Shown here one piece after another: positions 1-64,000 of a stretch of 64,000 nucleotides of DNA (its first letter is position 1; each line of letters begins with the position of its first letter). The stretch covers positions 2,177,501-2,241,500 of the forward strand of contig NZ_CP140153.1 of the NCBI RefSeq assembly GCF_034479635.1, read 5' to 3'. A program made the position numbers and the translations under genes. This DNA is from Guyparkeria halophila. GTDB lineage: Bacteria; Pseudomonadota; Gammaproteobacteria; Halothiobacillales; Halothiobacillaceae. The notes below the pieces were generated by a model. That model was not told the origin of the DNA. It saw only the letters and a list, made by a program, of their open reading frames with translations, and ran no database searches.

Positions 1-476
1 TCGAGGTGCTGCTTCTGGTCGGCGCCGACCGGCACGTGGGTGGCCTGATAGAGCAGGATATCGGCGGCCATCAGCACGGGGTAGTCGAACAGGCCGGCGT
101 TGATGTTGGCCTGGTGACGCTGCGACTTGTCCTTGAACTGGGTCATGCGCTCGAGCTCACCCATGTAGGTGTAGCAGTTGAGCACCCAGCCGAGCTCGGC
201 ATGCGCCGGGACGTGCGACTGGACGAACAGGGTGCTCTTGTCCGGGTCGAGTCCGCAGGCGAGATACAGGGCGAGGAAGTCATAGCAGCGCGAGCGGAAC
301 TCGGCCGGATCCTGGCGCACGGTGATCGCATGCAGGTCGACCAGCATGAACAGCGCATCGTGCGTGTCCTGCATGGTCACCCAGTTGCGGATCGCGCCGA
401 CGTAGTGACTGATCAGCAACTGGCCGGAGGGCTGGATGCCGGAGAGCACCACCGGCGGCTTGTCGTTCTTGGACAT
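1..476 (-). CDS. trpS: Tryptophanyl-tRNA synthetase, N-terminal part (truncated by window edge)
   Basis: Class I aminoacyl-tRNA synthetase that charges tRNA-Trp in the cytosol. Only the first ~158 codons are present; the gene runs off the left edge. Reading leftward from the ATG at 474-476 gives [18 protein letters not shown], then [35 protein letters not shown] and AADILLYQ, all close to E. coli TrpS. The signature that is usually TIGNY/HIGN (nucleotide-binding loop) reads LLISHY here, an uncommon variant. A TATGAT-like -10 lies on the same strand at 563-568. The gene is divergent from the HAD phosphatase. Identification is secure; completeness cannot be judged. Confidence 0.95.
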
Positions 477-653
477 AGATGTGACTTCTTGAATCGGGTG
501 AGTACGGCATGTTCCGGGCCGGAGCGGATGGTTTTCCCCGCCCGGCCGGGCAAAGGCGGGTCATCATAGCAAAGGCCCGGCAAGGGTCATCGGACGCCGC
601 CCCTGCTATACAGAGAGGCAGGCCACGGGCAGAAGACAACGGATAGATCAACG

Positions 654-1439
654 ATGCAGGCGATCCTCTTCGACATGGACGGCGTGCTCTACGTCGGCGA
701 CCGGCCCATCGACGGCGCGGCCGCGACCCTCGAATGGTGTCGCCGCCGGGCGATTCCGTTCCGTTTCGTCACCAACACCACCTCCCGCCCCCGGGTCGCG
801 CTGGTCGAGAAACTGCAGGGAATGGGCATCGAGGCGAGCGAAGAGGAGATCGTCACGCCACCGATCGTTGCCAGACGTTGGTTGACACAGCAAGCCGACG
901 GGCCGGTCGGTCTGTTCGTCCCCGCGCCCACCGAACAGGATTTTGCCGCACTCAGACACGCCCGCTCGGAGGAGGACCCCGTCTCGGCCGTCGTCCTGGG
1001 GGATCTGGGCGATGGCTGGGACTTTGCCACCTACAACCGGGCGTTCCGCTGGCTGAAGAAAAACCCCGACGCGGCGTTGGTGGCACTGGGTATGACACGC
1101 TTCTGGGAAGCCGAAGACGGCCCCCGGCTGGACGTCGGCCCGTTCGTGCGCGGGCTCGAATACGCGCTCGACCGGAAGGCGGTGGTGCTGGGCAAGCCCA
1201 GCGCCTCGTTCTTTCGGCTGGCCATCGAGGAGATGGGCGCCCGTGTCGATCAGGCAGCGATGATCGGTGACGACATCATGGGTGACATCGACGGCGCCCA
1301 GCAGGCCGGGCTGCGAGCAGTGCAGGTGCGTACCGGCAAGTTTCGCCCGCAAGACCTCGAACGAGGCATCTCGCCCGACGGGGTGATCGACTCGATCGCG
1401 GACCTGCCAGCGTGGTGGCAGCACGAGTCGAGCCGATGA
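654..1439 (+). CDS. HAD-superfamily phosphatase, LHPP/NagD-like (TIGR01458-type)
   Basis: A 261-aa haloacid dehalogenase-type phosphatase, probably cytosolic. Motif I is FDMDGVLY near the N-terminus (nucleophile Asp7, acid/base Asp9). It is followed by the NTTSRPR substrate-binding turn typical of class IIA (NagD-like) members. Lys in VLGKPS is motif III, and GDDIMGDIDGA supplies the Mg-binding acidic residues. Length and motif order match the family annotated as LHPP-like HAD hydrolases; the natural substrate is unknown. Its TGA overlaps the ATG of the next gene (ATGA), so the two are probably translationally coupled, but a functional link to anion uptake is only inference. Confidence 0.85.
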   Translation: MQAILFDMDGVLYVGDRPIDGAAATLEWCRRRAIPFRFVTNTTSRPRVALVEKLQGMGIEASEEEIVTPPIVARRWLTQQADGPVGLFVPAPTEQDFAALRHARSEEDPVSAVVLGDLGDGWDFATYNRAFRWLKKNPDAALVALGMTRFWEAEDGPRLDVGPFVRGLEYALDRKAVVLGKPSASFFRLAIEEMGARVDQAAMIGDDIMGDIDGAQQAGLRAVQVRTGKFRPQDLERGISPDGVIDSIADLPAWWQHESSR

Positions 1440-3232
1440 CCGGGGATCAGATACTGCTGTTCGTCATTCTCGGTCTGACGCTGGCCGGTTTCGCGTGGGG
1501 GCGGCTGCGTTACGACGTAGTCGCGCTGCTCGCGCTGCTGGCGACCGGGCTGACCGGACTCGTCCCGCCCGGGGCGATGTTCAGCGGGCTCTCCCACCCG
1601 GCCGTCGTCACCGTGGCGGCCGTACTCATCCTGAGCCGGGCGCTGCTGAACGCGGGCGTCATCGACGTACTGGCCCGGCGACTGACCCGGGTCGGCGACC
1701 GCCCGATGGTCCAGGTGATCACGCTGACCAGCGTCGTCGCCCTGAGCTCGGGCTTTATCAACAACGTTGGCGCCCTGGCGCTGTTTATGCCGGTGGCCGT
1801 GTGGATGGCGCGACATGCCGGGCGCTCGCCGTCGTTCCTGCTGATGCCCCTGGCCTTCGGCTCGCTGCTCGGTGGCACCCTGACCCTGATCGGCACCCCA
1901 CCCAACATCATCATCGCCGCCTACCGGTCCGACACCGGCACGTCGGCCTTCGGCATGTTCGACTTCCTGCCGGTCGGGCTGGCCATCACGCTCGTCGGGG
2001 TCGCCTTCATCGCGTTGATCGGCTGGCGCCTGACGCCACGTCGCGACCAGCCGAACGATGGCGACGGCCTGTTCGAGATCGAGAACTACCTGACGGAGCT
2101 GCGCGTCCCCGAATCAAGTGCCTACGCGGGGCGTAGCGTGCACGAACTGATCGAATCGGTCGCCGACGACACCGACGTGATGGTCACCGCCCTGCTGCGC
2201 GAGGACGAGCGCCGCCGGCTGCCCTCGACCTACGAGGTGCTCAAGCCCGGCGACATCCTGCTGATCGAGGCCGACTCCGACGGACTCGAGGCCCTGATCG
2301 AGGTCACCGGGCTGGAGCTCGCCGCCGGCGAATCGAGCGAATCATCGCAGGAAACCGACAAAACGGCCGGCGAGTTGACCATGGCGGAGGCGATCGTCGC
2401 CCCCAATTCGCGACTGATTGGCACGTCGGCGGGCGCGCTGGACCTGCGCGAGCGCTACGGGGTGAACGTGCTGGCCGTCGCCCGACAGGGCAAGCGACTG
2501 AAACAGCGCATCAGCCATATCCGCTTTCTTCCCGGCGACATCCTGCTGCTGCAGGGGCGCGAGGAGAACCTGCCCGGTGCGATGAGCCGACTCGGCTGCC
2601 TGCCGCTGGCCTCGCGCGGCCTGAACATTGCCCGCCCGCGCCGCGTCGCCCTGGGGGCGGGCATCTTCGCGGCCGGCCTGGCGTTGGTCGCCTTCGATCT
2701 GCTGCCGGTCACCACCGCGCTCGTCGGCGCGGCCGTGGCGATGGTGATCGCCGGGCTGCTGCCCTCCGACGATGCCTACCGGGCCATCGACATGCCGGTG
2801 ATCGTGCTGCTCGCCGCCATGCTGCCGGTGGGCCAGGCCCTGGAAACCACCGGCGGCTCGGCCATGATCGCGGCGTCCCTGCTCGGCATGGCCGACCACC
2901 TGCCGGCCTTCCTGACGCTCGCCCTGCTCATCATCGCCGTCATGCTGCTCTCGAACATCGTCAACAACGCCGCCGCCGCGGTACTTGCCGCCCCGATCGC
3001 CATCCAAGTCGCACAAGGCATGAACGCCTCGGCCGACCCGTTCCTGATGGCGGTGGCCATCGGCGCCTCCTGCGCCTTCCTCACGCCGATCGGCCACCAA
3101 TCCAATACCCTGGTCATGGCGCCGGGCGGCTACCACTTCGGTGATTACTGGCGTATGGGATTGCCACTGTCGCTACTGGTGGTGATCGTTGCCGTGCCCA
3201 TGATCCTGTGGGTGTGGCCGCTGGCCGGCTGA
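1436..3232 (+). CDS. SLC13/DASS-family anion transporter with two RCK_C (TrkA-C) domains
   Basis: A 598-aa inner-membrane transporter. About five N-terminal membrane helices, including the family signature GTPPNIIIAAYRS, are followed by two cytosolic RCK_C-type domains (roughly residues 215-300 and 320-400). A second membrane half follows, with a matching ILVNN-type turn (SNIVNNAAAAVLAAP) and ASCAFLTPIGHQSN. This layout is typical of bacterial divalent-anion (often sulfate) permeases of the SLC13 type. I chose the ATG at 1436 because it overlaps the upstream stop (ATGA); an in-frame start 24 bases earlier lies inside the phosphatase gene. Sulfate as substrate is plausible in a sulfur oxidiser but not shown by the sequence. 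Confidence 0.85.
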   Translation: MTGDQILLFVILGLTLAGFAWGRLRYDVVALLALLATGLTGLVPPGAMFSGLSHPAVVTVAAVLILSRALLNAGVIDVLARRLTRVGDRPMVQVITLTSVVALSSGFINNVGALALFMPVAVWMARHAGRSPSFLLMPLAFGSLLGGTLTLIGTPPNIIIAAYRSDTGTSAFGMFDFLPVGLAITLVGVAFIALIGWRLTPRRDQPNDGDGLFEIENYLTELRVPESSAYAGRSVHELIESVADDTDVMVTALLREDERRRLPSTYEVLKPGDILLIEADSDGLEALIEVTGLELAAGESSESSQETDKTAGELTMAEAIVAPNSRLIGTSAGALDLRERYGVNVLAVARQGKRLKQRISHIRFLPGDILLLQGREENLPGAMSRLGCLPLASRGLNIARPRRVALGAGIFAAGLALVAFDLLPVTTALVGAAVAMVIAGLLPSDDAYRAIDMPVIVLLAAMLPVGQALETTGGSAMIAASLLGMADHLPAFLTLALLIIAVMLLSNIVNNAAAAVLAAPIAIQVAQGMNASADPFLMAVAIGASCAFLTPIGHQSNTLVMAPGGYHFGDYWRMGLPLSLLVVIVAVPMILWVWPLAG

Positions 3233-3283
3233 AGCAACCGACCGACGCCCCGCCACCACCCCTCTCAAGCCGCGAGCACGGTA

Positions 3284-3312
3284 TTGCATTCGTGCAGGCC
3301 TTCACTTATCCT
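3284..3312 (+). promoter_or_regulatory. Sigma70-type promoter for rpmB-rpmG
   Basis: TTGCAT (3284-3289), a 17-base spacer and TATCCT (3307-3312) lie about 98 bases upstream of rpmB, in the gap after the SLC13 gene. The spacing is ideal and both hexamers are close to consensus. The resulting leader of ~90 bases could carry ribosomal-protein control, but I see no clear structure. Confidence 0.5.
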
Positions 3313-3409
3313 ACGCGGCCTTTGAATTGACCCGCCCGCGTGCCGGCCGCCGGAATGGCTCCGATCCCTCGGTACGCGCGCAAACAGACGAGTCGCTCAG
3401 GAGACAATC

Positions 3410-3646
3410 ATGGCCCGAGTTTGCCAAGTAACCGGGAAGCGCCCGGCGGTCGGTAACAACGTATCGCACGCGAACAACAAGACCCGGCGTCGCTTCCTGC
3501 CGAACCTGCACAAGAAGCGGTTCTGGGTAGAGAGCGAGCAGCGCTTTGTCAGCCTGCGTGTTTCCAGCCACGGCCTGCGCACGATCGACAAGGTCGGCAT
3601 CGAGACGGTCATCGCCGAGATGCGTGCACGCGGCGAGAAGGTCTGA
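3410..3646 (+). CDS. rpmB: 50S ribosomal protein L28
   Basis: A 78-aa basic protein of the large ribosomal subunit, the same length as E. coli L28. It starts [12 protein letters not shown] and contains [18 protein letters not shown] and [10 protein letters not shown]-like stretches (here [11 protein letters not shown]), which are diagnostic. The ATG is preceded by a GGAG-type ribosome binding site (ctcaggagac). It is followed after 38 bases by rpmG, the conserved rpmBG pair of Gammaproteobacteria. Confidence 0.98.
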
Positions 3647-3684
3647 AACACCGCTCACCACCATATTTCGACAGGTAATACGAC

Positions 3685-3840
3685 ATGCGCGACAAGATCC
3701 GACTGGTATCCAGTGCCGGCACCGGCCACTTCTATACCACCGACAAGAACAAGCGGAACATGCCGGAAAAGATGCAGATCAAAAAGTATGATCCGGTAGT
3801 CCGCAAGCACGTCATGTACAAGGAAGCCAAGATCAAGTAA
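3685..3840 (+). CDS. rpmG: 50S ribosomal protein L33
   Basis: A 51-aa ribosomal protein starting [19 protein letters not shown] and ending [11 protein letters not shown]. It is the cysteine-free (non-zinc) form of L33, with the usual [15 protein letters not shown] core. It is co-transcribed with rpmB and followed by an intrinsic terminator at 3892-3921. Confidence 0.97.
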
Positions 3841-3891
3841 GGCGCTTGGCCGTCGCCAGACGGCCAGCCCTCTCTTGACGGCCCTTGATGG

Positions 3892-3921
3892 ACCCCGCAG
3901 GGATGCCTCGCGGGGTTTCTT
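3892..3921 (+). terminator. Intrinsic terminator after rpmBG
   Basis: The stem ccccgc (3893-3898) pairs with gcgggg (3910-3915). An inner agg/cct pairing extends it, and tttctt follows. It ends only six bases before the mutM ATG, so mutM either depends on read-through or starts on a leader that contains this hairpin. Confidence 0.75.
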
Positions 3922-3927
3922 CGTGTC

Positions 3928-4752
3928 ATGCCCGAACTCCCTGAAGTCGAGACCACCCGCCGCGGCATCGAGCCGTTCGTCGTTGGTCACCGCATCGCGG
4001 GCGTCACCGTGCGCGACCCGCGACTGCGCTGGCCGGTGCGCGAGGATCTGGCCGACTTTCTCAGCGGCCGCCCGATTCAAGCGGTCGAGCGCCGCGCGAA
4101 ATACCTGCTGCTGCGCCTCGATGACGACGACCGGGTGCTGATCCACCTGGGCATGTCGGGCAGCCTGCGCCTGGATGATCCGAGCAACCCGCCACGCAAG
4201 CACGATCACGTTGAATGGCATCTCGACAACGGACGGGTTCTGCGCCTGCATGACCCGCGGCGATTCGGCGCCGTGCTGACCGACCGGGTCGAGGCACCGC
4301 ACCAGCGTCTGCAAAAACTCGGCCCCGAACCACTCGATCCGGGTTTCGATGGGGACTATCTCGCCACCCGACTCGCCGGCCGGCGCGTAGCCGTCAAGCA
4401 GGCCATCATGAACGCCGACATCGTGGTGGGCGTGGGCAACATCTACGCCTCCGAGGCGCTGTTTCTCGCCGGCATTCATCCCATGACCCCGGCGGGCCGC
4501 CTCGACCACGACCAGTGCCGCAGCCTTACCGCCGCCATCCGGCAGGTGCTCGCCGCGGCCATCGACCAGGGCGGCACGACGCTGCGCGACTTCCTCGCCC
4601 CGTCGGGCAACCCCGGCTACTTCCGCCAGACACTCAATGTCTACGAGCGCACCGGTCAGCCCTGCCGACGCTGCGGCACGCCGGTCGAGCGCATCGTAAT
4701 GGGCCAGCGATCGACCTGGTTCTGCCCGGCGTGTCAGCCTGAGAGCGAATAG
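3928..4752 (+). CDS. mutM: Formamidopyrimidine-DNA glycosylase (Fpg/MutM)
   Basis: A bifunctional DNA glycosylase/AP lyase that removes 8-oxoguanine and ring-opened purines; 274 aa, standard length. The N-terminus MPELPEVETTRRG provides the catalytic Pro2 and Glu3. Lys in RRAKYLLLRL is the conserved beta-hairpin lysine. VGVGNIYASEALF is the H2TH region, and the C-terminal zinc finger has four cysteines (CRRCG...CPACQ). The start is fixed by the need for Pro at position 2. It lies directly downstream of the rpmBG terminator, the usual gammaproteobacterial neighbourhood. Confidence 0.97.
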   Translation: MPELPEVETTRRGIEPFVVGHRIAGVTVRDPRLRWPVREDLADFLSGRPIQAVERRAKYLLLRLDDDDRVLIHLGMSGSLRLDDPSNPPRKHDHVEWHLDNGRVLRLHDPRRFGAVLTDRVEAPHQRLQKLGPEPLDPGFDGDYLATRLAGRRVAVKQAIMNADIVVGVGNIYASEALFLAGIHPMTPAGRLDHDQCRSLTAAIRQVLAAAIDQGGTTLRDFLAPSGNPGYFRQTLNVYERTGQPCRRCGTPVERIVMGQRSTWFCPACQPESE

Positions 4753-4874
4753 CTGGAAGCAATGGTTGCCGCGACATCGGCGGCCGTGCCCCCCCCCTGC
4801 AGCCCTCTTTGAGCCATCGCGGCTTAAGCCGCTCCTACGCACCCTCTTCACGCTTCAAGGGGTCAGCGTCGAAC

Positions 4875-6212
4875 TCATTCCACCTCGATCTCCAGCAGTT
4901 CCCGCACGATCGCATCGACCTCTTCGGTATCCCAGATAATGCCCGCGTTCACCGAGTAGTGAATGCGGCCGTCGGCGGCCACCAGGAACGAGGAAGGAAA
5001 GGCGAAGGCATCGTATTTCGCCGCCACCTGGCCGTCGGGGTCGACCGGCACCGGAAAGGAAACGTCAAAGTCCTGCATGAACTCGCGCAGGTGATCGGGC
5101 GACTGCTTGAACGCGATCGCGTAGATCTTCAGTTGGTCGGGATACCGACTGGCCAGCCGCTCCATCGACGGAATCTCCTCGACGCAGGCCGGACACCAGG
5201 TCGCCCAGAAGTTGACGATCTGCACCCCGTCGAAGTCGGGATCGAGGCCCTGGGGGTTGCCCTCGAGATCGGTTAGCTCGAAATCCGGCGCCTCCTGCGG
5301 CTCGACCGGCTGCAACCCGGTCTGGCGATCCACGGGCGTGGTCCGTTCGGGGTCGATCGGACGCACCGTGCTCGGATGATCGGCCCCCGCCAGCAGGGGT
5401 ATCGACCGCAGGATGTCGCCGGGCAGTGCCTGGACGGCACGGGCCTCGGCCGGGTCCTCCATGACCGTCGCGAGCTGATCGAGCGAATCAAGCTGCGGCT
5501 GCTCGAGGTGCATGTGGTAGTAGTCCCGCACGCCCGGGATCACCTGGACGAACAGATCGCTGCCCGCCTGGAGGAAGCGTTCACGCAGGTCGAGCAACCG
5601 ATGCCGATACACCCCCCGCTCCGGCTGGAACAGCATCACCGGCAGGTTGGTGGCATCGATGATCGAGAACAGCTCCGGCTCCTCACCGGCCACCGGCGCC
5701 CCTCGATACAGGCTGGGGAAGATCAGCACGGCGCCCGCGAGCGCGTCGGGATCATGCGTGCGCTCCTGCCACCAGCGCATCCCGCGCAGGGTCGGCACGG
5801 CCATCCGGTCGGCCGCCACCACCACGGTGGGACGGTCTTCCTCAATGGCCCGTTGAATCAGGGACCCGACCGGTTTGCCATCGACGTTACGGACGTTGAC
5901 GTCCGTGCGCGGCAGGAATAGCGAATCCATCACATCCACCATCCAGACGGTCGCGCCGCGCCGCGCCAGGGCATGGGCGACGCTGTCGGGGCCGGCCATG
6001 TCGCCGTACTGGTTGACGACCCAGAGCACCAGCGGGCCGTCGGCGGAGACGCCCTCGGGCGGCTCGATCACCCGCACGTCCAGCTGGTCGCCGCTCTCGC
6101 CCAGGGGGATCGCCAGCTCTGCCCGAGCCATGCCGGCCAACGCCAGCAACAGGGCAGCCAAAAGCCCGCCTTGCCACCACCCTGCCCACCACAGGCGAAC
6201 ACCCCACCTCAT
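4875..6212 (-). CDS. Secreted two-domain protein: hydrolase-like N-terminal domain fused to a TlpA/ResA-type thioredoxin domain
   Basis: A 445-aa exported protein. A signal peptide (LLAALLLALAGMARA) ends near residue 30. Residues ~35-290 resemble an alpha/beta-hydrolase scaffold (LVLWVVNQYGD, GATVWMVDVMDS, RPTVVVAADRMAV, GAVLIFPSLYRG), but the expected GxSxG nucleophile elbow is replaced by AADRMA. A proline-rich linker leads to a thioredoxin domain with FWATWCPACVEEIP and the cis-Pro region FAFPSSFLV, as in periplasmic TlpA/ResA reductases. The start at 6212 has a GGAG site seven bases upstream; in-frame ATGs at 6230 and 6242 are alternatives. It probably reduces periplasmic disulfides; the partner is unknown. 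Confidence 0.75.
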   Translation of the reverse strand: MRWGVRLWWAGWWQGGLLAALLLALAGMARAELAIPLGESGDQLDVRVIEPPEGVSADGPLVLWVVNQYGDMAGPDSVAHALARRGATVWMVDVMDSLFLPRTDVNVRNVDGKPVGSLIQRAIEEDRPTVVVAADRMAVPTLRGMRWWQERTHDPDALAGAVLIFPSLYRGAPVAGEEPELFSIIDATNLPVMLFQPERGVYRHRLLDLRERFLQAGSDLFVQVIPGVRDYYHMHLEQPQLDSLDQLATVMEDPAEARAVQALPGDILRSIPLLAGADHPSTVRPIDPERTTPVDRQTGLQPVEPQEAPDFELTDLEGNPQGLDPDFDGVQIVNFWATWCPACVEEIPSMERLASRYPDQLKIYAIAFKQSPDHLREFMQDFDVSFPVPVDPDGQVAAKYDAFAFPSSFLVAADGRIHYSVNAGIIWDTEEVDAIVRELLEIEVE

Positions 6213-6267
6213 ACTCGTACTCCAGGTCATTGCGCATCGCATCGTGCGGCGCGCTCTCGTACAATAA

Positions 6268-6536
6268 GGAACCTCTGCACAAATAGTAATACCGCTCTGC
6301 GCGCCTTGAGCCGGGCAGATGCAAGGCGCTCGTCCGCCGCGGAAGGGCGACTCCCTTTCCAAGGACGACAACGCCGCAGATGCCCGGCTCAAGGCGCGCC
6401 CGGCGGGGGCTTGCCGAGTCGTCCGCCCTCCGCGTTGCGCTGTCTTGACGTGGCCACCGGCACGCCGGCAACAGCGCGCCTTGATGGCGGACGACTCGGC
6501 AAGCCAGAGTGGCATTACTATTTGTGCAGAGGTTCC
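6268..6536. mobile_element. MITE-like non-autonomous element with perfect 23-bp terminal inverted repeats and ATAA target duplication
   Basis: The left end (6268-6290, starting GGAACCTCTGCACAA) is the exact reverse complement of 6514-6536. The direct repeat ATAA flanks it on both sides (6264-6267 and 6537-6540), a probable 4-bp target duplication. Inside are two further perfect inverted pairs: 18 bp at 6299-6316/6382-6399 and 19 bp at 6409-6427/6486-6504. A single strand could therefore fold into a closed three-way junction with two long hairpins. No open reading frame encodes a transposase, so the element would be mobilised in trans. The ends resemble those of IS5-group elements by impression only. 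It occupies the divergent promoter region between the TlpA-fusion gene and purC. Confidence 0.85.
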
Positions 6537-6599
6537 ATAACCAACTGCCCGAAAACCTACCGGGCGGCAAATCCTTAGCATGCTAGCAGTTGAACGCCC

Positions 6600-7517
6600 A
6601 TGACACACTCGGCCCCCGCCGTTTTCGAAACGCAAATCGACGCCCTGGAACTGATCCATCGCGGCAAGGTGCGTGACCTCTACCGCATCGACGACGAGCG
6701 GATGCTGATCGTCACCACCGACCGGGTTTCGGCCTTCGACGTGATCCTGCCCACGCCGATTCCCGACAAGGGCCGGGTGCTGACCGAGATCTCGCGCTTC
6801 TGGTTCGAGAAGAGCCGCGACCTGGTACCCAACCATCTCTGCGAGGCACAGGACCTCGCCGCGATCGTGCCGGACGAGGCGCAACGCGCGCAGCTCGAGG
6901 GCCGCAGCGTGATCGTGCGCAATCTCAAGGCCCTGCCGATCGAGGCGGTGGTGCGCGGCTACCTGATCGGCTCGGGCTACAAGGACTACCAGGCGACCGG
7001 CTCGGTCTGCGGCATCAAGCTGCCCGAAGGGCTGCAACTGGCCGACAAGCTGCCCGAGGCGATCTATACCCCGGCGACCAAGGCCGATGTCGGCGACCAC
7101 GACGAGAACATCGATTTCGCCGAGACCGAGCGCCTGATCGGCCCGGACATGGCCGCCCAGGTGCGCGACACCGCCATGCGGTTGTATCGCCTGGCGGCGG
7201 ACTATGCCGCCCGACGCGGCATCATCATCGCCGACACCAAGTTCGAGTTCGGCCTGGACGAGTACGGCACGCTGCACCTGATCGACGAGGCGCTCACCCC
7301 GGATTCCTCGCGCTTCTGGCCGGCGGACGAATACCGTCCGGGCATCAGCCCGCCGTCGTTCGACAAGCAGTTCATCCGCGACTGGCTGGAAACGCTCGAC
7401 TGGGACAAGACCGCCCCCGGACCGGCCATTCCCGACGAGATCATCGCCCAGACCCGTGAGCGCTACCTGACCGCCTACCGTCGCCTGACCGGCGAGGACC
7501 TGCCCGGTATCGCATGA
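6600..7517 (+). CDS. purC: Phosphoribosylaminoimidazole-succinocarboxamide synthase (SAICAR synthetase)
   Basis: Catalyses ATP-dependent joining of CAIR and aspartate in purine synthesis; cytosolic. It is 305 aa, the longer form of the enzyme (E. coli PurC is about 237). Family motifs are GKVRDLYRIDDERMLIVTTDR, SAFDVILPTPIPDKG, the VVRGYLIGSGYKDY stretch, and IADTKFEFG with LIDEALTPDSSRFW. The TGA overlaps the ATG of bioD (ATGA). Its own promoter region was invaded by the MITE that ends 64 bases upstream. Confidence 0.97.
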   Translation: MTHSAPAVFETQIDALELIHRGKVRDLYRIDDERMLIVTTDRVSAFDVILPTPIPDKGRVLTEISRFWFEKSRDLVPNHLCEAQDLAAIVPDEAQRAQLEGRSVIVRNLKALPIEAVVRGYLIGSGYKDYQATGSVCGIKLPEGLQLADKLPEAIYTPATKADVGDHDENIDFAETERLIGPDMAAQVRDTAMRLYRLAADYAARRGIIIADTKFEFGLDEYGTLHLIDEALTPDSSRFWPADEYRPGISPPSFDKQFIRDWLETLDWDKTAPGPAIPDEIIAQTRERYLTAYRRLTGEDLPGIA

Positions 7518-8239
7518 ACCACGGGAACGCTCGGACGCCAGGGCACGACGCGCGCGGCTGGGTGGTGCTTGCCACCGACACCGGTGTGGGCAAGACCGTG
7601 GTTTCCTGCGCGCTCGCCCGCCTTCTGATCGACCATGGGCTGCTGCCGCGCGTGCGCAAGCCCGTGGAAACCGGTTGCAAGATCGTCCATGGCGAGCGAC
7701 TGCCGGCAGACGGCATTGCCCTGCGCGAGGCCGCCGACGGGCGCGAATCCCTCGAGGCGATCTGCCCGATACGCTACCTGACCCCGGTTGCCGCCCCGGA
7801 GGCCGCCCGACGCGAGGGCGAGACACTGAGCTTCAAGCGCGACCTGGCCCCGATTCTCGACCGGTCGCTGGCCGACCTTCCCGCCCGGGAACGCGTGATT
7901 ATCGAGAGTGCCGGCGGCCTGCTCTCGCCACTGGCAGACGATGCGCTGAATGTGCGCCTGGCCGAGTACGCCGACCTGCCGTCGATCCTGGTCACCCCCG
8001 ATCGGCTCGGCACCCTCTCTTCTACGCTGACCGCCGTGGAATCGCTGCACCAGCGCCAACTTCCCATCGCCGCGATCATCCTCAACCGCCGCCCGAACGA
8101 CCCCACAGGTCCGGATTGCCCGGACAACGCCGCCTCACTACGTGAGTGGCTCCCCCGCCTTGTCCCCACGCCCCCGCCGGTCATCGCCTTCCACGACCCG
8201 CAGCGCCCTGACGCCCTGCTTCCCCTGCTCGACCACTGA
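7514..8239 (+). CDS. bioD: Dethiobiotin synthetase
   Basis: ATP-dependent closure of the ureido ring in biotin synthesis; cytosolic, 241 aa. The P-loop is ATDTGVGKT (about residues 20-28), followed by VRKPVETGC (substrate lysine) and VIIESAGGLLSPL, which carries the usual EGAGG-like magnesium site in a slightly changed form (ESAGG). ILNRRPND is the nucleotide-base loop. No other biotin genes are nearby, so pairing with purC is probably only transcriptional convenience. Confidence 0.93.
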   Translation: MNHGNARTPGHDARGWVVLATDTGVGKTVVSCALARLLIDHGLLPRVRKPVETGCKIVHGERLPADGIALREAADGRESLEAICPIRYLTPVAAPEAARREGETLSFKRDLAPILDRSLADLPARERVIIESAGGLLSPLADDALNVRLAEYADLPSILVTPDRLGTLSSTLTAVESLHQRQLPIAAIILNRRPNDPTGPDCPDNAASLREWLPRLVPTPPPVIAFHDPQRPDALLPLLDH

Positions 8240-8305
8240 CCCCCCCCGCTCGGCCGACACGGAAGCGATCGCAAGCCCCTCCCCCCCTGGATCAACGGCC
8301 CGAGC

Positions 8306-8335
8306 TTGTCATAAGCAGGGTTTATGTTGCATATT
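8306..8335 (+). promoter_or_regulatory. Candidate promoter for the sulfide-oxidation cluster
   Basis: TTGTCA (8306-8311), 18 bases, then CATATT (8330-8335), in an AT-rich island that stands out from the surrounding GC-rich sequence. It lies about 95 bases upstream of fccA. Any regulator binding site is not evident; a small 6-bp hairpin (8389-8394/8404-8409) sits in the leader. Confidence 0.4.
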
Positions 8336-8429
8336 GCCAATGTGATAAGTACATTTAATCCCGCTATTACCCGGGAGCGAGTGCATTACTGCCTGCGCCA
8401 GGAAGGCAGCCGATCGAGGGGGAGACACC

Positions 8430-8819
8430 ATGAACAGACAAATCAGCAAGGGCGCGATGGTCGCCCTAATGGTCGGTGGCACGGCCATGACCCTGCCGCT
8501 GTACGCGGAAACGACGACCACGGCCGATCCGAAGGGGCTGATGGCCGCGCAGACCTGTGCCGGCTGTCACGGCACCAAGGGTTACATCGAGGATTCGGCC
8601 TACGTGCCGCTTGCCGGCATGCCGCGCGAACGGTTCATCACGGCCATGGAATCGTTCGCGGACGGCTCACGGCCATCGACCCTGATGGGGCCGCTGGCCC
8701 GCGCCTTCACCGACGAAGAAATCGCCGCCATGGCCGACTACTTCGCCGCCCAGCCGAAGGGGCGTGCCCAGGCAATTGGCCAGGCAAAAGGTCAGACCGT
8801 CGAGCAGGGGGAGGACTGA
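8430..8819 (+). CDS. fccA: Flavocytochrome c sulfide dehydrogenase, monohaem cytochrome subunit
   Basis: A 129-aa periplasmic class I cytochrome c. A signal peptide of ~26 residues precedes one haem site, CAGCH (residues 43-47), and the FTDEEIAAMADYFAAQ helix typical of the FccA/c4-like fold. It accepts electrons from the flavoprotein FccB and passes them to a soluble or oxidase-bound cytochrome c. The Shine-Dalgarno GGGGGAG lies just upstream. The stop is three bases before the fccB ATG, so the two subunits are co-translated. Size and single haem match the small-subunit type of flavocytochrome c rather than the dihaem type of phototrophs. Confidence 0.88.
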   Translation: MNRQISKGAMVALMVGGTAMTLPLYAETTTTADPKGLMAAQTCAGCHGTKGYIEDSAYVPLAGMPRERFITAMESFADGSRPSTLMGPLARAFTDEEIAAMADYFAAQPKGRAQAIGQAKGQTVEQGED

Positions 8820-8822
8820 GCC

Positions 8823-10175
8823 ATGAATCGTCGCGACTTTCTCAAGATCCTCGGCGCCAGCGCCGCCGGCACATCCACACTGACCGCCCCGCTGGCACGT
8901 GCCGAACGCGCGCCTCGGGTGGTCATCATCGGCGGCGGTGTGGGTGGGGCCACCACCGCCAAGTACCTGAAGCTCTACGCCCCACAGACCCACGTCACCA
9001 TCATCGAGCCCAAGCGCGAATACCAGCGCCCCTACGGCTCGTCCGAGGTGATCACCGGGCAGATCGAGCTCGAGGACATCGTCATCTCCTACGACGACCT
9101 CCAGACCCGGCATGGCGTGGAATTCGTCCATGAGGCGGTCGAGTCGATCGACTATGACGCCAGGCAGGTGCAGACGAACGGCGGCACGCGTCTCGACTAC
9201 GACCGGCTGGTGGTCTCGCCGGGCGTATCGTTCGACTTCGACGCGATCGAGGGGCTGACCGCCGAGCTCGCCGAGACCAAGCTCCCGCATGCCTGGGATG
9301 CCGGCGATCAGCTGCTGGTGCTCAAGGAGCAGCTCGAGTCCCTGCCCGAGAACCCGACGGTGGTCATCGGGCCGCCGCCCAATCCCTACCGCTGCCCGCC
9401 GGGACCCTACGAGCGCGCCGGGCTGATCGCCCAGTGGCTGCTCGACCGCGGCGACACCGAGGCACGCGTGGTGATCCTCGACCCGAAGAACGGCTTTACC
9501 ACCGACTACACCATGCTGCACGCCTGGAACGACCTCTACGACTTCAACCTGCCCGAACCGGCCCGTTCGAAGTACAGCGACGAGGAGTGGGCGCAGTTGA
9601 CGGTCCACGAGAAGACCGGCCCGATCGAGTGGGTCATGGGCGAGCTGGGCGGACGCATCCTCTCCGTGGATGCCGAGGCCATGACCGTCGAGGCCGAGGC
9701 CGGCACCTTCAAGGCGGACATGATCAACATCATCCCGCCACTGAAGGCCGGCCAGATTGCCATCGACCAGGGCCTGGCCGACGACTCGGGCTGGTGCCCG
9801 GTCGATCAGCGCACCTTCGAGTCCACCCGTCACGCGAATGTCCACGTGATCGGCGACTCGTGCATCGCTGGCGCCATGCCCAAATCGGGTTACGCGGCCA
9901 ACAGCCAGGCCAAGGTGCTCGCCATCCAGCTCAAGGCGCTGCTCGCGGGCAACGAGCCGGTCGAACCGGTATTCCAGAACACCTGTTACGCGCTGGCCGG
10001 CAACACCGACGTGGGCATGTTCGTCGCCGACGTGTTCCGCATGGACGGCGACACGATCGCCCGAGTGGAGGAGCAACGCTACCTGCCGTTCGATGCCACC
10101 GAAACGGAGTATCGACTCGCCGCGCTCTACCAGCACAACTGGATGAAGGCATTCACCGAGGACTGCTTCTCATGA
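8823..10175 (+). CDS. fccB: Flavocytochrome c sulfide dehydrogenase, flavoprotein subunit
   Basis: A 450-aa FAD protein that oxidises sulfide in the periplasm, exported folded by the Tat pathway (RRDFLK at residues 3-8). The dinucleotide fold is VVIIGGGVGGATTAKYLKL. The two redox-active cysteines are kept: Cys191 in YRCPPGPYERA and Cys388 in NTCY. DSCIAGAMPKSGYAANSQAK near the C-terminal third is also diagnostic. The position of the covalent flavin cysteine (YYTCYLSNEVI in the Allochromatium enzyme) is proline here (Pro70, in EYQRPYGSSEVI), so FAD is probably held non-covalently. It sits between fccA and a bd-type oxidase, suggesting a direct sulfide-to-oxygen chain. Confidence 0.92.
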   Translation: MNRRDFLKILGASAAGTSTLTAPLARAERAPRVVIIGGGVGGATTAKYLKLYAPQTHVTIIEPKREYQRPYGSSEVITGQIELEDIVISYDDLQTRHGVEFVHEAVESIDYDARQVQTNGGTRLDYDRLVVSPGVSFDFDAIEGLTAELAETKLPHAWDAGDQLLVLKEQLESLPENPTVVIGPPPNPYRCPPGPYERAGLIAQWLLDRGDTEARVVILDPKNGFTTDYTMLHAWNDLYDFNLPEPARSKYSDEEWAQLTVHEKTGPIEWVMGELGGRILSVDAEAMTVEAEAGTFKADMINIIPPLKAGQIAIDQGLADDSGWCPVDQRTFESTRHANVHVIGDSCIAGAMPKSGYAANSQAKVLAIQLKALLAGNEPVEPVFQNTCYALAGNTDVGMFVADVFRMDGDTIARVEEQRYLPFDATETEYRLAALYQHNWMKAFTEDCFS

Positions 10176-10206
10176 ATCGGCTCCACGCTCACAGGAGGAT
10201 CCCGAC

Positions 10207-11622
10207 ATGGATCTGATCGGACTCTTTCCCACCTGGTACGAGCCGGCGATCGGCTCGGGCTGGGTAATCGGCCTGATCGCCACCATCCACGTGCTGTTCT
10301 CGCACACGGCGGTGGGCGCGGCGATCCTGTTCGCGGTGCTCGCCTATATCGGCATGCGCGACGACCGGCCGGAACTGATCGACTTCATCAAGAAGTACGG
10401 CCTGTTCCTGCTGGTCTTTTCCTACATCCTCGGCTCGATCACCGGGCCGGGGATCTGGTACTCGACCACGGTGGGCAGCCCGCGGGGCATCTCGGCACTG
10501 ATCCACAACTTCGTCTGGAAGTGGGCCACCGAGTGGGTCTTCTTCGTGATCGAGGTGATCGGCGTCTACATGCTGGTGTATCTCGCCGGCAAGCTCGAGC
10601 GGCGCACCTACATGAAGGTGGCGGTGATCTTCGGCCTGACCTCCTACACCACCATGCTCGCGATCGTCGGCATCCTCTCGTTTATGATGATGCCGGGCCG
10701 CCCCGAGCAGTGGTTCGCCGAGGGCGGCTACCTGTACGGCTTCTACGGCCCGAACACCTTCGCCCAGTTGATGATCCGCACCGCCTTCATGTTCACCATG
10801 ACGGCCGTGGTGGGCGGCATCGTCGCCGCCGGACTCAAGGACGAGGTCTTCAAGCGCTGGCTGCTCAGGCGCCTGGCCATCGTCGGCGGGCTGTCCGCGA
10901 TTGTCGGCATCTCGCTGTACCCCTGGTACCTGGGGACCCTGCCGAGCATTGCTCACCTGGTGATGGAAAACCGCCTGCCGGACTACTTCACTCCGTCGAT
11001 CCTGATCGTGCTCGGCGCGATGCTGGCCTACTTCGCGATGACCTTCTTCCGCCCGAAGCTGGTCACCGCCACCGTGGCCGGTTTCGCCACCCTGGCGATC
11101 CTGGTGCTCGGGTTGTGGCCGGGCGAGACCGTGCGCGAATCGGTACGCAAGCCCTACATCGCCGGGCAGTACCTGTACTCCAACCAGGTCATCGGCCATG
11201 ACGTGCCGGGCATGGGCGTGAAATCGGAGATCCCGACGCTGGAGAAGGTGGGCTTTACCCACGCGCACGTCTTCTGGCCGGAATCGCAGAAGGAGATCAC
11301 CCGCGAGAACACCATGGACGTGGGGCGCAATCTCGCCATCACGGCCTGCAGCAACTGCCACTCGCTTTCCGCCACAGGCATCCGCCCGCTGAAGAACTAC
11401 TTCCCGCAGCAGGCGGACGTCGAGGGCATCAAGAAATACCTGCTGGGTGCGCTGGCGACCGGCAACACCATGTACATGCCGCAGATCCCGCTCAAGGACG
11501 ATGAAGCCGAGGCCCTGGCCGTCTACATCGCCAGTCTCAATGACCCCGAGGCCGCCGCGGCGCACCTCGATGGCGACACGACGGCACTGCTCGACAACCC
11601 CAGCCGTGAGGAGGACCAGTAA
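10207..11622 (+). CDS. Cytochrome bd-superfamily oxygen reductase subunit I with C-terminal haem c domain (OR-C-like)
   Basis: A 471-aa membrane protein with about nine helices and a periplasmic C-terminal cytochrome c. Helix I has TIHVLFSHTAVG, where His28 aligns with CydA His19 (MYHFLFVPLTLG in E. coli), a haem ligand. WATEWVFFVIEVIGVYM holds a glutamate pair like CydA Glu99/Glu107. The long CydA quinol-binding Q-loop is absent. Residues 381-385 are CSNCH, followed by NTMYMPQIPL (likely Met ligand). This matches the OR-C branch of the bd superfamily, thought to take electrons from cytochrome c rather than quinol. The gene follows fccB by 31 bases and overlaps the next gene by one base. Confidence 0.78.
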   Translation: MDLIGLFPTWYEPAIGSGWVIGLIATIHVLFSHTAVGAAILFAVLAYIGMRDDRPELIDFIKKYGLFLLVFSYILGSITGPGIWYSTTVGSPRGISALIHNFVWKWATEWVFFVIEVIGVYMLVYLAGKLERRTYMKVAVIFGLTSYTTMLAIVGILSFMMMPGRPEQWFAEGGYLYGFYGPNTFAQLMIRTAFMFTMTAVVGGIVAAGLKDEVFKRWLLRRLAIVGGLSAIVGISLYPWYLGTLPSIAHLVMENRLPDYFTPSILIVLGAMLAYFAMTFFRPKLVTATVAGFATLAILVLGLWPGETVRESVRKPYIAGQYLYSNQVIGHDVPGMGVKSEIPTLEKVGFTHAHVFWPESQKEITRENTMDVGRNLAITACSNCHSLSATGIRPLKNYFPQQADVEGIKKYLLGALATGNTMYMPQIPLKDDEAEALAVYIASLNDPEAAAAHLDGDTTALLDNPSREEDQ

Positions 11623-12845
11623 TGGATACCGCCATGCTCTACGCCCTGCGCGACCCGCTGGGCATCCCGGCCCACCCGCTGATCTTCCTGATCCTCGGGG
11701 TGGCCACCTGGGCGCTGCATATCGCCGCGGTCCACGTGCTGCTCGGCTCGTCCGCGCTGGCGATCCGCGGGGCCTTTTCCGGAAACGACCACTGGCGCCG
11801 CCTGGCCGACGCCATGGTCAACACCGCCAAGGTGGCCGTGTCGGTGGCCATCGTCATCGGCGTCGCGCCATTGCTGTTCGTCCAGGTCATCTACGACCCG
11901 TTCTGGTACACCTCCAACGTCCTCTCGGCGTGGTGGGTAATCGGGTTCATCTTCATCCTGATCGTGGCGACGCTCACGTTGTTCATCTTCTACGCGCTCA
12001 ACCATGGCCTGCGCACCAACAAGACCCGTTGCCCCGGCTCGATGATCGTCGCGGTGCTCCTGTTCCTGGTGGTCGGTTTCATCATGCACGCGCTCTCGGT
12101 GCAGATGCTCGAACCGGACCAGTGGCAGGAGTGGTACGCGCCCAACGGCGTGATCGATGCCTCGGGCCGGTCGATTCATGCCTTCAACCTGTGGCGCTTC
12201 GGCTTTTTCATCGCGCTGTCGATCCCGGTCATCGGCATCTGGCTGTTCGGCTATCGGCGTTACCTGCAAGGGCGCAACGAGGAGGACTCGGGTTACCTCG
12301 AGTTCCTCAAACGCACCGGCACCCGCCTGGGCGCCATCGGCACCCTGATCGCCCTGGTCCTGCTGGTGGGCTGGATGCGCGGCCTGCCCGAGGACATCGC
12401 CGGATTCGCCACCGGCATCTGGCCGATCGCGGCAGCGGCCGCCCTGATCGTCGCCGCCGCCTTCCCATTGTTGCTGGGCAGGCGCCTCGATCAGGGGCTG
12501 TGGGGCTACGCGCCGATCCTCGTCGCGACCGTCGCCATGATCGTGGTCGCCACGATGCGCGAGGCGGTGCGCTGGGTGACCCTGTTCGGCGTCCATGGCT
12601 ACAACCCGCTGGATTACAAGATCGCGATGGACTGGTACTCCACCGGCCTGTTCTTCCTCACCTTCGGCGTACTGGGCGGGGCGGTGGTCACCTACCTGCT
12701 CACCGTGGCCTGGCAGGCCGGGCAGACCGAAGGCACCTACACCCCGTCCCGGGCCGTCAACCGTATCGGCACCGCCGGCATCGTCTTGCTGCTGCTGTGG
12801 ATTGCCCAGTACTTCGGTTTCGGTCTGTGGACCGCTTACGCTTGA
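11622..12845 (+). CDS. Second membrane subunit of the cytochrome bd-like (OR-C) oxidase
   Basis: A 407-aa protein with about ten membrane helices and no signal peptide. Helix I reads LHIAAVHVLLG, an H-x4-H-x3-G pattern identical in spacing to the partner subunit (HVLFSHTAVG), so this subunit may be a diverged paralogue rather than a classical CydB. It lacks the glutamate pair and the haem c domain. Its ATG overlaps the TAA of subunit I, so the two are tightly coupled and probably form a heterodimer. The exact family name is uncertain; the assignment rests on topology, pairing and the shared helix I motif. Confidence 0.65.
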   Translation: MDTAMLYALRDPLGIPAHPLIFLILGVATWALHIAAVHVLLGSSALAIRGAFSGNDHWRRLADAMVNTAKVAVSVAIVIGVAPLLFVQVIYDPFWYTSNVLSAWWVIGFIFILIVATLTLFIFYALNHGLRTNKTRCPGSMIVAVLLFLVVGFIMHALSVQMLEPDQWQEWYAPNGVIDASGRSIHAFNLWRFGFFIALSIPVIGIWLFGYRRYLQGRNEEDSGYLEFLKRTGTRLGAIGTLIALVLLVGWMRGLPEDIAGFATGIWPIAAAAALIVAAAFPLLLGRRLDQGLWGYAPILVATVAMIVVATMREAVRWVTLFGVHGYNPLDYKIAMDWYSTGLFFLTFGVLGGAVVTYLLTVAWQAGQTEGTYTPSRAVNRIGTAGIVLLLLWIAQYFGFGLWTAYA

Positions 12846-12859
12846 GGAGGAGTCACGAG

Positions 12860-13567
12860 ATGACACGCAACCATCCCACTCGGTGGGCCGCCGCGGCGCT
12901 CGCCGGTGCCCTTCTCGCCGGTCTGGCGATTGCCGGCGCGCAGGCCGCCGAGCCGTCGAACGACGTCGTCACGTGGTCGCCCGCGACCTGGCACCAGGCC
13001 ATGCGCGACATGCCCAGCGGCGATACCGCCCGTGGCAAGGAACTGCACGACCAGCGCTTCTGCGCCTCGTGCCACGGTGAGCACGGCGAATCGCTGACCG
13101 GCAACTGGCCGCATCTGGCCGGTCAGCGCGCCGAATACACCTACAAGCAACTGGTGGACTACGCCGAGCATCGACGCCGCGAGGACAATCGCGCCCACCT
13201 CATGAATGTGGTCAGCGAGGGTCTGAGCGAGCAGGACATGGCCGACCTGGCGGCGTTCTACGAGGCACAAGGGCTGCCCGACAAGGCCAAGCCGGCGAAA
13301 TCGCATCCGGCCGATCAACTGGTCAGCGTCGGCGATCCCAGCCGACTGATCACGCCCTGCGCGGCCTGTCACGGCAGCAACGGCTCCGGCGGCATCAACG
13401 AGTCACCCAGCCTGCGCGGCCAGCCGGTGGACTACTTCGTGCGCACCATGGAGCTGTTTCGTGATGGCAAACGCCACAACGACGTGGCCCACGGCATGTC
13501 GCAGTTCGCCGAGCCGCTGACCGACGAGGAGATCGCCGCACTGGCGGAATACTACGCGGTCGACTGA
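12860..13567 (+). CDS. Dihaem cytochrome c (c4-like), periplasmic
   Basis: A 235-aa exported protein with a signal peptide to about residue 30 and two haem sites, CASCH (68-72) and CAACH (167-171). Each is followed by a stretch like PHLAGQ / PSLRGQPVDYFVRTMELFRDGKR and a Met-containing loop (AHLMNVV, AHGMSQFAEPLTDEEI). This two-lobed layout is that of cytochromes c4 and c-554, which shuttle electrons to terminal oxidases. The start ATG at 12860 follows a GAGGAGG-type site 14 bases after the oxidase gene. As last gene of the fcc-oxidase cluster it is the likely electron carrier between FccA and the oxidase haem c. Confidence 0.88.
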   Translation: MTRNHPTRWAAAALAGALLAGLAIAGAQAAEPSNDVVTWSPATWHQAMRDMPSGDTARGKELHDQRFCASCHGEHGESLTGNWPHLAGQRAEYTYKQLVDYAEHRRREDNRAHLMNVVSEGLSEQDMADLAAFYEAQGLPDKAKPAKSHPADQLVSVGDPSRLITPCAACHGSNGSGGINESPSLRGQPVDYFVRTMELFRDGKRHNDVAHGMSQFAEPLTDEEIAALAEYYAVD

Positions 13568-13600
13568 CGGGGCAACCCTCACCCCGACCGGCTTTCGAGA

Positions 13601-13625
13601 CCGCACCTTCGGGTGCGGTTTTTTT
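13601..13625 (+). terminator. Strong intrinsic terminator of the fcc-oxidase cluster
   Basis: A 7-bp GC stem (13601-13607 with 13612-13618), a TTCG tetraloop and seven T residues (13619-13625), 33 bases after the dihaem cytochrome gene. This supports fccA to the dihaem cytochrome being one transcription unit. Confidence 0.92.
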
Positions 13626-13733
13626 GTGCGCAACGCCCCGGACCGGGCCGGCAGATTCGCCCGCCCGACGTTCAGCCGGTCATCCGCAACGACTCGGCGC
13701 CCACGGGAACTCATTGAGCGACAACGAACTGGC

Positions 13734-13765
13734 AAAGAAAAAGGGCCGCGTCTCTGACGCGGCCC
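13734..13765 (-). terminator. Intrinsic terminator after the universal stress protein gene
   Basis: On the minus strand a perfect 10-bp stem (13756-13765 with 13743-13752, loop of three) is followed by a T-rich tract (13742-13734). It faces the terminator at 13601-13625, so the two units converge here. Confidence 0.9.
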
Positions 13766-13793
13766 TCGTCGCCCCGGCAAGCGCCGAAGGGCG

Positions 13794-14672
13794 TCAGCGC
13801 ACTACCAGCAACGGCACGTTGGCCTTCATGATCATCTTGGTGGTGGTGCTACCCAGCACCAGATAACGGATCGGGCTGTGACCATAGGCACCCATGGCCA
13901 GCAGGTCGATGTTCTTCTCCTCGATGTACATCGATACCGCCTCGTCCACCTTGCCCTGGCGGATCGCCACCTGGGTGTCGAAGCCGGCCTTCTGCAGCTT
14001 GGTGTTGGCCGCCTGGATCTTGTCCCAGTTGGTCTGCTTCTCCTCGCCGACCATCAGGATGTGCACCGGCAGGCCCTGCAGCAGCGGCGTGTTGGCCGCC
14101 ATCTCGACGAGCTTGTAGGCCGAGGGACTGCCGTCGTAGGCGATCAGGAAACTCTCGGGCTGCTTGAATGCCAGCGGCGTGACCAGGGTAGGCTTGTGGA
14201 TCATCGACAGGATGCTCGACAGGTGGCTGCCCACGTGCATGGCCTCCATGTCCCCGTCGCGGCCCTGCTTGCCGATCACCAGCATCTGCATGGCCTCCTG
14301 GAGCTCCAGGATCACCTCGGTGATATCACCGTTGCGCAGCAGCTCGGCCGGCTCATCGAAGCCGCGGTCACGCGCCCGCGAGAGCACGTCGGCCAGCAGG
14401 GCCCGACCGCGCTCTCGCTCGAGCTTGCCGCGCTTTTCCTCCAGCTCGACCATCTCCTCGAGCAGCTTCTCGCGCCCGCCCAGGGTCATGTTGCCGGAAA
14501 GATTGGTCTTGGATGGGGCATGCGGATTGTTGATCGCGTGCAGGAACGTCAGCGGTGCCTCGAGGGCCTGCGCCGCCCAGACGGCAAAGTCGGTGGCCGC
14601 CTCGGAGGAGCGCGAACCGTCGATGCAGGCGAGTACCTGGTCCTTGTTGTCGGTCATGTTCTCGTTTCCCAT
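13794..14672 (-). CDS. Tandem-domain universal stress protein (UspA family)
   Basis: A 292-aa cytosolic protein with two Usp domains. Each has an ATP-binding-type glycine pattern: GKQGRDGDMEAMHVGSHLSS in the first half, and GAYGHSPIRYLVLGSTTTK in the second. ACIDGSRSSEAATDFA and IAYDGSPSAYKLVEMA mark the start of each domain. The ATG at 14672 comes one base after the stop of the upstream SulP gene; an internal ATG at 14657 (MTDNKDQV) is an alternative start. Tandem Usps paired with SulP transporters are a known arrangement and may sense or modulate transport; that role is inference. Confidence 0.9.
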   Translation of the reverse strand: MGNENMTDNKDQVLACIDGSRSSEAATDFAVWAAQALEAPLTFLHAINNPHAPSKTNLSGNMTLGGREKLLEEMVELEEKRGKLERERGRALLADVLSRARDRGFDEPAELLRNGDITEVILELQEAMQMLVIGKQGRDGDMEAMHVGSHLSSILSMIHKPTLVTPLAFKQPESFLIAYDGSPSAYKLVEMAANTPLLQGLPVHILMVGEEKQTNWDKIQAANTKLQKAGFDTQVAIRQGKVDEAVSMYIEEKNIDLLAMGAYGHSPIRYLVLGSTTTKMIMKANVPLLVVR

Positions 14673-14673
14673 G

Positions 14674-16164
14674 TCAGTGCCCCATCAGCTTCTCGGCGGC
14701 GTCCGGATCGTTGTGCACGCCATGCTTGTCGACGATCGTGGCGGTCGCCTCGTTCATGCCGATGACCTCGACCTCGATGCCTTCCCGGCGGAAGTCGACC
14801 ACGACCTTGTCGAGCGCGTGCACCGCGGTGATGTCCCAGAAGTGCGCCTTGGACAGGTCGATCGATACCTTATCCACGTCGTCCTTGAAATCAAACGACT
14901 CGAGGAATTTCTCGGTCGAAGCGAAGAACACCTGCCCGATCACCTCGTAGGTGCGATGACGTGGGTCGTTCTCGTCCTCGGACAGGCGCGAGGAGACGTG
15001 CATGAACTGGCCGACCTTGTTGGCGAAGAACATCGCCGCCAGCAGCACGCCGGTGAGCACGCCGTAGGCGAGATTGTGGGTGGCGACCGTGACGATCACG
15101 GTCATCACCATGACCACATTGGTGCTCATCGGGTGCTTCTTGAGATCGCGTATCGAGCCCCAGCTGAAGGTGCCGATCGAGACCATGATCATCACCGCCA
15201 CCAGCGCGGCCATCGGGATCAGGGTGAGTACCGGCGCCAGGAAGACCACCAGGATCAGCAGGTAGATCCCGGCGAGGAAGGTCGACAGGCGTCCCCGACC
15301 GCCGGATTTGATGTTGATCACCGACTGGCCGACCATCGCGCAGCCGGCCATGCCACCCATCGAGCCGGAGACGATGTTGGCGATGCCCTGCCCCTTGCAC
15401 TCGCGCGCCCTGCTGGTCTTGGTGTCGGTCAGCGTGTCGAGCAGGTTCTGCGTCATCAGCGACTCGAGCAGGCCGACCACCGCGATCGCCGCCGAGTACG
15501 GCAGGATGATCATCAGCGTCTCGAGATTGAGCGGGATGTCCGGCAGGAAGAACACCGGCAGGGTATCGGGCATCTCGCCCATGTCGCCCACCGTGCGCAC
15601 GTCGATGTTCATCAGCCAGGCGATGATCGTGAGCACCACGATGGTCACCAGTGGCGAGGGAATCACGTTGGTGAGCTTCGGCAGGCCGTAGATGATCGCT
15701 AGCCCCGCGGCGGTCATGGCGTAGACATGCCAGGTGACGTTGGTCAGCTCGGGCAGTTGCGCCATGAAGATCAGGATGGCGAGCGCGTTGACGAAGCCGG
15801 TCATCACCGAGTTGGAGATGAACCGCATCAGCCGGTCGAGGCGGATGTAGCCGGCGCCGATCTGCAGCACCCCGGCGAGTATCGTGGCGGCCAGCAGGTA
15901 TTCCAGCCCGTGGTCCTTGACCAGGGTAATCATCAACAGCGCCGTGGCCGCCGTGGCCGCCGAGATCATCCCCGGCCGTCCGCCGGTGAAGGCGATCACC
16001 ACGGCGATGGCGAACGAGGCGTACAGGCCCACCTTGGGGTCGACGCCAGCGATGATCGAGAAGGCGATGGCCTCCGGAATCAGCGCCAGGGCGACGACCA
16101 ACCCGGAAAGGGCATCCCCGCGCATGTTGGAAAACCATTCCTGCTTGATGCGGTACCAGTTCAT
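14674..16164 (-). CDS. SulP-family anion transporter with STAS domain
   Basis: A 496-aa inner-membrane transporter. Starting [20 protein letters not shown], it has the SulP hallmark [24 protein letters not shown] followed by [16 protein letters not shown], then about ten further helices. A cytosolic STAS domain lies at roughly 385-490 ([36 protein letters not shown]). The ATG at 16164 has a GAGAG site; longer in-frame readings to 16392 are unlikely. SulP proteins carry sulfate, bicarbonate or other anions. In a sulfur-oxidising autotroph, bicarbonate uptake (BicA-like) or sulfate traffic are both possible and cannot be separated here. Confidence 0.9.
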
Positions 16165-16493
16165 CGTGACTCTCTGTCCAGCGGATTCGGATACGACAGG
16201 ATCGCCACTCCGCCCGGACTCGCCCGGTTCACCTTTCGCGATGACGACACGATGCCCCGTTCCCGCCGTCGACGGGAAACGCCGCCCACCCGACGGCACC
16301 GGCGACGGTACCAGGCAGTGGGCGCCATTCCGTGGCGCAATCGGTTTCAAAAGGACGAGTCGGACGAACGGCGGGAGCGCCCTCGCGGGCAAGCCGGAAG
16401 GCGGCGCAGTCCTGCAGACAAGGGCGCGACTCTACCAGATCAGGGACTTGCCTTCACCCGGAGGGAGGACCAGCCCGGGCATTGGCGCCGGCA
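16165..16493. other. Gene-free stretch between sulP and the TPR/barrel gene
   Basis: This 329-base gap lies between two minus-strand genes. It must hold the sulP promoter, but I see no convincing -35/-10 pair, no strong hairpin with a T tract and no coding signal on either strand. Reading frames across it are GC-rich shadows. Confidence 0.5.
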
Positions 16494-18398
16494 TCAGAAG
16501 CGGCGCACCAGTTCCCAGTTGATCGAATAGGCGTCATAGCGACCGGTGGTCTGGGAGCGGTCGCTGTAGGACACGCCCAGCCGGCTGTACCAATCCCGGT
16601 AGATGCCGTTGATCAACTCGACCGAAACATCCGTGCCGAACTCGTACTGGGGCAGGCTGTCATCGGTGTGCCAGCCCGGGCTGAGCGAGACATTCAGTCC
16701 GTCATCATCGGAAAACTTCCAGTAGCCCACCGCCGTGAGCGCAAAGCGCCGGTAGTTCGACGGGTCGTAGTACCCGTTGTCGAGATCCTGGTCGTAATCC
16801 TGCCAGTGCGCCGAGACGCCCAGGTCCAGGTTGAAGCGCTCGGTACGCAGCATGGCCCGGTAGGGATTGACGAACAGCTCGTTGCGCCGATTACCGTCGT
16901 TGAGCCGGCCGTGGGCCACCTCGGCGTTGACGAAATGGCGCAATGTCGGCTGCCACTGAATGCGTGCGCGATGATCCCGTATCGCCAGCCCCAACGAGGC
17001 AGACCTGGGCGAGATGTCCCAGACGCGACGGGTGGCCGAGAGATCGACCCAGAGGTTATCCAGCGGGCGCAGGTCGGCATACAACCCGTACAGCCCCACA
17101 TCACCACCCCCGCCGTCGATACTGGCCGCACCGACGTCCGCGCCGATTTCGAGCAACGGGCTGAAACGGTGGCGCGCTCCCACCCAGGCCTGTTCGATGT
17201 CGATCGAGGTATCGCCTTCCACCCCGACGAACGGGCTGCCGGCCTGCGCGCGGATATCACGGTGCTCGGCCCGACCGTAGAGGTAGGTTTCCGGGGTCAA
17301 CGACCAGCGCCCCTTGACCGCGAAGCGACGCATGCTGATGTCGTCAGCGTCGTCGCGCCAGCCGGCCTCGATGCCGACGTTCGAGCGCAGGAAGGCATGC
17401 GTGCTACGGATCGCATCGAGCGTGTCCGTCGATTCCGGTCGCAGGCGCTTGAGGGGTTCGAGCGCCGCGATCGCCGCACTGTGACGCTTCTCGCCACGCA
17501 GTATCAGCATGCGGGTGTAGAGGTATTCGTAGTTGTCGGGCTCCGCGGCCAGCAGCTGCTCGTTGAGCGGCCGGGCCCGGCTGGGGCGATGTGCCCAGGC
17601 AAGCAGCCGCGCGCTGCGCGCGGCCCATTCGTCATCCTCGCCGTGCACCTCGCGATAGTGAGCGAGCGCATCGGCACCGTTGGCATAGTCGCCGCGCCAG
17701 GTCTGGATGGTGGCATAACCGAGCAGCGCCTCGGCATCATCCGGATGCGCCGCCAGGTACTCGTGGTACAGGGCGACCGACTCGTCGAGCTCGCCGGCAC
17801 CGCCCAGCGCCCGGGCATAGGCCTTCAGATCCTCGGCATCCCCGCTGATGGCGTAGAGGCGTTCGCGCATCCGGACCACCGCCTGCGAGTCCCCCGCCCA
17901 GTTGGCCTGCTGGGCACAAGTGCGCAGCACCGAGGCATCATCCGGGCGCACATCGGCGGCGGCCTGGCAATGCTCGAGTGCTCGCCCCGGCTGCTCGGCC
18001 TGCGCCCAGGCGGCACTGGCCTCCAGGCGCAGGTCGGCATCGTCGGGCTCGGTCTCGACCGCCTGGTCCAGCGCCTCTGCAGCGGCGACCGGCTGATCGG
18101 CGGCGGCCAGCACGTCGGCCAGCCGGCGCCACAAGTCGGTGCGGTCCGGATCGGCCTCGAGCTCATCGCGATAGACCGCTGCGGCGGCCGACCAGTCCTG
18201 TTGCATTTCCGCGGCCAGGGCCGCTTCGGGAACCGCCTGGCCATCAACCTGGCCATCAACCTGGCCATCAACCTGGCCATCGACCTGGCCCTCTGCCTGG
18301 GCGAAGGCCGGCGGGGCAAGGGCCAGCGTGGCTATCAGCGCCAGGGCGCCGAGCAGGCCGGCCGAGTCCGACGGGCCGCGAAGGGGAAAACGAGTCAT
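16494..18398 (-). CDS. Outer-membrane polysaccharide-export-like protein: TPR solenoid plus C-terminal beta-barrel (PgaA/BcsC/YaiO-like)
   Basis: A 634-aa exported protein. A signal peptide ([18 protein letters not shown]) leads to a short GQVD repeat and then about eight TPR-like helix pairs (to ~residue 330; [26 protein letters not shown] is typical). From ~340 to the end, alternating aromatic/polar strands ([24 protein letters not shown], and the last strand [12 protein letters not shown] ending in Phe) indicate an outer-membrane barrel. This is the layout of exporters such as PgaA and BcsC. The start overlaps the stop of the glycosyltransferase gene (ATGA); an ATG at 18407 is the alternative. 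It probably passes the polysaccharide made by the neighbouring synthase. Confidence 0.75.
18236..18290 (-). repeat. 12-bp in-frame tandem repeat encoding GQVD
   Basis: Four full copies of a 12-base unit (cctggccatcaa on the plus strand, the fourth with one change) plus a partial fifth, directly after the predicted signal peptide of the TPR/barrel protein. Copies are nearly identical, so copy number could vary by slippage without shifting the frame. Confidence 0.9.
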
Positions 18399-19789
18399 TT
18401 GTGCCATTTTCTGTTCCCCGTAATCCAGAGATCCGTGGCAAAGCGGCCGATGGTCACCAGGTCGTAGAGCAGGCTCGCGTAGCGGATCGGGGTCATCAGG
18501 ATGCCCTGCAGGAAGGCCTTGAAGCGCCGCCCCTTGGAGATGTAGGTGAGGATGCCCACCGCGACGATCATTTCGGCGATCAGGGTGACGACCAAAGGCT
18601 CCCACAACTGCAGGAGGATCATGATCAGCAGGGCTGTCGGGAAGGCTACCTTCTCGAACGCGGCCAGGAACGGAATCCAGCCGGCAGGCCGTCCCTGCTC
18701 TTCGGTATAGACCACACCAAACGGCTGGCGATAGGGTTCCCGGATCTTGCGCTGGGCGACTAGTTTCCTGACCTCCGCATCGTGCTTTTCCCGGTACCGT
18801 TTCCGAATCCGGCGCAGGACCTTGAAGGGACTGCCCAGCAAACCGTCGAAGTAATAGCAGCTCTGCAGGAACGAGGACGACCACATGTAGATCTGGCGCG
18901 GCAGGTTGCGCATCTCGGGCTCCATCGAATGCGCGGTGACGTCCTGGAGCTGGATATTGCGGTAGCCCTCGTTCATCAGCGCAAAGCCGATAAAGATGTC
19001 CTCGGAGTTGGTCAGGTCGTCGCCCATGACCGGCTCGTACTTGTCGAACAGGTCCTTGATGAACTTGCGCCGGTAGGCGACCGCACAGCCCACCGGGTTG
19101 GTGATGCTGCCGAAGAACTTCATCTGGCCGACGTAAACGAATCGCTGCAGGAAGGTGTAGAGCTGCTGGCGATAGACCGCCGTAAGGTTGCGGTTGAGCC
19201 GGTGCCACCAGTTACCCAGTGGCTGATGAAGGTCCACCTCCTCCTTTGCATCCAGGAAGGCGCTAATCGCCGGCTCGTTGATACGCCGGCGACGATCCTT
19301 TTCCCGGGTGGGCAGGATGACGCCACAGGCGCTGGCGATGCCGGCACCCTTGTAGAGCTCCTCAACGGTGCGCGCGATGTAGTTGTCCGCATCGAGATAG
19401 GTATCGGCGTCGAGGATGAACTCGACATCCGCATCGTACTCGCGCGACTGGCGCTTGATCGTGGGGGTTTTACCGATGGGATGGTCACGCTGGATCACGG
19501 TCAGCGGCATGTCGTGATGCTCGGCGAAGGCACGGGCATACTCGATGGTGCGATCGCGACTGCCATCGTCGACGAGAATGATGTTGCGCGGCTGCTTGGT
19601 CTGCCGCCGCACCGACTCCAGTGCGAGCACCACGCTAGCCTGCTCGTTGAGCGCCGGGATCACGACATCGACCACCGCGTCACGCCAGTCCTCGGGGGGA
19701 GTGGGGTCGGTCTTGTCCGGCCCGCGAATCAGCCCGATGATGCTGAGCGCGGCGCTCGGACTCAGGACGAAATAAGGGGTGGTTGCCAT
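18395..19789 (-). CDS. Membrane-bound family 2 glycosyltransferase (processive polysaccharide synthase-like)
   Basis: A 464-aa GT2 enzyme using a nucleotide sugar. The catalytic core shows VDDGS (Asp74-75), DAD (127-129), the acid/base pair in NSED (263-264) and RQIYMW (299-303), a variant of the QxxRW motif of processive synthases with Met in place of Arg. A hydrophobic stretch near the N-terminus and three to four helices from about 355 to 450 anchor it in the inner membrane. It lies nine bases after the epimerase and overlaps the exporter gene, so the three form one operon. Product identity is unknown; hyaluronan/PNAG/alginate-type synthases are the nearest models. Confidence 0.85.
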   Translation of the reverse strand: MATTPYFVLSPSAALSIIGLIRGPDKTDPTPPEDWRDAVVDVVIPALNEQASVVLALESVRRQTKQPRNIILVDDGSRDRTIEYARAFAEHHDMPLTVIQRDHPIGKTPTIKRQSREYDADVEFILDADTYLDADNYIARTVEELYKGAGIASACGVILPTREKDRRRRINEPAISAFLDAKEEVDLHQPLGNWWHRLNRNLTAVYRQQLYTFLQRFVYVGQMKFFGSITNPVGCAVAYRRKFIKDLFDKYEPVMGDDLTNSEDIFIGFALMNEGYRNIQLQDVTAHSMEPEMRNLPRQIYMWSSSFLQSCYYFDGLLGSPFKVLRRIRKRYREKHDAEVRKLVAQRKIREPYRQPFGVVYTEEQGRPAGWIPFLAAFEKVAFPTALLIMILLQLWEPLVVTLIAEMIVAVGILTYISKGRRFKAFLQGILMTPIRYASLLYDLVTIGRFATDLWITGNRKWHK

Positions 19790-19798
19790 GCGCCCTCC

Positions 19799-20779
19799 TC
19801 AGGAGGCTCCTTCTCTGTGCCGGACCCGAGCGATCAGATCGTCCAGGGTGGCGTCCAGTGTCCATTGTGGGCGGTATTCGATCAGTCCATGCAATCGGGT
19901 TAGATCCGGGCAGCGATGCGGGATGTCCACGTATTCCTGACCATAAGCCACCTCGTAGGGCAGATGCTCGACAGGGGAGCTCGAACCGGCTCGCTCGATC
20001 GCGCGCTCGGCCAGCTCATTGATGGAAATCTCGTGGTTGCCGCCGACATTGACGATCAGCCCGTCGGTGGTCGCGCACCCCGCCAGCTGGTCGAGCATCT
20101 GCACGGTATCGCGGACATCGGTGAACGAGCGGCTTTGCGTCCCGTCACCGAACACGGTCAGCGGGTCACCCGCCACGGCCTGGCTGACGAATCGCGGCAC
20201 CACCATGCCGTAGCGCCCCCTCTGCCGCGGCCCGACGGTGTTGAACAGGCGCACCACCGTCACGGGAATCGCCTTCGTCCGCGCGTAGGACAGGGCGAAG
20301 GCCTCGTCGGCCAGCTTGCTGATGGCGTAATTCCAGCGCGGCGGGGCATCGGCCTGCACGATCAGATCCATGTCCTCGCGCAGGCATCCATCGACACGGG
20401 GACCGTAGACCTCGGAGCTGGACGCGAGCAGGACCTGTGGCCGCCAGCCGCAGTGATCGACGGCGCGCAATAACCGTTCGCTGCCCGCGATATTCGTGGC
20501 CATGACATCGATGGGACGTTCGAGCACCCGGAACACCCCCACCACGGCAGCAAGGTGATAAATCCGATCGGCCCAACCAACCGCTTCATCCAACGAGGGC
20601 CAAGTGACGATATCGGCCTCGGTAAAGTGGAAGTCGGCCCGATCGAGGTGCGAGGCCAAATTGTCCCGTGAGCCGGTACTGAGATTATCGACGACATGTA
20701 CCTTGTCACCTCGACCAAGGTGAAGATCGACCAGGTGGGAACCGATGAATCCGGCACCGCCAGTGATCAGGACGTGCAT
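19799..20779 (-). CDS. NAD-dependent sugar-nucleotide epimerase/dehydratase (extended SDR)
   Basis: A 326-aa cytosolic extended short-chain dehydrogenase. It starts MHVLITGGAGFIGSHL (NAD-binding Gly-rich loop, 7-13), has the LLASSSEVYGP active-site serine region and the catalytic pair Tyr151 and Lys155 (NYAISK). VVRLFNTVGPRQRG is the usual sugar-nucleotide-binding strand. It is closest in style to UDP-glucose 4-epimerase or UDP-glucuronate decarboxylase-type enzymes; the substrate is not decidable. As first gene of the operon it presumably supplies the activated sugar for the glycosyltransferase. Confidence 0.88.
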   Translation of the reverse strand: MHVLITGGAGFIGSHLVDLHLGRGDKVHVVDNLSTGSRDNLASHLDRADFHFTEADIVTWPSLDEAVGWADRIYHLAAVVGVFRVLERPIDVMATNIAGSERLLRAVDHCGWRPQVLLASSSEVYGPRVDGCLREDMDLIVQADAPPRWNYAISKLADEAFALSYARTKAIPVTVVRLFNTVGPRQRGRYGMVVPRFVSQAVAGDPLTVFGDGTQSRSFTDVRDTVQMLDQLAGCATTDGLIVNVGGNHEISINELAERAIERAGSSSPVEHLPYEVAYGQEYVDIPHRCPDLTRLHGLIEYRPQWTLDATLDDLIARVRHREGAS

Positions 20780-21032
20780 GTCTAGCCTCCATTCGTACCC
20801 GATTGCCGGGCTAATGCGGACAGCAAACCTTGCCATCTCACTGAAAGTGTAGTCGAGCCCACCGCCGCCGTATGTCGTTCGTGCGCGACGGCAGCTATTC
20901 GCCTGCCGTGGCAGGTTCGTCCTGCTATCTTTATAACCACATGCCGCGTCAGTGCTGCCGAGACCGTCCGAGCCGCTTGAATCCAGCCGACTCCGGCGTG
21001 ACGCGGCCAACCCGACTCGGGAGGAGCCTCCA

Positions 21033-21494
21033 ATGACCGAACCGACCGTCAACCGCCCTGCCCTTGCGCTGTGGATGAGCGCCAGCCTGGCCGTGGCCGT
21101 CCTGCTGCTGTGGCTCGGCGCCGATCTTCATCCGCCCGGCGCCGCGAGCGCGCGCACGCTGCCCGCCTCCCCTCTGACCGGCGCCATGGGATTTGCCTTC
21201 CTGCTCGCCTGGGCGGCCTTTGCCTACGCCGCGTCGATCACCACCCCACACCGGGGAGCCGAACATGTCGGCCTGTGGGCCTCACTCCTCCTGCCGCTGG
21301 CCATCGTGGTGCTGCTCGGTGGCGGCCAGTCCCTGATTGCCCTGCTGCTCGCGATCGCCTGGCTGGCGACCTTGATCTGGACGGGTTGGCAACTCGCCCG
21401 CCGCGAGGCGCTTGCCGGGCTGATGATGTTGCCGGTAATCGGCAGTGCGATTGCCAGCATGCTGCTGTCGCTCACGCTTTGGGTACTTCCCTGA
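21033..21494 (+). CDS. Small hypothetical membrane protein
   Basis: A 153-aa protein I do not recognise. It is almost entirely hydrophobic with four to five helices: ALWMSASLAVAVLLLWLGA, GAMGFAFLLAWAAFAYA, LWASLLLPLAIVVLLGG, LIALLLAIAWLATLIWTG, and a C-terminal one ending LSLTLWVLP. The ATG follows a GGGAGGAG site by a few bases, which supports real translation. It is transcribed divergently from the exopolysaccharide operon, with an AT-rich patch (around 20915-20940, including TATAAC) that could be its promoter. A role in envelope function is only suggested by location. Confidence 0.65.
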   Translation: MTEPTVNRPALALWMSASLAVAVLLLWLGADLHPPGAASARTLPASPLTGAMGFAFLLAWAAFAYAASITTPHRGAEHVGLWASLLLPLAIVVLLGGGQSLIALLLAIAWLATLIWTGWQLARREALAGLMMLPVIGSAIASMLLSLTLWVLP

Positions 21495-21534
21495 CGCGCA
21501 ACCGCCCGACTCGAACCGGTCCTCCAGACAGAGA

Positions 21535-21567
21535 AAGGCCGCCAGATCCCCGATCGGCGGCCTTCTT
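21535..21567. terminator. Bidirectional intrinsic terminator
   Basis: A 9-bp stem (21535-21543 with 21556-21564) plus inner gatc/gatc pairing; CTT-rich on the plus side and TTTCTC on the minus side. It separates the membrane-protein gene (plus) from the small acidic protein gene (minus). Confidence 0.8.
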
Positions 21568-21589
21568 GATTTGCCGTTGGCGAACGGCT

Positions 21590-21799
21590 TCAGTCTTCTC
21601 GCCAGTGCAGGTCGATCCAACAGCGTGGCAATGGCTCGCCGGACGGAAACTCCAAATCTTCCTTCTCGAAGCGTTCCTCGTCCTGCATCTCCTCACCCGC
21701 ATGTTGCCGCCCCATCACGCTCGGCAGGGCAGGGTCGGCGAGGGTTTCCAGATCGATGATCTCGATCATGTTGTCGTTATCCTTGCGCTTGAGAAACAT
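21590..21799 (-). CDS. Small acidic hypothetical protein (69 aa)
   Basis: A 69-aa soluble acidic protein starting MFLKRKDNDNMIEIIDLETL, with a central EEMQDEERFEKEDLEF stretch and ending CWIDLHWRED. No domain is recognised. Translation is well supported by a near-perfect Shine-Dalgarno (aaggaggggg) directly upstream. It follows the host-attachment-family gene by 51 bases on the same strand, so they are probably co-transcribed and end at the terminator at 21535-21567. Confidence 0.65.
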   Translation of the reverse strand: MFLKRKDNDNMIEIIDLETLADPALPSVMGRQHAGEEMQDEERFEKEDLEFPSGEPLPRCWIDLHWRED

Positions 21800-21850
21800 G
21801 CGCCCCCCTCCTTGTTCGGGAAATTGTCTGTAGTCCGCTGTGAGCCCGAC

Positions 21851-22336
21851 TCATAGGCGTTCCGGCAGGGCGGCACGGATTTCCTCGGGCGACCGGGCCG
21901 AGAAATCCTTGGCCTGATCGGCCACCAGTGCATCCTCCAACCCCTTGCCCATCGCTTCGCGCAACAGGCCGAGAAAGTCGGGCGCGGCCATCAGGTAGAA
22001 CCGTTCCATCCGCCCCTTCTGCAGGGCTTGCTCGAGCTCGGTGCTTACCTCGCGGGCGAAGCGCTTGGCCTCCACGTCGCGCACACTGTTGGCCGGTTCG
22101 TAGGCATGCATCGCATCCCCCTTGCGATCGGCGGTCGAGCCCGGTCGATCCGTCTCCAGGTCCGCGTCCGACAACCGAGCCGCGGGGTTGGACAACGAGA
22201 CCACCTCTTCGAGCGCCCCCTTGGGAGCGGGACGGCTGGAGGGATGCGCCTCGCTGCCGCGATAGGCCCCGCTGTTGTCACGCAGCGCGAAAAAACGCGC
22301 CCGGGCCTCATCGGCAACCACTACCCAGGTACTCAT
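21851..22336 (-). CDS. Host attachment (AtsE/PF10116-type) family protein
   Basis: A 161-aa cytosolic protein matching the family named for a 'protein required for attachment to host cells'. The start MSTWVVVADEARARFFAL, the conserved DRKGDAMHAYEP stretch with a following FAREV helix, and the FYLMAAPDFLGLLREAM strand-helix are all characteristic. The fold is related to eRF1/Vms1-like domains, and the family name does not imply virulence. The start has an AAGGAGG site. Function in free-living bacteria is not established. Confidence 0.85.
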   Translation of the reverse strand: MSTWVVVADEARARFFALRDNSGAYRGSEAHPSSRPAPKGALEEVVSLSNPAARLSDADLETDRPGSTADRKGDAMHAYEPANSVRDVEAKRFAREVSTELEQALQKGRMERFYLMAAPDFLGLLREAMGKGLEDALVADQAKDFSARSPEEIRAALPERL

Positions 22337-22510
22337 AGGCTCGACCTCCTTGGTGTGTCATGTTGACCTGTCCGGAGTGTATACGCTGATCCTGCCACCT
22401 GCCGCGGAAACCCACGGGCACGGCGATCTCGTGCCACGGTTGGATGCGGCCGACATCGATCAAAGACGCGGGCCGCCGAGTTCCGCCTCCCGATGAGCAT
22501 CACCCATCAC

Positions 22511-22536
22511 AAAAAACCCCGCCGGATGGCGGGGTT
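22511..22536 (-). terminator. Intrinsic terminator after the rhodanese gene
   Basis: Minus-strand stem of 9 bp (22528-22536 with 22515-22523, GGAT-type loop) followed by six T residues (22516-22511), 26 bases after the rhodanese stop codon. It marks the end of the sulfur-trafficking cluster. Confidence 0.9.
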
Positions 22537-22561
22537 GGCGAATCATGACGCGTTGCTGGGC

Positions 22562-23557
22562 TCAGTAGAGCTGCGCCGGGTTGACCGAGGTGGCCCCGTC
22601 ATCGACATACATGCCGTATTCCTTCATGGAACCGTCGTATAGAGAGACATCATCGTTACCCATGATCTCGCTCGCGACGAACCACACACCCGAGGCCAGG
22701 TTGCCCGAGTTGCAGTACGTGATCGCCGCACCGCTCGGATCGATGTCCTTGAACTCCATGATCGAACGATAGCTCGATGCCGGCAGGAAATTGGCCGCCG
22801 CGCCGTCGGCACGCACGAGCACGTCGGTCGGCAGGTTCTTCGCGCCGGGCAGGTGGCCAGGCACCGTCTTGGACTTGCTGAACACACCCAGGTACTGGTT
22901 CGGCGGACGGGCATCCAGCAGCTGGACCTTGCCATCCGAATCGACCGCCTCGCGCACCTCGGCGTATGTCGCGAGGATCTCGTCACGCTCGTCGGTGGCC
23001 ATCCAGTCACCGGCCTCGATCTTCTCCGACTGACCCGTGCCGGCATCGAAGCCCGCCGCCAGCCAGTTGGCCAGGCCGCCGTCGAGCAGGGCCATGTCGT
23101 CGTGACCGAAGTACTTCATCTGCCAGTACAGGCGAGTGGCCTTGGTGTAATCCGAGCCGGACAGGCCCAGCGGCACGATCACCACCGTGTCGTCCTGATC
23201 CACGCCCAGGGCCTGGACGAAGGATTCGAAGTCGGCCTTTTCCGGGATCAGCTTGCCGACCTTCTTGCCGTTTTCCATGCGCTCGACGCGCACCTTGCCC
23301 CAGTCGACGAACTGCGCACCCGGCACGTGACCGGAGACGACGGAAACGACTTTCTTGCCCTCGACGGTCTCGTACTTCGGCGCCATGGCAAACGCCTTTT
23401 CCGACCCGGCAATCTGCAGAACCGTGACCTGTTCCAGGTTGTCATTCAGCCACTGCGGGTCGACCACCGGACCCGGCACATCCAGTGCCCAGGCCCCTTG
23501 CGCGACGGCCAGCGCGGCCGCCCCGGCGGGCACTGCGAGAAACCGCTTGAAATTCAT
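22562..23557 (-). CDS. Secreted double-rhodanese sulfurtransferase
   Basis: A 331-aa periplasmic protein with a signal peptide (AVPAGAAALAVAQGAWA) and two rhodanese domains. The first (about 35-150) lacks an active cysteine. The second has DGGLANWLAAG as interdomain linker, LLDARPPNQY and the active loop YCNSGNLASG with Cys282. It should transfer sulfane sulfur between thiosulfate, persulfides or a protein acceptor outside the cytoplasm. I chose the ATG at 23557, which follows AAGGAG by a normal distance; a TTG nine bases upstream is too close. It is the last gene of the cluster with YeeE/YedE and the Cys-rich repeat protein. Confidence 0.9.
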   Translation of the reverse strand: MNFKRFLAVPAGAAALAVAQGAWALDVPGPVVDPQWLNDNLEQVTVLQIAGSEKAFAMAPKYETVEGKKVVSVVSGHVPGAQFVDWGKVRVERMENGKKVGKLIPEKADFESFVQALGVDQDDTVVIVPLGLSGSDYTKATRLYWQMKYFGHDDMALLDGGLANWLAAGFDAGTGQSEKIEAGDWMATDERDEILATYAEVREAVDSDGKVQLLDARPPNQYLGVFSKSKTVPGHLPGAKNLPTDVLVRADGAAANFLPASSYRSIMEFKDIDPSGAAITYCNSGNLASGVWFVASEIMGNDDVSLYDGSMKEYGMYVDDGATSVNPAQLY

Positions 23558-23619
23558 ATGACTCAACTCCTTCTTCGTGCATCAACAAACGGCGCCAGCC
23601 GGCGCCGGAAAAGCCGCCC

Positions 23620-24318
23620 TCAGCCGGGCGGGGAAATCAGTTGCGCTTGCATGTCCACGAGTCGCCGTGACCACGTGGCCAACACCGCGTCCATGTCCAG
23701 CGAACACTCGCTCAGGACATGCCGGTCGCGATCGGCCAGCACCTCCGGATCGGGCCAGTTGCCGGAATCGGTCGTCAAGGCACGATCGCGCGCCTCGAGC
23801 AAGTCGCGAATTTGCGGCATCAACAGGGCGACCAGGGCCGTCAACCAGCGCCCTACCAGCCACGACGGGCGAGCCCGGTTGATCTCGAACCCGTTGGGCA
23901 GCTGCGCCAGCAACGCCGCGGCGGGACGGACCGTTTCACCGGTCACCCAGCCATTGGTGGTGAACAGACGCTGCGCACGCCCCTGGCTGTCCATAGACAC
24001 CGCGACCACATGCGTAAAGCCCGGCTCGTCCTCGTCGGCAACGAACAGGTGGAAGTGGCCGTGTTCGTTCGAGGTCCACTCGGCCGGATCATGCGCGTGA
24101 TAATAAAAACGGGCCCCACTGACCGGATCCCGGGCGTCGTCCCCGGGAAAGTGCGCCCAGTAGTCGAAGCCCTCTTCCGGGTGATCCCGGAACAGTTCGG
24201 TGAGCACGGTCTGGTTATCGGCGGCCAGCGCCGACTGGATCGAGCGCCATTCATCACCGGCTGCCAGACCGGCATCAAGCCAGTCGTCGGGCACGGAATG
24301 GAACGGCACGTCACTCAT
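23620..24318 (-). CDS. Conserved-looking hypothetical protein (232 aa) in the sulfur cluster
   Basis: A 232-aa soluble protein without signal peptide; I do not recognise its function. The N-terminal half is rich in aromatic and histidine residues (FRDHPEEGFDYWAHFPGDD, FYYHAHDP, EHGHFHLFVADEDEPG), which could form a metal site. A hydrophobic WLTALVALLMPQIRDLL segment follows. The Shine-Dalgarno is weak. It lies 31 bases after the Cys-rich repeat gene and 62 bases before the secreted rhodanese, on the same strand, so it is very likely part of the same operon. Confidence 0.7.
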   Translation of the reverse strand: MSDVPFHSVPDDWLDAGLAAGDEWRSIQSALAADNQTVLTELFRDHPEEGFDYWAHFPGDDARDPVSGARFYYHAHDPAEWTSNEHGHFHLFVADEDEPGFTHVVAVSMDSQGRAQRLFTTNGWVTGETVRPAAALLAQLPNGFEINRARPSWLVGRWLTALVALLMPQIRDLLEARDRALTTDSGNWPDPEVLADRDRHVLSECSLDMDAVLATWSRRLVDMQAQLISPPG

Positions 24319-24349
24319 CGAGACAACTCAGACCGTGCGCAATGCTCGG

Positions 24350-24790
24350 TCACTGACCGCCCGGGGCACAGGGATTGGCGCCGCGAGCCGACGGGGCACA
24401 GGGGTTGCCACCACGGGCCGAGGGCGCACAGGGATTACCGCCACGAGCGGATGGCGCGCAGGGGTTGCCGCCCCGAGCCGAGGGCGCACACGGATTACCG
24501 CCACGAGCCGATGGCGCGCAGGGATTGCCGCCCCGAGCCGATGGTGCACATGGATTACCGCCACGAGCCGATGGCGCGCAGGGGTTGCCGCCGCGGGAAG
24601 ACGGGGCACAGGGGTTGCCACCGCGCGCGGACGGGGCACAGGGATTCCCGCCGCGGGTCTGCGCGGCGGCCGACAGCGGCACCATCGTGGTCGCGGCAAG
24701 CGAGGCACCCACGGTGAACGCCATTGCCGGCATAGACAACTTAAGCGCGCGGCGGGCGCGCGCCTGTCGGGCGACCTTCTTCGATTCCAT
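24350..24790 (-). CDS. Secreted cysteine-rich repeat protein with ten NPCAP units
   Basis: A 146-aa protein of no family known to me. Residues 1-45 form an export signal (basic start, then MAFTVGASLAATTMVPLSAAAQ). The whole mature part is ten copies of a 10-residue unit RGGNPCAPSA, each with a single cysteine and no other reactive side chain except arginine. A GAGGAG site precedes the ATG. It sits between a YeeE/YedE transporter and a periplasmic rhodanese. Ten evenly spaced periplasmic thiols could carry sulfane sulfur or bind metal ions; both are inference. The reading frame is preserved across all repeats, which argues that it is a real gene. Confidence 0.8.
   Translation of the reverse strand: MESKKVARQARARRALKLSMPAMAFTVGASLAATTMVPLSAAAQTRGGNPCAPSARGGNPCAPSSRGGNPCAPSARGGNPCAPSARGGNPCAPSARGGNPCAPSARGGNPCAPSARGGNPCAPSARGGNPCAPSARGANPCAPGGQ
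24356..24655 (-). repeat. Ten tandem 30-bp coding repeats (RGGNPCAPSA)
   Basis: A 300-base block of ten contiguous 30-bp units within the Cys-rich protein gene. Units differ mostly at third codon positions, with coding changes only at PSS in unit 2 and ANPCAPGG in unit 10. This indicates selection on the peptide and recent expansion. Confidence 0.95.
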
Positions 24791-24861
24791 CTAATCCACT
24801 CTCCTCTGACAAGGGCGGGCGGCCGGAAAGCCAGCCCGCAAAATCACGCGGTGCTCTCCGC

Positions 24862-25527
24862 TCAATCGGCGTCGGTGCGGCGCGCGGCGCTGGCCTCTCG
24901 ACCCAGGTCGCGACCGAGTTCATCACTCTCGCCGGGGTCACGCCCTTCGGTGATGTCCTCGGCGCTGTAGACACCGTGACTGCGCTGCTCGAGTGCGCGA
25001 CCGGCAAAGAAGCCGCCCGCCAGCACCAGGAGCATCGCGGTCACGACCAGCCACGGCGAGACGCCCAGCAATTCCGGCACGGTGCGGGCCGATACCTGCG
25101 CCCCGGTAACCGCGGCCTGAATGAAATCGCTGTCATAGACGCCGGCGAAGGCCCAGACACCGATGACCATGCCGAGCATGAATACCAACCCGTCGATCCG
25201 GCCGCTGCCCAGCCCGACCACGGAGGTGCCGGGACAGTAGCCACCAATGGCAAAACCGGCCCCGATCAGCACCGCGCCAAGCACGGTGCCCCAGAGATAC
25301 ATCTCGGACACGTAGAACCCTTGTGCTCCGAAGGTGTTGTTCACCTGCAGCAAGAGTATGCCGATCGCCGCGACAATGATGGCCGAGAACATGACCTTGA
25401 ATACCGACCAGTCCGTCAGGCGAAACTGGGCGGTGAGTTTGCAGGGGGAGCCAAAGCCGGCCTGCTCGAGCACGAAACCGAACAACAGGCCAGTGGCCAG
25501 TGCGGTACCCGCGGTGCCGTAATCCAT
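24862..25527 (-). CDS. YeeE/YedE-family sulfur transporter, C-terminal half protein
   Basis: A 221-aa membrane protein with about five helices. It carries the family signature cysteines in FGSPCKLTAQFRLTD and GGYCPGTSVVGLGSGR, the type of residues that line the thiosulfate path in TsuA/YeeE. A charged cytosolic tail (from ~175) is rich in Glu/Arg. The ATG shares one base with the stop of the upstream half (TAATG), so the two halves are made together and should form one transporter. Substrate is thiosulfate or another sulfane compound by family. Confidence 0.87.
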   Translation of the reverse strand: MDYGTAGTALATGLLFGFVLEQAGFGSPCKLTAQFRLTDWSVFKVMFSAIIVAAIGILLLQVNNTFGAQGFYVSEMYLWGTVLGAVLIGAGFAIGGYCPGTSVVGLGSGRIDGLVFMLGMVIGVWAFAGVYDSDFIQAAVTGAQVSARTVPELLGVSPWLVVTAMLLVLAGGFFAGRALEQRSHGVYSAEDITEGRDPGESDELGRDLGREASAARRTDAD

Positions 25528-26039
25528 TACCAGACCCTCCGCATCAACAGACTGATCAGAATCCCGACCACGAAGAACACGATCAGGAAGACGAAACCGG
25601 CCACGCCCAGCATGGCCGTGTTGGAAAGGCCCACGCCGCTGGTGCAACCGGCCGCCAGCCGCGAACCGAAGCCCGCCAGCAGGCCGCCACCCAACGCGAG
25701 CAGCAGGCGCGGTGCGACACCGATGCGCCCCGAGCCACGATCGACCTTGACCCGGAAGCGCCCGGAGGAAACCGCCGCGAGGATCGCGCCAATCAGGGTG
25801 CCGATCGCGGCGACCACGATCCACGCCGCGAGCGGATTGCCCTGGGCCATGCCACCGAGATAGGCGTTCTCACGGGTGGCTTCGGGCGCAACCTGAAGTC
25901 CGACCTCGGTGGCCACGCGGGCGAAGGCACCGGACGAACCCATGCCGTTGCCCACCAGCACGAAGGTGAGCAAGACGACCAGGCCGAGCACGATGCCGGC
26001 GATAAAGGGGGGCCATAACGGCCGAACTTGGCAAGACAT
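25527..26039 (-). CDS. YeeE/YedE-family sulfur transporter, N-terminal half protein
   Basis: A 170-aa membrane protein with four to five helices. GSRLAAGCTSGVGLSN holds the conserved cysteine loop of the family. MSCQVRPLWPPFIAGIVLGLVV begins the first helix, and an AGGAGG site lies 11 bases upstream. It pairs with the overlapping C-terminal half gene. In YeeE/TsuA the two halves are usually fused, so this is the split form. A hairpin at 26089-26109 in its leader may reduce read-through from the metallo-hydrolase gene. Confidence 0.87.
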   Translation of the reverse strand: MSCQVRPLWPPFIAGIVLGLVVLLTFVLVGNGMGSSGAFARVATEVGLQVAPEATRENAYLGGMAQGNPLAAWIVVAAIGTLIGAILAAVSSGRFRVKVDRGSGRIGVAPRLLLALGGGLLAGFGSRLAAGCTSGVGLSNTAMLGVAGFVFLIVFFVVGILISLLMRRVW

Positions 26040-26088
26040 TCCCTGCTGGACCTCCTGGAATCAGCAATTGAAGAAAACATTCCTTTAA

Positions 26089-26109
26089 GGCCCGCCAACC
26101 CGGCGGGCC
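26089..26109 (-). terminator. Possible weak terminator/attenuator within the sulfur cluster
   Basis: Minus-strand 8-bp GC stem (26102-26109 with 26089-26096, loop of five) followed only by TTAAA, in the 122-base gap between the metallo-hydrolase gene and the YeeE/YedE pair. It may set different expression levels for the two parts of the cluster, or simply stabilise mRNA. Confidence 0.35.
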
Positions 26110-26161
26110 TGTCGACATCAACGCTCAGTGGGCGGGGGCTCTCCCCCGCCATCGCGACCCG

Positions 26162-27187
26162 TTAAAAGGCGGCCGCTTCGGCCTCGAGAAACGCGAGCGA
26201 GGCGTACTTGCCGATATTCTCGTCGAAACCGTTGGTCACGCGGGCGTAGTACTGCACCCGTTCGTCCTCCAGTGCATAGGCCTTCGCTGCGCTCGGCGCG
26301 GCCATGTCGGCCACGGCCTTCTCCGCCGCCTCGTAGATCCCCTGGAAGAAGATCCGGTTGTGCTCGATCAGGTCGTTGGCCGGGAAACCGTGCGCCGGGA
26401 TCCAGTAGGCACCCGGCACGCTCTGCTCCAATGCATCAAACGCCTTGAACGTGCCGAGGAAACTGCCGTCGTCCATGAAGGCGATGCGGTTGTTCATCGC
26501 GATATCGCCGACATGCACGATCTTCTTCTCTACCAGCTCGAGGCTGATGTCCGACGGGGTGTGTGCGGTGCCATAGAAGTGAACGCGCACCGTAAGATCA
26601 CCGAAGTCGAATTCATCGCCGTGACCGACCACCTTGTTCGGCGGCGTCACCACCGTGCCCTCGATCGCGTTGCCCGTGGAGCGCTCCATCAGGCTGACCC
26701 AGAACTCGCCCTGATTGGTGCGAATCGCCGAAGCGGTCTTCTCGTGCGCGTAAATCGGCACGTCCGGATTCTCGTTGACGAAGGCGTGGTTACCCAGCCA
26801 GTGATCGCCGTGATAGTGCGTGTTGAAGACCGCCACGATGGGCTTTTCGGTGATTTCGCGGATCTGGCGCAAGGCCATGCGACCGATCTGCAAGGAGGCG
26901 CCGCTGTCGATCACCACGACGCCCTTTTCCGTGACCGCGAAGGTGACGTTGCTCATCATCCCCTGATTGTCCTCGGAGGGAAATCCCCAGGGTGAGACGA
27001 TCACGTAAACGTTCTCGGTAATCTCGGTGGCCGGGATATCCGGCATGGGCGGCCCTTCGATCACCAGTTCTTCCTCGGCGAACACACGCGAGGACCACGC
27101 CAGAGGCGCGGCGGCCAGGCCCGCGGTAACCCCGATGTTGCGCAAAAAGCGGCGGCGCGTTGCCAGGAACTGCTCTTTGAATTCCAT
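26162..27187 (-). CDS. Tat-exported MBL-fold metallo-hydrolase (SoxH-like)
   Basis: A 341-aa periplasmic metallo-beta-lactamase-fold enzyme. A twin-arginine signal (RRRFLRN) leads to a hydrophobic stretch (GVTAGLAAAPLAWSSRVFA). The zinc motif THYHGDHWLGN gives His124, His126, Asp128 and His129; further metal ligands are in TAHTPSD, VGDIA and PAHGFP. The layout resembles SoxH and the quinoprotein-relay metallo-hydrolases found beside sulfur or alcohol oxidation genes. The start has a GGAGGAG site. As first gene of the cluster, behind a good promoter, it may act on a thioester or glutathione-sulfur intermediate, but the substrate is unknown. Confidence 0.85.
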   Translation of the reverse strand: MEFKEQFLATRRRFLRNIGVTAGLAAAPLAWSSRVFAEEELVIEGPPMPDIPATEITENVYVIVSPWGFPSEDNQGMMSNVTFAVTEKGVVVIDSGASLQIGRMALRQIREITEKPIVAVFNTHYHGDHWLGNHAFVNENPDVPIYAHEKTASAIRTNQGEFWVSLMERSTGNAIEGTVVTPPNKVVGHGDEFDFGDLTVRVHFYGTAHTPSDISLELVEKKIVHVGDIAMNNRIAFMDDGSFLGTFKAFDALEQSVPGAYWIPAHGFPANDLIEHNRIFFQGIYEAAEKAVADMAAPSAAKAYALEDERVQYYARVTNGFDENIGKYASLAFLEAEAAAF

Positions 27188-27299
27188 TGCCTTCTCCTCC
27201 AATGTGCCCGCTTTCGCCATCGGGGGACTCCACGCCGGACCGGCCATTCGATCGGACCGGTCCGGGGGCGAGCAGGCCATGTTTATTAGCTGTCTCTAA

Positions 27300-27328
27300 A
27301 TAATGATCGCCGTGCCCCGAAATTTCAA
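27300..27328 (-). promoter_or_regulatory. Sigma70-type promoter driving the sulfur-trafficking cluster
   Basis: On the minus strand TTGAAA (27328-27323), a 17-base spacer and CATTAT (27305-27300), 113 bases upstream of the metallo-hydrolase ATG, in an AT-rich intergenic region shared with the divergent Fur/Zur-type regulator. A 7-bp inverted pair (gatcgcc...ggcgatc, 27305-27340) overlaps the promoter and could be an operator. Confidence 0.55.
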
Positions 27329-27434
27329 CGTTGTGGCGATCGACATTGTTGATCCGACGTCAGGTTTGCTTCTGTCCAGGATGCCGGGCAACTACACTAT
27401 GATGCCTCATTGATTACTGGATAGCGGCGAATTC

Positions 27435-27896
27435 ATGTCCTGCGCGAATCACGACCATTGCATCGACGATGCCCTCGCCCGCGCCGAGGCGATCTGCGCT
27501 CGATCCGGCGCGCGCCTGACCCCGATCCGGCGCGACGTGCTGCGCGAGGTCTGGTCCAGCCACGAGGCCACCAAGGCCTACGACCTGATCGAGCGCCTCT
27601 CGAGGCACGGCGAACAGGTCAAACCCCCCACGGTCTACCGGGCGCTCGACTTCCTGCTCGAACAGGGCCTGATCCACCGCATCGAAAGCCTCAATGCGTT
27701 CGTCGGCTGCGAACACCCACAGGAGCCGCACCAGGCCATCCTCATGATCTGTGAGCGCTGCGGCGACATCCGCGAGGAAGACGACCCGGCCGTGCATGCG
27801 GCATTGAGCGACCTCGCCAACCAGACGGGTTTCACCCCCCGTTCGGCGGTCATCGAGCTGCGCGGCCTGTGCCGGGTCTGCCGCACCGCCCATTAA
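27435..27896 (+). CDS. Fur-family transcriptional regulator, Zur-like
   Basis: A 153-aa metal-responsive repressor. A winged-helix domain includes LTPIRRDVLREVW and KPPTVYRALDFLLEQGLIHRIES (the TVYRAL recognition helix of the family). The dimerisation part has two zinc-type Cys pairs, CERCGD and CRVCRTAH, plus HQAILMICERC. The N-terminus CANHDHC adds further potential ligands. These traits and the length are closest to Zur (zinc uptake regulator) among Fur proteins. It is divergent from the sulfur cluster and could control it, but Zur normally represses zinc importers, none of which is seen here. Confidence 0.85.
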   Translation: MSCANHDHCIDDALARAEAICARSGARLTPIRRDVLREVWSSHEATKAYDLIERLSRHGEQVKPPTVYRALDFLLEQGLIHRIESLNAFVGCEHPQEPHQAILMICERCGDIREEDDPAVHAALSDLANQTGFTPRSAVIELRGLCRVCRTAH

Positions 27897-27930
27897 TCCC
27901 CTGTCACACCCCATCAAGCGATCCCACCGC

Positions 27931-28530
27931 ATGAGTCCAGCACCCAACGCCAAAGCCATCGCCACCCTGCGTCGCGACCAGATCATCGACTGCGAACTGC
28001 TCGGCCAGCGTCTGACCCTGCATTCCACCTGGGGACTGTTCTCCCCGCGGGAGATCGACGCCGGCACGCGCCTGCTGCTCGAACACACCCCGATACCGCC
28101 GGCCGGCAGCAGCATCGTCGATCTGGGGTGTGGCTACGGCCCCATCGGGGCCAGCATGGCCAAGGCCTGCGCGGATAGCCGCGTGATCTTGCTGGACAAG
28201 GACTTCGTCGCGATCGACTACGCCCAGGGCAACCTGGGTCGCAACCGATTGGAGAACGCCGAGGCCCGGTTGTCGAACGGCCTGTCGGCGGTGGATGGCG
28301 AGGGGTTCGACCGGCTCTACTCGAACGTCCCCGCCAAGGTGGGCAAGGAGATGTGGCAGATCATGCTGTTCGACACCTGGCGGGGCCTCAACCGCGGCGG
28401 CGAGGTCTGGTTCGTGTCGATCAACGGCCTGCGCGAGTACTTCAAGCGGACGATGAAGGAGCAGTTCGGCAACTACGACAAGGTCAAGCAGGGCAAGACC
28501 TACACCGTTCATCGCGCCGTGAAGACATAA
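27931..28530 (+). CDS. RsmC/MTS-like SAM-dependent methyltransferase
   Basis: A 199-aa class I methyltransferase. It has the small-methyltransferase start LTLHSTWGLFSPREIDAGTRLLLE and the SAM loop IVDLGCGYGPIGASMAKAC. The acidic strand VILLDKDFVAIDYAQGN follows. The motif IV position, which in RsmC-type guanine-N2 methyltransferases is NPP[FY], reads SNVPAK here, so the target base may differ or the protein may not act like RsmC. It lies 34 bases after the Zur-like gene and may be co-transcribed with it. Confidence 0.85.
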   Translation: MSPAPNAKAIATLRRDQIIDCELLGQRLTLHSTWGLFSPREIDAGTRLLLEHTPIPPAGSSIVDLGCGYGPIGASMAKACADSRVILLDKDFVAIDYAQGNLGRNRLENAEARLSNGLSAVDGEGFDRLYSNVPAKVGKEMWQIMLFDTWRGLNRGGEVWFVSINGLREYFKRTMKEQFGNYDKVKQGKTYTVHRAVKT

Positions 28531-28590
28531 AACCGACCCAAGAGCATCTTGAGAAACGGCCTGAGCCGCGGCGCGCCCTCCCGGCGGGCT

Positions 28591-29196
28591 TCAAACCACC
28601 CGTTTGCGGATGCGATAGATGGCGTGCTCGCCGAACCAGTTGGGCAGCGCGCGCAGCAGCGGCGAGCTGCGGCGATTCTGATCGACCACCGCGCGGTCGA
28701 GTATCTCGATGCCCAGCCCGTCGCAGAGCGACTCGAAGTCGCGCAGGGTACAGAGGTGGATATTGGGCGTGTTGTACCAGGGATTGGGCAGTGCCTTGGT
28801 GGTCGGCATCATCCCCTGCACGCCCAGCTGCCAGCGATTACGCCAGTAGCCCATGTTGGGGAAGGTGACGATGCCCTCCGAGGCGATATCGAGCATTTCC
28901 CCGAGCAGGCGCTCGGGGTGGCGAATGGCCTGGATGGTCTGGCTGACCAACACGTAATCGAAGCTGTGCGCGCCGAACCAGTCGCGGATGCCGTCGTCCA
29001 GGTCCGCCTGGATGATGTTCAGGTCGGCCGCCACGCCGCGGGCAACCCGCTCGTCGTCGACCTCCATGCCCACGCCGCGCACCGAGCGCTCGGCGATCAG
29101 GTGGCGCAACAACGCGCCATCGCCGCAACCCAGGTCGAGCACGCGGGCGCCTTCGCCAATCCAGCCGGTGACGATATCCCAGTCAGGACGGTTCAT
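28591..29196 (-). CDS. metW: Methionine biosynthesis protein MetW
   Basis: A 201-aa SAM-binding protein that works with MetX in homoserine acylation. Motifs are [16 protein letters not shown], the [12 protein letters not shown] acidic strand, [18 protein letters not shown] and [15 protein letters not shown], all typical of MetW. Its ATG overlaps the metX stop (ATGA). The metX-metW pair is standard in Pseudomonas-like and other Gammaproteobacteria. Confidence 0.95.
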
Positions 29197-30401
29197 GCGG
29201 CGCCCTCCTCGGCGGCTGCCTCCTCGGTCATGCGGCGGGCGATATTGTCGAAGTAGCCTCGCAGCACCTCGTGGTAATAGGGAATCGGCATCAGGAAGGC
29301 GTCGTGGCCCTGATGCGCCTCGACCTCGGCGTAGGACACCGACTTGCCGGTGGCCAGCAGCGCCCGGACGATTTCCTTCGAGCGTACCGGCGAGAAACGC
29401 CAGTCGGAGGTGAACGACACCACCAAAAAGCGAGCCGTCGCCGGGGCCAGCGCGGTGGCCAGATCGTCATCGGCCTCGGCGGCCGGATCGAAGTAGTCCA
29501 GCGCCTTGGTCATCAACAGGTAGGTATTGGCGTCGAAGCGGTCGACGAAACTGGTGCCCTGGTAGCGCAGGTAGGACTCGACCTGGAACTCGACATCGAA
29601 GCCGTACTGCACCTTGCCCGAGCGCAATTCCCGGCCGAACTTCGCCCGCATGGCGTCATCGGAAAGATAGGTAATGTGACCCAGCATGCGCGCAAGCATC
29701 AGGCCGCGCCTCGGGATCACGCCATGCTCGGCGTAGCGTCCGTCGTGGAAGTCCGGGTCGGTGATGATCGCCTGACGGGCGACCTCGTTGAAGGCGATGT
29801 TCTGCGCCGAGAGTTTGGGCGCGGCGGCGATGACCACCGCGTGGGCGACCGCCTCCGGGTAGCTGATCGTCCACTGCATCACCTGCATGCCACCCAGGCT
29901 GCCACCGGTCACTGCCGCCCAGCGGGAAATGCCGAGCTTTCGCATCAGCGCATGCTGGCTGTTGACCCAGTCACGCACCGTCAGGATGGGGAAGTCCGGC
30001 CCGTAGGGACGCCCCGTTTCCGGGTTGGTGGACAACGGCCCGGTCGAGCCCTTGCAGCCGCCCAGGTTGTTCACGCAAACGACGAAGAACCGATCGGTGT
30101 CGATCGGCTTGCCCGGACCGATGGCGGTGTCCCACCAACCCGGCTTGCGGTCCTCGGGGCGGTGCCGACCGGCGGCGTGATGGTCGCCCGACAGCGCATG
30201 ACAAATGAGCACGGCATTGTCGGCCCGCTCGTTGAGCTCGCCGTAGGTCTCGTAGACCAGTTCGTATTCCTCGATCCGGCGGCCACAGTCGAGCAGCAGC
30301 GGCGTATCGATGGCCGCAGTCTGCGGCTCGACCAACCCGACCGAACCGGACGGTGGCGTCGCGCCGTCAACCGGCGGATTCGTTGTGGTGGATTCGCTCA
30401 T
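29193..30401 (-). CDS. metX: Homoserine O-acyltransferase
   Basis: An alpha/beta-hydrolase enzyme that activates homoserine with acetyl- or succinyl-CoA for methionine synthesis; 402 aa, cytosolic. It has the nucleophile motif [12 protein letters not shown], the [11 protein letters not shown] and [12 protein letters not shown] loops and the C-terminal catalytic His in [10 protein letters not shown]. The ATG at 30401 follows a GAGG site; a TTG at 30404 is less likely. Acyl specificity cannot be read off reliably; MetW-paired enzymes in Gammaproteobacteria are often succinyltransferases. Confidence 0.96.
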
Positions 30402-30427
30402 CAACGTCCTCTTGGCCTGGTTGGCAT

Positions 30428-30979
30428 TCAGCCCATCAGCAGGTTGCCGACCACCATCTGGGCAACCTGGATGATCAGCAGCACGGCCAGCGGCGAGAGA
30501 TCGATTCCGCCGATCGGCGGCAGTACACGGCGAATGGGATCGACCACCGGGTCGGTCAGATCGGCGAGGAAGGCCACGCCCGGCGAGCGGTCATTGCCCA
30601 ACCAGGAGGCCACCGCGCGCAGCAGTACCGTCCAGAAGAACAGGTTGGTCACGGTCAGAAACGTGAAATAGATCGTGCCGATCAATACGCCGGTGCCGGT
30701 CATGCCGACACCCCGCATGGCGGTGATCGCCCAGACCATCAGGGCCACCATCACGATGCCGAACACCAGCGCCGCGAGATCGTGGCGGCCGACCGGCTTG
30801 ATCACCGTACGCAGCGGGTTGAGCACCGGGTCGGTGATCTTGACGATCGCCTGGGTGACCGGGTTGTAGAAGTTGGCCCGAAACAATTGCAGGAAATACC
30901 GGGCGAAGGCGACGAAGGCCACCAGTTCGAAAAGCACCCGGACCAGGAAAACGCTCGGATCCCCGAAGCTACCGCTCAT
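30428..30979 (-). CDS. yggT: YggT-family membrane protein
   Basis: A 183-aa inner-membrane protein with two YggT repeats. Each has a helix pair around the pattern [19 protein letters not shown] / [20 protein letters not shown] (the repeated TDP-x2-(N/D)P-(L/I)R motif is diagnostic). The family is linked to osmotic tolerance and division-site membranes in other bacteria, but the biochemical role is unclear. It lies between metX and proC, its usual place next to proC and yggS. Confidence 0.93.
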
Positions 30980-31039
30980 TCAGAACTACTCGACAGGTTA
31001 ATGGTTGGGGCCGGCAGACCGGCCCGAAAACGAACCGTT

Positions 31040-31879
31040 TCAATCGGTCGCACGATCCTCGACGTCGGCCGCCAGTTCCCGGCTGCGATCACGCGAGGCG
31101 CGAATCGCCCGGGCAAAGGCATCACGCACGCCCGCCTCGTCCAACGCGGCAATGGCCCGCTCGGTGGTCCCGCCCGGCGAACTGACCCGGCGGCGCAGTT
31201 CGGCCGGCGAGTCGTCTGCGGCCAGGGCGAGCTTGGCGGCGCCGAACACGGTCTCCAGGGTCAGCAGGCGGGCCACGTCGGACGCCATGCCCATGTCCTC
31301 GGCCGCGGCCTGCATGGACTCCATCAGGTAGAAAACGTAGGCGGGACCACTGCCGGACAACGCCGTGACCTCGTCGATCTGCGATTCGTCGTCGAGCCAC
31401 TGCACCACGCCAACCGCCCTCATCAGCGATTCGGCATCGCTATGCTGCTCGCGGCTGACCGCCTGAGCGGCGAACAATCCGGTGGCACCGCAGCCGACCA
31501 TCGACGGGGTGTTGGGCATGGCGCGCACGATCGCGGCATGCCCATTGAGCCAACGAGCCAGGGCGGCAACCGGAATGCCCGCGGCAATCGACACCACCAA
31601 CTGCCCCGCCGTCAGGTGAGGGGCCAGATCTTCGGCGACCGTCTGCATCACCTGCGGCTTGACCGCCAGCACCACCAACTGGGCACCGTCGATCGCCGCA
31701 TGGTTGTCCTCGGTCGTCTGCGCACCGAGCTGCTCACCCAGGGCGCGTCGCCGGTCGGCATCGGGCTCGGCCACCACGATCGACGGCTTGGCGCCGGCCG
31801 GTGCGTCCTTGAGCATGCCACCAATGAGCGCGGCGGCCATGTTGCCGCCACCGATGAAAGCGATCCGCGAGGCATTCAT
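31040..31879 (-). CDS. proC: Pyrroline-5-carboxylate reductase
   Basis: The last step of proline synthesis, NAD(P)H-dependent; 279 aa, cytosolic. The Rossmann motif RIAFIGGGNMAAALIGGML begins at residue 4. VLAVKPQVM, VRAMPNTPSMVGCGATGLF and the C-terminal signature SGSGPAYVFYLMESMQ ... SPGGTTERAIAALDEAGV are all present. It sits in the conserved yggS-proC-yggT order. Confidence 0.97.
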   Translation of the reverse strand: MNASRIAFIGGGNMAAALIGGMLKDAPAGAKPSIVVAEPDADRRRALGEQLGAQTTEDNHAAIDGAQLVVLAVKPQVMQTVAEDLAPHLTAGQLVVSIAAGIPVAALARWLNGHAAIVRAMPNTPSMVGCGATGLFAAQAVSREQHSDAESLMRAVGVVQWLDDESQIDEVTALSGSGPAYVFYLMESMQAAAEDMGMASDVARLLTLETVFGAAKLALAADDSPAELRRRVSSPGGTTERAIAALDEAGVRDAFARAIRASRDRSRELAADVEDRATD

Positions 31880-31954
31880 TGTCTCACCTGCTCTATGTGC
31901 GTGAATCCGGGACCGACAAAAATAACATGGATGGCGACCGCCAGCCGCCGCCCA

Positions 31955-32617
31955 TCAGGAATCGCGCGCCCCGAACAGGGCCGTGCCGACCCGCACGATG
32001 GTCGCCCCCGCGGCAATCGCCGCCTCGAAATCACCGCTCATCCCCATCGACAGGTCGGGCAGGGGCTCGGCCAGCGAGGCGTTGAGCGCCGCGAGCTGGC
32101 CGAAGGCCGCGACATTCCCCGGTCGCGGGATACACATCAACCCGCGCAGGCGCAGCGTGGGGTACTCGGCACAGGCGGCGACGATGCCGGGCACATCGGC
32201 GGGCTCGGCGCCGGACTTGCTCTGTTCGCCGTCGACATTCACCTGGATCAGCACGTTCAGCGGTTCCATCGCCGGGTCGCGCTGTTCGCCCAGGCGGCGG
32301 GCGATCTTGGCGCGATCGACACTGTGCACCCAGTCGAACTGGGCGGCGATCGCACGGGTCTTGTTGGACTGGATCGGGCCGATGAAATGCCAGGTCAACG
32401 GCAGATCGGTCAACTCGGGCTGCTTGTCGATCGCCTCCTGCAGGTAATTCTCGCCGAAGTCCCGCTGCCCCAGGTCGGCGAGCGCGCGGATGGCCTCGAT
32501 CGGCTGGCGTTTGCTGACGGCCACCAGCTTCACCTCGCCCGAGCCGCCGGGACGATCGGCACCTGCCGCCTCAATGCGCTCGCGAATGCCGTGGTATGCG
32601 CTTTCTCGATTTCCCAT
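31955..32617 (-). CDS. yggS: YggS/PLPBP-family pyridoxal-phosphate homeostasis protein
   Basis: A 220-aa PLP-binding protein with a single TIM-barrel-like domain; it buffers cellular PLP rather than catalysing a reaction. LVAVSKRQP holds the PLP lysine. FGENYLQEAIDK, WHFIGPIQSNKTRAIA, VLIQVNVDGEQSKSG, LMCIPRP, SMGMSGDFEAAIAAGAT and VRVGTALFG follow in the family order. Start chosen at MGNRESAYHG, matching the usual N-terminus. Confidence 0.95.
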   Translation of the reverse strand: MGNRESAYHGIRERIEAAGADRPGGSGEVKLVAVSKRQPIEAIRALADLGQRDFGENYLQEAIDKQPELTDLPLTWHFIGPIQSNKTRAIAAQFDWVHSVDRAKIARRLGEQRDPAMEPLNVLIQVNVDGEQSKSGAEPADVPGIVAACAEYPTLRLRGLMCIPRPGNVAAFGQLAALNASLAEPLPDLSMGMSGDFEAAIAAGATIVRVGTALFGARDS

Positions 32618-32748
32618 CTTGCACCTTGTGCGTGTTCGTTTTACCTTGTCTGCAACGAAGGCCGAGCCGCGCCACTGCGGCGCTCCGGGCCTTCGGCAGG
32701 CACCACCAATGGACTTGTAACGGGGCCTCCCCCGCAAAGGACGATCGC

Positions 32749-33798
32749 ATGGCCGAATCCCGAGATATCGACTCCCTGCTGATGTTCACCGTCAAGAACG
32801 GGGCATCGGACCTCCACCTGTCGGCCGGCGAACAGCCCCGCGTGCGCATCGACGGCGACATCCGCAAGGTCAACGTGCCGGTGATGGAGCACAAGGATGT
32901 CCACACCATGGTGTACGACATCATGAACGACCGGCAGCGCAAGGAGTACGAGGACAACCTCGAGGTCGACTTCTCCTTCGAACTGCGCGGCCATGCCCGC
33001 TTCCGTGTCAACGCCTTCAACCAGAACCGCGGCGCGAGTGCGGTCTTCCGCACCATCCCGAGCAAGGTTCTGACCCTCGAGCAACTCGACACCCCCAAGG
33101 TGTTCCAGGATCTGTGCGACTACCCCAACGGCATCGTGCTGGTCACCGGCCCGACCGGCTCGGGCAAGTCGACCACGCTCGCGGCGATGGTCGACTACAT
33201 CAATGATCACCGCAACGACCATATCCTGACCGTCGAGGATCCGATCGAATTCGTCCACGACTCGAAAAAGTGCCTGGTCAACCAGCGCGAGGTCCATCGC
33301 GACACGCACAGCTTCAACGCCGCGTTGCGCTCGGCGCTGCGTGAGGACCCGGACGTGGTCCTGGTCGGCGAATTGCGGGACCTCGAGACCATCCGTCTGG
33401 CGCTGACCGCCGCGGAAACGGGCCACCTGGTGTTCGGCACGCTGCACACCAACTCGGCGGCCAAGACCATCGACCGGATCATCGACGTCTTCCCCTCGGC
33501 GGAGAAGGACATGGTGCGCGCGATGCTCTCCGAGTCCCTGCGCGCGGTCATCTCACAGACCCTGCTCAAGAAGATCAGCGGTGGCCGGGTCGCGGCGCAC
33601 GAGATCATGCTGGGCACGCCGGCGATCCGCAACCTGATCCGCGAGAACAAGGTCGCGCAGATGTACTCCGCCATCCAGACCGGTCAGGCACAAGGGATGC
33701 AGACGCTCGACCAGAATCTCAAGCAGCTGGTCACCCGTGGCGTCGTCTCCAAGGAACTGGCCCGCGGCCGGGCGAAGAACAAGGACGACTTCAGGTAA
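32749..33798 (+). CDS. pilT: Type IV pilus retraction ATPase PilT
   Basis: A 349-aa cytosolic hexameric ATPase that powers pilus depolymerisation and twitching. Walker A is GPTGSGKSTT (about 133-142), the Asp box is VEDPIEF, Walker B is DVVLVGELRD, and the His box is GHLVFGTLHTNSA. The AIRNLIRE sequence near the C-terminus (LGTPAIRNLIRENK) is specific to PilT and needed for retraction. The start MAESRDIDSLL follows AAAGGA. It is divergent from yggS, as in Pseudomonas. Confidence 0.97.
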   Translation: MAESRDIDSLLMFTVKNGASDLHLSAGEQPRVRIDGDIRKVNVPVMEHKDVHTMVYDIMNDRQRKEYEDNLEVDFSFELRGHARFRVNAFNQNRGASAVFRTIPSKVLTLEQLDTPKVFQDLCDYPNGIVLVTGPTGSGKSTTLAAMVDYINDHRNDHILTVEDPIEFVHDSKKCLVNQREVHRDTHSFNAALRSALREDPDVVLVGELRDLETIRLALTAAETGHLVFGTLHTNSAAKTIDRIIDVFPSAEKDMVRAMLSESLRAVISQTLLKKISGGRVAAHEIMLGTPAIRNLIRENKVAQMYSAIQTGQAQGMQTLDQNLKQLVTRGVVSKELARGRAKNKDDFR

Positions 33799-33944
33799 CG
33801 CACCCCGAGGCAATCGCCAGCGCTCGGGCGGGTCGCCACGGCGGCTCAAAAGGCACCCCGTAGCGGCTCACGCCTCAGTCCACTATCTCCTCCACGTCGG
33901 CCGGCCAGGGCGGCCGGGCGGACAACGCAAGCCGGGAACTCACG

Positions 33945-35090
33945 ATGGACCGTCAGCAAGCAGCCAACTACGTACAGGCCCTTCTCAAGCGGGCCGTCGA
34001 ACGCGACGCCTCCGACCTGTTCGTCACCGTCGGCGCGCCGCCGTCGGCCAAGATCGACGGCAAGGTCGTCCACCTGACCGACCAGAAACTCTCGGTGGAA
34101 AACACCCAGATGCTGGTCCGCTCGATCATGACGGACAAGCAGGTGGCCCATTTCGAGGAATCGCACGAAGCGAACTTCGCGATCGCCCTGCCCGGCGTGG
34201 CGCGCTTTCGCGTCAACGCGTTCATGCAGCGCGGCAGCGAGGGCATGGTCCTGCGGATGATCCGTTCGGACATACCCAACTTCGACGATCTCAAGCTTCC
34301 CGACGTGCTGGGCGAAATCGCCATGACCGCCCGGGGCCTGGTGATCTTCGTCGGCGCCACCAGTTCGGGCAAGTCGACCTCGTTGGCGGCGATGCTCGAC
34401 TACCGCAACGAGAACTCGCGCGGGCATATCGTCACCATCGAGGATCCGATCGAGTTCGTCCACAAGCACAAGGGCTGCCTGGTCACCCAGCGCGAGGTGG
34501 GCGTCGACACCGACTCCTTCGCCGCGGCGCTGAAGAACACCCTGCGCCAGGCCCCCGACGTGATCCTGATCGGCGAGATCCGCGATCGCGAGACCATGGA
34601 TCACGCCATCGCCTTTGCCGAGACCGGTCACCTCTGTCTGGCCACGCTCCACGCGAACAACACCAACCAGGCACTCGACCGCATCATCAACTTCTTCCCC
34701 GAGGAACGGCGACAGCAGTTGCTGATGGACCTGTCGCTCAACTTGAAGTCGGTGATCTCGCAGCGACTGCTGCGCAAGGCCGATGGCGAGGGCCGTGTCC
34801 CGGCCGTCGAGGTGCTGATCAACACGCCCCTGATCGGCGACCTGGTCTTCAAGGGCGACGTCTCCGAGATCAAGGAGGTCATGAAGCGCTCGCGCGAACT
34901 GGGCATGCAGACCTTCGACCAGGCCCTGTTCGACCTCTATGACAGCCACCAGGCCGATTACGACGAGGTCATCAGCAAGGCCGACTCGGTCAACGACCTG
35001 CGCCTGCGCATCAAGCTCGAGAGCAAGCGCGGCCTGCCCAAGAGCCGCCAGGACGATTCCGAAGACGATCTCAAGGTCGAGGCCGACTGA
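33945..35090 (+). CDS. pilU: PilT/PilU-family accessory retraction ATPase PilU
   Basis: A 381-aa paralogue of PilT. Walker A is GATSSGKSTS (Ser where PilT has Gly), followed by IVTIEDPIEFVHKHKGC, DVILIGEIRDRETM and GHLCLATLHANNTNQALDR. The AIRNLIRE motif is replaced by LIGDLVFKG, as in PilU. An acidic C-terminal tail (DDSEDDLKVEAD) follows. PilU aids PilT-dependent retraction. It lies 146 bases after pilT. Confidence 0.93.
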   Translation: MDRQQAANYVQALLKRAVERDASDLFVTVGAPPSAKIDGKVVHLTDQKLSVENTQMLVRSIMTDKQVAHFEESHEANFAIALPGVARFRVNAFMQRGSEGMVLRMIRSDIPNFDDLKLPDVLGEIAMTARGLVIFVGATSSGKSTSLAAMLDYRNENSRGHIVTIEDPIEFVHKHKGCLVTQREVGVDTDSFAAALKNTLRQAPDVILIGEIRDRETMDHAIAFAETGHLCLATLHANNTNQALDRIINFFPEERRQQLLMDLSLNLKSVISQRLLRKADGEGRVPAVEVLINTPLIGDLVFKGDVSEIKEVMKRSRELGMQTFDQALFDLYDSHQADYDEVISKADSVNDLRLRIKLESKRGLPKSRQDDSEDDLKVEAD

Positions 35091-35122
35091 GCCGACCCAC
35101 GACCGAAACAGGACCCCACCCC

Positions 35123-36277
35123 ATGAGCCAATTGAGCCTCGAACCCTACCTGAAGCTGCTCGCCGACAAGGAAGGCTCCGACCTGTACTTCTCCAGCGGC
35201 ACCACGCCCGCGATCAAGATCCAGGGCGAGATGCGCTTTATCGGCAAGGACCGGCTGCGCAGCGGCCAGGTCGAGGAACTGGCGCGCTCGGTGCTCAACC
35301 AGCACCAGATCGACGACTTCCTCGAAAACCTCGAGCTCAACGTCGCCCTGTCGCGCTCGGGTATCGGTCGCTTCCGGATGAACGTCTTCATGCAGCGCGG
35401 CGAGTGGTCGCTGGTGATCCGCTTCATCCAGGCCGAGATCCCGCGCGCATCCGACCTCAACCTGCCGATGGTGGTCGAGGACCTGATCACCGAACGCCGC
35501 GGCCTGATCCTGGTGGTCGGGTCGACGGGCTCGGGCAAGTCCACCACGCTGGCCGCCATGATCGACCACCGCGCCGAGGCGCGTCCCGGGCATATCCTCA
35601 CCGTCGAGGATCCGATGGAATTCGCCTTCAAGCACCGCAACTCGGTGGTCAACCAGCGCGAGGTGGGGGTCGACACCCGCTCGTACGCCGCGGCCCTCAA
35701 GGAGGCCCTGCGCGAGGCACCGGACGTGATCATGATCGGCGAGGTGCGCGACCGGGCGACCATGGAACACGCACTGGCCTATGCCGACACCGGCCACCTG
35801 TGCCTCAGCACCCTGCACGCAACCAACGCCAACCAGGCGCTCGACCGCATCATCCGCTTCTTCCCGTCGGAATCCCGCGACCAGCTGCTGATGGACCTGT
35901 CGCTCAACCTCAAGGCGATCATCTCCCAGCGCCTGATCATCGGCAGCGGCGGCAAGCGCCTGCCGGCGGTGGAAATCCTGATCAACACCCCGCTGGTCTC
36001 CGACCTGATCAAGCGCGGCGAGGTCGACGCGATCAAGGAGTCGATGGAGAAGAATGCCTCCAGCGGTGCCATGACGTTCGACATGTCGATCCTGGAGCTG
36101 TTCAAGCAGGGACTGATCTCGCGCAACGAGGCGCTGGAAAACGCCGACAGTCGCAGCAACATGGAATGGCTGATGAGCTTTGGCGGCGGGCAGGACGAAC
36201 TCAAGGCGGCGGCCGCCGACTCCAGCGGCATCAAGAACGACAAGTCGGACAGCAACGAACTCCCACCGCTGGACTGA
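35123..36277 (+). CDS. Second PilU-type ATPase (third PilT/PilU paralogue in tandem)
   Basis: A 384-aa ATPase of the PilT/PilU group. Walker A is GSTGSGKSTT, then ILTVEDPMEFAFKHRN, DVIMIGEVRDRATM, GHLCLSTLHATNANQALDR and LVSDLIKRGEVDAIKESM, so it is PilU-like rather than PilT-like. It starts 32 bases after pilU and is colinear with it, suggesting local duplication followed by divergence (the two share long blocks such as the NQALDRII region). Most relatives have only pilT and pilU here. The C-terminal ~40 residues are low-complexity and unrelated to pilU. Confidence 0.88.
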   Translation: MSQLSLEPYLKLLADKEGSDLYFSSGTTPAIKIQGEMRFIGKDRLRSGQVEELARSVLNQHQIDDFLENLELNVALSRSGIGRFRMNVFMQRGEWSLVIRFIQAEIPRASDLNLPMVVEDLITERRGLILVVGSTGSGKSTTLAAMIDHRAEARPGHILTVEDPMEFAFKHRNSVVNQREVGVDTRSYAAALKEALREAPDVIMIGEVRDRATMEHALAYADTGHLCLSTLHATNANQALDRIIRFFPSESRDQLLMDLSLNLKAIISQRLIIGSGGKRLPAVEILINTPLVSDLIKRGEVDAIKESMEKNASSGAMTFDMSILELFKQGLISRNEALENADSRSNMEWLMSFGGGQDELKAAAADSSGIKNDKSDSNELPPLD

Positions 36278-36297
36278 TCCACTCCGCCGCCAGTCCC

Positions 36298-36326
36298 TTG
36301 CGTTTACCCTTGGGGGCCATGATAAT
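36298..36326 (+). promoter_or_regulatory. Promoter of tRNA-Gly
   Basis: TTGCGT (36298-36303), 17-base spacer and GATAAT (36321-36326), ending 10 bases before the tRNA. A GC-rich cggcctcc discriminator follows, as is common for stable RNA promoters. Confidence 0.6.
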
Positions 36327-36336
36327 GCGGCCTCCT

Positions 36337-36410
36337 GCGGGTGTAGCTCAATGGTAGAGCAGAAGCTTCCCAAGCTTAAGACGAGGGTTCGATTCCCTTC
36401 ACCCGCTCCA
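36337..36410 (+). tRNA. tRNA-Gly, anticodon CCC
   Basis: A 74-base cloverleaf including the encoded CCA end. The acceptor stem GCGGGTG (36337-36343) pairs with CACCCGC (36400-36406). The D-arm is gtagctcaatggtagagc, the anticodon stem aagc/gctt holds the loop TTCCCAA (anticodon CCC), and the T-arm is GAGGG-TTCGATT-CCCTT. It is almost identical to E. coli glyU. It reads GGG codons, which are uncommon in this GC-rich genome compared with GGC. Confidence 0.96.
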
Positions 36411-36546
36411 GTTTTCCCGGACGAAGCCCCGGAGGGGGTCGCCGCTTCGGCGCGGCACCGACACATCTGCCCGCCCCTGATTCATCACCGGCCGCGGGTG
36501 GCCCGCCGGCTCGTCCGAATCAGCCGCCTGGTGGCATGATCCTCCC

Positions 36547-37623
36547 GTGAGCTCGACCCGCTTCGACATCATCGTCGTCGGCGCCGGCATCGCCGGCCTG
36601 ACCAGCGCGCTCGCCCTGCAGCGCGACGGCACCCGGGTGGCCGTGCTCGACCGTCACCGCGCTGGCACCGAGGCCTCATGGGCCGGCGGCGGCATCCTCT
36701 GCCCGCTGTATGCCTGGCGCTACCCTGCCCCCGTGCTGGCCCTTGCCGCCGAGGGCATGCGCCGCTACCCCGCCCTGCTCGCTTCGCTCGACTCCGGCAT
36801 CGATCCCGAACGCTGGGTCACCGGCATGGAAATCCTCGACCCGATCGGCGACGACGAGACCGCCGAATCGATCAGCGCGACGCTCGCATCGGCCGACATC
36901 GCGCACCAGTGGCGCCGACAAGGAAACGCTGATGCCCTGTGGCTGCCCGAGGTGGCCAACGTGCGCAACCCTTACCTGCTGGACGCGCTGATCGACACGT
37001 TACCCGCGCGCGGCATCGAGCTGCGCGAGCAATGCGCGGCGAACGGGTTGTTACTGAACGCCGGACGCGTGGCCGGGGTAGCGACCAGCCAGGGTGACCT
37101 GCACGCCGACCGGGTAGTGATCACGGCCGGTGCCTGGAGCGAGGGACTGATCCCGGGCCTGCCGACAGGCAGCCTGTTCCCGGTGCGTGGCCAGATGCTG
37201 CGTCTCGAGCCCCGGCCGGAGAACCAGCTCGATCGCATCCGGATGGATGACGGCGTCTACCTGATCCCGCGGCGGGACGGCTCGGTGGTGGTGGGCTCGA
37301 CGGTGGAATACGCCGGCTTTGACAAGACGGTGGATAGCGAGGCGCAGCAGCGGCTGCACGCCCACGCCTGCCGACTCTGGCCGCAACTGGCCGAGGCACG
37401 CATCACCCATCGCTGGGCCGGCCTGCGGCCGGGCTCGAGCGACGAGCTCCCGCTGCTGGGGGCGCATCCCTCGATTGCCGGGCTGTGGGCCAACACCGGC
37501 GGCTTTCGCAATGGGCTGGCCATGGCGCCGGCCAGCGCGGAACTGCTCGCCGCCCAGATGGCCGGGCGACCCACCGCCGTCGACCCGGCACCCTATCGCC
37601 TGGAGCGCCTGATCGAGGGTTGA
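36547..37623 (+). CDS. thiO: FAD-dependent glycine oxidase (ThiO-type)
   Basis: A 358-aa FAD amine oxidase of the D-amino-acid oxidase family. It makes iminoglycine for thiazole synthesis in thiamin biosynthesis. The GTG start gives MSSTRFDIIVVGAGIAGLTSALAL (Rossmann loop). EASWAGGGILCPLYAWRYP is the ThiO-specific N-terminal block. VITAGAWSEGLIPG, FPVRGQMLRL, YLIPRRDGSVVVGSTVEYAGFDK and GLRPGSSDELPLLG complete the pattern. No thiG or thiS lies nearby, so the pathway context is missing in the window. Confidence 0.9.
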   Translation: MSSTRFDIIVVGAGIAGLTSALALQRDGTRVAVLDRHRAGTEASWAGGGILCPLYAWRYPAPVLALAAEGMRRYPALLASLDSGIDPERWVTGMEILDPIGDDETAESISATLASADIAHQWRRQGNADALWLPEVANVRNPYLLDALIDTLPARGIELREQCAANGLLLNAGRVAGVATSQGDLHADRVVITAGAWSEGLIPGLPTGSLFPVRGQMLRLEPRPENQLDRIRMDDGVYLIPRRDGSVVVGSTVEYAGFDKTVDSEAQQRLHAHACRLWPQLAEARITHRWAGLRPGSSDELPLLGAHPSIAGLWANTGGFRNGLAMAPASAELLAAQMAGRPTAVDPAPYRLERLIEG

Positions 37624-37650
37624 TGCCGCCCCGGCGAACGAGGCAACGCG

Positions 37651-40352
<2,702 letters not shown>

Positions 40353-40464
40353 GAGGCGGAGGATACCGCAGGCGCGTCGGTCGCCGTTGCCCGGGAATGG
40401 GGCGACGCCGGGAAAGGCATCCAATCATCCAAGCAACCCTGTCGACCTTCCGAGCGTCGGCTGC

Positions 40465-40492
40465 TTGACTATCCCCGACCGTATGGCATAAT
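40465..40492 (+). promoter_or_regulatory. Promoter of rpsT
   Basis: TTGACT (40465-40470), a 16-base spacer and CATAAT (40487-40492), 68 bases upstream of the rpsT start codon. The -35 is near-consensus. It lies in the gap between divergently transcribed priA and rpsT. Confidence 0.6.
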
Positions 40493-40559
40493 CCCGCGCC
40501 TTGAATTGATATTTACATCAAGCTCATCCGACCTTATAGCCGAATCGAGGAGTTTACCC

Positions 40560-40820
40560 GTGGCCAATACCGCTCAAGCCAAAAAGCGCGTTCGCCAGGC
40601 GGAGAAAGCCCGCCAGCACAACATGGCAATGCGCTCGCAGGTACGCACCGCCTACAAGGCCGTCATCTCGGCCGTGAAAGACGGTGATGCGGAAAAGGCG
40701 CAGCAAGCCTACAGCGCTGCCCAGCCGGTCCTCGACCGGATGGTGACCAAGGGCATTCTCAAGCGCAACACCGCTGCGCGTCGCAAGTCGACCCTGGTCA
40801 GCCGCATCAAGTCGATCTGA
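40560..40820 (+). CDS. rpsT: 30S ribosomal protein S20
   Basis: An 86-aa basic protein starting (GTG as Met) MANTAQAKKRVRQAEKARQHN, with RSQVRTAYKAVISAV and a C-terminal KGILKRNTAARRKSTLVSRI, the full S20 pattern. GAGGAG lies 11 bases before the GTG. A non-ATG start is also used by E. coli rpsT, where it is linked to autoregulation of translation. Confidence 0.97.
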   Translation: MANTAQAKKRVRQAEKARQHNMAMRSQVRTAYKAVISAVKDGDAEKAQQAYSAAQPVLDRMVTKGILKRNTAARRKSTLVSRIKSI

Positions 40821-40877
40821 TCTCGTCCGGTCAGTAGCGCCCGGGTTTCCCCGCCGCGCCATCACCGGAACGCAAGA

Positions 40878-40906
40878 GGCCCCGCTTTTCAGCGGGGCCT
40901 TTTCTT
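40878..40906 (+). terminator. Intrinsic terminator after rpsT
   Basis: A perfect 9-bp stem (40878-40886 with 40891-40899), a loop TTTC and the tract TTTTCTT. It lies 57 bases after rpsT and also faces the end of pyrE on the other strand. Confidence 0.9.
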
Positions 40907-40951
40907 GTGCGGTAACCAATCGGTTGCAATCGGCGGTCGCGGTCGGCGGTC

Positions 40952-41599
40952 TCAGTCGGCCACGCCGAATTCGCGTCGGTAGGCCGCCATCGCCTCGGCC
41001 GACTCGGCCAGGCTGGCATCGTTGGCACAGAACTCGATCAACCCGTCGAGGTTGGCAATCGCCACGACATCGAGCGCGTGATCGCGCTTGAGCTCGCCAA
41101 TCGCCGACAACTCCCCCTGGCCGCGCTCCTGACGATCCATCATCACGGCCACGCCCACCGCGGTCGCGTCGTTCGCCCGGATCAGGTCCAGCGACTCGCG
41201 GATCGCCGTGCCGGCGGTGATGACGTCGTCGATGATCAGCACCCTTCCTGCCAATGGTGCCCCCACCAGGTTGCCGCCTTCACCATGGTCCTTGGCCTCC
41301 TTGCGATTGAAGCACCACGGCACCGGCTCGCCGGTGCGCTCGGCCAGCGCAATTGCCGTGGCCGCCGCCAGCGGAATGCCCTTGTAGGCCGGGCCGAACA
41401 ACACGTCGAACTCGATCCCGGCATCCAGGATGGCATCGGCATAGAACCCGCCCAGCGCGGCCAACGCCCGCCCGTCGGCAAACGCGCCGGCATTGAAGAA
41501 ATACGGACTGGCGCGCCCGGACTTGAGCGTGAACTCACCAAAGCGGAGCGCCTGATGCTCCACGGCAAACTGGACAAAGGCCTGACGATAATCCTGCAC
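40952..41599 (-). CDS. pyrE: Orotate phosphoribosyltransferase
   Basis: Converts orotate and PRPP to OMP in pyrimidine synthesis; 215 aa, cytosolic. With the GTG start at 41599 it begins [62 protein letters not shown] (catalytic loop lysine) and the PRPP motif [13 protein letters not shown] follow, all near E. coli PyrE. The GAGG site lies 11 bases upstream. Confidence 0.97.
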
Positions 41600-41702
41600 G
41601 GGTCGATTTTCCTCGTGATGCAAAAAAATGGATGGCGAACGGGCGCCGGGGGCGCTCTGCGCGCCTTGCGCGCAGAGGGGCATCCAATGCGCGCAAGGGT
41701 CC

Positions 41703-42689
41703 CTAGTACTTCGCCAGCCAGATCAGCCCGGCGAGCACCAGCAAGGAGATGCCCCAGAAGGCGAAGGACCAGCGCATCGAGCGACGGGCGCGGGTCTTCT
41801 CCGGCCAGTGCCGCGGCGAGATGCCCTTGAGCACGAACACCAGCTTGGCCGACAGATTGATGGCCGCGATGTTGATCGCCAGCATCAGACCGGCCGAGAT
41901 CGCATTGTCCCACTGCCCCCAGCCGACGAACAGCCCCAGGGCGGCCGCCGGCGGCATCAGGGCCACGGCCACCATCACCCCGACCAGACCCGCCGCCGCC
42001 CCGGAGGTCAGCGACAGCACCGCTGCCGCCCCGGAGGCAAGCGCCAGGATCATCGCGGGGTAGCTGACATTGGTGCGATCAAGCAACTGGCTATTGGTGA
42101 CCGGATCGAGCACCAGCCCCATCAACAAGGCCAGGCCGACGGAAAGAGCCAGCCCGGCGAAGTTCGCCGCGACCGCGCGACGAGACAGGTCGGGGTCACC
42201 GAGCGTGGTCCCCAACGCCAGCGCCAGGTTCGGACCCAGCAATGGCGCGATCACCATCGCCCCGATCACCACCGCCGCGCTGTCCTCGAGCATGCCCATG
42301 GCGGCAACGACCGCCGAGAGCCCGCAAAGCAGCAGGTAGGTCGAGGTAATGGTGCCACCGCCGGCGACCTCGGCGTATAGCTCCTCGCGCGAGCGCGAGG
42401 CGGCGGTTCGCCGAGGCTCCTCTTCGCCCTGCTCGTCACCGGCGGCGGGCAGGGTCGCCTGCACGCCGCGGATAATGATGCGCGCATTCTCGCAGCGATC
42501 GAGGATCTGCTGCAGATCGTCGAGCACCTCCTGCTGCCCCTCGGGTCGCACCACCAGCTCGGTGGAGAAACGCTCGTCCTCGAACGAGGAGGTACGCCAC
42601 CAGTCGACCACCTCGTGCGAATCGGCAATGCGGGCGATCGCGGCCTTCTCGCTGGCCGGCGCGACGATTTGGATGATCTTGAGGGCCAA
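41703..42689 (-). CDS. DUF389-family membrane protein (TIGR00341-like)
   Basis: A 328-aa protein with an N-terminal cytosolic alpha/beta domain (about 1-110) and a C-terminal membrane part with six to seven helices. The DUF389 signature is [25 protein letters not shown], followed by [16 protein letters not shown]. Function is unknown; such proteins are proposed transporters. I chose a TTG start at 42689 because it follows GGGAGG by five bases and gives the usual N-terminus [10 protein letters not shown]. An ATG at 42746 would add 19 residues. Confidence 0.82.
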
Positions 42690-42904
42690 CAGAGCCTCCC
42701 TGGACAAATCCGGCCTCGACACCCTCGGCCCGCCGGTCGCGGCCATGATAAGGGAAGCCCCCGGCGAATCCGAACCCCGCCCGCCAGGGGCTCCCCGCAA
42801 CGCCCCCGAACTGCCCCCCTCCAACTGCGACAAGCAAAGACAGGCGTTCAGCCAGGATTCAGGCGGCCATGCTGGAATCGTGCTCCCTTTTCGAGGAGCG
42901 ATTC

Positions 42905-44122
42905 ATGACACGACTGCAGCGATTCCTTGTTCTGGTGCTGGTCATCGCCCCGTTACCCGCCCATGCCGGCGACATGATTCCGACCACAACGGAACTCGAC
43001 CTGGCGGCGGTGGTGGCGGCAGCGACCGGCAATCGTCCCGAACAATCCGTGTACGAGGCCGATTACCGCCATGCCGAGGCCATGGGCGCCCGGGCGCAAA
43101 GCTTCCTCGATGCCGCCCCGTCCGTCGGCTTTTCTCACCAGACCGACGCCCTGGGCAGCGATACCGGCATGCGCGAATGGGAGGGTTCGATCCAGCTTCC
43201 CCTGCGACTGCCGGGGCTGCAGGCCGCCGCCGAGCAGCATGCCAGCAGCCTTGCCTCGGTCGCCGAGCGGGGAGACGCCCGCTGGCGCCTGGAAGTGGCG
43301 GGACAGATCCGCGCCCTGCTCGCCAGCCTGGCCGAGGCGGACGAGGCCGTGCAAGTGGCCGAGAGGGCCGTGAAGACCGCCGAGGAACTGCAAGCCCAGG
43401 TGCAGCGACGGCTCGAGCTCGGGGACGTGCCGCGTACCGACCTGATCCTCGCCCGGGAGGAGACCCTCCAGCGCCGCGCCGAGGCACGCGAGGCGCATCT
43501 GGCCCGCGCCCGCCTGGCCGAGGAATATCGCGCGATCACCGATCTCAATACCCGCCCGGCGGACTGGGCCGAGACACCCGCCAGCCGGGACCGGCTCGAG
43601 CAGCACCCGGCGCTGCTCGCCGCCGACGCCACCGTGCAGGCCAGTGAGGCGCAGCGCGTCATGATCCGCGAGCGCGGCACACCCCAGCCCACGCTGGGCA
43701 TGAACATCCGCCGCGAAGAGGACGGAACCGACTCGATCGACAGCGTCGGCGTATCGGTGTCCATCCCGATCGCCCTGGGCAGCCTGCGCGCCCCCGAGCG
43801 CAGCGGCGCCGAGCAGGATCTGGCCCGCGCCCGATCGCAGGCGGCCGTGATCGAGCGCCAACTGGGCATCGCCCTGCGCCAGGCCGAGAAGGCCCTGACC
43901 GCTGCCCGGCACGAGCGGGAAATGGCACTCGAGCACCGCGACCTGGCCGAAGAAAGCCTGGCTCTGGCTCGGCGTGCCTACGCACTGGGCGAATCCGACC
44001 TGGCCGACCTGTTGCGCGTGCGCTCACGCGCCCTGGCCGCCGAACGCCGGGCCGCCATGAGCGGCATCCGGCTCGACCGCAGCATTTCCGAATTCAACCA
44101 GGCCATGGGGATCATGCCGTGA
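42905..44122 (+). CDS. Outer membrane factor (TolC/CzcC-type) of the heavy-metal efflux system
   Basis: A 405-aa exported protein with a signal peptide (LVLVIAPLPAHA), long coiled-coil helices rich in Ala/Glu/Arg (for example residues ~95-210 and 290-395) and two repeated OMF halves. This is the TolC fold, forming the outer-membrane tunnel of a tripartite pump; relatives are CzcC and CusC. No lipobox cysteine is evident. The start has GAGGAG. Its stop overlaps the GTG start of the adaptor gene. Confidence 0.87.
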   Translation: MTRLQRFLVLVLVIAPLPAHAGDMIPTTTELDLAAVVAAATGNRPEQSVYEADYRHAEAMGARAQSFLDAAPSVGFSHQTDALGSDTGMREWEGSIQLPLRLPGLQAAAEQHASSLASVAERGDARWRLEVAGQIRALLASLAEADEAVQVAERAVKTAEELQAQVQRRLELGDVPRTDLILAREETLQRRAEAREAHLARARLAEEYRAITDLNTRPADWAETPASRDRLEQHPALLAADATVQASEAQRVMIRERGTPQPTLGMNIRREEDGTDSIDSVGVSVSIPIALGSLRAPERSGAEQDLARARSQAAVIERQLGIALRQAEKALTAARHEREMALEHRDLAEESLALARRAYALGESDLADLLRVRSRALAAERRAAMSGIRLDRSISEFNQAMGIMP

Positions 44123-45213
44123 AGCACCTTCTGACATCCTGTCTGCTCTTGCTCGTCCCGGCCGTCCAGGCCGCGGACGTATCGATGAATTCCGCTCAGA
44201 TCGACGCCCTGGGAATCGAGACGACCCAGGCCACACCGGTCGACAACGTGGCCGGACATGCCTACCCCGCTCGGGTCCGGGTGCCGCCGGCAAACGAGAC
44301 CGTTCTGGCCGCGCCGGTCGACGGCCTGGTCGAACGGGTTGCCGTTGCCGAGGGCGAGGCCGTGACACAGGGACAAGCGCTGGTCACCCTGGCGAGCCCC
44401 GGGCTGGTCGAACAGCAACGCGACTACCTCGACGCATTGGCATCGCACCGGGTGGCCGCGCAGGCGCTGGAGCGAGACCGGGCACTGTCGGCCGAGGGCA
44501 TTATCGCCGAGCGCCGCCTCGACGAGACCCGCGGTGCCTACAACCGCTCCCGCTCCCGGATCGATGCCCTGGAACAGAGCCTCGCGCTGGCCGGCATGAG
44601 CGAGTCGGCGATCGCCCGACTGCGCGAGAGCCGTTCGGTCGACGCGCGGCTGTCACTGACCGCCCCGGTCGATGGCACGGTCATGGAAATGATGGCCACG
44701 GCCGGCGAGCGCCTCGACGCCGCTTCACCGCTGGTGCGCCTCAGCACGCTGGACACCCTGTGGCTGGAGGTGAGCCTGCCCGTTGAACGCCTCGGCAACG
44801 TGGCGGTGGGCAGCCGGGTCGACGTGGTCGACCCGGCCCTGACCGCCGAGGTGATCCTGATCGGCAGTCGCATCGATCCCGAAGACCAGACGATCCTGAT
44901 CCGGGCGAAAACCGACGACCACGGCGGCCGCCTGCGCCCGGGACAGTTCCTGCGGGTACGGATCGAGGCCGAAGCGGTCGCCGGTCTGGTGCAGGTGCCC
45001 TCCTCGGCCGTGGTCCGTCAGGCGGACGGCTTTTTCGTCTTCGTCGCCACCGACGATGGCTTCGATGCCTTGCGCGTCGAACGGCTGGGCCAGACCGATG
45101 ACCGCGTGACCGTGCGCGCCCTGGAGGGTGAGCTGACCTCATCCAGCCGGGTGGCCTCCGAAGGCGTTGCCGCCATCAAGGGTGCATGGCAGGGCATGGG
45201 AGGCAACGAATGA
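44119..45213 (+). CDS. RND efflux periplasmic adaptor (CzcB/CusB-type)
   Basis: A 364-aa membrane-fusion protein. The GTG start overlaps the upstream stop (GTGA). Order: signal peptide (LLTSCLLLLVPAVQA), barrel-sandwich hybrid half (ETVLAAPVDGLVERVAVAEGEAVTQGQALVTL), alpha-helical hairpin (~95-165), second lipoyl-like half (LSLTAPVDGTVMEMMATAGERLDAASPLVRL), then beta-barrel and membrane-proximal domains. It links the pump to the outer membrane factor. No His-rich N-terminal metal-binding extension is present. Confidence 0.9.
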   Translation: MKHLLTSCLLLLVPAVQAADVSMNSAQIDALGIETTQATPVDNVAGHAYPARVRVPPANETVLAAPVDGLVERVAVAEGEAVTQGQALVTLASPGLVEQQRDYLDALASHRVAAQALERDRALSAEGIIAERRLDETRGAYNRSRSRIDALEQSLALAGMSESAIARLRESRSVDARLSLTAPVDGTVMEMMATAGERLDAASPLVRLSTLDTLWLEVSLPVERLGNVAVGSRVDVVDPALTAEVILIGSRIDPEDQTILIRAKTDDHGGRLRPGQFLRVRIEAEAVAGLVQVPSSAVVRQADGFFVFVATDDGFDALRVERLGQTDDRVTVRALEGELTSSSRVASEGVAAIKGAWQGMGGNE

Positions 45214-45358
45214 TGGGAACCTCGAAAAACCTGCTGCGCCACCCGATTGCTGCGTCGCGTGCTCGCTCACTCCTCACCTATCTCCTTGATATGTCTCGTC
45301 GCTCGCTGTGCGGCTCCTTGCACTCGGGCGGCTCACTACGGTTTTTCGAGGCCCCATA
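45214..45358. repeat. Palindromic intergenic repeat filling the adaptor-pump gap
   Basis: A perfect 12-bp inverted pair, cctcgaaaaacc (45220-45231) and its complement (45340-45351), bounds this 145-base gap. The arms extend imperfectly on the outside (gggaa / cccc). The inside is rich in short cgctcgct-type motifs. There is no reading frame of note. It looks like a REP/MITE-type unit inserted exactly between two coupled genes; the right arm ends in GAGG eight bases before the pump ATG and so may provide its ribosome binding site. Confidence 0.7.
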
Positions 45359-48300
45359 ATGCTGTCCGCACTGATCCGCTTTTCCCTGACCCAGCGCCTG
45401 TTCGTCCTGCTCCTGGTGGCCCTGGCCGCCGGCCTGGGCACCCGGGCGTTTCTCGGCCTGCCGATCGATGCCTTTCCGGACGTGTCGAACACGCAGGTCA
45501 AGATGATCATCAAGGCGCCGGGCATGACCCCCGAGGAGGTCGAGCAGCGCATCACCGCGCCGGTGGAAGTCGAAATGCTCGGCATTCCCGACCAGACCAT
45601 GCTGCGCTCGGTGGCCAAGTACGGCCTGACGGCGATCACCATCGACTTTGCCGAGGGCACCGATATCTACTGGGCGCGCCAGCAGGTATCCGAACGCCTT
45701 ACCGCGGTCTGGAGCGACCTGCCGCCCGATGCGACCGGCGGCATGGCCCCGATCACCACGCCGCTGGGCGAGATGTTCATGTTCACCATCGATGGCGGCG
45801 ACCTCTCGCTCGCCGAGCGGCGCTCGCTGCTCGACTGGGTGATACGCCCCGCCCTGCGCACCGTACCGGGCGTGGCCGAGGTCAACGCCCTGGGCGGCTA
45901 CGTGCGCACCTTCGAGGTCTCGCCCGACATGGCGAAGATGAGCGCCCGCGGTGTCACGCTCGAACAAATGCGCGACGCGCTGGCGCGCAACAACAAGAAC
46001 GACGGCGCCGGCCGCCTCCGCGATGGCGAGGAGACCCTGCTGGTGCGCGTGGAGGGAAGCGTCACGCAACTGGACGACCTGCGCGAGATCGTCGTGGCGA
46101 CCACGGCGGGCGGAACCCCCATCCACGTCACCGACGTCGCCGACGTGCAGATCGGCAGCCTGACCCGCTACGGGGCCGTCACCAAGAACGGCGAGCGCGA
46201 GGCCGTCCAGGGGCTGGTGCTCGGCCTGCGCGGGGCGAACGCCCGCGAGGTGGTCGCCGGCGTCCAGGCCAAGCTCGACGAGCTCGCCCCCACCCTGCCG
46301 GAAGGCGTCACTATCGATGTCTTCTACAACCGCGGCAACCTGGTTGACCGGGCCGTCCACACCGTCACCAAGGCGCTCACGGAGGCGATCGTCCTGGTGC
46401 TGATCCTGCTGGTGGTGTTCCTCGGCAACCTGCGCGCCGCGATCACGGTCGCCCTGATCCTGCCGCTGGCCGCCTTGGTGACCTTCATCCTCATGGATCG
46501 GATGGGCATGTCGGCCAACCTGATGAGCCTCGGCGGGCTGGCGATCGCGATCGGCATACTGGTCGACGCGGCCGTGGTGGTGGTCGAGAACGTCGTCGCG
46601 CACCTGGCGCGGGAGAAGGAGGCCAAGCGCCTCCCCCGCCTGCACGTGATCTACCGGGCCGTGCGCGAAGTCGCCGCGCCGGTGACCGCCGGGATCCTGA
46701 TCATCGTGATCGTCTTCCTGCCGCTGCTCACCCTGCAGGGGCTGGAAGGCAAGCTGTTCAAGCCGGTCGCCCTGACCATCGTCTTCGCCCTGGGCAGCTC
46801 GCTACTGCTCTCGCTCACGGCCATCCCGGTGATCAGTTCGTACTTGCTGCGCAACGTCTCGCACGGCGAGCCCTGGCTGGTGCGCCAGCTGCACAAGATC
46901 TACACCCCGGCCCTGGGCTGGTCGCTGGCCCACCCGAAGGTCATCGGCATCGTCGCCGTGGCCGCCCTGGGTGCCACGGCCGCGGCCTACACCCAGATCG
47001 GCAAGATCTTCATGCCCACCATGAACGAGGGCGACGTCATCGTGCAGCTGGAAAAGCTGCCCTCGATCTCGCTGGAACAATCGGTCGCCCTGGACAAGCG
47101 TTTCCAGCAAGCCCTGATCCAACGGGTGCCGGAAGTCACCGGCGTAATTGCCCGCACCGGCTCGGACGAGCTGGGCATGGACCCGATGGGACTCAACGAG
47201 ACGGACGGCTTTTTGGTGCTCAAACCGCGCGACCAGTGGCGTTTCGAGACCAAGGAGGAACTGATCGACGCCATCCGCGCGGTCCTGGCCGACTTTCCCG
47301 GTATGGCACACGCCTTCACCCAGCCGATCGAAATGCGCGTCTCGGAAATGCTCACCGGCGTGCGCGGGGACCTGGCCATCAAGCTGTTCGGCCCGGATCT
47401 GGACGTACTCAACGAGAAGGCCCAGGCCATCGCCGAGACCGTGCGCGGTGTCGACGGCGCCTCGGATGTCTTCTACAGCCGCAACGAGGGGGTGCAGTAC
47501 CTGAAGATCACGGCCGACCGGCAGGCCGCCGGCCGTTTCGGTCTGGCCATCGAGGAATTGCAGACCCTGCTGCGGGCGCAACTCGAGGGCAAGGACGTCG
47601 GCACGGTCTACGAGGGCATGCGACGCACGCCGTTGATGATCCGCGGCAGCCGCGAGATAGCCGACTCGCCGGAGGCCCTGCGCGAGATGCTTATCAGCCT
47701 GCCGGACGGTCGCCAGGTGTCATTGACGGCACTGGCCGGCATCGAACGGGTCGAGGGCCCGGTGCAGGTCGAACGCGAACTGGGCGAACGTTTCGTCGTG
47801 GTCGCTGCGAACGTCAGCGGTCGCGATCTGGTGGGCTTCGTCGAGGATGCCCGCCAGGCGGTGGCCGACAACGTCTCTCTGGACACCGGCTATCGCCTGG
47901 CCTGGGGTGGCCAGTTCGAGAACCAGCAACGCGCGGCCAAGCGGCTCGGCCTGGTCGTACCGGTCTCGATCGGCCTGATCTTCCTGCTGCTGTTCACCAC
48001 CTTCGGCTCGATCCGCCAGGCCATCCTGGTGCTGCTCAACATCCCCTTCGCGCTGATCGGCGGCGTATTCGGCCTGTGGATCTCCGGGGAATACCTGTCG
48101 GTACCGGCATCGGTGGGTTTCATCGCCCTGCTGGGCATCGCGGTGTTGAACGGCGTGGTGCTGGTGAGCTACTTCAACCAGTTGCGGGCACTGGGGCTGT
48201 CGCTGCACGAAACCGTGGTCGAGGGCGCCAAGCGACGCCTGCGCCCGGTGCTGATGACCGCCTTTATCGCCGCCTTTGGTCTGATCCCGCTGCTGTTCGC

Positions 48301-48457
48301 CACCGGCCCGGGCTCGGAGATCCAGCGGCCACTCGCCGCCGTGGTCATCGGCGGGCTGGTGACCTCCACCCTGCTCACCCTGGTACTGCTGCCCATCCTC
48401 TACCGCCGCTTCGGTGAAGCGGCCCCCAAAGCCGTTCGCAAGGGAGCCGAATCATGA
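45359..48457 (+). CDS. Heavy-metal efflux RND pump (CzcA/CusA-type)
   Basis: A 1032-aa inner-membrane proton-driven exporter with 12 helices and two large periplasmic loops. N-terminal ALIRFSLTQRLFVLLLV, then GLPIDAFPDVSNTQVKMII, ITIDFAEGTDIYWARQQVSERL and GGYVRTFEVSPD are typical heavy-metal RND blocks. Helix IV has AIGILVDAAVVVVENVV, near the AIGxxxDAA pattern of CusA-type (Cu/Ag) pumps. The porter loop MRVSEMLTGVRGDLAIKLFG is more like CzcA. Substrate is therefore unresolved. It lies between the adaptor and a DUF3240 gene overlapping its stop. Confidence 0.93.
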   Translation: MLSALIRFSLTQRLFVLLLVALAAGLGTRAFLGLPIDAFPDVSNTQVKMIIKAPGMTPEEVEQRITAPVEVEMLGIPDQTMLRSVAKYGLTAITIDFAEGTDIYWARQQVSERLTAVWSDLPPDATGGMAPITTPLGEMFMFTIDGGDLSLAERRSLLDWVIRPALRTVPGVAEVNALGGYVRTFEVSPDMAKMSARGVTLEQMRDALARNNKNDGAGRLRDGEETLLVRVEGSVTQLDDLREIVVATTAGGTPIHVTDVADVQIGSLTRYGAVTKNGEREAVQGLVLGLRGANAREVVAGVQAKLDELAPTLPEGVTIDVFYNRGNLVDRAVHTVTKALTEAIVLVLILLVVFLGNLRAAITVALILPLAALVTFILMDRMGMSANLMSLGGLAIAIGILVDAAVVVVENVVAHLAREKEAKRLPRLHVIYRAVREVAAPVTAGILIIVIVFLPLLTLQGLEGKLFKPVALTIVFALGSSLLLSLTAIPVISSYLLRNVSHGEPWLVRQLHKIYTPALGWSLAHPKVIGIVAVAALGATAAAYTQIGKIFMPTMNEGDVIVQLEKLPSISLEQSVALDKRFQQALIQRVPEVTGVIARTGSDELGMDPMGLNETDGFLVLKPRDQWRFETKEELIDAIRAVLADFPGMAHAFTQPIEMRVSEMLTGVRGDLAIKLFGPDLDVLNEKAQAIAETVRGVDGASDVFYSRNEGVQYLKITADRQAAGRFGLAIEELQTLLRAQLEGKDVGTVYEGMRRTPLMIRGSREIADSPEALREMLISLPDGRQVSLTALAGIERVEGPVQVERELGERFVVVAANVSGRDLVGFVEDARQAVADNVSLDTGYRLAWGGQFENQQRAAKRLGLVVPVSIGLIFLLLFTTFGSIRQAILVLLNIPFALIGGVFGLWISGEYLSVPASVGFIALLGIAVLNGVVLVSYFNQLRALGLSLHETVVEGAKRRLRPVLMTAFIAAFGLIPLLFATGPGSEIQRPLAAVVIGGLVTSTLLTLVLLPILYRRFGEAAPKAVRKGAES

Positions 48458-48756
48458 CTGACGTACTGCTGACATTGATCGCCCGCCCGGACGTGGAGGA
48501 AATCGTGATCGACTGGCTGCTGGGCCGGGAGGAGCTGTCTGGCTTCACCGGCGAGGCCGCTTGGGGTCACAGCCGCGAGCACGGGCGCTTCAATCTCGTG
48601 GAGCAGGTCACCGGTCGCCAACGTCGCGCCGTATTCCACCTCAAGCTCGACCAGCAAGAGGCCGAGCCGCTGCTCGAGGCGATGCGGGATGATCTGGCGG
48701 GACTGGGTCTGCGATACTGGCTCGTACCCATGCTCGACAGCGGAGTGATCGCATGA
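48454..48756 (+). CDS. DUF3240-family protein (PII-like fold) of the metal efflux operon
   Basis: A 100-aa cytosolic protein starting MTDVLLTLIARPDVEEIVIDWLL, with SGFTGEAAWGHSREHG and VEQVTGRQRRAVFHLKL. This matches DUF3240, a small ferredoxin-like family often encoded next to CzcA-type pumps and resembling PII/CutA proteins in fold. Overlaps the pump stop and the next start (ATGA on both sides). It may sense metal or nucleotides to tune the pump; no direct evidence. Confidence 0.82.
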   Translation: MTDVLLTLIARPDVEEIVIDWLLGREELSGFTGEAAWGHSREHGRFNLVEQVTGRQRRAVFHLKLDQQEAEPLLEAMRDDLAGLGLRYWLVPMLDSGVIA

Positions 48757-49139
48757 CTCGTCGCGATGCGCGGTTCCCCAAACGCCTGGCCCCGTGGATG
48801 CTGCTCGTGCCGGTCGCGACGGTGATGTTCGCCGGCCCGGTGGCCGTGTCGCCGGCCAGGGCCGATCACAACCAGGTGCTGGAACTCCACCAGCAGGGCA
48901 GGATCATCTCGCTGGTCGAACTGCTCGAGCGGGCGCAGGCCATCCATCCGGGACAGATGGTGGAGGCCCGTCTCGACGAGGACAGCCTGGTCTACGAGAT
49001 CACCGTCTACGGCGAGGACGACCACTACCACGAGATGTACTTCGATGCCCGGGACGGACGCCTGCTCTCTGAACACGAGGAGGACGAGGAATCCTTCCAT
49101 GATGACGATCATCACGAGGACCATTACCGCGATGATTAA
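48753..49139 (+). CDS. Exported PepSY-like protein with Asp/His-rich tail
   Basis: A 128-aa protein with a signal peptide (LLVPVATVMFAGPVAVSPARA), then a single PepSY-type domain (ISLVELLERAQAIHPGQMVEARLDEDSLVYEITVYGED, ending in MYFDARDGRLL). The C-terminal ~18 residues are almost only Asp, Glu and His (EDEESFHDDDHHEDHYRDD is the core). PepSY domains in two-component operons are thought to act as periplasmic sensors or chaperones. The acidic/His tail looks like a metal-binding device. It lies between the DUF3240 gene and the response regulator. Confidence 0.8.
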   Translation: MTRRDARFPKRLAPWMLLVPVATVMFAGPVAVSPARADHNQVLELHQQGRIISLVELLERAQAIHPGQMVEARLDEDSLVYEITVYGEDDHYHEMYFDARDGRLLSEHEEDEESFHDDDHHEDHYRDD

Positions 49140-49142
49140 CCG

Positions 49143-49820
49143 ATGAGGCTGCTACTGGCCGAGGACGATGCCTCGCTGGGCGCCGACCTGCAGGCGCGCC
49201 TGCGCGAGCACGGCTATGCGGTCGACTGGGTACGCGACGGCGACGAGGCCGCCTGGCTCGGGGCCGAGAAGGTCCACGACCTGGTCGTCCTCGACATCGG
49301 CCTGCCGGGCAAGAACGGACTGTCGGTCCTGCGGGAATGGCGCGACCAGGGTCTGGACCTGCCCGTGCTGCTGCTGACTGCCCGGGATGCCTGGTTCGAA
49401 AAGGTCGAGGGATTCGAGGCCGGCGCCGACGATTATCTCGCCAAGCCGTTCCACCTCGAGGAACTGGTCGCCCGGTTGCGCGCCCTGTCGCGACGCGTGA
49501 CCGAGCATCCTGCCGACCTGATGCAGTCGAACGCCCGTCTCGCGCTGGACGAGGACCGCCAGCAGGCGCTCATCGAGGGCAGGCCGGTGAAGCTTACGGG
49601 CACCGAGTTCCGCCTGCTGCGCTACTTCGTCCACCATGCCGGCCACGTCCTGTCGAAGAGCCGCCTGGCCGATCACCTCTACGAGCTGGACGACGACCGC
49701 GATCCCAACGTGATCGAGGCCTACGTCACGCGCCTGCGTCGCAAGCTGGGCCGCGAGTGGATCGAGACGCGGCGCGGCCAGGGCTACGTATTCCACCGCG
49801 CACCGGACGGGCAGTCGTGA
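49143..49820 (+). CDS. OmpR/PhoB-family response regulator
   Basis: A 225-aa DNA-binding regulator. The receiver domain has EDD (7-9), the phosphorylated Asp51 (VVLDIGLPGKNG) and Lys in DDYLAKPFHLEEL. The C-terminal winged helix has KLTGTEFRLLRYFVHHAGHVLSKSRLADHLY and VEAYVTRLRRKLG-type (here IEAYVTRLRRKLG) recognition sequences. It starts three bases after the PepSY gene and its stop overlaps the GTG of the kinase. It probably switches on the efflux operon in response to metal. Confidence 0.95.
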   Translation: MRLLLAEDDASLGADLQARLREHGYAVDWVRDGDEAAWLGAEKVHDLVVLDIGLPGKNGLSVLREWRDQGLDLPVLLLTARDAWFEKVEGFEAGADDYLAKPFHLEELVARLRALSRRVTEHPADLMQSNARLALDEDRQQALIEGRPVKLTGTEFRLLRYFVHHAGHVLSKSRLADHLYELDDDRDPNVIEAYVTRLRRKLGREWIETRRGQGYVFHRAPDGQS

Positions 49821-51148
49821 ACCGCCTCAAACCGCGTCATATCCAGACCCGCCTGACACTCTGGCTCCTGGCCAGTGTGCTGGTGCTGGTCGCGGTATTC
49901 TGGCTGGTCACCGCTCGGGCACCCGTGATGCTCACCGAGCACTACGTCGTCGATCGGCTTGCCCATGACGCCGAGACCCTGGTCGTCGGTCTCGAACCCG
50001 GCGGGAACACGCCCCGACTCGATCCGACCTACGCCAACCCGATCTACGAACGTCCTTACTCCGGGCACTATTATCAGCTCGACGCGGGCGGCACCACGTT
50101 GCGCTCGCGCTCGCTGTGGGATTTCGACTTCCAGCCCAAGGCAGTCGAGTCATTCCCCGCCACCTACCATGCGGTCGGGCCGTCGGATCAGCCGTTGCTC
50201 GTCTACGCCGACCGAATGCAGAAGCAAGGCACCTGGGTCGAGGTCCACGTGGCCGAGGATCTCTCCACGCTGATGGAACGGATCGAGACCTTCCGCTGGC
50301 GTTTTGCCATCGTGGCGCTGATCATCCTCGGCATCATGCTGGTTGCCCAGCGGTTGATCGTCCGGGCGAGCCTGCGCCCGCTCGACCGGGTCCAGCGGGA
50401 TTGCCGCCGCCTCCAGGAAGGCGAGATCGACCGGCTGGACGAGGCCGTCCCGCCAGAGCTTCAGCCGATGGTCGGGGAGATCAACCACCTGCAGGATGCG
50501 ATGCAACGTCGGCTGTCCCGCTCGCGCAAGGCACTCGGCAACCTCGCCCACGCCCTCAAGACCCCGATCACGCTGATCGATCAGGTACTGCAACGCTCCC
50601 GCGACGACCTGCCGCCGGAGACCGCCGAGCGGCTCGCCGAAGGCGTCGCCCGCATGCGCCAGATCACGGACCGGGAATTGCGCCATGCCCGCATGGCGGG
50701 CGAATCACGCGGCGGCGAACGCTTCGACGTGGAGCGAGAGCTACCCCGGCTGCTCGGCATGTTCCGGCACCTGCACCCGGGCAAGCACTTCGCCCACCGG
50801 CTCGACTGCCCCGCAGGCGCGCTCCTGCGCGCCGACCGCGAGGACATGTACGAGCTGCTCGGCAATCTGCTGGACAATGCGGCGAAATGGGCCGACCGCC
50901 GGATCGAGGTCGAGATGAGCCTTCGGGAAGACGGCTGGCGTATCGAGATCGCCGACGACGGGCCGGGCGTCCCCGAAGGCTCGCTGCGGGAACTCGCCCA
51001 GCGCGGCACGCGCATGGACGAATCCCGCGACGGGCACGGCCTGGGACTGGCCATCGTCCGCGAGCTGGTCGAGCTCTACGGCGGGCACTTGTCGTTCTCT
51101 CGCTCACCGGCACTCGGTGGGCTTGCCGTCGAGATACGCCTGCCCTGA
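49817..51148 (+). CDS. Sensor histidine kinase of the metal efflux operon
   Basis: A 443-aa membrane kinase. GTG start overlapping the regulator stop. Two helices (LTLWLLASVLVLVAVFWLV and FAIVALIILGIMLVAQRLIV) flank a periplasmic sensor of ~130 residues. A HAMP-like linker is followed by the H-box LGNLAHALKTPITL (His245). The ATPase has the N-box LLGNLLDNAAKWA, G1 DDGPGVPEG and G2 GHGLGLAIV. It is similar to QseC/PhoQ-type kinases. The periplasmic domain has no Cys or His cluster, so metal sensing may need the PepSY protein. Confidence 0.93.
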   Translation: MNRLKPRHIQTRLTLWLLASVLVLVAVFWLVTARAPVMLTEHYVVDRLAHDAETLVVGLEPGGNTPRLDPTYANPIYERPYSGHYYQLDAGGTTLRSRSLWDFDFQPKAVESFPATYHAVGPSDQPLLVYADRMQKQGTWVEVHVAEDLSTLMERIETFRWRFAIVALIILGIMLVAQRLIVRASLRPLDRVQRDCRRLQEGEIDRLDEAVPPELQPMVGEINHLQDAMQRRLSRSRKALGNLAHALKTPITLIDQVLQRSRDDLPPETAERLAEGVARMRQITDRELRHARMAGESRGGERFDVERELPRLLGMFRHLHPGKHFAHRLDCPAGALLRADREDMYELLGNLLDNAAKWADRRIEVEMSLREDGWRIEIADDGPGVPEGSLRELAQRGTRMDESRDGHGLGLAIVRELVELYGGHLSFSRSPALGGLAVEIRLP

Positions 51149-51180
51149 ACGGGCGGAAAGGTGGCACCCCATTACGCAAA

Positions 51181-51212
51181 CAGGCCGGGACAAACGCCCG
51201 GCCTGATATTTC
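51181..51212 (+). terminator. Intrinsic terminator after the metal efflux operon
   Basis: A 9-bp GC-rich stem (51181-51189 with 51197-51205), loop of seven, followed by the modest tract ATATTTCT. It lies 33 bases after the kinase gene. Confidence 0.65.
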
Positions 51213-51250
51213 TATGACGCTCGGCAATCGGGAAAACCACGGTGCCATGC

Positions 51251-51290
51251 GACCGTTGGCGACCGTTGGCGACCGTTGGCGACCGTTGGC
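51251..51290. repeat. Four perfect tandem copies of a 10-bp unit (gaccgttggc)
   Basis: Four identical 10-base units in the convergent gap between the sensor kinase and clpB. One unit equals about one helical turn, so any bound protein would sit on one face. No gene overlaps it. Confidence 0.95.
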
Positions 51291-51323
51291 ACCGCAGGCC
51301 GATCGCCGAATCCCTGCCTACCG

Positions 51324-53921
<2,598 letters not shown>

Positions 53922-53965
53922 TGCGTGCACCTCGTATGCCGTCGAAATTCATGTAACTGCCTACG

Positions 53966-53994
53966 AATGTAGGCCCGGCATCACGGGATTCAAG
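53966..53994 (-). promoter_or_regulatory. Sigma32 (heat-shock)-like promoter of clpB
   Basis: On the minus strand CTTGAA (53994-53989), 14 bases, then GCCTACATT (53974-53966), 45 bases upstream of the clpB start. The -35 matches the heat-shock consensus exactly and the spacing fits, while the -10 is a partial match. A 5-bp hairpin (cctac/gtagg) overlaps the -10. Confidence 0.5.
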
Positions 53995-54017
53995 AGGTGG
54001 GGCGTCCGGCAGACGGC

Positions 54018-54845
54018 TCAGCTCCCGCCCACGGCGACCGGCCCCTCGGGCTCCGATGCCGGCGTCCTTTCCGCAGGCGCGCCCCGCCCGGCGACAGACC
54101 GACCGTCCCACTCGATCACGTCGAGCCTGCCATCCACGTGCTCGACCAGCGCCGAACAGCCCTCGACCCAGTCGCCACTGTTGGCGTAGGTCACCCCGTC
54201 GCCGTCACGGAGGTTGGCGTGGTGGATGTGGCCGCAGACGATCACGTCCACGCCCTCGTGTCGGGCATGCGCCAGGGCCGCGGCCTCGAAACGCCCCACG
54301 TGCGCCATTGCGCCGGGGACGCGGGTCTTGATCGCGCGCACCAGGGCCCCGTGCCGCTCGCTGCCGCCCAGACGCCGGCCGAGCCGATCGAGCCGCAGCA
54401 GGCACTCATAACCCAGATTCCCCAGGCAGCGCGCGACCAACGAGGGGGCGATCTGGTCGTCGAATTCGTCGCCATGCATCACCAGCGCCCGGCGGCCATC
54501 GGCAAGCGTGAGGCGCATTTCCCGGTGGATCGACACCCCGGCGAACGTCTGACCGACGAACGCCCGGAAACAGTCGTCGTGGTTGCCTGGCACGTAGGCA
54601 ACTCGCGTGCCCGCCTCGACCAGTGCACCGAGTTGCCAAAACAATTCGCTCTTGGCCGCCGACCAGCGCCAGCGACGGCGTTGCATCTGCCAGACATCGA
54701 GCAGGTCGCCGTTGAGGATCAGGGTCTCGCAGTGAATCGAGGCGAGGAAATCGAGCAGCCGGTCGGGACGGGCGTCCGGCGTACCCAGGTGCACGTCGGA
54801 AATGATGACCGTGCGATAGCGGGAACATGGGCGGTGGGCTTCCAT
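54018..54845 (-). CDS. LpxH-like UDP-2,3-diacylglucosamine diphosphatase family protein
   Basis: A 275-aa calcineurin-type metallophosphoesterase. The metal motifs are SDVHLGTPDAR, LNGDLLDVW, VPGNHDD, MHGDEFDD and a C-terminal GHIHHAN. The DVHLG/GNHDD spacing and the RRRWRW patch match the LpxH group (COG2908), which makes lipid X for lipid A. It is longer than classical LpxH (~240), so it could be the LpxH2-type or another substrate. The start has GGAGG. It lies upstream of clpB on the same strand. Confidence 0.8.
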   Translation of the reverse strand: MEAHRPCSRYRTVIISDVHLGTPDARPDRLLDFLASIHCETLILNGDLLDVWQMQRRRWRWSAAKSELFWQLGALVEAGTRVAYVPGNHDDCFRAFVGQTFAGVSIHREMRLTLADGRRALVMHGDEFDDQIAPSLVARCLGNLGYECLLRLDRLGRRLGGSERHGALVRAIKTRVPGAMAHVGRFEAAALAHARHEGVDVIVCGHIHHANLRDGDGVTYANSGDWVEGCSALVEHVDGRLDVIEWDGRSVAGRGAPAERTPASEPEGPVAVGGS

Positions 54846-54931
54846 AAGACACCTCCGTGCTGAGGGAGCCCGACCGTTATCGCGCAACCAGGTGACCGCT
54901 CCATGTCAGCCAGATCACGCGTCGACGACAC

Positions 54932-55792
54932 TCACCGCTGCCGGATCGCCAGGGCGGTAACGGTGACGATGATGACGACCATGCCGAGCCACTGTAACGG
55001 GGCGAGCGACTGGCCCAGCACCGTCAGGCCGAAGAGCGAGGCGGTGACCGGTTCGACCGCGGCCACCAAGGCCACGGCAACCGGCGTGGCCCGTCTCAGG
55101 CCGAGCACGTAGAACACGAACGAAAGGCCCGCGCCGAACAGCCCCAGCAGCAGGAACAGGTGGACATCGTCGGACAGCGAGGCGGCCACGACCTTTCCCG
55201 GATCGACCAGCGGTGCCATTACCAGCAGAAATACCAGGAAGGCCACCGCCAGAACCTCCACCGACGAGGTGTGGAGCGCCGCATTCCGAAAGCCGAACAG
55301 GAACACCGCATAGGAGACGCCGGCGGCAATCCCCGCGGCTACACCGGCGAAGGACAGCCCCGCCAGATTTTCACCGCCGACAAGCTGGGTCAGTAACGCC
55401 ACGCCCAGCAAGACCGAACCGATCGCCGCCACGAACCCGGGGGTCAGCCGCACGGCGCCGGTCGTCAGGGCGACCAGGTAGACGTAGACCGGCGCGGTGT
55501 ACATGAGGGTCACCGCGACCGCGACATTGGCCTGGGAGATGCTGAGGAAGTAGAAGATGAAGTTGCCCGCGACCCCGAGGCCGGCGAGCGCCGACCAGAG
55601 GATTGCGCGCCGGTCGGGCAGCGGGATAACGGCAAACCTCGCCAACCACCAGGCAGCGAAACAGAGAAAGCCGACCACGCCCCGGTAGAAGGAAACGATC
55701 AGCGGGTCCCAGCCTCGCTCGATGAGCACGGCGGCAATCCCGCCGGATACGCCCCAGAGGAAGGCAGCAAGAATGACCAGCGCTATGCCCAT
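54932..55792 (-). CDS. DMT-superfamily transporter (EamA type)
   Basis: A 286-aa inner-membrane protein with ten helices in two EamA repeats: MGIALVILAAFLWGVSGG starts the first, and GVAAGIAAGVSYAVFLFG the second. The Pro-rich turn at the end, VEPVTASLFGLTVLGQSLAPLQWLG, is highly typical. Family members export amino acids or metabolites. The ATG at 55792 follows GAGGAGG; a longer in-frame start 33 bases upstream is unlikely. Confidence 0.9.
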   Translation of the reverse strand: MGIALVILAAFLWGVSGGIAAVLIERGWDPLIVSFYRGVVGFLCFAAWWLARFAVIPLPDRRAILWSALAGLGVAGNFIFYFLSISQANVAVAVTLMYTAPVYVYLVALTTGAVRLTPGFVAAIGSVLLGVALLTQLVGGENLAGLSFAGVAAGIAAGVSYAVFLFGFRNAALHTSSVEVLAVAFLVFLLVMAPLVDPGKVVAASLSDDVHLFLLLGLFGAGLSFVFYVLGLRRATPVAVALVAAVEPVTASLFGLTVLGQSLAPLQWLGMVVIIVTVTALAIRQR

Positions 55793-55914
55793 GCGCACCC
55801 CTCCTCGGCGGGAGGTCGACTCCACCGCCGGCAGACGCGCGAGCCGGCTGGAGGGACCCGTACCTCAGGGAACGTAGCAGAGAGGTGCCCGGAACGCGTT
55901 CCGGTGCGACGCCA

Positions 55915-56412
55915 TCAACGCTCGCGCAGATCCGCGTGGCGGCTCACCAGCCGGTCGAGGAACAGGATGCCATCGAGGTGATCGATCTCGTGCTGGGCGA
56001 TGCGCGCCTCGAAGCCCTTCATCTTGAACGTGACCGTGCGCCCCTCGATATCCTGGGCGGTCAGCTCGATGGTCTCGGCGCGGATCACCTTGCCGGTGTA
56101 GTCGGGAATGGACAGGCAACCCTCGCGACCGACGGCGAAGCCCTTCCAGTTGGTGATCGCCGGATTGACCAGGACCAGGGGGCCGTTGTTGTCCACCGGG
56201 CGTTTGGCGCGCGTGGCGTCGACCAGGCACAGCCGCTGCATGCGGCCCACCTGCGGGGCGGCGATGCCCACGGCCGAGGGCCCCAGGTCCGCGGTGTGCT
56301 GCAGGTGTTCGGCAAATTCCCGCAACTCCGGGTCGAATTGCTCGACCGGCTCGCAGACCGTTTTCAGACGCTCGTCGGGGTACGTCAGGATCGGCAGTGG
56401 CTCCACGCTCAC
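55915..56412 (-). CDS. def: Peptide deformylase
   Basis: Removes the N-formyl group from nascent proteins; 165 aa, metal-dependent. All three motifs are present: SAVGIAAPQVG (motif 1), EGCLSIP (motif 2, metal Cys) and QHEIDHLDG (motif 3, HExxH). The GTG start at 56412 gives MSVEPLPILTYPDERL and overlaps the stop of the ACT-domain gene (GTGA). It is not next to fmt, so it may be an additional copy. Confidence 0.95.
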   Translation of the reverse strand: MSVEPLPILTYPDERLKTVCEPVEQFDPELREFAEHLQHTADLGPSAVGIAAPQVGRMQRLCLVDATRAKRPVDNNGPLVLVNPAITNWKGFAVGREGCLSIPDYTGKVIRAETIELTAQDIEGRTVTFKMKGFEARIAQHEIDHLDGILFLDRLVSRHADLRER

Positions 56413-56933
56413 CCCCGCATCGTCTCGAGCGGGGTGACACGCACGGTCAGCCCCTGATCGGCGAAACGCGCCACGCATTGCTCGATCGGCTCGATGCCCT
56501 GACTGCTCTCGCCGTCGATCTGCATGATGTAGATCGGCTTGTCACTCGAGCCGCCCACGTCCGAGCGCAGGTCGAGGATATTCATGCCGGCCTCGAGCAG
56601 CGCGGCGGTGACCTCACTGACAATGCCACTGCGGTCGGCGCTGTGCACGATCACCGACACGTCCGGCTCGCGGTGCTGATGCAGGGCCGCGTCGATCTCG
56701 TCGACATGCAGCTTGAGGCCGAAATCGGCCCGGGTGGATTCGAGCAGACCGGCCACCTCCTCGGGGTTGCCGGCGCCACGCACCATCATCATGATCGCGA
56801 ACTGGTTGCCCAGCCGCATCATCGCTGTCTCGCCGAGCTCGGCGCCCACGCCGAACAACACGCGGGTGACATGAGCGACGATGCCGGGCCGATCCGCCCC
56901 GACCAGGGTCAGCAGGAGCCAGGGTTGCGTCAT
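56409..56933 (-). CDS. Tandem ACT-domain protein, GcvR-like
   Basis: A 174-aa cytosolic protein with two ACT domains: LLTLVGADRPGIVAHVTRVLFGVGAELGE and VIVHSADRSGIVSEVTAALLEAGMNILDLRSDV. This is the layout of the glycine-cleavage repressor GcvR and related regulators that bind amino acids. The ATG at 56933 follows GAGGAAG. Co-transcribed with def. The bound ligand and target are unknown. Confidence 0.85.
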   Translation of the reverse strand: MTQPWLLLTLVGADRPGIVAHVTRVLFGVGAELGETAMMRLGNQFAIMMMVRGAGNPEEVAGLLESTRADFGLKLHVDEIDAALHQHREPDVSVIVHSADRSGIVSEVTAALLEAGMNILDLRSDVGGSSDKPIYIMQIDGESSQGIEPIEQCVARFADQGLTVRVTPLETMRG

Positions 56934-56949
56934 TTCGGTCTTCCTCTTG

Positions 56950-57723
56950 TCAGTCTTTTTCACGCCAGACCAGGGTGGCCATCCGGCCGGTCTCGCCCTG
57001 GTCGCGGCGATACGAGTAGAACAGGTCGGACAGCGCGTAGGTGTCCCGATCGCCGCCAAACACCCGCGTGATCCCCTGCCGGCGCAGGCGGGAACGGGCC
57101 AGGGCGAACAGGTCGGCGTGGTACTTGCCGGCCTCGGCCGCGCCTCGGAAGGCGGAGGCATCGGCCGGATATTCGCGCATGAACGCCTCGCGCACCTCGT
57201 CGCCGACCACGAAATGCGCCGGGCCGATTGCCGGGCCCAGCCAGGCCATCAACTCGTCGCCGGCCACCGAGAAGCGATCGACGGTGCGCTCGATCACGCC
57301 GGCGGCCAGGCCACGCCAACCGGCATGGGCGACGGCCACCTCGCTGCCGTCGTGGCTGGCAAGCGTCACCGACAGGCAGTCGGCCGTCAGCACCGCCAGC
57401 ACCTCGCCGGGGCGATTGGTATAGGCCGCATCGCCCTCGGGCCGATCCGTCGGCACCTGCGGCCCGACCACCGTGGTGCCATGCGTCTGGTTCAGCCAGC
57501 GCGGCGGTTCCGGCAGGGCGAGCATCTCGGCCAGCTCGGCGCGATTGGCCGCCACGGTCTGCGCCTCGTCACCGACGTGAGTGGCCAGGTTGAAGCCATC
57601 GAACGGCGGGCGGCTATGGCCACCGACCCGGGTGGTCACACCGGCACGCACGCCACCCGGCGCCGGCCAGGTGGCCTCGATAAAGCGACTGCCCTCGGGG
57701 GCGTCAGTCGGGATCCCTGACAT
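56950..57723 (-). CDS. pgeF: Multicopper-like purine nucleoside phosphorylase/polyphenol oxidase (PgeF/YfiH)
   Basis: A 257-aa protein of the YfiH/DUF152 family. These act as purine nucleoside phosphorylase or peptidoglycan-editing factor. GVTTRVGGHSRPPFDGFNLATHVGD, QTHGTTVV, LTADCLSVTL, VAHAGWRGLAAGV and the C-terminal GGDRDTYALSDLFYSYRRDQGETGRMATLVW are all characteristic. It overlaps rluD by about 20 bases on the same strand, the conserved rluD-pgeF pair. Confidence 0.95.
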   Translation of the reverse strand: MSGIPTDAPEGSRFIEATWPAPGGVRAGVTTRVGGHSRPPFDGFNLATHVGDEAQTVAANRAELAEMLALPEPPRWLNQTHGTTVVGPQVPTDRPEGDAAYTNRPGEVLAVLTADCLSVTLASHDGSEVAVAHAGWRGLAAGVIERTVDRFSVAGDELMAWLGPAIGPAHFVVGDEVREAFMREYPADASAFRGAAEAGKYHADLFALARSRLRRQGITRVFGGDRDTYALSDLFYSYRRDQGETGRMATLVWREKD

Positions 57724-58696
57724 AGATAACCTCGGCCTCTCCTTCGTCGTTGCCGTCGCGATAATCGCGCAGCAGTTCGATCAATTCGTCCATATCATCC
57801 GGCATCGGCGCCGTGAGCGACAGCGTTTCGCCGGTCTCGGGATGCGTTAGCGTCAACCGCCGGGCATGCAGGGCCTGACGGCCGAACTCGCGCAGCACGT
57901 CGACCAACTCGTCGTCGGCTCCCCGCGGCAGGCGCGGGCGCCCACCGTAAACCGGATCCCCCACGATGGGGTGGCGGATGTGCGCCATGTGCACCCGGAT
58001 CTGGTGCGTGCGCCCCGTCTCCAGCTTGACGCGCAACCAAGTGTGCTCGCCGAACTGCTCGACGACCCGGTAATGCGTCACGGCCGGCTTGCCCTGGGCC
58101 ACGACCGCCTGGCGCTGCCGATCGCGGGCATGCCGCCCGATCGGCTCGTCCACCGTGCCACCGGCGATCAGATGGCCGATCACCACCGCGTCGTATTCGC
58201 GGCCGATGTGCCGCTCGGCCAGGTCGGCGACCAACGCCTGATAGGCCGCCTGGGTCTTGCCCACGACCAGCAGGCCGCTGGTCTGCTTGTCCAGCCGGTG
58301 CACCACCCCCGCTCGCGGCAGCAGGGCCAGCTCGGGATCGTGGTGAAGCAGTGCGTTGACCAGCGTACCATCCGGATTGCCGGCCCCGGGGTGAACCACC
58401 AGGTCGACCGGCTTGTTGACCACCAGCAGGTGCTCGTCCTCGAAGACGATATCCAGCGGGATGGGCTGGGGACGGTCCTCGCTCTGCTGCTCCAGTTCGG
58501 CGTGCAGCGCGAGGGTCTCGCCGCCCAGCACCGTGTCGCGCGGCCGCACCGACCGGCCGTCCACCGTCACCTGCCCCCCCTTGATCCATTCCTGTATTCG
58601 ACTACGGGAGAAGTCGGGCCACAACTGCGCGGCCGCCTGGTCGAGACGCATGCCCGCCTGCTCGGCGGGAATCAGCAAGGTGCGTTCTACATCCAT
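57704..58696 (-). CDS. rluD: 23S rRNA pseudouridine synthase RluD
   Basis: Makes pseudouridines in helix 69 of 23S rRNA; 330 aa. An S4 RNA-binding domain (RLDQAAAQLWPDFSRSRIQEWIKGGQVTVDG) precedes the catalytic domain with VVHRLDKQTSGLLVVGKT (catalytic Asp) and LETGRTHQIRVHMAHI. Divergent from bamD, as in E. coli. Confidence 0.97.
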   Translation of the reverse strand: MDVERTLLIPAEQAGMRLDQAAAQLWPDFSRSRIQEWIKGGQVTVDGRSVRPRDTVLGGETLALHAELEQQSEDRPQPIPLDIVFEDEHLLVVNKPVDLVVHPGAGNPDGTLVNALLHHDPELALLPRAGVVHRLDKQTSGLLVVGKTQAAYQALVADLAERHIGREYDAVVIGHLIAGGTVDEPIGRHARDRQRQAVVAQGKPAVTHYRVVEQFGEHTWLRVKLETGRTHQIRVHMAHIRHPIVGDPVYGGRPRLPRGADDELVDVLREFGRQALHARRLTLTHPETGETLSLTAPMPDDMDELIELLRDYRDGNDEGEAEVIYVRDPD

Positions 58697-58758
58697 CTAT
58701 CGGAAATCAGCCATCCAAAGGTCACGGGAGCGCGCCGTGGCGCCGTCCGTCGAGACAT

Positions 58759-58782
58759 GAAAAAGACGGGCAAACACCCGCC
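58759..58782 (-). terminator. Possible leader attenuator upstream of rluD
   Basis: On the minus strand a short GCGGG/CCCGT-type hairpin (58781-58766) is followed by CTTTTTC (58765-58759), about 63 bases before the rluD start codon. The stem is short (5-6 bp with wobble), so termination would be partial at best. It may equally be incidental. Confidence 0.3.
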
Positions 58783-58916
58783 ATGAGATTGGTTGGTTTT
58801 TAGGATCTTATCTGCGAAGATTATCCGCTAACGCCTGCCCCATCAACGCGCCGTACCATGCGCTTTTGGGCGGGCGGCGTCCACTCACCACTGCCAGCGG
58901 CCTTTCACTCCTGATC

Positions 58917-59738
58917 ATGACCCAGCATCGCGACCGTAACCGCCCGGCCACTCGCCGCTCCCTCCCCCGGCACCTTGCCCGCGCGGCCCTGATCGCCGGC
59001 ATGGTCACGTTCGCCAGCGGCTGCTCCTGGTTCTCGAAGTCCGACGACGACCGCGTTGACCTGTCCGATCCGACCGCGTCGGCCGGCCAGCTCTACCAGG
59101 AAGCCAACGACGCGATGCGCCGGGGCGACTACGAGACCGCGATCAAGAAGTACGAAACCCTGGAAGGTCGCTACCCGTTCGGCGCCTACACCGAACAGGC
59201 GCAACTGGAAGTCGCGTACGCCTATTACAAGTACGACGAACCGGATTCGGCGATCGCCGCCGCGGATCGTTACATCCAGCTGCACCCGCGTGGTGACAAT
59301 GTGGCCTATGCCCTGTACCTCAAGGGGCTGGCCAACATGAGCCGTGGCGATTCGTTGATCAACAAGATCGCCCCGCCGGACCTTTCCAAGCGTGACCAGT
59401 CGGTCCTCGAGGCGGCCTACAAGTCGTTCGCCCGGTTGGTCGAGCAATACCCAGACAGCCAGTACGTCGACGATGCCAGCCGTCGCCTGATCGACGTGCG
59501 CAACTCGCTGGCCAAGCACGAAATCGAGGTCGCCGAGTACTACATGCGGCGCGGTGCCTGGCTTGCCGCCGCCAATCGGGCGCAATCGGCCCTCGACAAG
59601 TACAACGGCTCGACCTCGACCATCCCGGCGCTGAAACTCCTGATTCGCGCCTACGACAAACTAGGGCTGGAACAGGAACGACAGGACGCCGAACAGATTC
59701 TCGAGGCAACACGCCAGGGCAGCGCCGAGAACTCCTGA
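58917..59738 (+). CDS. bamD: Outer membrane assembly lipoprotein BamD (ComL)
   Basis: A 273-aa lipoprotein of the BAM complex that folds outer-membrane proteins. The lipobox is FASGC (Cys36). Five TPR-like repeats start YQEANDAMRRGDYETAIKKYETLEGRYPFG; RGDSLINKIAPPDLSKRDQS and VAEYYMRRGAWLAAANRAQ are typical. I chose the ATG at 58917 (MTQHRDRN), 17 codons inside the longest frame. Divergent from rluD and 220 bases away. Confidence 0.95.
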   Translation: MTQHRDRNRPATRRSLPRHLARAALIAGMVTFASGCSWFSKSDDDRVDLSDPTASAGQLYQEANDAMRRGDYETAIKKYETLEGRYPFGAYTEQAQLEVAYAYYKYDEPDSAIAAADRYIQLHPRGDNVAYALYLKGLANMSRGDSLINKIAPPDLSKRDQSVLEAAYKSFARLVEQYPDSQYVDDASRRLIDVRNSLAKHEIEVAEYYMRRGAWLAAANRAQSALDKYNGSTSTIPALKLLIRAYDKLGLEQERQDAEQILEATRQGSAENS

Positions 59739-59783
59739 CCCCCGGTCGGGTTTTCGGCTGGGCCGAGAACAGGACAAGAAAGG

Positions 59784-59823
59784 GCCAAGCAAAGGCCAGG
59801 CAAAGGCCAGGCAAAGGCCAGGC
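59784..59823 (+). repeat. 11-bp tandem repeats downstream of bamD
   Basis: Three to four copies of an 11-base unit (caggcaaaggc) follow the bamD stop by ~45 bases. They lie inside a long perfect inverted pair (59776-59786 with 59852-59862, aagaaagggcc) that can compete with the terminator hairpin at 59829-59865. Confidence 0.85.
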
Positions 59824-59828
59824 AGAGG

Positions 59829-59865
59829 AAAGGGTCGACGGTATCGCCGTCGGCCCTTTCTTTTT
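59829..59865 (+). terminator. Intrinsic terminator of bamD
   Basis: A 13-bp stem with one G-T wobble (59829-59841 with 59847-59859), a TATCG loop, then CTTTTTG. It is preceded by the tandem repeats at 59784-59823. The gap from 59866 to 60114 shows nothing further apart from the ribosome binding site of the next gene. Confidence 0.85.
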
Positions 59866-60114
59866 GTTCCGCCTCCGGCCCTCCCACGCGCAAAGCCATC
59901 GCCTCCGCCGGGAAACGCGGCGCGCCTGACCGGAAAGCGGCACACCAACTCAGGCACCTTGCCTGCCCCCAGGCACCTTACCTGCCCCGGGTGCTACGCT
60001 CGGGCCAGATGGGTGATGGCCGCCTGAACGCCTCGGCCGATCAGGCCGGCCTCCCCAACCTTTCCCTCCGTCCTGATGTGGCGGACGACAAGCCTGTCCA
60101 CTGGAGGCATGACC

Positions 60115-61398
60115 GTGATCACCAAGACACTCGCACTCAGCTTTCTCGTCGTCGGGGCCGTCGGGCTGGCCAGCGCCGACTACAACGACGCCATGAGTTA
60201 CTTCGAGCAGCAGGAGTACCACCAGGCGCTGCAGGAATTCCGTGAGGCGGCCCAACGGGGTGATGCCGATGCCCAGTACATGCTGGGTCGCATGCATGCG
60301 GCCGGCAACGGCACCACCCAAAACTTCGTGCAGGCCCACAAGTGGTACAACCTGGCCGCGTCTCGCGGTCATCGCCACGCCGCCGAGGCGCGCGATGCGC
60401 TGGCCGAACGCATGACGCCCGCGCAGATCGCCGAGGCGCAGCAGGCGGCGCGTGGCTGGCAACCGGGGGCGACATCGTCCTCCGACACCGACACGCTCTC
60501 GGAGCGGGAACGCGTGGCCGTGGTGCAGCGCGAACTGAACCGGCTCGGCTACGACGCCGGCCCGGTGGATGGCGTCATGGGAGATCGAACCCGCAGCGCG
60601 ATATATCAATACCAGGCCGACATGGGCATCGCCGGGGACGGCCGCGCGTCGGCCGACCTGGTCGAACGCCTGCGTCAGACGGACCCGGAACAGGTGGCCG
60701 CGCCCTCCGGGTCGCAATCCGCCTCCTCGTCCCGGGTCGTCCTGCGGGACGACTTCAGCGACGGCGATTACCGCCGCACCCCCTCCTGGACGGTGCTCAG
60801 CGGCGACTTCGACGTCAATGCGAACGGCTTGCGCAGCGTCGTGACCACCCAACAGGCCGGCAATCGCACACCAAGCGGCCTCAACTCCGATCGCCCCGAG
60901 GAGGTCGGCCTGGCCGTGTTGGGCATGATCCTCGAACAGCGACGCAACGGCGACAACGAGGCGGCCACCCGCGTGGAACCGGCGCAAATCTTCGTCAATG
61001 CGCCGGTCGACAACGCCTTCAGGGTCGAGCTGGAACTCGCCTCCAGCCAGACCCCCGGCAGCCTGTCACTGGGGGTGTTTCAAGGCAACCGGCCCACGAA
61101 CGGCACCGGCTATCACCTGGTCTATTCCGCCGGCTCGCAGCCGGCACTCACACTGGTCCGACAGATTGCCGGCAACACGGAAACGGTGGCCCGCCATGAC
61201 GGCCGACTCGAGCTTGAGGACAACCGGTTCCACCGCCTCGTCTGGACCCGCGACGAGAACGGGCACATGGAGATTCGCGTGGACGACCGGCGCCTGCTGC
61301 GCGCGCAGGACAATGGCCTGCGCGACCCCTTCCAGGGCTTCGTGCTCGCCAACCAGGGCGGCGACTTCACCCTCGGCCGGATCCGGATCGAGGAATAG
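60115..61398 (+). CDS. Exported Sel1-repeat / peptidoglycan-binding protein with C-terminal jelly-roll-like domain
   Basis: A 427-aa exported protein (signal ALSFLVVGAVGLASA). Order: Sel1-like repeats (ALQEFREAAQRGDADAQYMLGRMHAAGNG, AHKWYNLAASRGH), a PG_binding_1 domain (VVQRELNRLGYDAGPVDGVMGDRTRSAIYQYQ), a Ser-rich linker, and a ~200-residue beta-rich domain from VVLRDDFSDGDYRRTPSWTVLSGDF. The last part resembles lectin/glucanase-like jelly rolls. GGAGG lies seven bases before the GTG at 60115; an ATG at 60109 is too close to it. It may anchor to peptidoglycan and bind a glycan; function unknown. Confidence 0.75.
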   Translation: MITKTLALSFLVVGAVGLASADYNDAMSYFEQQEYHQALQEFREAAQRGDADAQYMLGRMHAAGNGTTQNFVQAHKWYNLAASRGHRHAAEARDALAERMTPAQIAEAQQAARGWQPGATSSSDTDTLSERERVAVVQRELNRLGYDAGPVDGVMGDRTRSAIYQYQADMGIAGDGRASADLVERLRQTDPEQVAAPSGSQSASSSRVVLRDDFSDGDYRRTPSWTVLSGDFDVNANGLRSVVTTQQAGNRTPSGLNSDRPEEVGLAVLGMILEQRRNGDNEAATRVEPAQIFVNAPVDNAFRVELELASSQTPGSLSLGVFQGNRPTNGTGYHLVYSAGSQPALTLVRQIAGNTETVARHDGRLELEDNRFHRLVWTRDENGHMEIRVDDRRLLRAQDNGLRDPFQGFVLANQGGDFTLGRIRIEE

Positions 61399-61736
61399 CC
61401 ATCGGCGCCGGACGGGGTGCCGGCGCACCACGCCAAGGGGTCGTATCACCGGGCAGGGGCGATTCGGAACGGCATGCCAGTGGCACGCCATGACCCGGGG
61501 TACCCCGAGCAATGTTTGCCCAGAACGCCTCGCCCGGCAAGGGTGGCATCGGAGTCGCGCCGACCGACATGCCTTCCGCCCGGTCGCGCCCGAGCCTGAC
61601 CGGCAGGCGGCAATCCGGCTCGCCCGTTGCCAGGCCGCCTGTCACTTGCCCACCGGCAGACCGGGACAGCGCGCCCGCCGACCAGATCGACGGAACGCCC
61701 ACCCGCTCAGGCCCCGAAAAAAGCGACAGACAAAGC
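61399..61736. other. Gene-free stretch between the Sel1 protein and rpsI terminator
   Basis: A GC-rich hairpin (gcgccgg, 61405-61411, with 61420-61426) without a T tract lies just after the Sel1 gene and could end its transcript by another route. No convincing gene, promoter or repeat is seen in the remaining ~300 bases; frames here lack ribosome binding sites. Confidence 0.5.
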
Positions 61737-61763
61737 AAAAGCCCCGCACGAGTGCGGGGCTTT
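61737..61763 (-). terminator. Intrinsic terminator after rplM-rpsI
   Basis: On the minus strand a 9-bp stem, gccccgcac (61752-61760 paired with 61741-61749), plus aaa/ttt extension, followed by TTTTGCTTTG. It ends the rplM-rpsI transcript 36 bases after rpsI. Confidence 0.9.
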
Positions 61764-61798
61764 CGAGGTGTCCGGCTCGGGGCCGGAACGACGTTGGA

Positions 61799-62191
61799 TC
61801 AGCGCTTGGAGAACTGTACCGAGCGACGTGCCTTGCGCAGGCCGACCTTCTTACGCTCGACCTGACGAGCGTCACGGGTCACGAAGCCGGCTTCACGCAG
61901 CTTCGGACGGTGTGCTTCGTCATAGTCCATCAGCGCACGGGTCAGACCGTGACGAACGGCACCGGCTTGGCCGCTCGGGCCACCACCAGCAACGGTCGCG
62001 ACCACATCGAACTTGTCGCCCATTTCCAGCAGCTCCAGCGGCTGGCGAACGACCATCTGTGCGGTCTCGCGACCGAAGAAGTCTTCGATGCTCTTGCCGT
62101 TGATGGTGATGTTGCCGGTACCCGGACGCAGGAAGACCCGTGCAGAGGATCTCTTGCGACGACCGGTTCCGTAATTCTGTGTCATTGCCAT
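61799..62191 (-). CDS. rpsI: 30S ribosomal protein S9
   Basis: A 130-aa protein starting [24 protein letters not shown] and ending QFSKR, with [19 protein letters not shown] and the C-terminal [10 protein letters not shown] tail that reaches the P-site tRNA. Length and sequence match E. coli S9. It follows rplM by 12 bases. Confidence 0.98.
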
Positions 62192-62203
62192 GAGTAGTCT
62201 CTC

Positions 62204-62632
62204 TTAGATCTCGAGCGGCTGGGGCTGTTGCGCCTGATGATTGTGCTCGGCGTTGGCGTAGACCTTGAGCTTGGTATACATCTGGCGACCGAGTGCATTC
62301 TTCGGCAGCATCCCCTTGACGGCCAGCTCGATGACGCGCTCCGGGGAACGCTCCATCAGCTTCTCGAAGGTGAAGTGCTTCATGTTGCCGATGAACCCGG
62401 TATGGAAGTGATACATCTTGTCGCTGGCTTTCTTGCCAGTAACTTTGATGTCCTTCGCATTGACGATAACGATGTAATCACCGGTATCGACGTGCGGGGT
62501 GAACTCGGCCTTGTGCTTGCCACGCAGGCGGCGGGCGACCTCGGTGGCCAGACGACCCAGCGTTTTGCCGGATGCATCGATGACGTACCAGTCGCGTTTG
62601 ACCTCGGCCGGCTTGGCGGAATAGGTTTTCAT
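62204..62632 (-). CDS. rplM: 50S ribosomal protein L13
   Basis: A 142-aa protein starting [22 protein letters not shown] with [36 protein letters not shown] and the basic C-terminal [22 protein letters not shown]. First gene of the rplM-rpsI operon. A TATACT-like -10 around 62755 on the minus strand is a likely promoter, giving a leader of ~110 bases that may hold an L13-type control element. Confidence 0.98.
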
Positions 62633-62821
62633 GGATCGACAGCTCCCAAACCAGAAGCGATACATTGATTTCAAGAGGGCGCGAAGTCTACCCGAAGGCA
62701 TCGCACCCCGCAAGGCCGATTTTTCAACCGGCCCGAACGTGGAGAACCGCGGAGTATAAAGCGCATCGGCGCGGAAAGCGAAGGACTTTCCGCATCGGAT
62801 GGCAGTCACGGTATTGCAGAC

Positions 62822-62883
62822 AAAAAAAATGCCGGCAGAAGCCGGCAACAACAAGAACCACCAAAGGAGGATAAGCAATTCAC
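62822..62883 (-). ncRNA. Candidate small RNA (about 62 nt) with anti-Shine-Dalgarno loop and Rho-independent terminator
   Basis: On the minus strand a good promoter (62919-62890) would start RNA near 62883. The RNA has the single-stranded stretch CCTCCTTT (62870-62863), complementary to AAAGGAGG ribosome binding sites. It then forms a perfect 7-bp stem TGCCGGC/GCCGGCA (62847-62841 with 62836-62830, loop of four) followed by eight T residues (62829-62822). The promoter, unpaired CU-rich seed and strong terminator in ~60 nt are the layout of Hfq-type regulatory RNAs. It could also be a terminated leader of rplM, whose start lies 190 bases further on. Confidence 0.55.
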
Positions 62884-62889
62884 AGTATC

Positions 62890-62919
62890 AATATATACTA
62901 ATGATCCACGGGCCGTCAA
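62890..62919 (-). promoter_or_regulatory. Sigma70-type promoter of the candidate small RNA
   Basis: Minus strand TTGACG (62919-62914) and TATATT (62895-62890) with an 18-base spacer, or TATATA (62897-62892) with 16 bases. It is strongly AT-rich against a GC-rich background. It drives transcription toward the terminator at 62822-62847 and away from glcF. Confidence 0.6.
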
Positions 62920-63037
62920 CTCCCTGCGGGAATTTTATTCTCGCCCCCGCCGACCTCGACCCGCGGCGCCCTCGACACCGGCGCGCCAGACACCACCCCG
63001 TCTTGACCGGCCACCCGGCCCGCTGCACTCTTCCGAC

Positions 63038-64000
63038 ATGAACTCGCCCGATCCCATCGCGCACGCGCCCACTCAAACGAATACGCTCGACGAGGCGATC
63101 CGCACGGATGCACTCGACTGCGTGATGTGCGGGATCTGCGTGCCGCACTGCCCCACCTTCTCGCTGACCGACAACGAGGCCGACGGTCCTCGCGGGCGGA
63201 TCAGCCTGTTGCTCGGCATCAGCCAGGGCGAGCTGACGCCGGATGCCGACGTCAGCCGACACCTGGATACCTGCCTGACCTGCCGCGCCTGCGAGACCGT
63301 CTGCCCCTCGGGGGTGGCCTACGGCCGCCTGATCGACAACGGTCGGGCACGCCTGGCCCGGGAATCGGCAATGGCCACGCGCCCGCTCGCCGAGGCACGC
63401 GGTTGGCGCCTGCTGCGCGACCAGCTGCTGACCCGGCGCCGACGCCTGGGCGCCGCCTGGCGGATCTACCGCCTCATGCAGCGCATCGGACTGGGCGGCG
63501 TGGCCCGGCGGCTGGCCGGGCCGGTGGGCCGCGCCCTGCCCCGCCAGCTCACGCAGGCCGCCGTGCGGCAGTCACCCGCGCACCACGCGACGGCGTCCCG
63601 TGGGCGCGTGGGCCTGTTCATTGGCTGCACCGGCGCGGCCATGAACGCCCCCGCGGTGGCCGCCGCCCGCACGGCGATCGCCGCCTTCGGCTACGAACCG
63701 GTCATTCCGAGCGGCCAGGGCTGCTGTGGGGCGATGCATACCCACGGCGGCGAGCCGGAGGCCGGCGCACGCCAGCGCGAGCGCAACGCGGCCGCCTTCA
63801 AGGCGGCGGGCGTCGACGAGGTGATCGTGGTCGGCACGGCCTGCACGGCCGAACTGGGCGGGCTGGAGGCAAGCCACGATCTCGCGGTCCGCGAGATCAC
63901 CGCGTGGCTGCTCGAACGCGAGCCGGCGGAATGGCCGCAGCTTGCCCGCATCGACTACCGCATTGCCCTGCACACCCCCTGCAGCCAGCGCAACCACGTG
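63038..64000 (+). CDS. glcF: Glycolate oxidase iron-sulfur subunit (truncated by window edge)
   Basis: The first 321 codons of GlcF, a 4Fe-4S protein of glycolate dehydrogenase that relays electrons from the GlcD/GlcE flavin subunits to the respiratory chain. Two cluster motifs, CVMCGICVPHCP and CLTCRACETVCPSG, lie in the first 90 residues. A CCG-type motif (SGQGCCGAMHTHGGE) follows near residue 230, and the sequence ends within the second CCG domain (LHTPCSQRNH). In an autotroph it would recycle photorespiratory-type 2-phosphoglycolate. glcD and glcE are not upstream here. Confidence 0.9.
   Translation, partial: MNSPDPIAHAPTQTNTLDEAIRTDALDCVMCGICVPHCPTFSLTDNEADGPRGRISLLLGISQGELTPDADVSRHLDTCLTCRACETVCPSGVAYGRLIDNGRARLARESAMATRPLAEARGWRLLRDQLLTRRRRLGAAWRIYRLMQRIGLGGVARRLAGPVGRALPRQLTQAAVRQSPAHHATASRGRVGLFIGCTGAAMNAPAVAAARTAIAAFGYEPVIPSGQGCCGAMHTHGGEPEAGARQRERNAAAFKAAGVDEVIVVGTACTAELGGLEASHDLAVREITAWLLEREPAEWPQLARIDYRIALHTPCSQRNHV

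Follow-up and report, generated by a model that had tools for sequence, protein, structure and literature searches.

SoxYZ is a periplasmic sulfur carrier whose flexible tail presents a cysteine between small residues, and BigR operons are marked by the regulator BigR and a persulfide dioxygenase-rhodanese fusion, together with blh, DUF442 and a PmpAB-type transporter. Research on sulfur oxidation has yet to settle the route by which sulfane sulfur passes from the periplasm to the cytoplasm, and sulfur import is described as poorly understood in the work on SoxT, in which Cys91 and Cys293 of the importer TsuA are given as essential and PmpAB, SoxYZ and SoxH are found combined in Hyphomicrobium (PMC11582611). 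The ped cluster combines a rhodanese, a SoxYZ-like protein and SoxH (PMC12997753), while the YTD cluster of sulfur disproportionators holds YeeE, TusA, a DsrE-like protein and two hypothetical proteins (PMC13047784). The MNIO captophorins provide a tested precedent for peptides of cysteine-containing 5-mer repeats that are modified at each repeat (PMC12668002). Guyparkeria possesses a complete Sox pathway, and its cells carry a coat of sulfur when grown on thiosulfate (PMC9032823). The window analysed here, a 64,000-nucleotide stretch of Guyparkeria halophila contig NZ_CP140153.1, holds a previously undescribed gene set which is common to sulfur-oxidising bacteria.

Gene content of the locus

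The six genes that the first-pass annotation had placed at positions 22562-27187 are all present as open reading frames on the minus strand, in the order metallohydrolase, PmpA-like and PmpB-like halves of YeeE, PC-repeat protein, DUF6969 protein and tandem rhodanese (Table 1). Profile searches with Pfam and NCBIfam were consistent with these assignments, Rfam gave no match in the cluster region, and the gene order is identical in every complete locus of the two genera Guyparkeria and Halothiobacillus. A divergent Zur-like gene adjoins the cluster in both genera; it was considered as a regulator, no Zur box was established, and it is kept as a neighbour only. The Host_attach gene (21854-22336) is missing from the Halothiobacillus loci and was for this reason excluded from the cluster.

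The cluster had been placed between a good promoter and a strong terminator, and neither adjective is borne out by the consensus scans, which performed at chance level (one promoter found against 1.0 expected, four terminators against 4.0). The promoter is nevertheless supported by its conservation in every complete locus of the two genera, the Halothiobacillus version TTGAAT-17-CAAGAT occupying the same position as the Guyparkeria version TTGAAA-17-CATTAT with the same spacing and an invariant core, and in favour of the terminator a nine-pair hairpin with a T-run lies 26 bases past the last stop codon, in a region whose folding score is given in Table 1.

Table 1. Features of the sulfur-related gene cluster, with positions in the window
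Feature	Position	Strand	Basis
Sigma-70-type promoter TTGAAA-17-CATTAT, upstream of the metallohydrolase gene	27300..27328	-	scan and conserved position
Metallo-beta-lactamase-fold hydrolase, SoxH-related, Tat-exported	26162..27187	-	PF00753, E 3e-25
YeeE_A, PmpA-like C-terminal half of YeeE/YedE	25527..26039	-	PF04143 profile positions 176-308
YeeE_B, PmpB-like N-terminal half of YeeE/YedE	24862..25527	-	PF04143 profile positions 3-149; DUF6691
Secreted PC-repeat protein	24350..24790	-	translation; unit count, spacing, codon analysis
DUF6969 protein	23620..24318	-	PF22308, E 5e-58; alignment; AlphaFold2 pLDDT 92
DUF6969 invariant cluster Y73 H74 x H76 ... E85 H86 G87 H88 F89 H90 x F92	24043..24102	-	alignment
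Secreted tandem-domain rhodanese	22562..23557	-	PF00581 in two stretches; 1dp2, E 3e-25
Terminator-like hairpin with T-run	22515..22536	-	scan; fold z -2.6

The two transporter genes overlap by one base, and their products score 64.8 and 69.4 bits against PF04143 (curated cut-off 27). The cysteine of AAGCTSG in YeeE_A, equivalent to TsuA Cys293, is kept in all compared copies, and the conserved GGYCPGTS of YeeE_B holds the equivalent of Cys91. The rhodanese comprises two domains with the catalytic cysteine in the second (motif YCNSGNLASG), and this residue, Cys282, is invariant within YCN[ST]G. The metallohydrolase contains TRRRFLRN as its twin-arginine motif, and its HxHxDH site is complete; its best NCBIfam matches are SoxH-related families of quinoprotein relays, all below cut-off (148 bits against 280 for TIGR04559 and 133 against 300 for TIGR04558).

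The PC-repeat protein consists of a signal peptide followed by NPCAP-x-x-R-G-G units with a single cysteine in each, of which there are exactly ten, as first reported, at a constant spacing of 10 residues, and this locus is the only one of its kind in the genome. Between units there are 155 synonymous as compared to seven non-synonymous codon differences, with no non-synonymous difference in N-P-C-A-P, thereby indicating a repeat under protein-level selection rather than a fresh DNA duplication. In other families the repeat can be a short membrane-anchored [N/S]PC[AGS]L peptide. Across 16 cassette tails all 93 cysteines are preceded by proline and 92 of the 93 are followed by alanine, glycine or serine, and no CxxC metal-type motif was found in these tails.

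Conserved core and its link to sulfur oxidation

A lack of co-occurrence of these genes elsewhere had been named beforehand as an outcome that would refute the idea of a sulfur-handling cluster. The idea survived this test: a core of YeeE, PC-repeat protein, DUF6969 and rhodanese was found together, in constant order, in ten other gammaproteobacterial families, in a MAG of Quisquiliibacterium (L180) and in a single genome from a different class (L273). The SoxH-like hydrolase had been included in the set; it was seen only in the Guyparkeria and Halothiobacillus cassettes, was not found in those of other families, and is thus an accessory of the window's family, outside the conserved core. The transporter slot in other families is filled either by a split PmpAB-like pair or by a fused TsuA-like protein (E 6e-12 to 8j4c; 214 bits against PF04143 for the fused transporter of locus L098), GGYC and AAGC(TSG) being invariant in split copies and GGGC and FGCNIG in fused ones, and as two different YeeE types fill the same slot, YeeE activity is tied to the module. 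DUF6969 is adjacent in 13 of the 16 genomes with an orthologue of the rhodanese (Fisher p 9e-13, or 6e-10 when the own genus is left out), and rhodanese and DUF6969 distances correlate (Mantel r 0.875), both values being inflated by shared descent.

A sulfur role, as first proposed, gains support from the genomic context of the cassette. Matches to soxB were present in 12 of 13 cassette genomes as compared to 104 of 261 others (40%; p 2e-4, and 0.002 without Guyparkeria), and one cassette (L274) adjoins soxC and a BigR-like ArsR regulator (102 bits, cut-off 155). Profile searches of the window's own cluster detected neither a BigR regulator nor a persulfide dioxygenase-rhodanese fusion.

In our reading, to which we give a probability of about 0.45, the cassette is a periplasmic sulfane-sulfur relay of sulfur-oxidising bacteria that feeds YeeE, with a substrate, carrier and direction of flow for which the following course is plausible. 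The secreted rhodanese would load Cys282 with sulfane sulfur, drawn from thiosulfate, from polysulfide or from Sox intermediates, and hand it over to the PC-repeat protein. The separate Pro-Cys sites of this exported protein could be lined up as carriers that hold the sulfur as persulfide or thiosulfonate, and from there sulfur would pass through the two-cysteine YeeE channel, be it fused or composed of PmpA and PmpB, into the cytoplasm. DUF6969 most likely remains cytoplasmic and readies the PC-repeat protein prior to export, either by a metal-dependent modification or by keeping its cysteines reduced. Against the relay stand three genomes with a rhodanese orthologue and no adjacent DUF6969, the presence of PC repeats elsewhere (L247, L090) with Met/His/Cys-rich stretches that are metal-binding in appearance, and the occurrence of the DUF6969/PC-repeat pair without rhodanese and YeeE, in some cases in genomes without a soxB match (for example L090 and L084), so that importing sulfur cannot account for everything the pair does. 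The initial proposal is thus partly supported, as regards conserved co-occurrence and the sulfur link, albeit with the metallohydrolase outside the core, with the DUF6969/PC-repeat pair also occurring apart from rhodanese and YeeE, and with a repeat that is a general element. The cassette represents a defined, conserved four-gene candidate for sulfur import, with two uncharacterised parts and present in culturable strains.

Probable partnership of DUF6969 and the PC-repeat protein

The protein initially described as His-rich and unknown belongs to Pfam DUF6969 (196.5 bits against PF22308, cut-off 27), and its standout feature is an invariant His cluster. This cluster is shared by 21 diverse sequences, with H103 lying further on, and is probably a metal or catalytic site, judging from its conservation. 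No export signal was seen in the protein, a PDB sequence search with the alignment returned no match, and Foldseek with the confident AlphaFold model found no PDB fold match (best E 0.28, TM below 0.3).

No other protein accompanies Cys-repeat proteins as constantly as DUF6969, a PC- or Cys-repeat peptide adjoining it in 17 of 20 gammaproteobacterial loci with or without YeeE and rhodanese, and since the pair also occurs without these two, DUF6969 probably serves the repeat protein, as a candidate partner or modifier. By genome, NPC repeats co-occur with DUF6969 (10/21 versus 16/253; p 2e-6, and 2e-4 without the own genus), where about six of the 21 matches of the DNA-pattern search look out-of-frame by eye and were kept in the test as counter-examples. 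A rule that DUF6969 is always adjoined by a PC repeat fails in many alphaproteobacteria. NPC-type repeats are also found as tails of SoxA/TsdA-type and P460 cytochromes, and the repeat is therefore a general element. The open-access papers searched yielded no mention of DUF6969 or of an NPCAAK repeat, and the linkage of DUF6969 to PC repeats provides the first functional lead both for this Pfam family and for the recurrent cysteine-repeat element that those cytochromes share.

These observations also bear on the main rival to the relay, namely a RiPP-like pair in which DUF6969 would be a metal-dependent cytoplasmic enzyme that modifies the cysteine in every PC unit, with the exported peptide binding a metal such as copper or acting as a redox or sulfur element, and with YeeE and rhodanese as one of several contexts. 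The frequent adjacency, the genome-wide co-occurrence, the invariant His/Glu cluster on a protein of no recognised PDB fold and the captophorin precedent all speak for it, as does the finding that 12 of 21 alphaproteobacterial genomes without an NPC neighbour at DUF6969 carry NPC repeats elsewhere; however, five genomes of Azospirillum encode DUF6969 but lack any NPC repeat, the cassette contains neither an MNIO (PF05114) nor another known RiPP enzyme, the sole MNIO of the genome lies 1.96 Mb away, and no paper was found on enzymatic activity of DUF6969, so that we regard this explanation as possible yet doubtful. The further step, that DUF6969 could be the founder of a novel family of enzymes with an unknown fold, which modify cysteines within the [N/S]PC repeats carried by exported peptides and by cytochrome tails, is proposed only tentatively; PC-repeat proteins would then constitute a new, widespread class of modified cysteine polymers, and the window's cassette the variant specialised in the passage of sulfur through YeeE.

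Other readings and comparison with known systems

It is unlikely that the PC-repeat protein is an unmodified exported thiol buffer for excess sulfane sulfur, metals or oxidants, with the rhodanese and YeeE detoxifying sulfide, cyanide or selenite/tellurite rather than serving energy metabolism. Species do differ in their number of units, which lies between 4 and 12, while they retain the motif, as in a buffering protein, and the rhodanese resembles ExtH of selenite/tellurite operons, albeit below cut-off (NF040901, 87.6 bits against 200), but no Ext partner genes were recognised in the cassettes examined, and the strong soxB link and the soxC neighbourhood speak against this reading. That the cluster is an accessory to a quinoprotein, namely a PQQ alcohol dehydrogenase, as the best matches of the metallohydrolase and the ped and Hyphomicrobium gene combinations might suggest, is very improbable given the sub-threshold scores of this enzyme, its restriction to the window's family, and the finding that no protein examined within the cluster or next to it (20952-28527) is a PQQ dehydrogenase or a SoxYZ-like carrier.

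Several described systems come close to the cassette. Like the ped and quinoprotein-relay clusters, the locus brings together a SoxH-related hydrolase, an exported rhodanese and a PmpAB-like transporter; it differs from them in the missing dehydrogenase and carrier, in a hydrolase that is not conserved in the cassette, and in the addition of the PC-repeat and DUF6969 proteins. The MNIO captophorins and bufferins (EGKCG and related) likewise combine many identical short cysteine units with an adjoining cytoplasmic protein bearing an invariant His cluster, whereas the cassette is without MNIO (DUF692), its motif is PC[AGS] rather than KC or CK, DUF6969 matches no PDB fold, and modification here is putative. 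The YTD cluster is, similarly, a conserved sulfur cluster built around YeeE and uncharacterised partners, these being DsrEFH-like, and it is devoid of rhodanese, PC-repeat and DUF6969 genes (PMC13047784). The window's transporter genes belong to the same YeeE/YedE family as TsuA, SoxT and PmpA/PmpB and keep both essential cysteines, while the known partners of these importers are TsuB/TusA, Sox or BigR-operon genes, none being described with a PC-repeat protein and DUF6969. The PC-repeat protein itself shows no SoxY/Z domain match in Pfam and presents a repeat in place of a single GGCGG arm, yet it resembles the SoxYZ sulfur carrier in being periplasmic, in exposing on a flexible tail cysteines that sit between small residues, and in occurring in Sox organisms.

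Cluster structure and its conservation in close relatives

All six same-direction ORFs claimed by the first-pass annotation were found in the window of the G. halophila genome, a single contig of 2.45 Mb. The good promoter and strong terminator also claimed were at chance level in a consensus scan alone, but the promoter is conserved between genera with a 17-base spacing, and a stable hairpin is located 3' of the last stop codon; a separate GC-rich hairpin, between the DUF6969 and rhodanese genes, is possibly a partial terminator within the operon. In the close relatives compared, Guyparkeria and Halothiobacillus, the six-gene order is identical in all complete loci. Upstream, both genera have a methyltransferase gene and a divergent Zur-like gene, the latter having a possible, putative zinc link to the metallohydrolase. 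Host_attach, downstream of the rhodanese in Guyparkeria, was not found in the Halothiobacillus loci, and the cluster end was therefore set after the rhodanese.

Features of the cluster and of comparison loci (L, comparison genomes or loci; C1, G. halophila contig)
Feature	Location	Remarks
Six-gene cluster	window 22562-27187	minus strand
Gene 1 (5' end)		MBL-fold hydrolase; Tat motif, intact HxHxDH site
Genes 2-3		YeeE_A, YeeE_B; one-base overlap
Gene 4		secreted; ten NPCAP-containing units of ten residues
Gene 5		DUF6969 protein
Gene 6 (3' end)		secreted tandem rhodanese
GC-rich hairpin, short T-run	window 23590-23607	between DUF6969 and rhodanese genes
Zur-like Fur-family regulator	window 27435-27896	divergent; kept in both genera
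Second split YeeE pair	C1:1143346-1144266	outside cluster
Full-length YeeE	C1:1648760-1649764	outside cluster; MBL-fold gene ~3 kb away
BigR-like ArsR, second ArsR, soxC, soxD-like cytochrome	L274:9565-14878	directly downstream of cassette
NPC-bearing cytochrome c*	L081:7760-8530	class by family match
NPC-bearing cytochrome c*	L082:11257-11949	class by family match
NPC-bearing cytochrome c*	L245:8810-9724	class by family match
NPC-bearing cytochrome c*	L247:9730-10383	class by resemblance
NPC-bearing cytochrome c*	L248:8157-8843	class by resemblance
NPC/P460-type fusion	L147:5532-7079	20 NPC units; family match; SUMF1/FGE-like neighbour
NPC/P460-type fusion	L115:5680-6999	resemblance; SUMF1/FGE-like neighbour
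NPC/P460-type fusion	L120:5300-6565	resemblance
NPC/P460-type fusion	L278:7263-8408	resemblance
*SoxA/TsdA-type or CCP/MauG-like

A core cassette in other families

DUF6969 was present in 26 of 274 gammaproteobacterial genomes, and the co-occurrence elsewhere on which the first-pass annotation had staked its proposal was observed, as neighbourhood reading revealed in other families a recurrent cassette of YeeE, a small PC-repeat protein, DUF6969 and rhodanese. In most families YeeE is fused, of 380-410 aa and TsuA-like (8j4c, E 6e-12), and the small protein, probably a membrane-anchored peptide, reads ...GSAxGLAAIAxAIDHTRHxLPEP... with C-terminal SPCGL/SPCSL units. Three genomes from a further family (L274-L276), together with a Quisquiliibacterium MAG (L180), have a window-like split YeeE with an NPCGP or NPCAP repeat; one genome outside the class (L273) has the fused version; at L085 the contig ends before YeeE. 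The MBL, claimed as part of the set, was seen only in cassettes of the window's family and was consequently taken as accessory. Downstream of one family's cassette (L274), soxC scored above its cut-off (604 bits) and the BigR-like ArsR below (102 bits against 155).

Among 16 genomes in which a rhodanese orthologue was found (E below 1e-120), its gene directly adjoins DUF6969 in 13 (p 9e-13, or 6e-10 with the own genus left out; shared ancestry uncorrected). A second, wider sample of 398 genomes from the phylum gave four further rhodanese genomes, each with the whole cassette. soxB was found in 12/13 cassette genomes as compared to 104/261 others (p 2e-4; 0.002 without Guyparkeria; shared ancestry uncorrected). 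The correlation between DUF6969 and rhodanese distance matrices (Mantel r 0.875) is consistent with the two genes being inherited together, but also with species phylogeny alone.

The repeat protein, DUF6969 and a possible sulfur relay

Codon differences between repeat units comprise 155 synonymous and just 7 non-synonymous changes, none of the latter in N-P-C-A-P, indicating that the repeat is kept at the protein level. Unit number ranges from 4 to 12 among the loci counted, the DNA pattern suggesting ~14 in one genome. Across 16 tails, Cys is preceded by Pro in 93/93 cases and followed by Ala, Gly or Ser in 92/93; such PC sites, isolated and lacking CxxC, point to chemistry on single Cys rather than to a metallothionein, metal binding remaining compatible. 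Some SoxA/TsdA-type cytochromes c and P460 cytochromes also bear NPC tails. The P460-type fusions tabulated, with many NPC units, are alphaproteobacterial and their SUMF1/FGE-like neighbours secreted; separate NPC-repeat peptides, DUF302, thioredoxin-like or YeeE genes often adjoin the NPC-bearing cytochromes c.

As read from the N-termini, the rhodanese and PC-repeat protein carry export signals and DUF6969 carries none. A Cys-repeat or Cys-rich exported peptide adjoins DUF6969 in 17 of 20 gammaproteobacterial loci, including loci without rhodanese or YeeE; two of these (L091, L092) are Cys-rich with other motifs, as judged by eye, and have CAATCAATCAG; GCCGCCGCCGCC upstream of DUF6969 in place of the PC repeat. 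Genomes with DUF6969 are enriched in NPC-repeat DNA (p 2e-6, or 2e-4 when the own genus is left out). Many alphaproteobacterial DUF6969 genes had no NPC-repeat neighbour in the neighbourhoods inspected; among 21 such genomes 12 carry NPC repeats elsewhere, against 21/274 in Gammaproteobacteria (p 8e-8; samples differ taxonomically), and five Azospirillum genomes with DUF6969 had none. DUF6969 genes in records titled Mesoflavibacter (L137) and Phormidium (L152) most resemble alphaproteobacterial ones, and these assemblies are possibly mislabelled or contaminated. Invariant DUF6969 residues include Y73 H74 H76 E85 H86 G87 H88 F89 H90 F92 H103; the structure model is confident (pLDDT 92), with no fold match, nor any sequence relative, in the PDB. 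A search of the open-access literature gave no paper on either DUF6969 or the repeat.

Catalytic cysteines are kept in rhodanese and YeeE. In the simplest reading, to which we assign a probability of about 0.45, the rhodanese would persulfidate the PC units, which would hand sulfur to YeeE; that two YeeE types occupy the same slot supports it. DUF6969 is best placed as a predicted cytoplasmic partner that would prepare the repeat protein by Cys modification, metallation or chaperoning only. That RiPP-like modification is instead the main point appears unlikely, the two readings being compatible in part. The sulfur-trafficking interpretation is upheld in part, by the conserved cassette, soxB link and kept cysteines; the MBL lies outside the core.

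Comparison with known systems

In captophorins, a neighbouring enzyme can modify each unit of the Cys 5-mer repeats (PMC12668002); their defining MNIO gene is absent from the window's cluster. We consider it doubtful that DUF6969 is a new Cys-repeat modifying family, which would be a categorically new reading. PQQ clusters with SoxH, rhodanese and PmpAB have been described (PMC11582611, PMC12997753); in contrast, the window's cluster has no PQQ genes and its MBL falls below the cut-offs of their SoxH-related families. PmpA and PmpB are described as halves of YeeE with essential Cys (PMC11582611). The cluster would belong with YeeE-based sulfur import, a kind already known.

Follow-up and report, generated by a model that had tools for sequence, protein, structure and literature searches.

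A candidate anti-Shine-Dalgarno small RNA gene upstream of rplM in Guyparkeria halophila with probable relatives across Gammaproteobacteria

Introduction

Most bacterial small RNAs can be followed no further than a genus or a family. The Rfam family RF02278, named 'Betaproteobacteria toxic small RNA', comprises the Burkholderia cenocepacia 'double-hairpin RNAs' ncS03, ncS05, ncS27 and ncS62, bdhR1, and S17 of Bordetella pertussis. Burkholderia ncS27 and Bordetella S17 are reported to act at ribosome binding sites (PMC5688073, PMC11722255). Overexpression of ncS27 is described there as slowing growth, with the reverse complement of its CU-rich part having the opposite effect, and 55–80% of the predicted pairings of ncS27-type RNAs fall at start regions (PMC5688073). 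S17 is reported to be Hfq-dependent; in its absence 92 genes rise, of which 70 have ribosome sites complementary to it. A reporter test showed direct repression of one target, and S17 had no toxic effect in E. coli in the conditions tested (PMC11722255).

Here we analyse a 64,000-nt stretch of the Guyparkeria halophila genome (the window), in which a sequence-only reading had proposed that a small RNA with an exposed anti-Shine-Dalgarno sequence is encoded between ribosomal protein genes and glcF. That proposal held in every test run. We conclude, with a probability of about 0.78, that the locus is a stand-alone gene for a trans-acting small RNA related, as a divergent form from Gammaproteobacteria, to the anti-Shine-Dalgarno double-hairpin RNAs of RF02278.

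Anatomy of the locus

The gap between rplM (62204–62632, minus strand; start at 62632) and a divergent glcF-like gene for an Fe–S subunit (63038–64000, plus strand; start at 63038), which is cut by the window end, spans 405 bases. The promoter, RNA of about 62 nt, exposed anti-Shine-Dalgarno sequence and U8 terminator that the sequence-only reading had described are all present in this gap; its description was right, and the strand, which it did not give, is established here as the minus strand. A sigma-70-type promoter (TTGACG-18 nt-TATATT; 62890–62919, minus strand), the ATTAG block of which is kept across the genus and the sister genus, is the sole consensus promoter of this type found in 61500–64000, where shuffled sequences lead one to expect 0.2. 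With its 5′ end placed from the position of this promoter, the predicted RNA would be about 62 nt long (62822–62883, minus strand) and would end in an intrinsic terminator with a 7-bp stem and U8 (62822–62847, minus strand), read as TGCCGGC-TTCT-GCCGGCA and then T8 from 62847 to 62822. Terminator-like sites number three in 61500–64000 against 1.5 expected, so the terminator on its own proves nothing. A terminator-like site with 13 pairs lies at 61765–61736 on the minus strand, downstream of rpsI.

Folding of the predicted 62-nt RNA yields two hairpins and an energy of −19.7 kcal/mol (z = −5.25), with most of the stability coming from the terminator; the 5′ part folded alone gives z = −1.65. 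In the first hairpin (62855–62881, minus strand), folding pairs GAAUUGCU with GGUGGUUC around the loop UAUCCUCCUUU, which is mostly open along its whole length (unpaired probability 0.70–1.0 per base). The anti-Shine-Dalgarno seed CCUCCUUU (62863–62870, minus strand) sits within this 11-nt loop, and each seed base has an unpaired probability of 0.86–1.0. The linker and the 5′ arm of the terminator (62841–62859, minus strand) contain GGUUCUUGUUGUUGCCGGC.

Conservation in Halothiobacillaceae

A DNA search of 40 genomes matched 19, and a model built from 18 copies (R1) and run on 27 genomes of the order found matches in 20: all 11 Guyparkeria genomes, our own included, 9 of 10 genomes of the sister genus, Halothiobacillus, and none of the six genomes of two others. 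All ten other genomes of the genus keep the element, and a 15-mer surrounding the seed is present in 78 of 369 gammaproteobacterial genomes, more than chance would give. The glcF-like gene is retained upstream of the small RNA gene in the Halothiobacillaceae copies. Downstream, rplM is retained in most of them and replaced in two loci, L016 and L019, by an acs-like and a mutM-like gene, respectively (names from readings of the open reading frames), neither with an adjoining rplM.

In the Halothiobacillus copies (L012–L015 and L017–L019) the CCUCC of the seed is lost and now reads TTTCC or TTC, with CTTTGGTGGTTCT retained. CCUCC is thus not indispensable, and in this family the 3′ half of the core may be the most strongly constrained part. 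The pairs of the first hairpin hardly vary among the Halothiobacillaceae copies and show no covariation support; given this near-invariance, covariation speaks neither for nor against the hairpin. Indels between genera shift the frame, which speaks against reading the element as the gene of a small protein.

Spread across Gammaproteobacteria

The exact 15-mer ATCCTCCTTTGGTGG occurs in the 78 genomes of the 369 sampled across Gammaproteobacteria, and the reversed control occurs in none among the matches listed. R1 also reached distant loci in which ATCCTCCTTTGGTGG stands ahead of a terminator. Using the inner 14-mer, we examined 90 sites, 10 in Guyparkeria and 80 elsewhere, and a T-run lies 3′ of the motif in 76 of the 80 extra-genus sites. 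One site (L159, genome G318) has the 14-mer without a terminator, and we take it as a chance occurrence of the 14-mer; it was dropped from the alignment, termed A2, and is still counted in the 80 sites and 78 genomes. Also absent from the resulting list of 75 sites are three with no T-run, from G171 (one) and G308 (two), and a fourth truncated at a contig end (G389); A2 holds 63 of the 75, the 12 omitted being mostly near-duplicates. Of 28 stretches from an earlier search, 13 come from unrelated taxa and are presumed chance matches; one, L065, is among those compared with Rfam below.

Most copies share a common build, consisting of a 5′ hairpin of variable sequence, a C/U-rich anti-Shine-Dalgarno stretch and a covarying terminator. 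Across the 63 copies of A2 the 15-mer AUCCUCCUUUGGUGG (62858–62872 in the window, minus strand) shows no variation, a 15-of-15 invariance qualified by the copies having been picked by the inner 14-mer, and the terminator covaries at 7 of 7 pairs, with 43 double-change cells against 5.7 in shuffled alignments. The 5′ hairpin adjoining the motif beats mononucleotide shuffles (z < −1) in 66 of 79 copies, with a mean z of −2.65, and its sequences are unlike one another; a hairpin kept with changed sequence points to an RNA. Seed openness is likewise common to the copies (mean unpaired probability 0.84 across 75), and TATTAG, part of the presumed promoter, stands at −85 to −25 in 33 of 78 copies, compared with a shuffled rate of 3%. 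In distant copies the stem closing the loop is formed by GGUGG and the C/U-rich stretch that precedes the loop, and its letters are so nearly invariant that covariation cannot test the stem. The Guyparkeria copy is without a separate 5′ hairpin, and its loop is closed by AAUUGCU:GGUGGUU instead.

At 52 of the 80 extra-genus sites rplM lies 135–742 nt downstream, on the same strand in 52 of 52. At the other 28, rplM is absent from the flank examined (256–3,014 nt downstream); the downstream genes vary, and several lie on the opposite strand, converging on the motif. Together, the build shared by most copies and the sites without rplM argue for an independent small RNA gene and against an attenuator of rplM.

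One genome, G308, carries three tandem motif copies about 100–120 nt apart (L186, G308:C3:139789–144024), with a T-run of at least 5 in one of the three. Beside another copy of the small RNA gene lies a TwoAYGGAY RNA (RF01731; L106:1153–1269). In E. coli, a 34-nt consensus found no match among 20,395 records by blastn, a query this short being liable to miss a diverged copy. Among the papers listed by a literature search that included the motif letters, none was recognised as treating the motif in Gammaproteobacteria.

Kinship with RF02278

To relate the copies to described families we used a second model, R2, composed of gammaproteobacterial copies only, with Guyparkeria left out. R2 recognises the window copy at E = 5.4e-11 and has matches in 155 of 369 gammaproteobacterial genomes at E ≤ 1e-4 and in 37 of 398 genomes across the phylum; this census is an upper figure, since some of the phylum matches are PrrF (L265), SorX (L257) or terminators covering model positions 61–100 only. 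Six R2 matches are listed for G327 and four for G094. When 20 R2 loci were compared with Rfam, 11 (L245 and ten others) proved to be RF02278 at its own curated cut-off of 50 bits, one was SorX and one PrrF. In five of these eleven RF02278 loci (L246, L247, L251, L255 and L264), rplM-rpsI follows downstream in the same orientation. In the same five, RNase P RNA, the RF02278 RNA and rplM-rpsI all lie within about 3 kb.

In the reverse direction, the RF02278 model scores 22–45 bits at the motif, below its cut-off, in 17 of 17 tested gammaproteobacterial loci outside Halothiobacillaceae, and in a separate comparison of 18 loci, including the presumed chance match L065, none reached the cut-off. 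The window copy gave no match to RF02278 up to E = 10, and L001 and L013 gave none at E values up to 5. The build and position that they have in common, and the matches that each model gives to copies of the other kind, argue for a common descent of the gammaproteobacterial RNAs and RF02278; the gammaproteobacterial copies seem to be relatives of the RF02278 RNAs that had gone unrecognised. As the window copy fails the RF02278 model and is without the 5′ C/U-rich site of that family, we treat it as a variant rather than a member.

Function and candidate targets

By analogy with the relatives described in Betaproteobacteria (PMC5688073, PMC11722255), the Guyparkeria RNA should cover ribosome sites, and it is only through these relatives that action on many mRNAs is suggested. 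A gene for Hfq is present in the same genome; across the family, 26 of 27 genomes have one. Transcription of the small RNA would start at a promoter of its own and stop at a terminator of its own; the RNA would expose CCUCCUUU in its hairpin loop and would probably pair, with Hfq, to a set of mRNAs at their ribosome binding sites, lowering their translation. From transcription and size to Hfq binding, repression and the identity of targets, we infer these properties of the predicted RNA.

Target prediction at ribosome sites, which the sequence-only reading had also put forward, was negative or weak at the genome scale. A scan of the own genome allowing up to 3 mismatches to the complement found 26 sites, one of them the gene itself, against 74 for the control, and so gives no sign of selected targets. 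The best placed site precedes the ATG of a dsrE-like gene for an exported protein (L188:1023–1496, minus strand) and reads AACCAC-UC-AAGGAGGAU; five close genomes retain it with minor differences at most, and in others it is altered. The predicted duplex at this start reaches −30.3 kcal/mol, and 3 of 55 start regions from the window, chosen by a rough selection rule, do better. We regard the dsrE-like gene as a candidate target and a lead, its pairing energy not being exceptional.

A second possible partner is itself an RNA. The second match of the first search in the own genome (G000:C1:273204–273240) falls inside a CsrB/RsmZ-like stretch upstream of queA (L002:1124–1790; G000:C1 about 272827–273493), which is found in 10 of 11 genomes of the genus. 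This stretch has 33 GGA on the plus strand, compared with 10 on the minus strand and 16.6 in shuffled sequence, and the Rfam CsrB model scores it at only 14 bits. A segment of the CsrB-like RNA is perfectly complementary to GGUUCUUGUUGUUGCCGGC of the small RNA of the same genome; complementarity between the CsrB-like plus strand and the small RNA extends over 14–19 nt in nine of ten genomes and 10 nt in the tenth, and mononucleotide shuffles give means of 7.5–7.8 and maxima of 10–13. As the segment is simple (AACAACAAG) and conservation extends over the entire CsrB-like RNA, pairing between the two RNAs is a lead and no more.

Alternative explanations

The position of the element invites the reading that it is a transcription attenuator or regulatory leader of rplM-rpsI, with the terminator setting how much transcription reaches rplM, and the same-strand placement of 52 of the 80 extra-genus sites upstream of rplM, like that of five RF02278 loci, is what such a leader would produce. 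The 28 extra-genus sites without rplM in the flank, several with a convergent gene downstream, and the loci L016 and L019 do not fit it. Nor does the local arrangement: between the small RNA terminator and rplM lies TATACTCCGCGGTTC (62744–62758, minus strand), identical in nine of nine genus genomes compared and comprising a −10 element and a G+C-rich discriminator of what is probably a separate rplM promoter, and this block is invariant even though genomes of the genus differ by more than 100 nt in the spacing from terminator to rplM. The small RNA gene and rplM are most simply separate units. Inspection by eye revealed no alternative pairing that would undo the terminator, and the C/U loop, rather than the terminator, is the most conserved part. 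The sequence-only reading had itself named conservation confined to the terminator, as in an rplM attenuator, as the outcome that would count against it; instead, seed, 5′ hairpin and promoter block are also kept, and 28 of the 80 extra-genus sites have no rplM in the flank examined. We therefore hold attenuation of rplM to be very unlikely.

The extreme constancy of the core raises a different thought, that the RNA is a decoy, a copy of the 3′ end of 16S rRNA that would hold the translation machinery or a protein and would not seek out particular mRNAs by pairing. Invariance of 15 of 15 bases in 63 copies, even allowing for their selection by the inner 14-mer, goes far beyond the needs of a short seed, and no excess emerged from the target scan. 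The core also contains the CCUCC of 16S rRNA tails; a pattern search for the 3′ end of the own 16S gave no match, which leaves its likeness to the seed a presumed one. Against a decoy stand the loss of CCUCC in Halothiobacillus and the action at ribosome binding sites reported for Bordetella S17 and Burkholderia ncS27 (PMC11722255, PMC5688073), and we consider it improbable. Elements acting as DNA only, namely a divergent promoter region and a terminator insulating rplM and glcF, would explain why in Halothiobacillaceae the element stays beside glcF even without rplM. The motif occurs in families with different neighbours, and its 5′ hairpin is kept despite changed sequence, which makes a purely DNA-level role hardly credible.

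The stand-alone trans-acting small RNA gene remains the best explanation, one that draws on the computed anatomy, conservation, common build, occurrence apart from rplM and RF02278 kinship. A bolder extension, which we think doubtful, is that a single anti-Shine-Dalgarno small RNA predates the split of Beta- and Gammaproteobacteria, lay ancestrally upstream of rplM-rpsI and serves as a general translation brake in a large proportion of them. In Guyparkeria, the CsrB-like RNA would in turn hold it along the 14–19 perfectly complementary nt, so that control of translation would be linked to the Csr network.

Comparison with known small RNAs

Membership in RyhB, RseX, PrrF or ncS16 was rejected, with the matches of the window far below the cut-offs. 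RyhB, RseX and PrrF share no seed with the window copy, and their weak matches (E = 1.1–7.4) arise from a layout common to all, with a linker, a G+C-rich hairpin and a U-run. In Alphaproteobacteria, the Cuckoo RNAs (CcsR) have two stem-loops, CCUCC in the first loop and tandem copies, and occupy a different genomic setting. SorX of Rhodobacter (RF02784) is alike in that one R2 locus, L257, is SorX at cut-off (77.4 bits), with a CUCCAUCCUCC stretch and a terminator; it differs in having CUCCCUGUUGG in place of CUCCUUUGGUGG.

RF02278 is the closest described family. Its RNAs and that of the window both have two hairpins, the first with a C/U-rich loop and the second a terminator with a U-run, and with the gammaproteobacterial copies RF02278 shares an anti-Shine-Dalgarno loop closed by GGUGG. 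Most of these copies differ from RF02278 in carrying an extra 5′ hairpin, and CUCCA or CUCCAA directly precedes TCCTCC in 68 of the 80 extra-genus sites. The 5′ C/U-rich single-stranded site before the first stem corresponds to Site 1 of S17 (PMC11722255); the window copy, unlike RF02278, is without this CUCCUCC site, one of two C/U-rich sites, and has GAAUUGCUUAU where it would stand. Were the kinship true, what has been found in Burkholderia and Bordetella, namely slower growth and a general repression acting at ribosome sites, would become testable predictions for many little-studied Gammaproteobacteria, and RF02278 would require a broader model. It also raises the question of why these genes lie so often beside rplM-rpsI. 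Dozens of gammaproteobacterial families retain a 15-nt core and a build in three parts, which link them to an Rfam family named for Betaproteobacteria.
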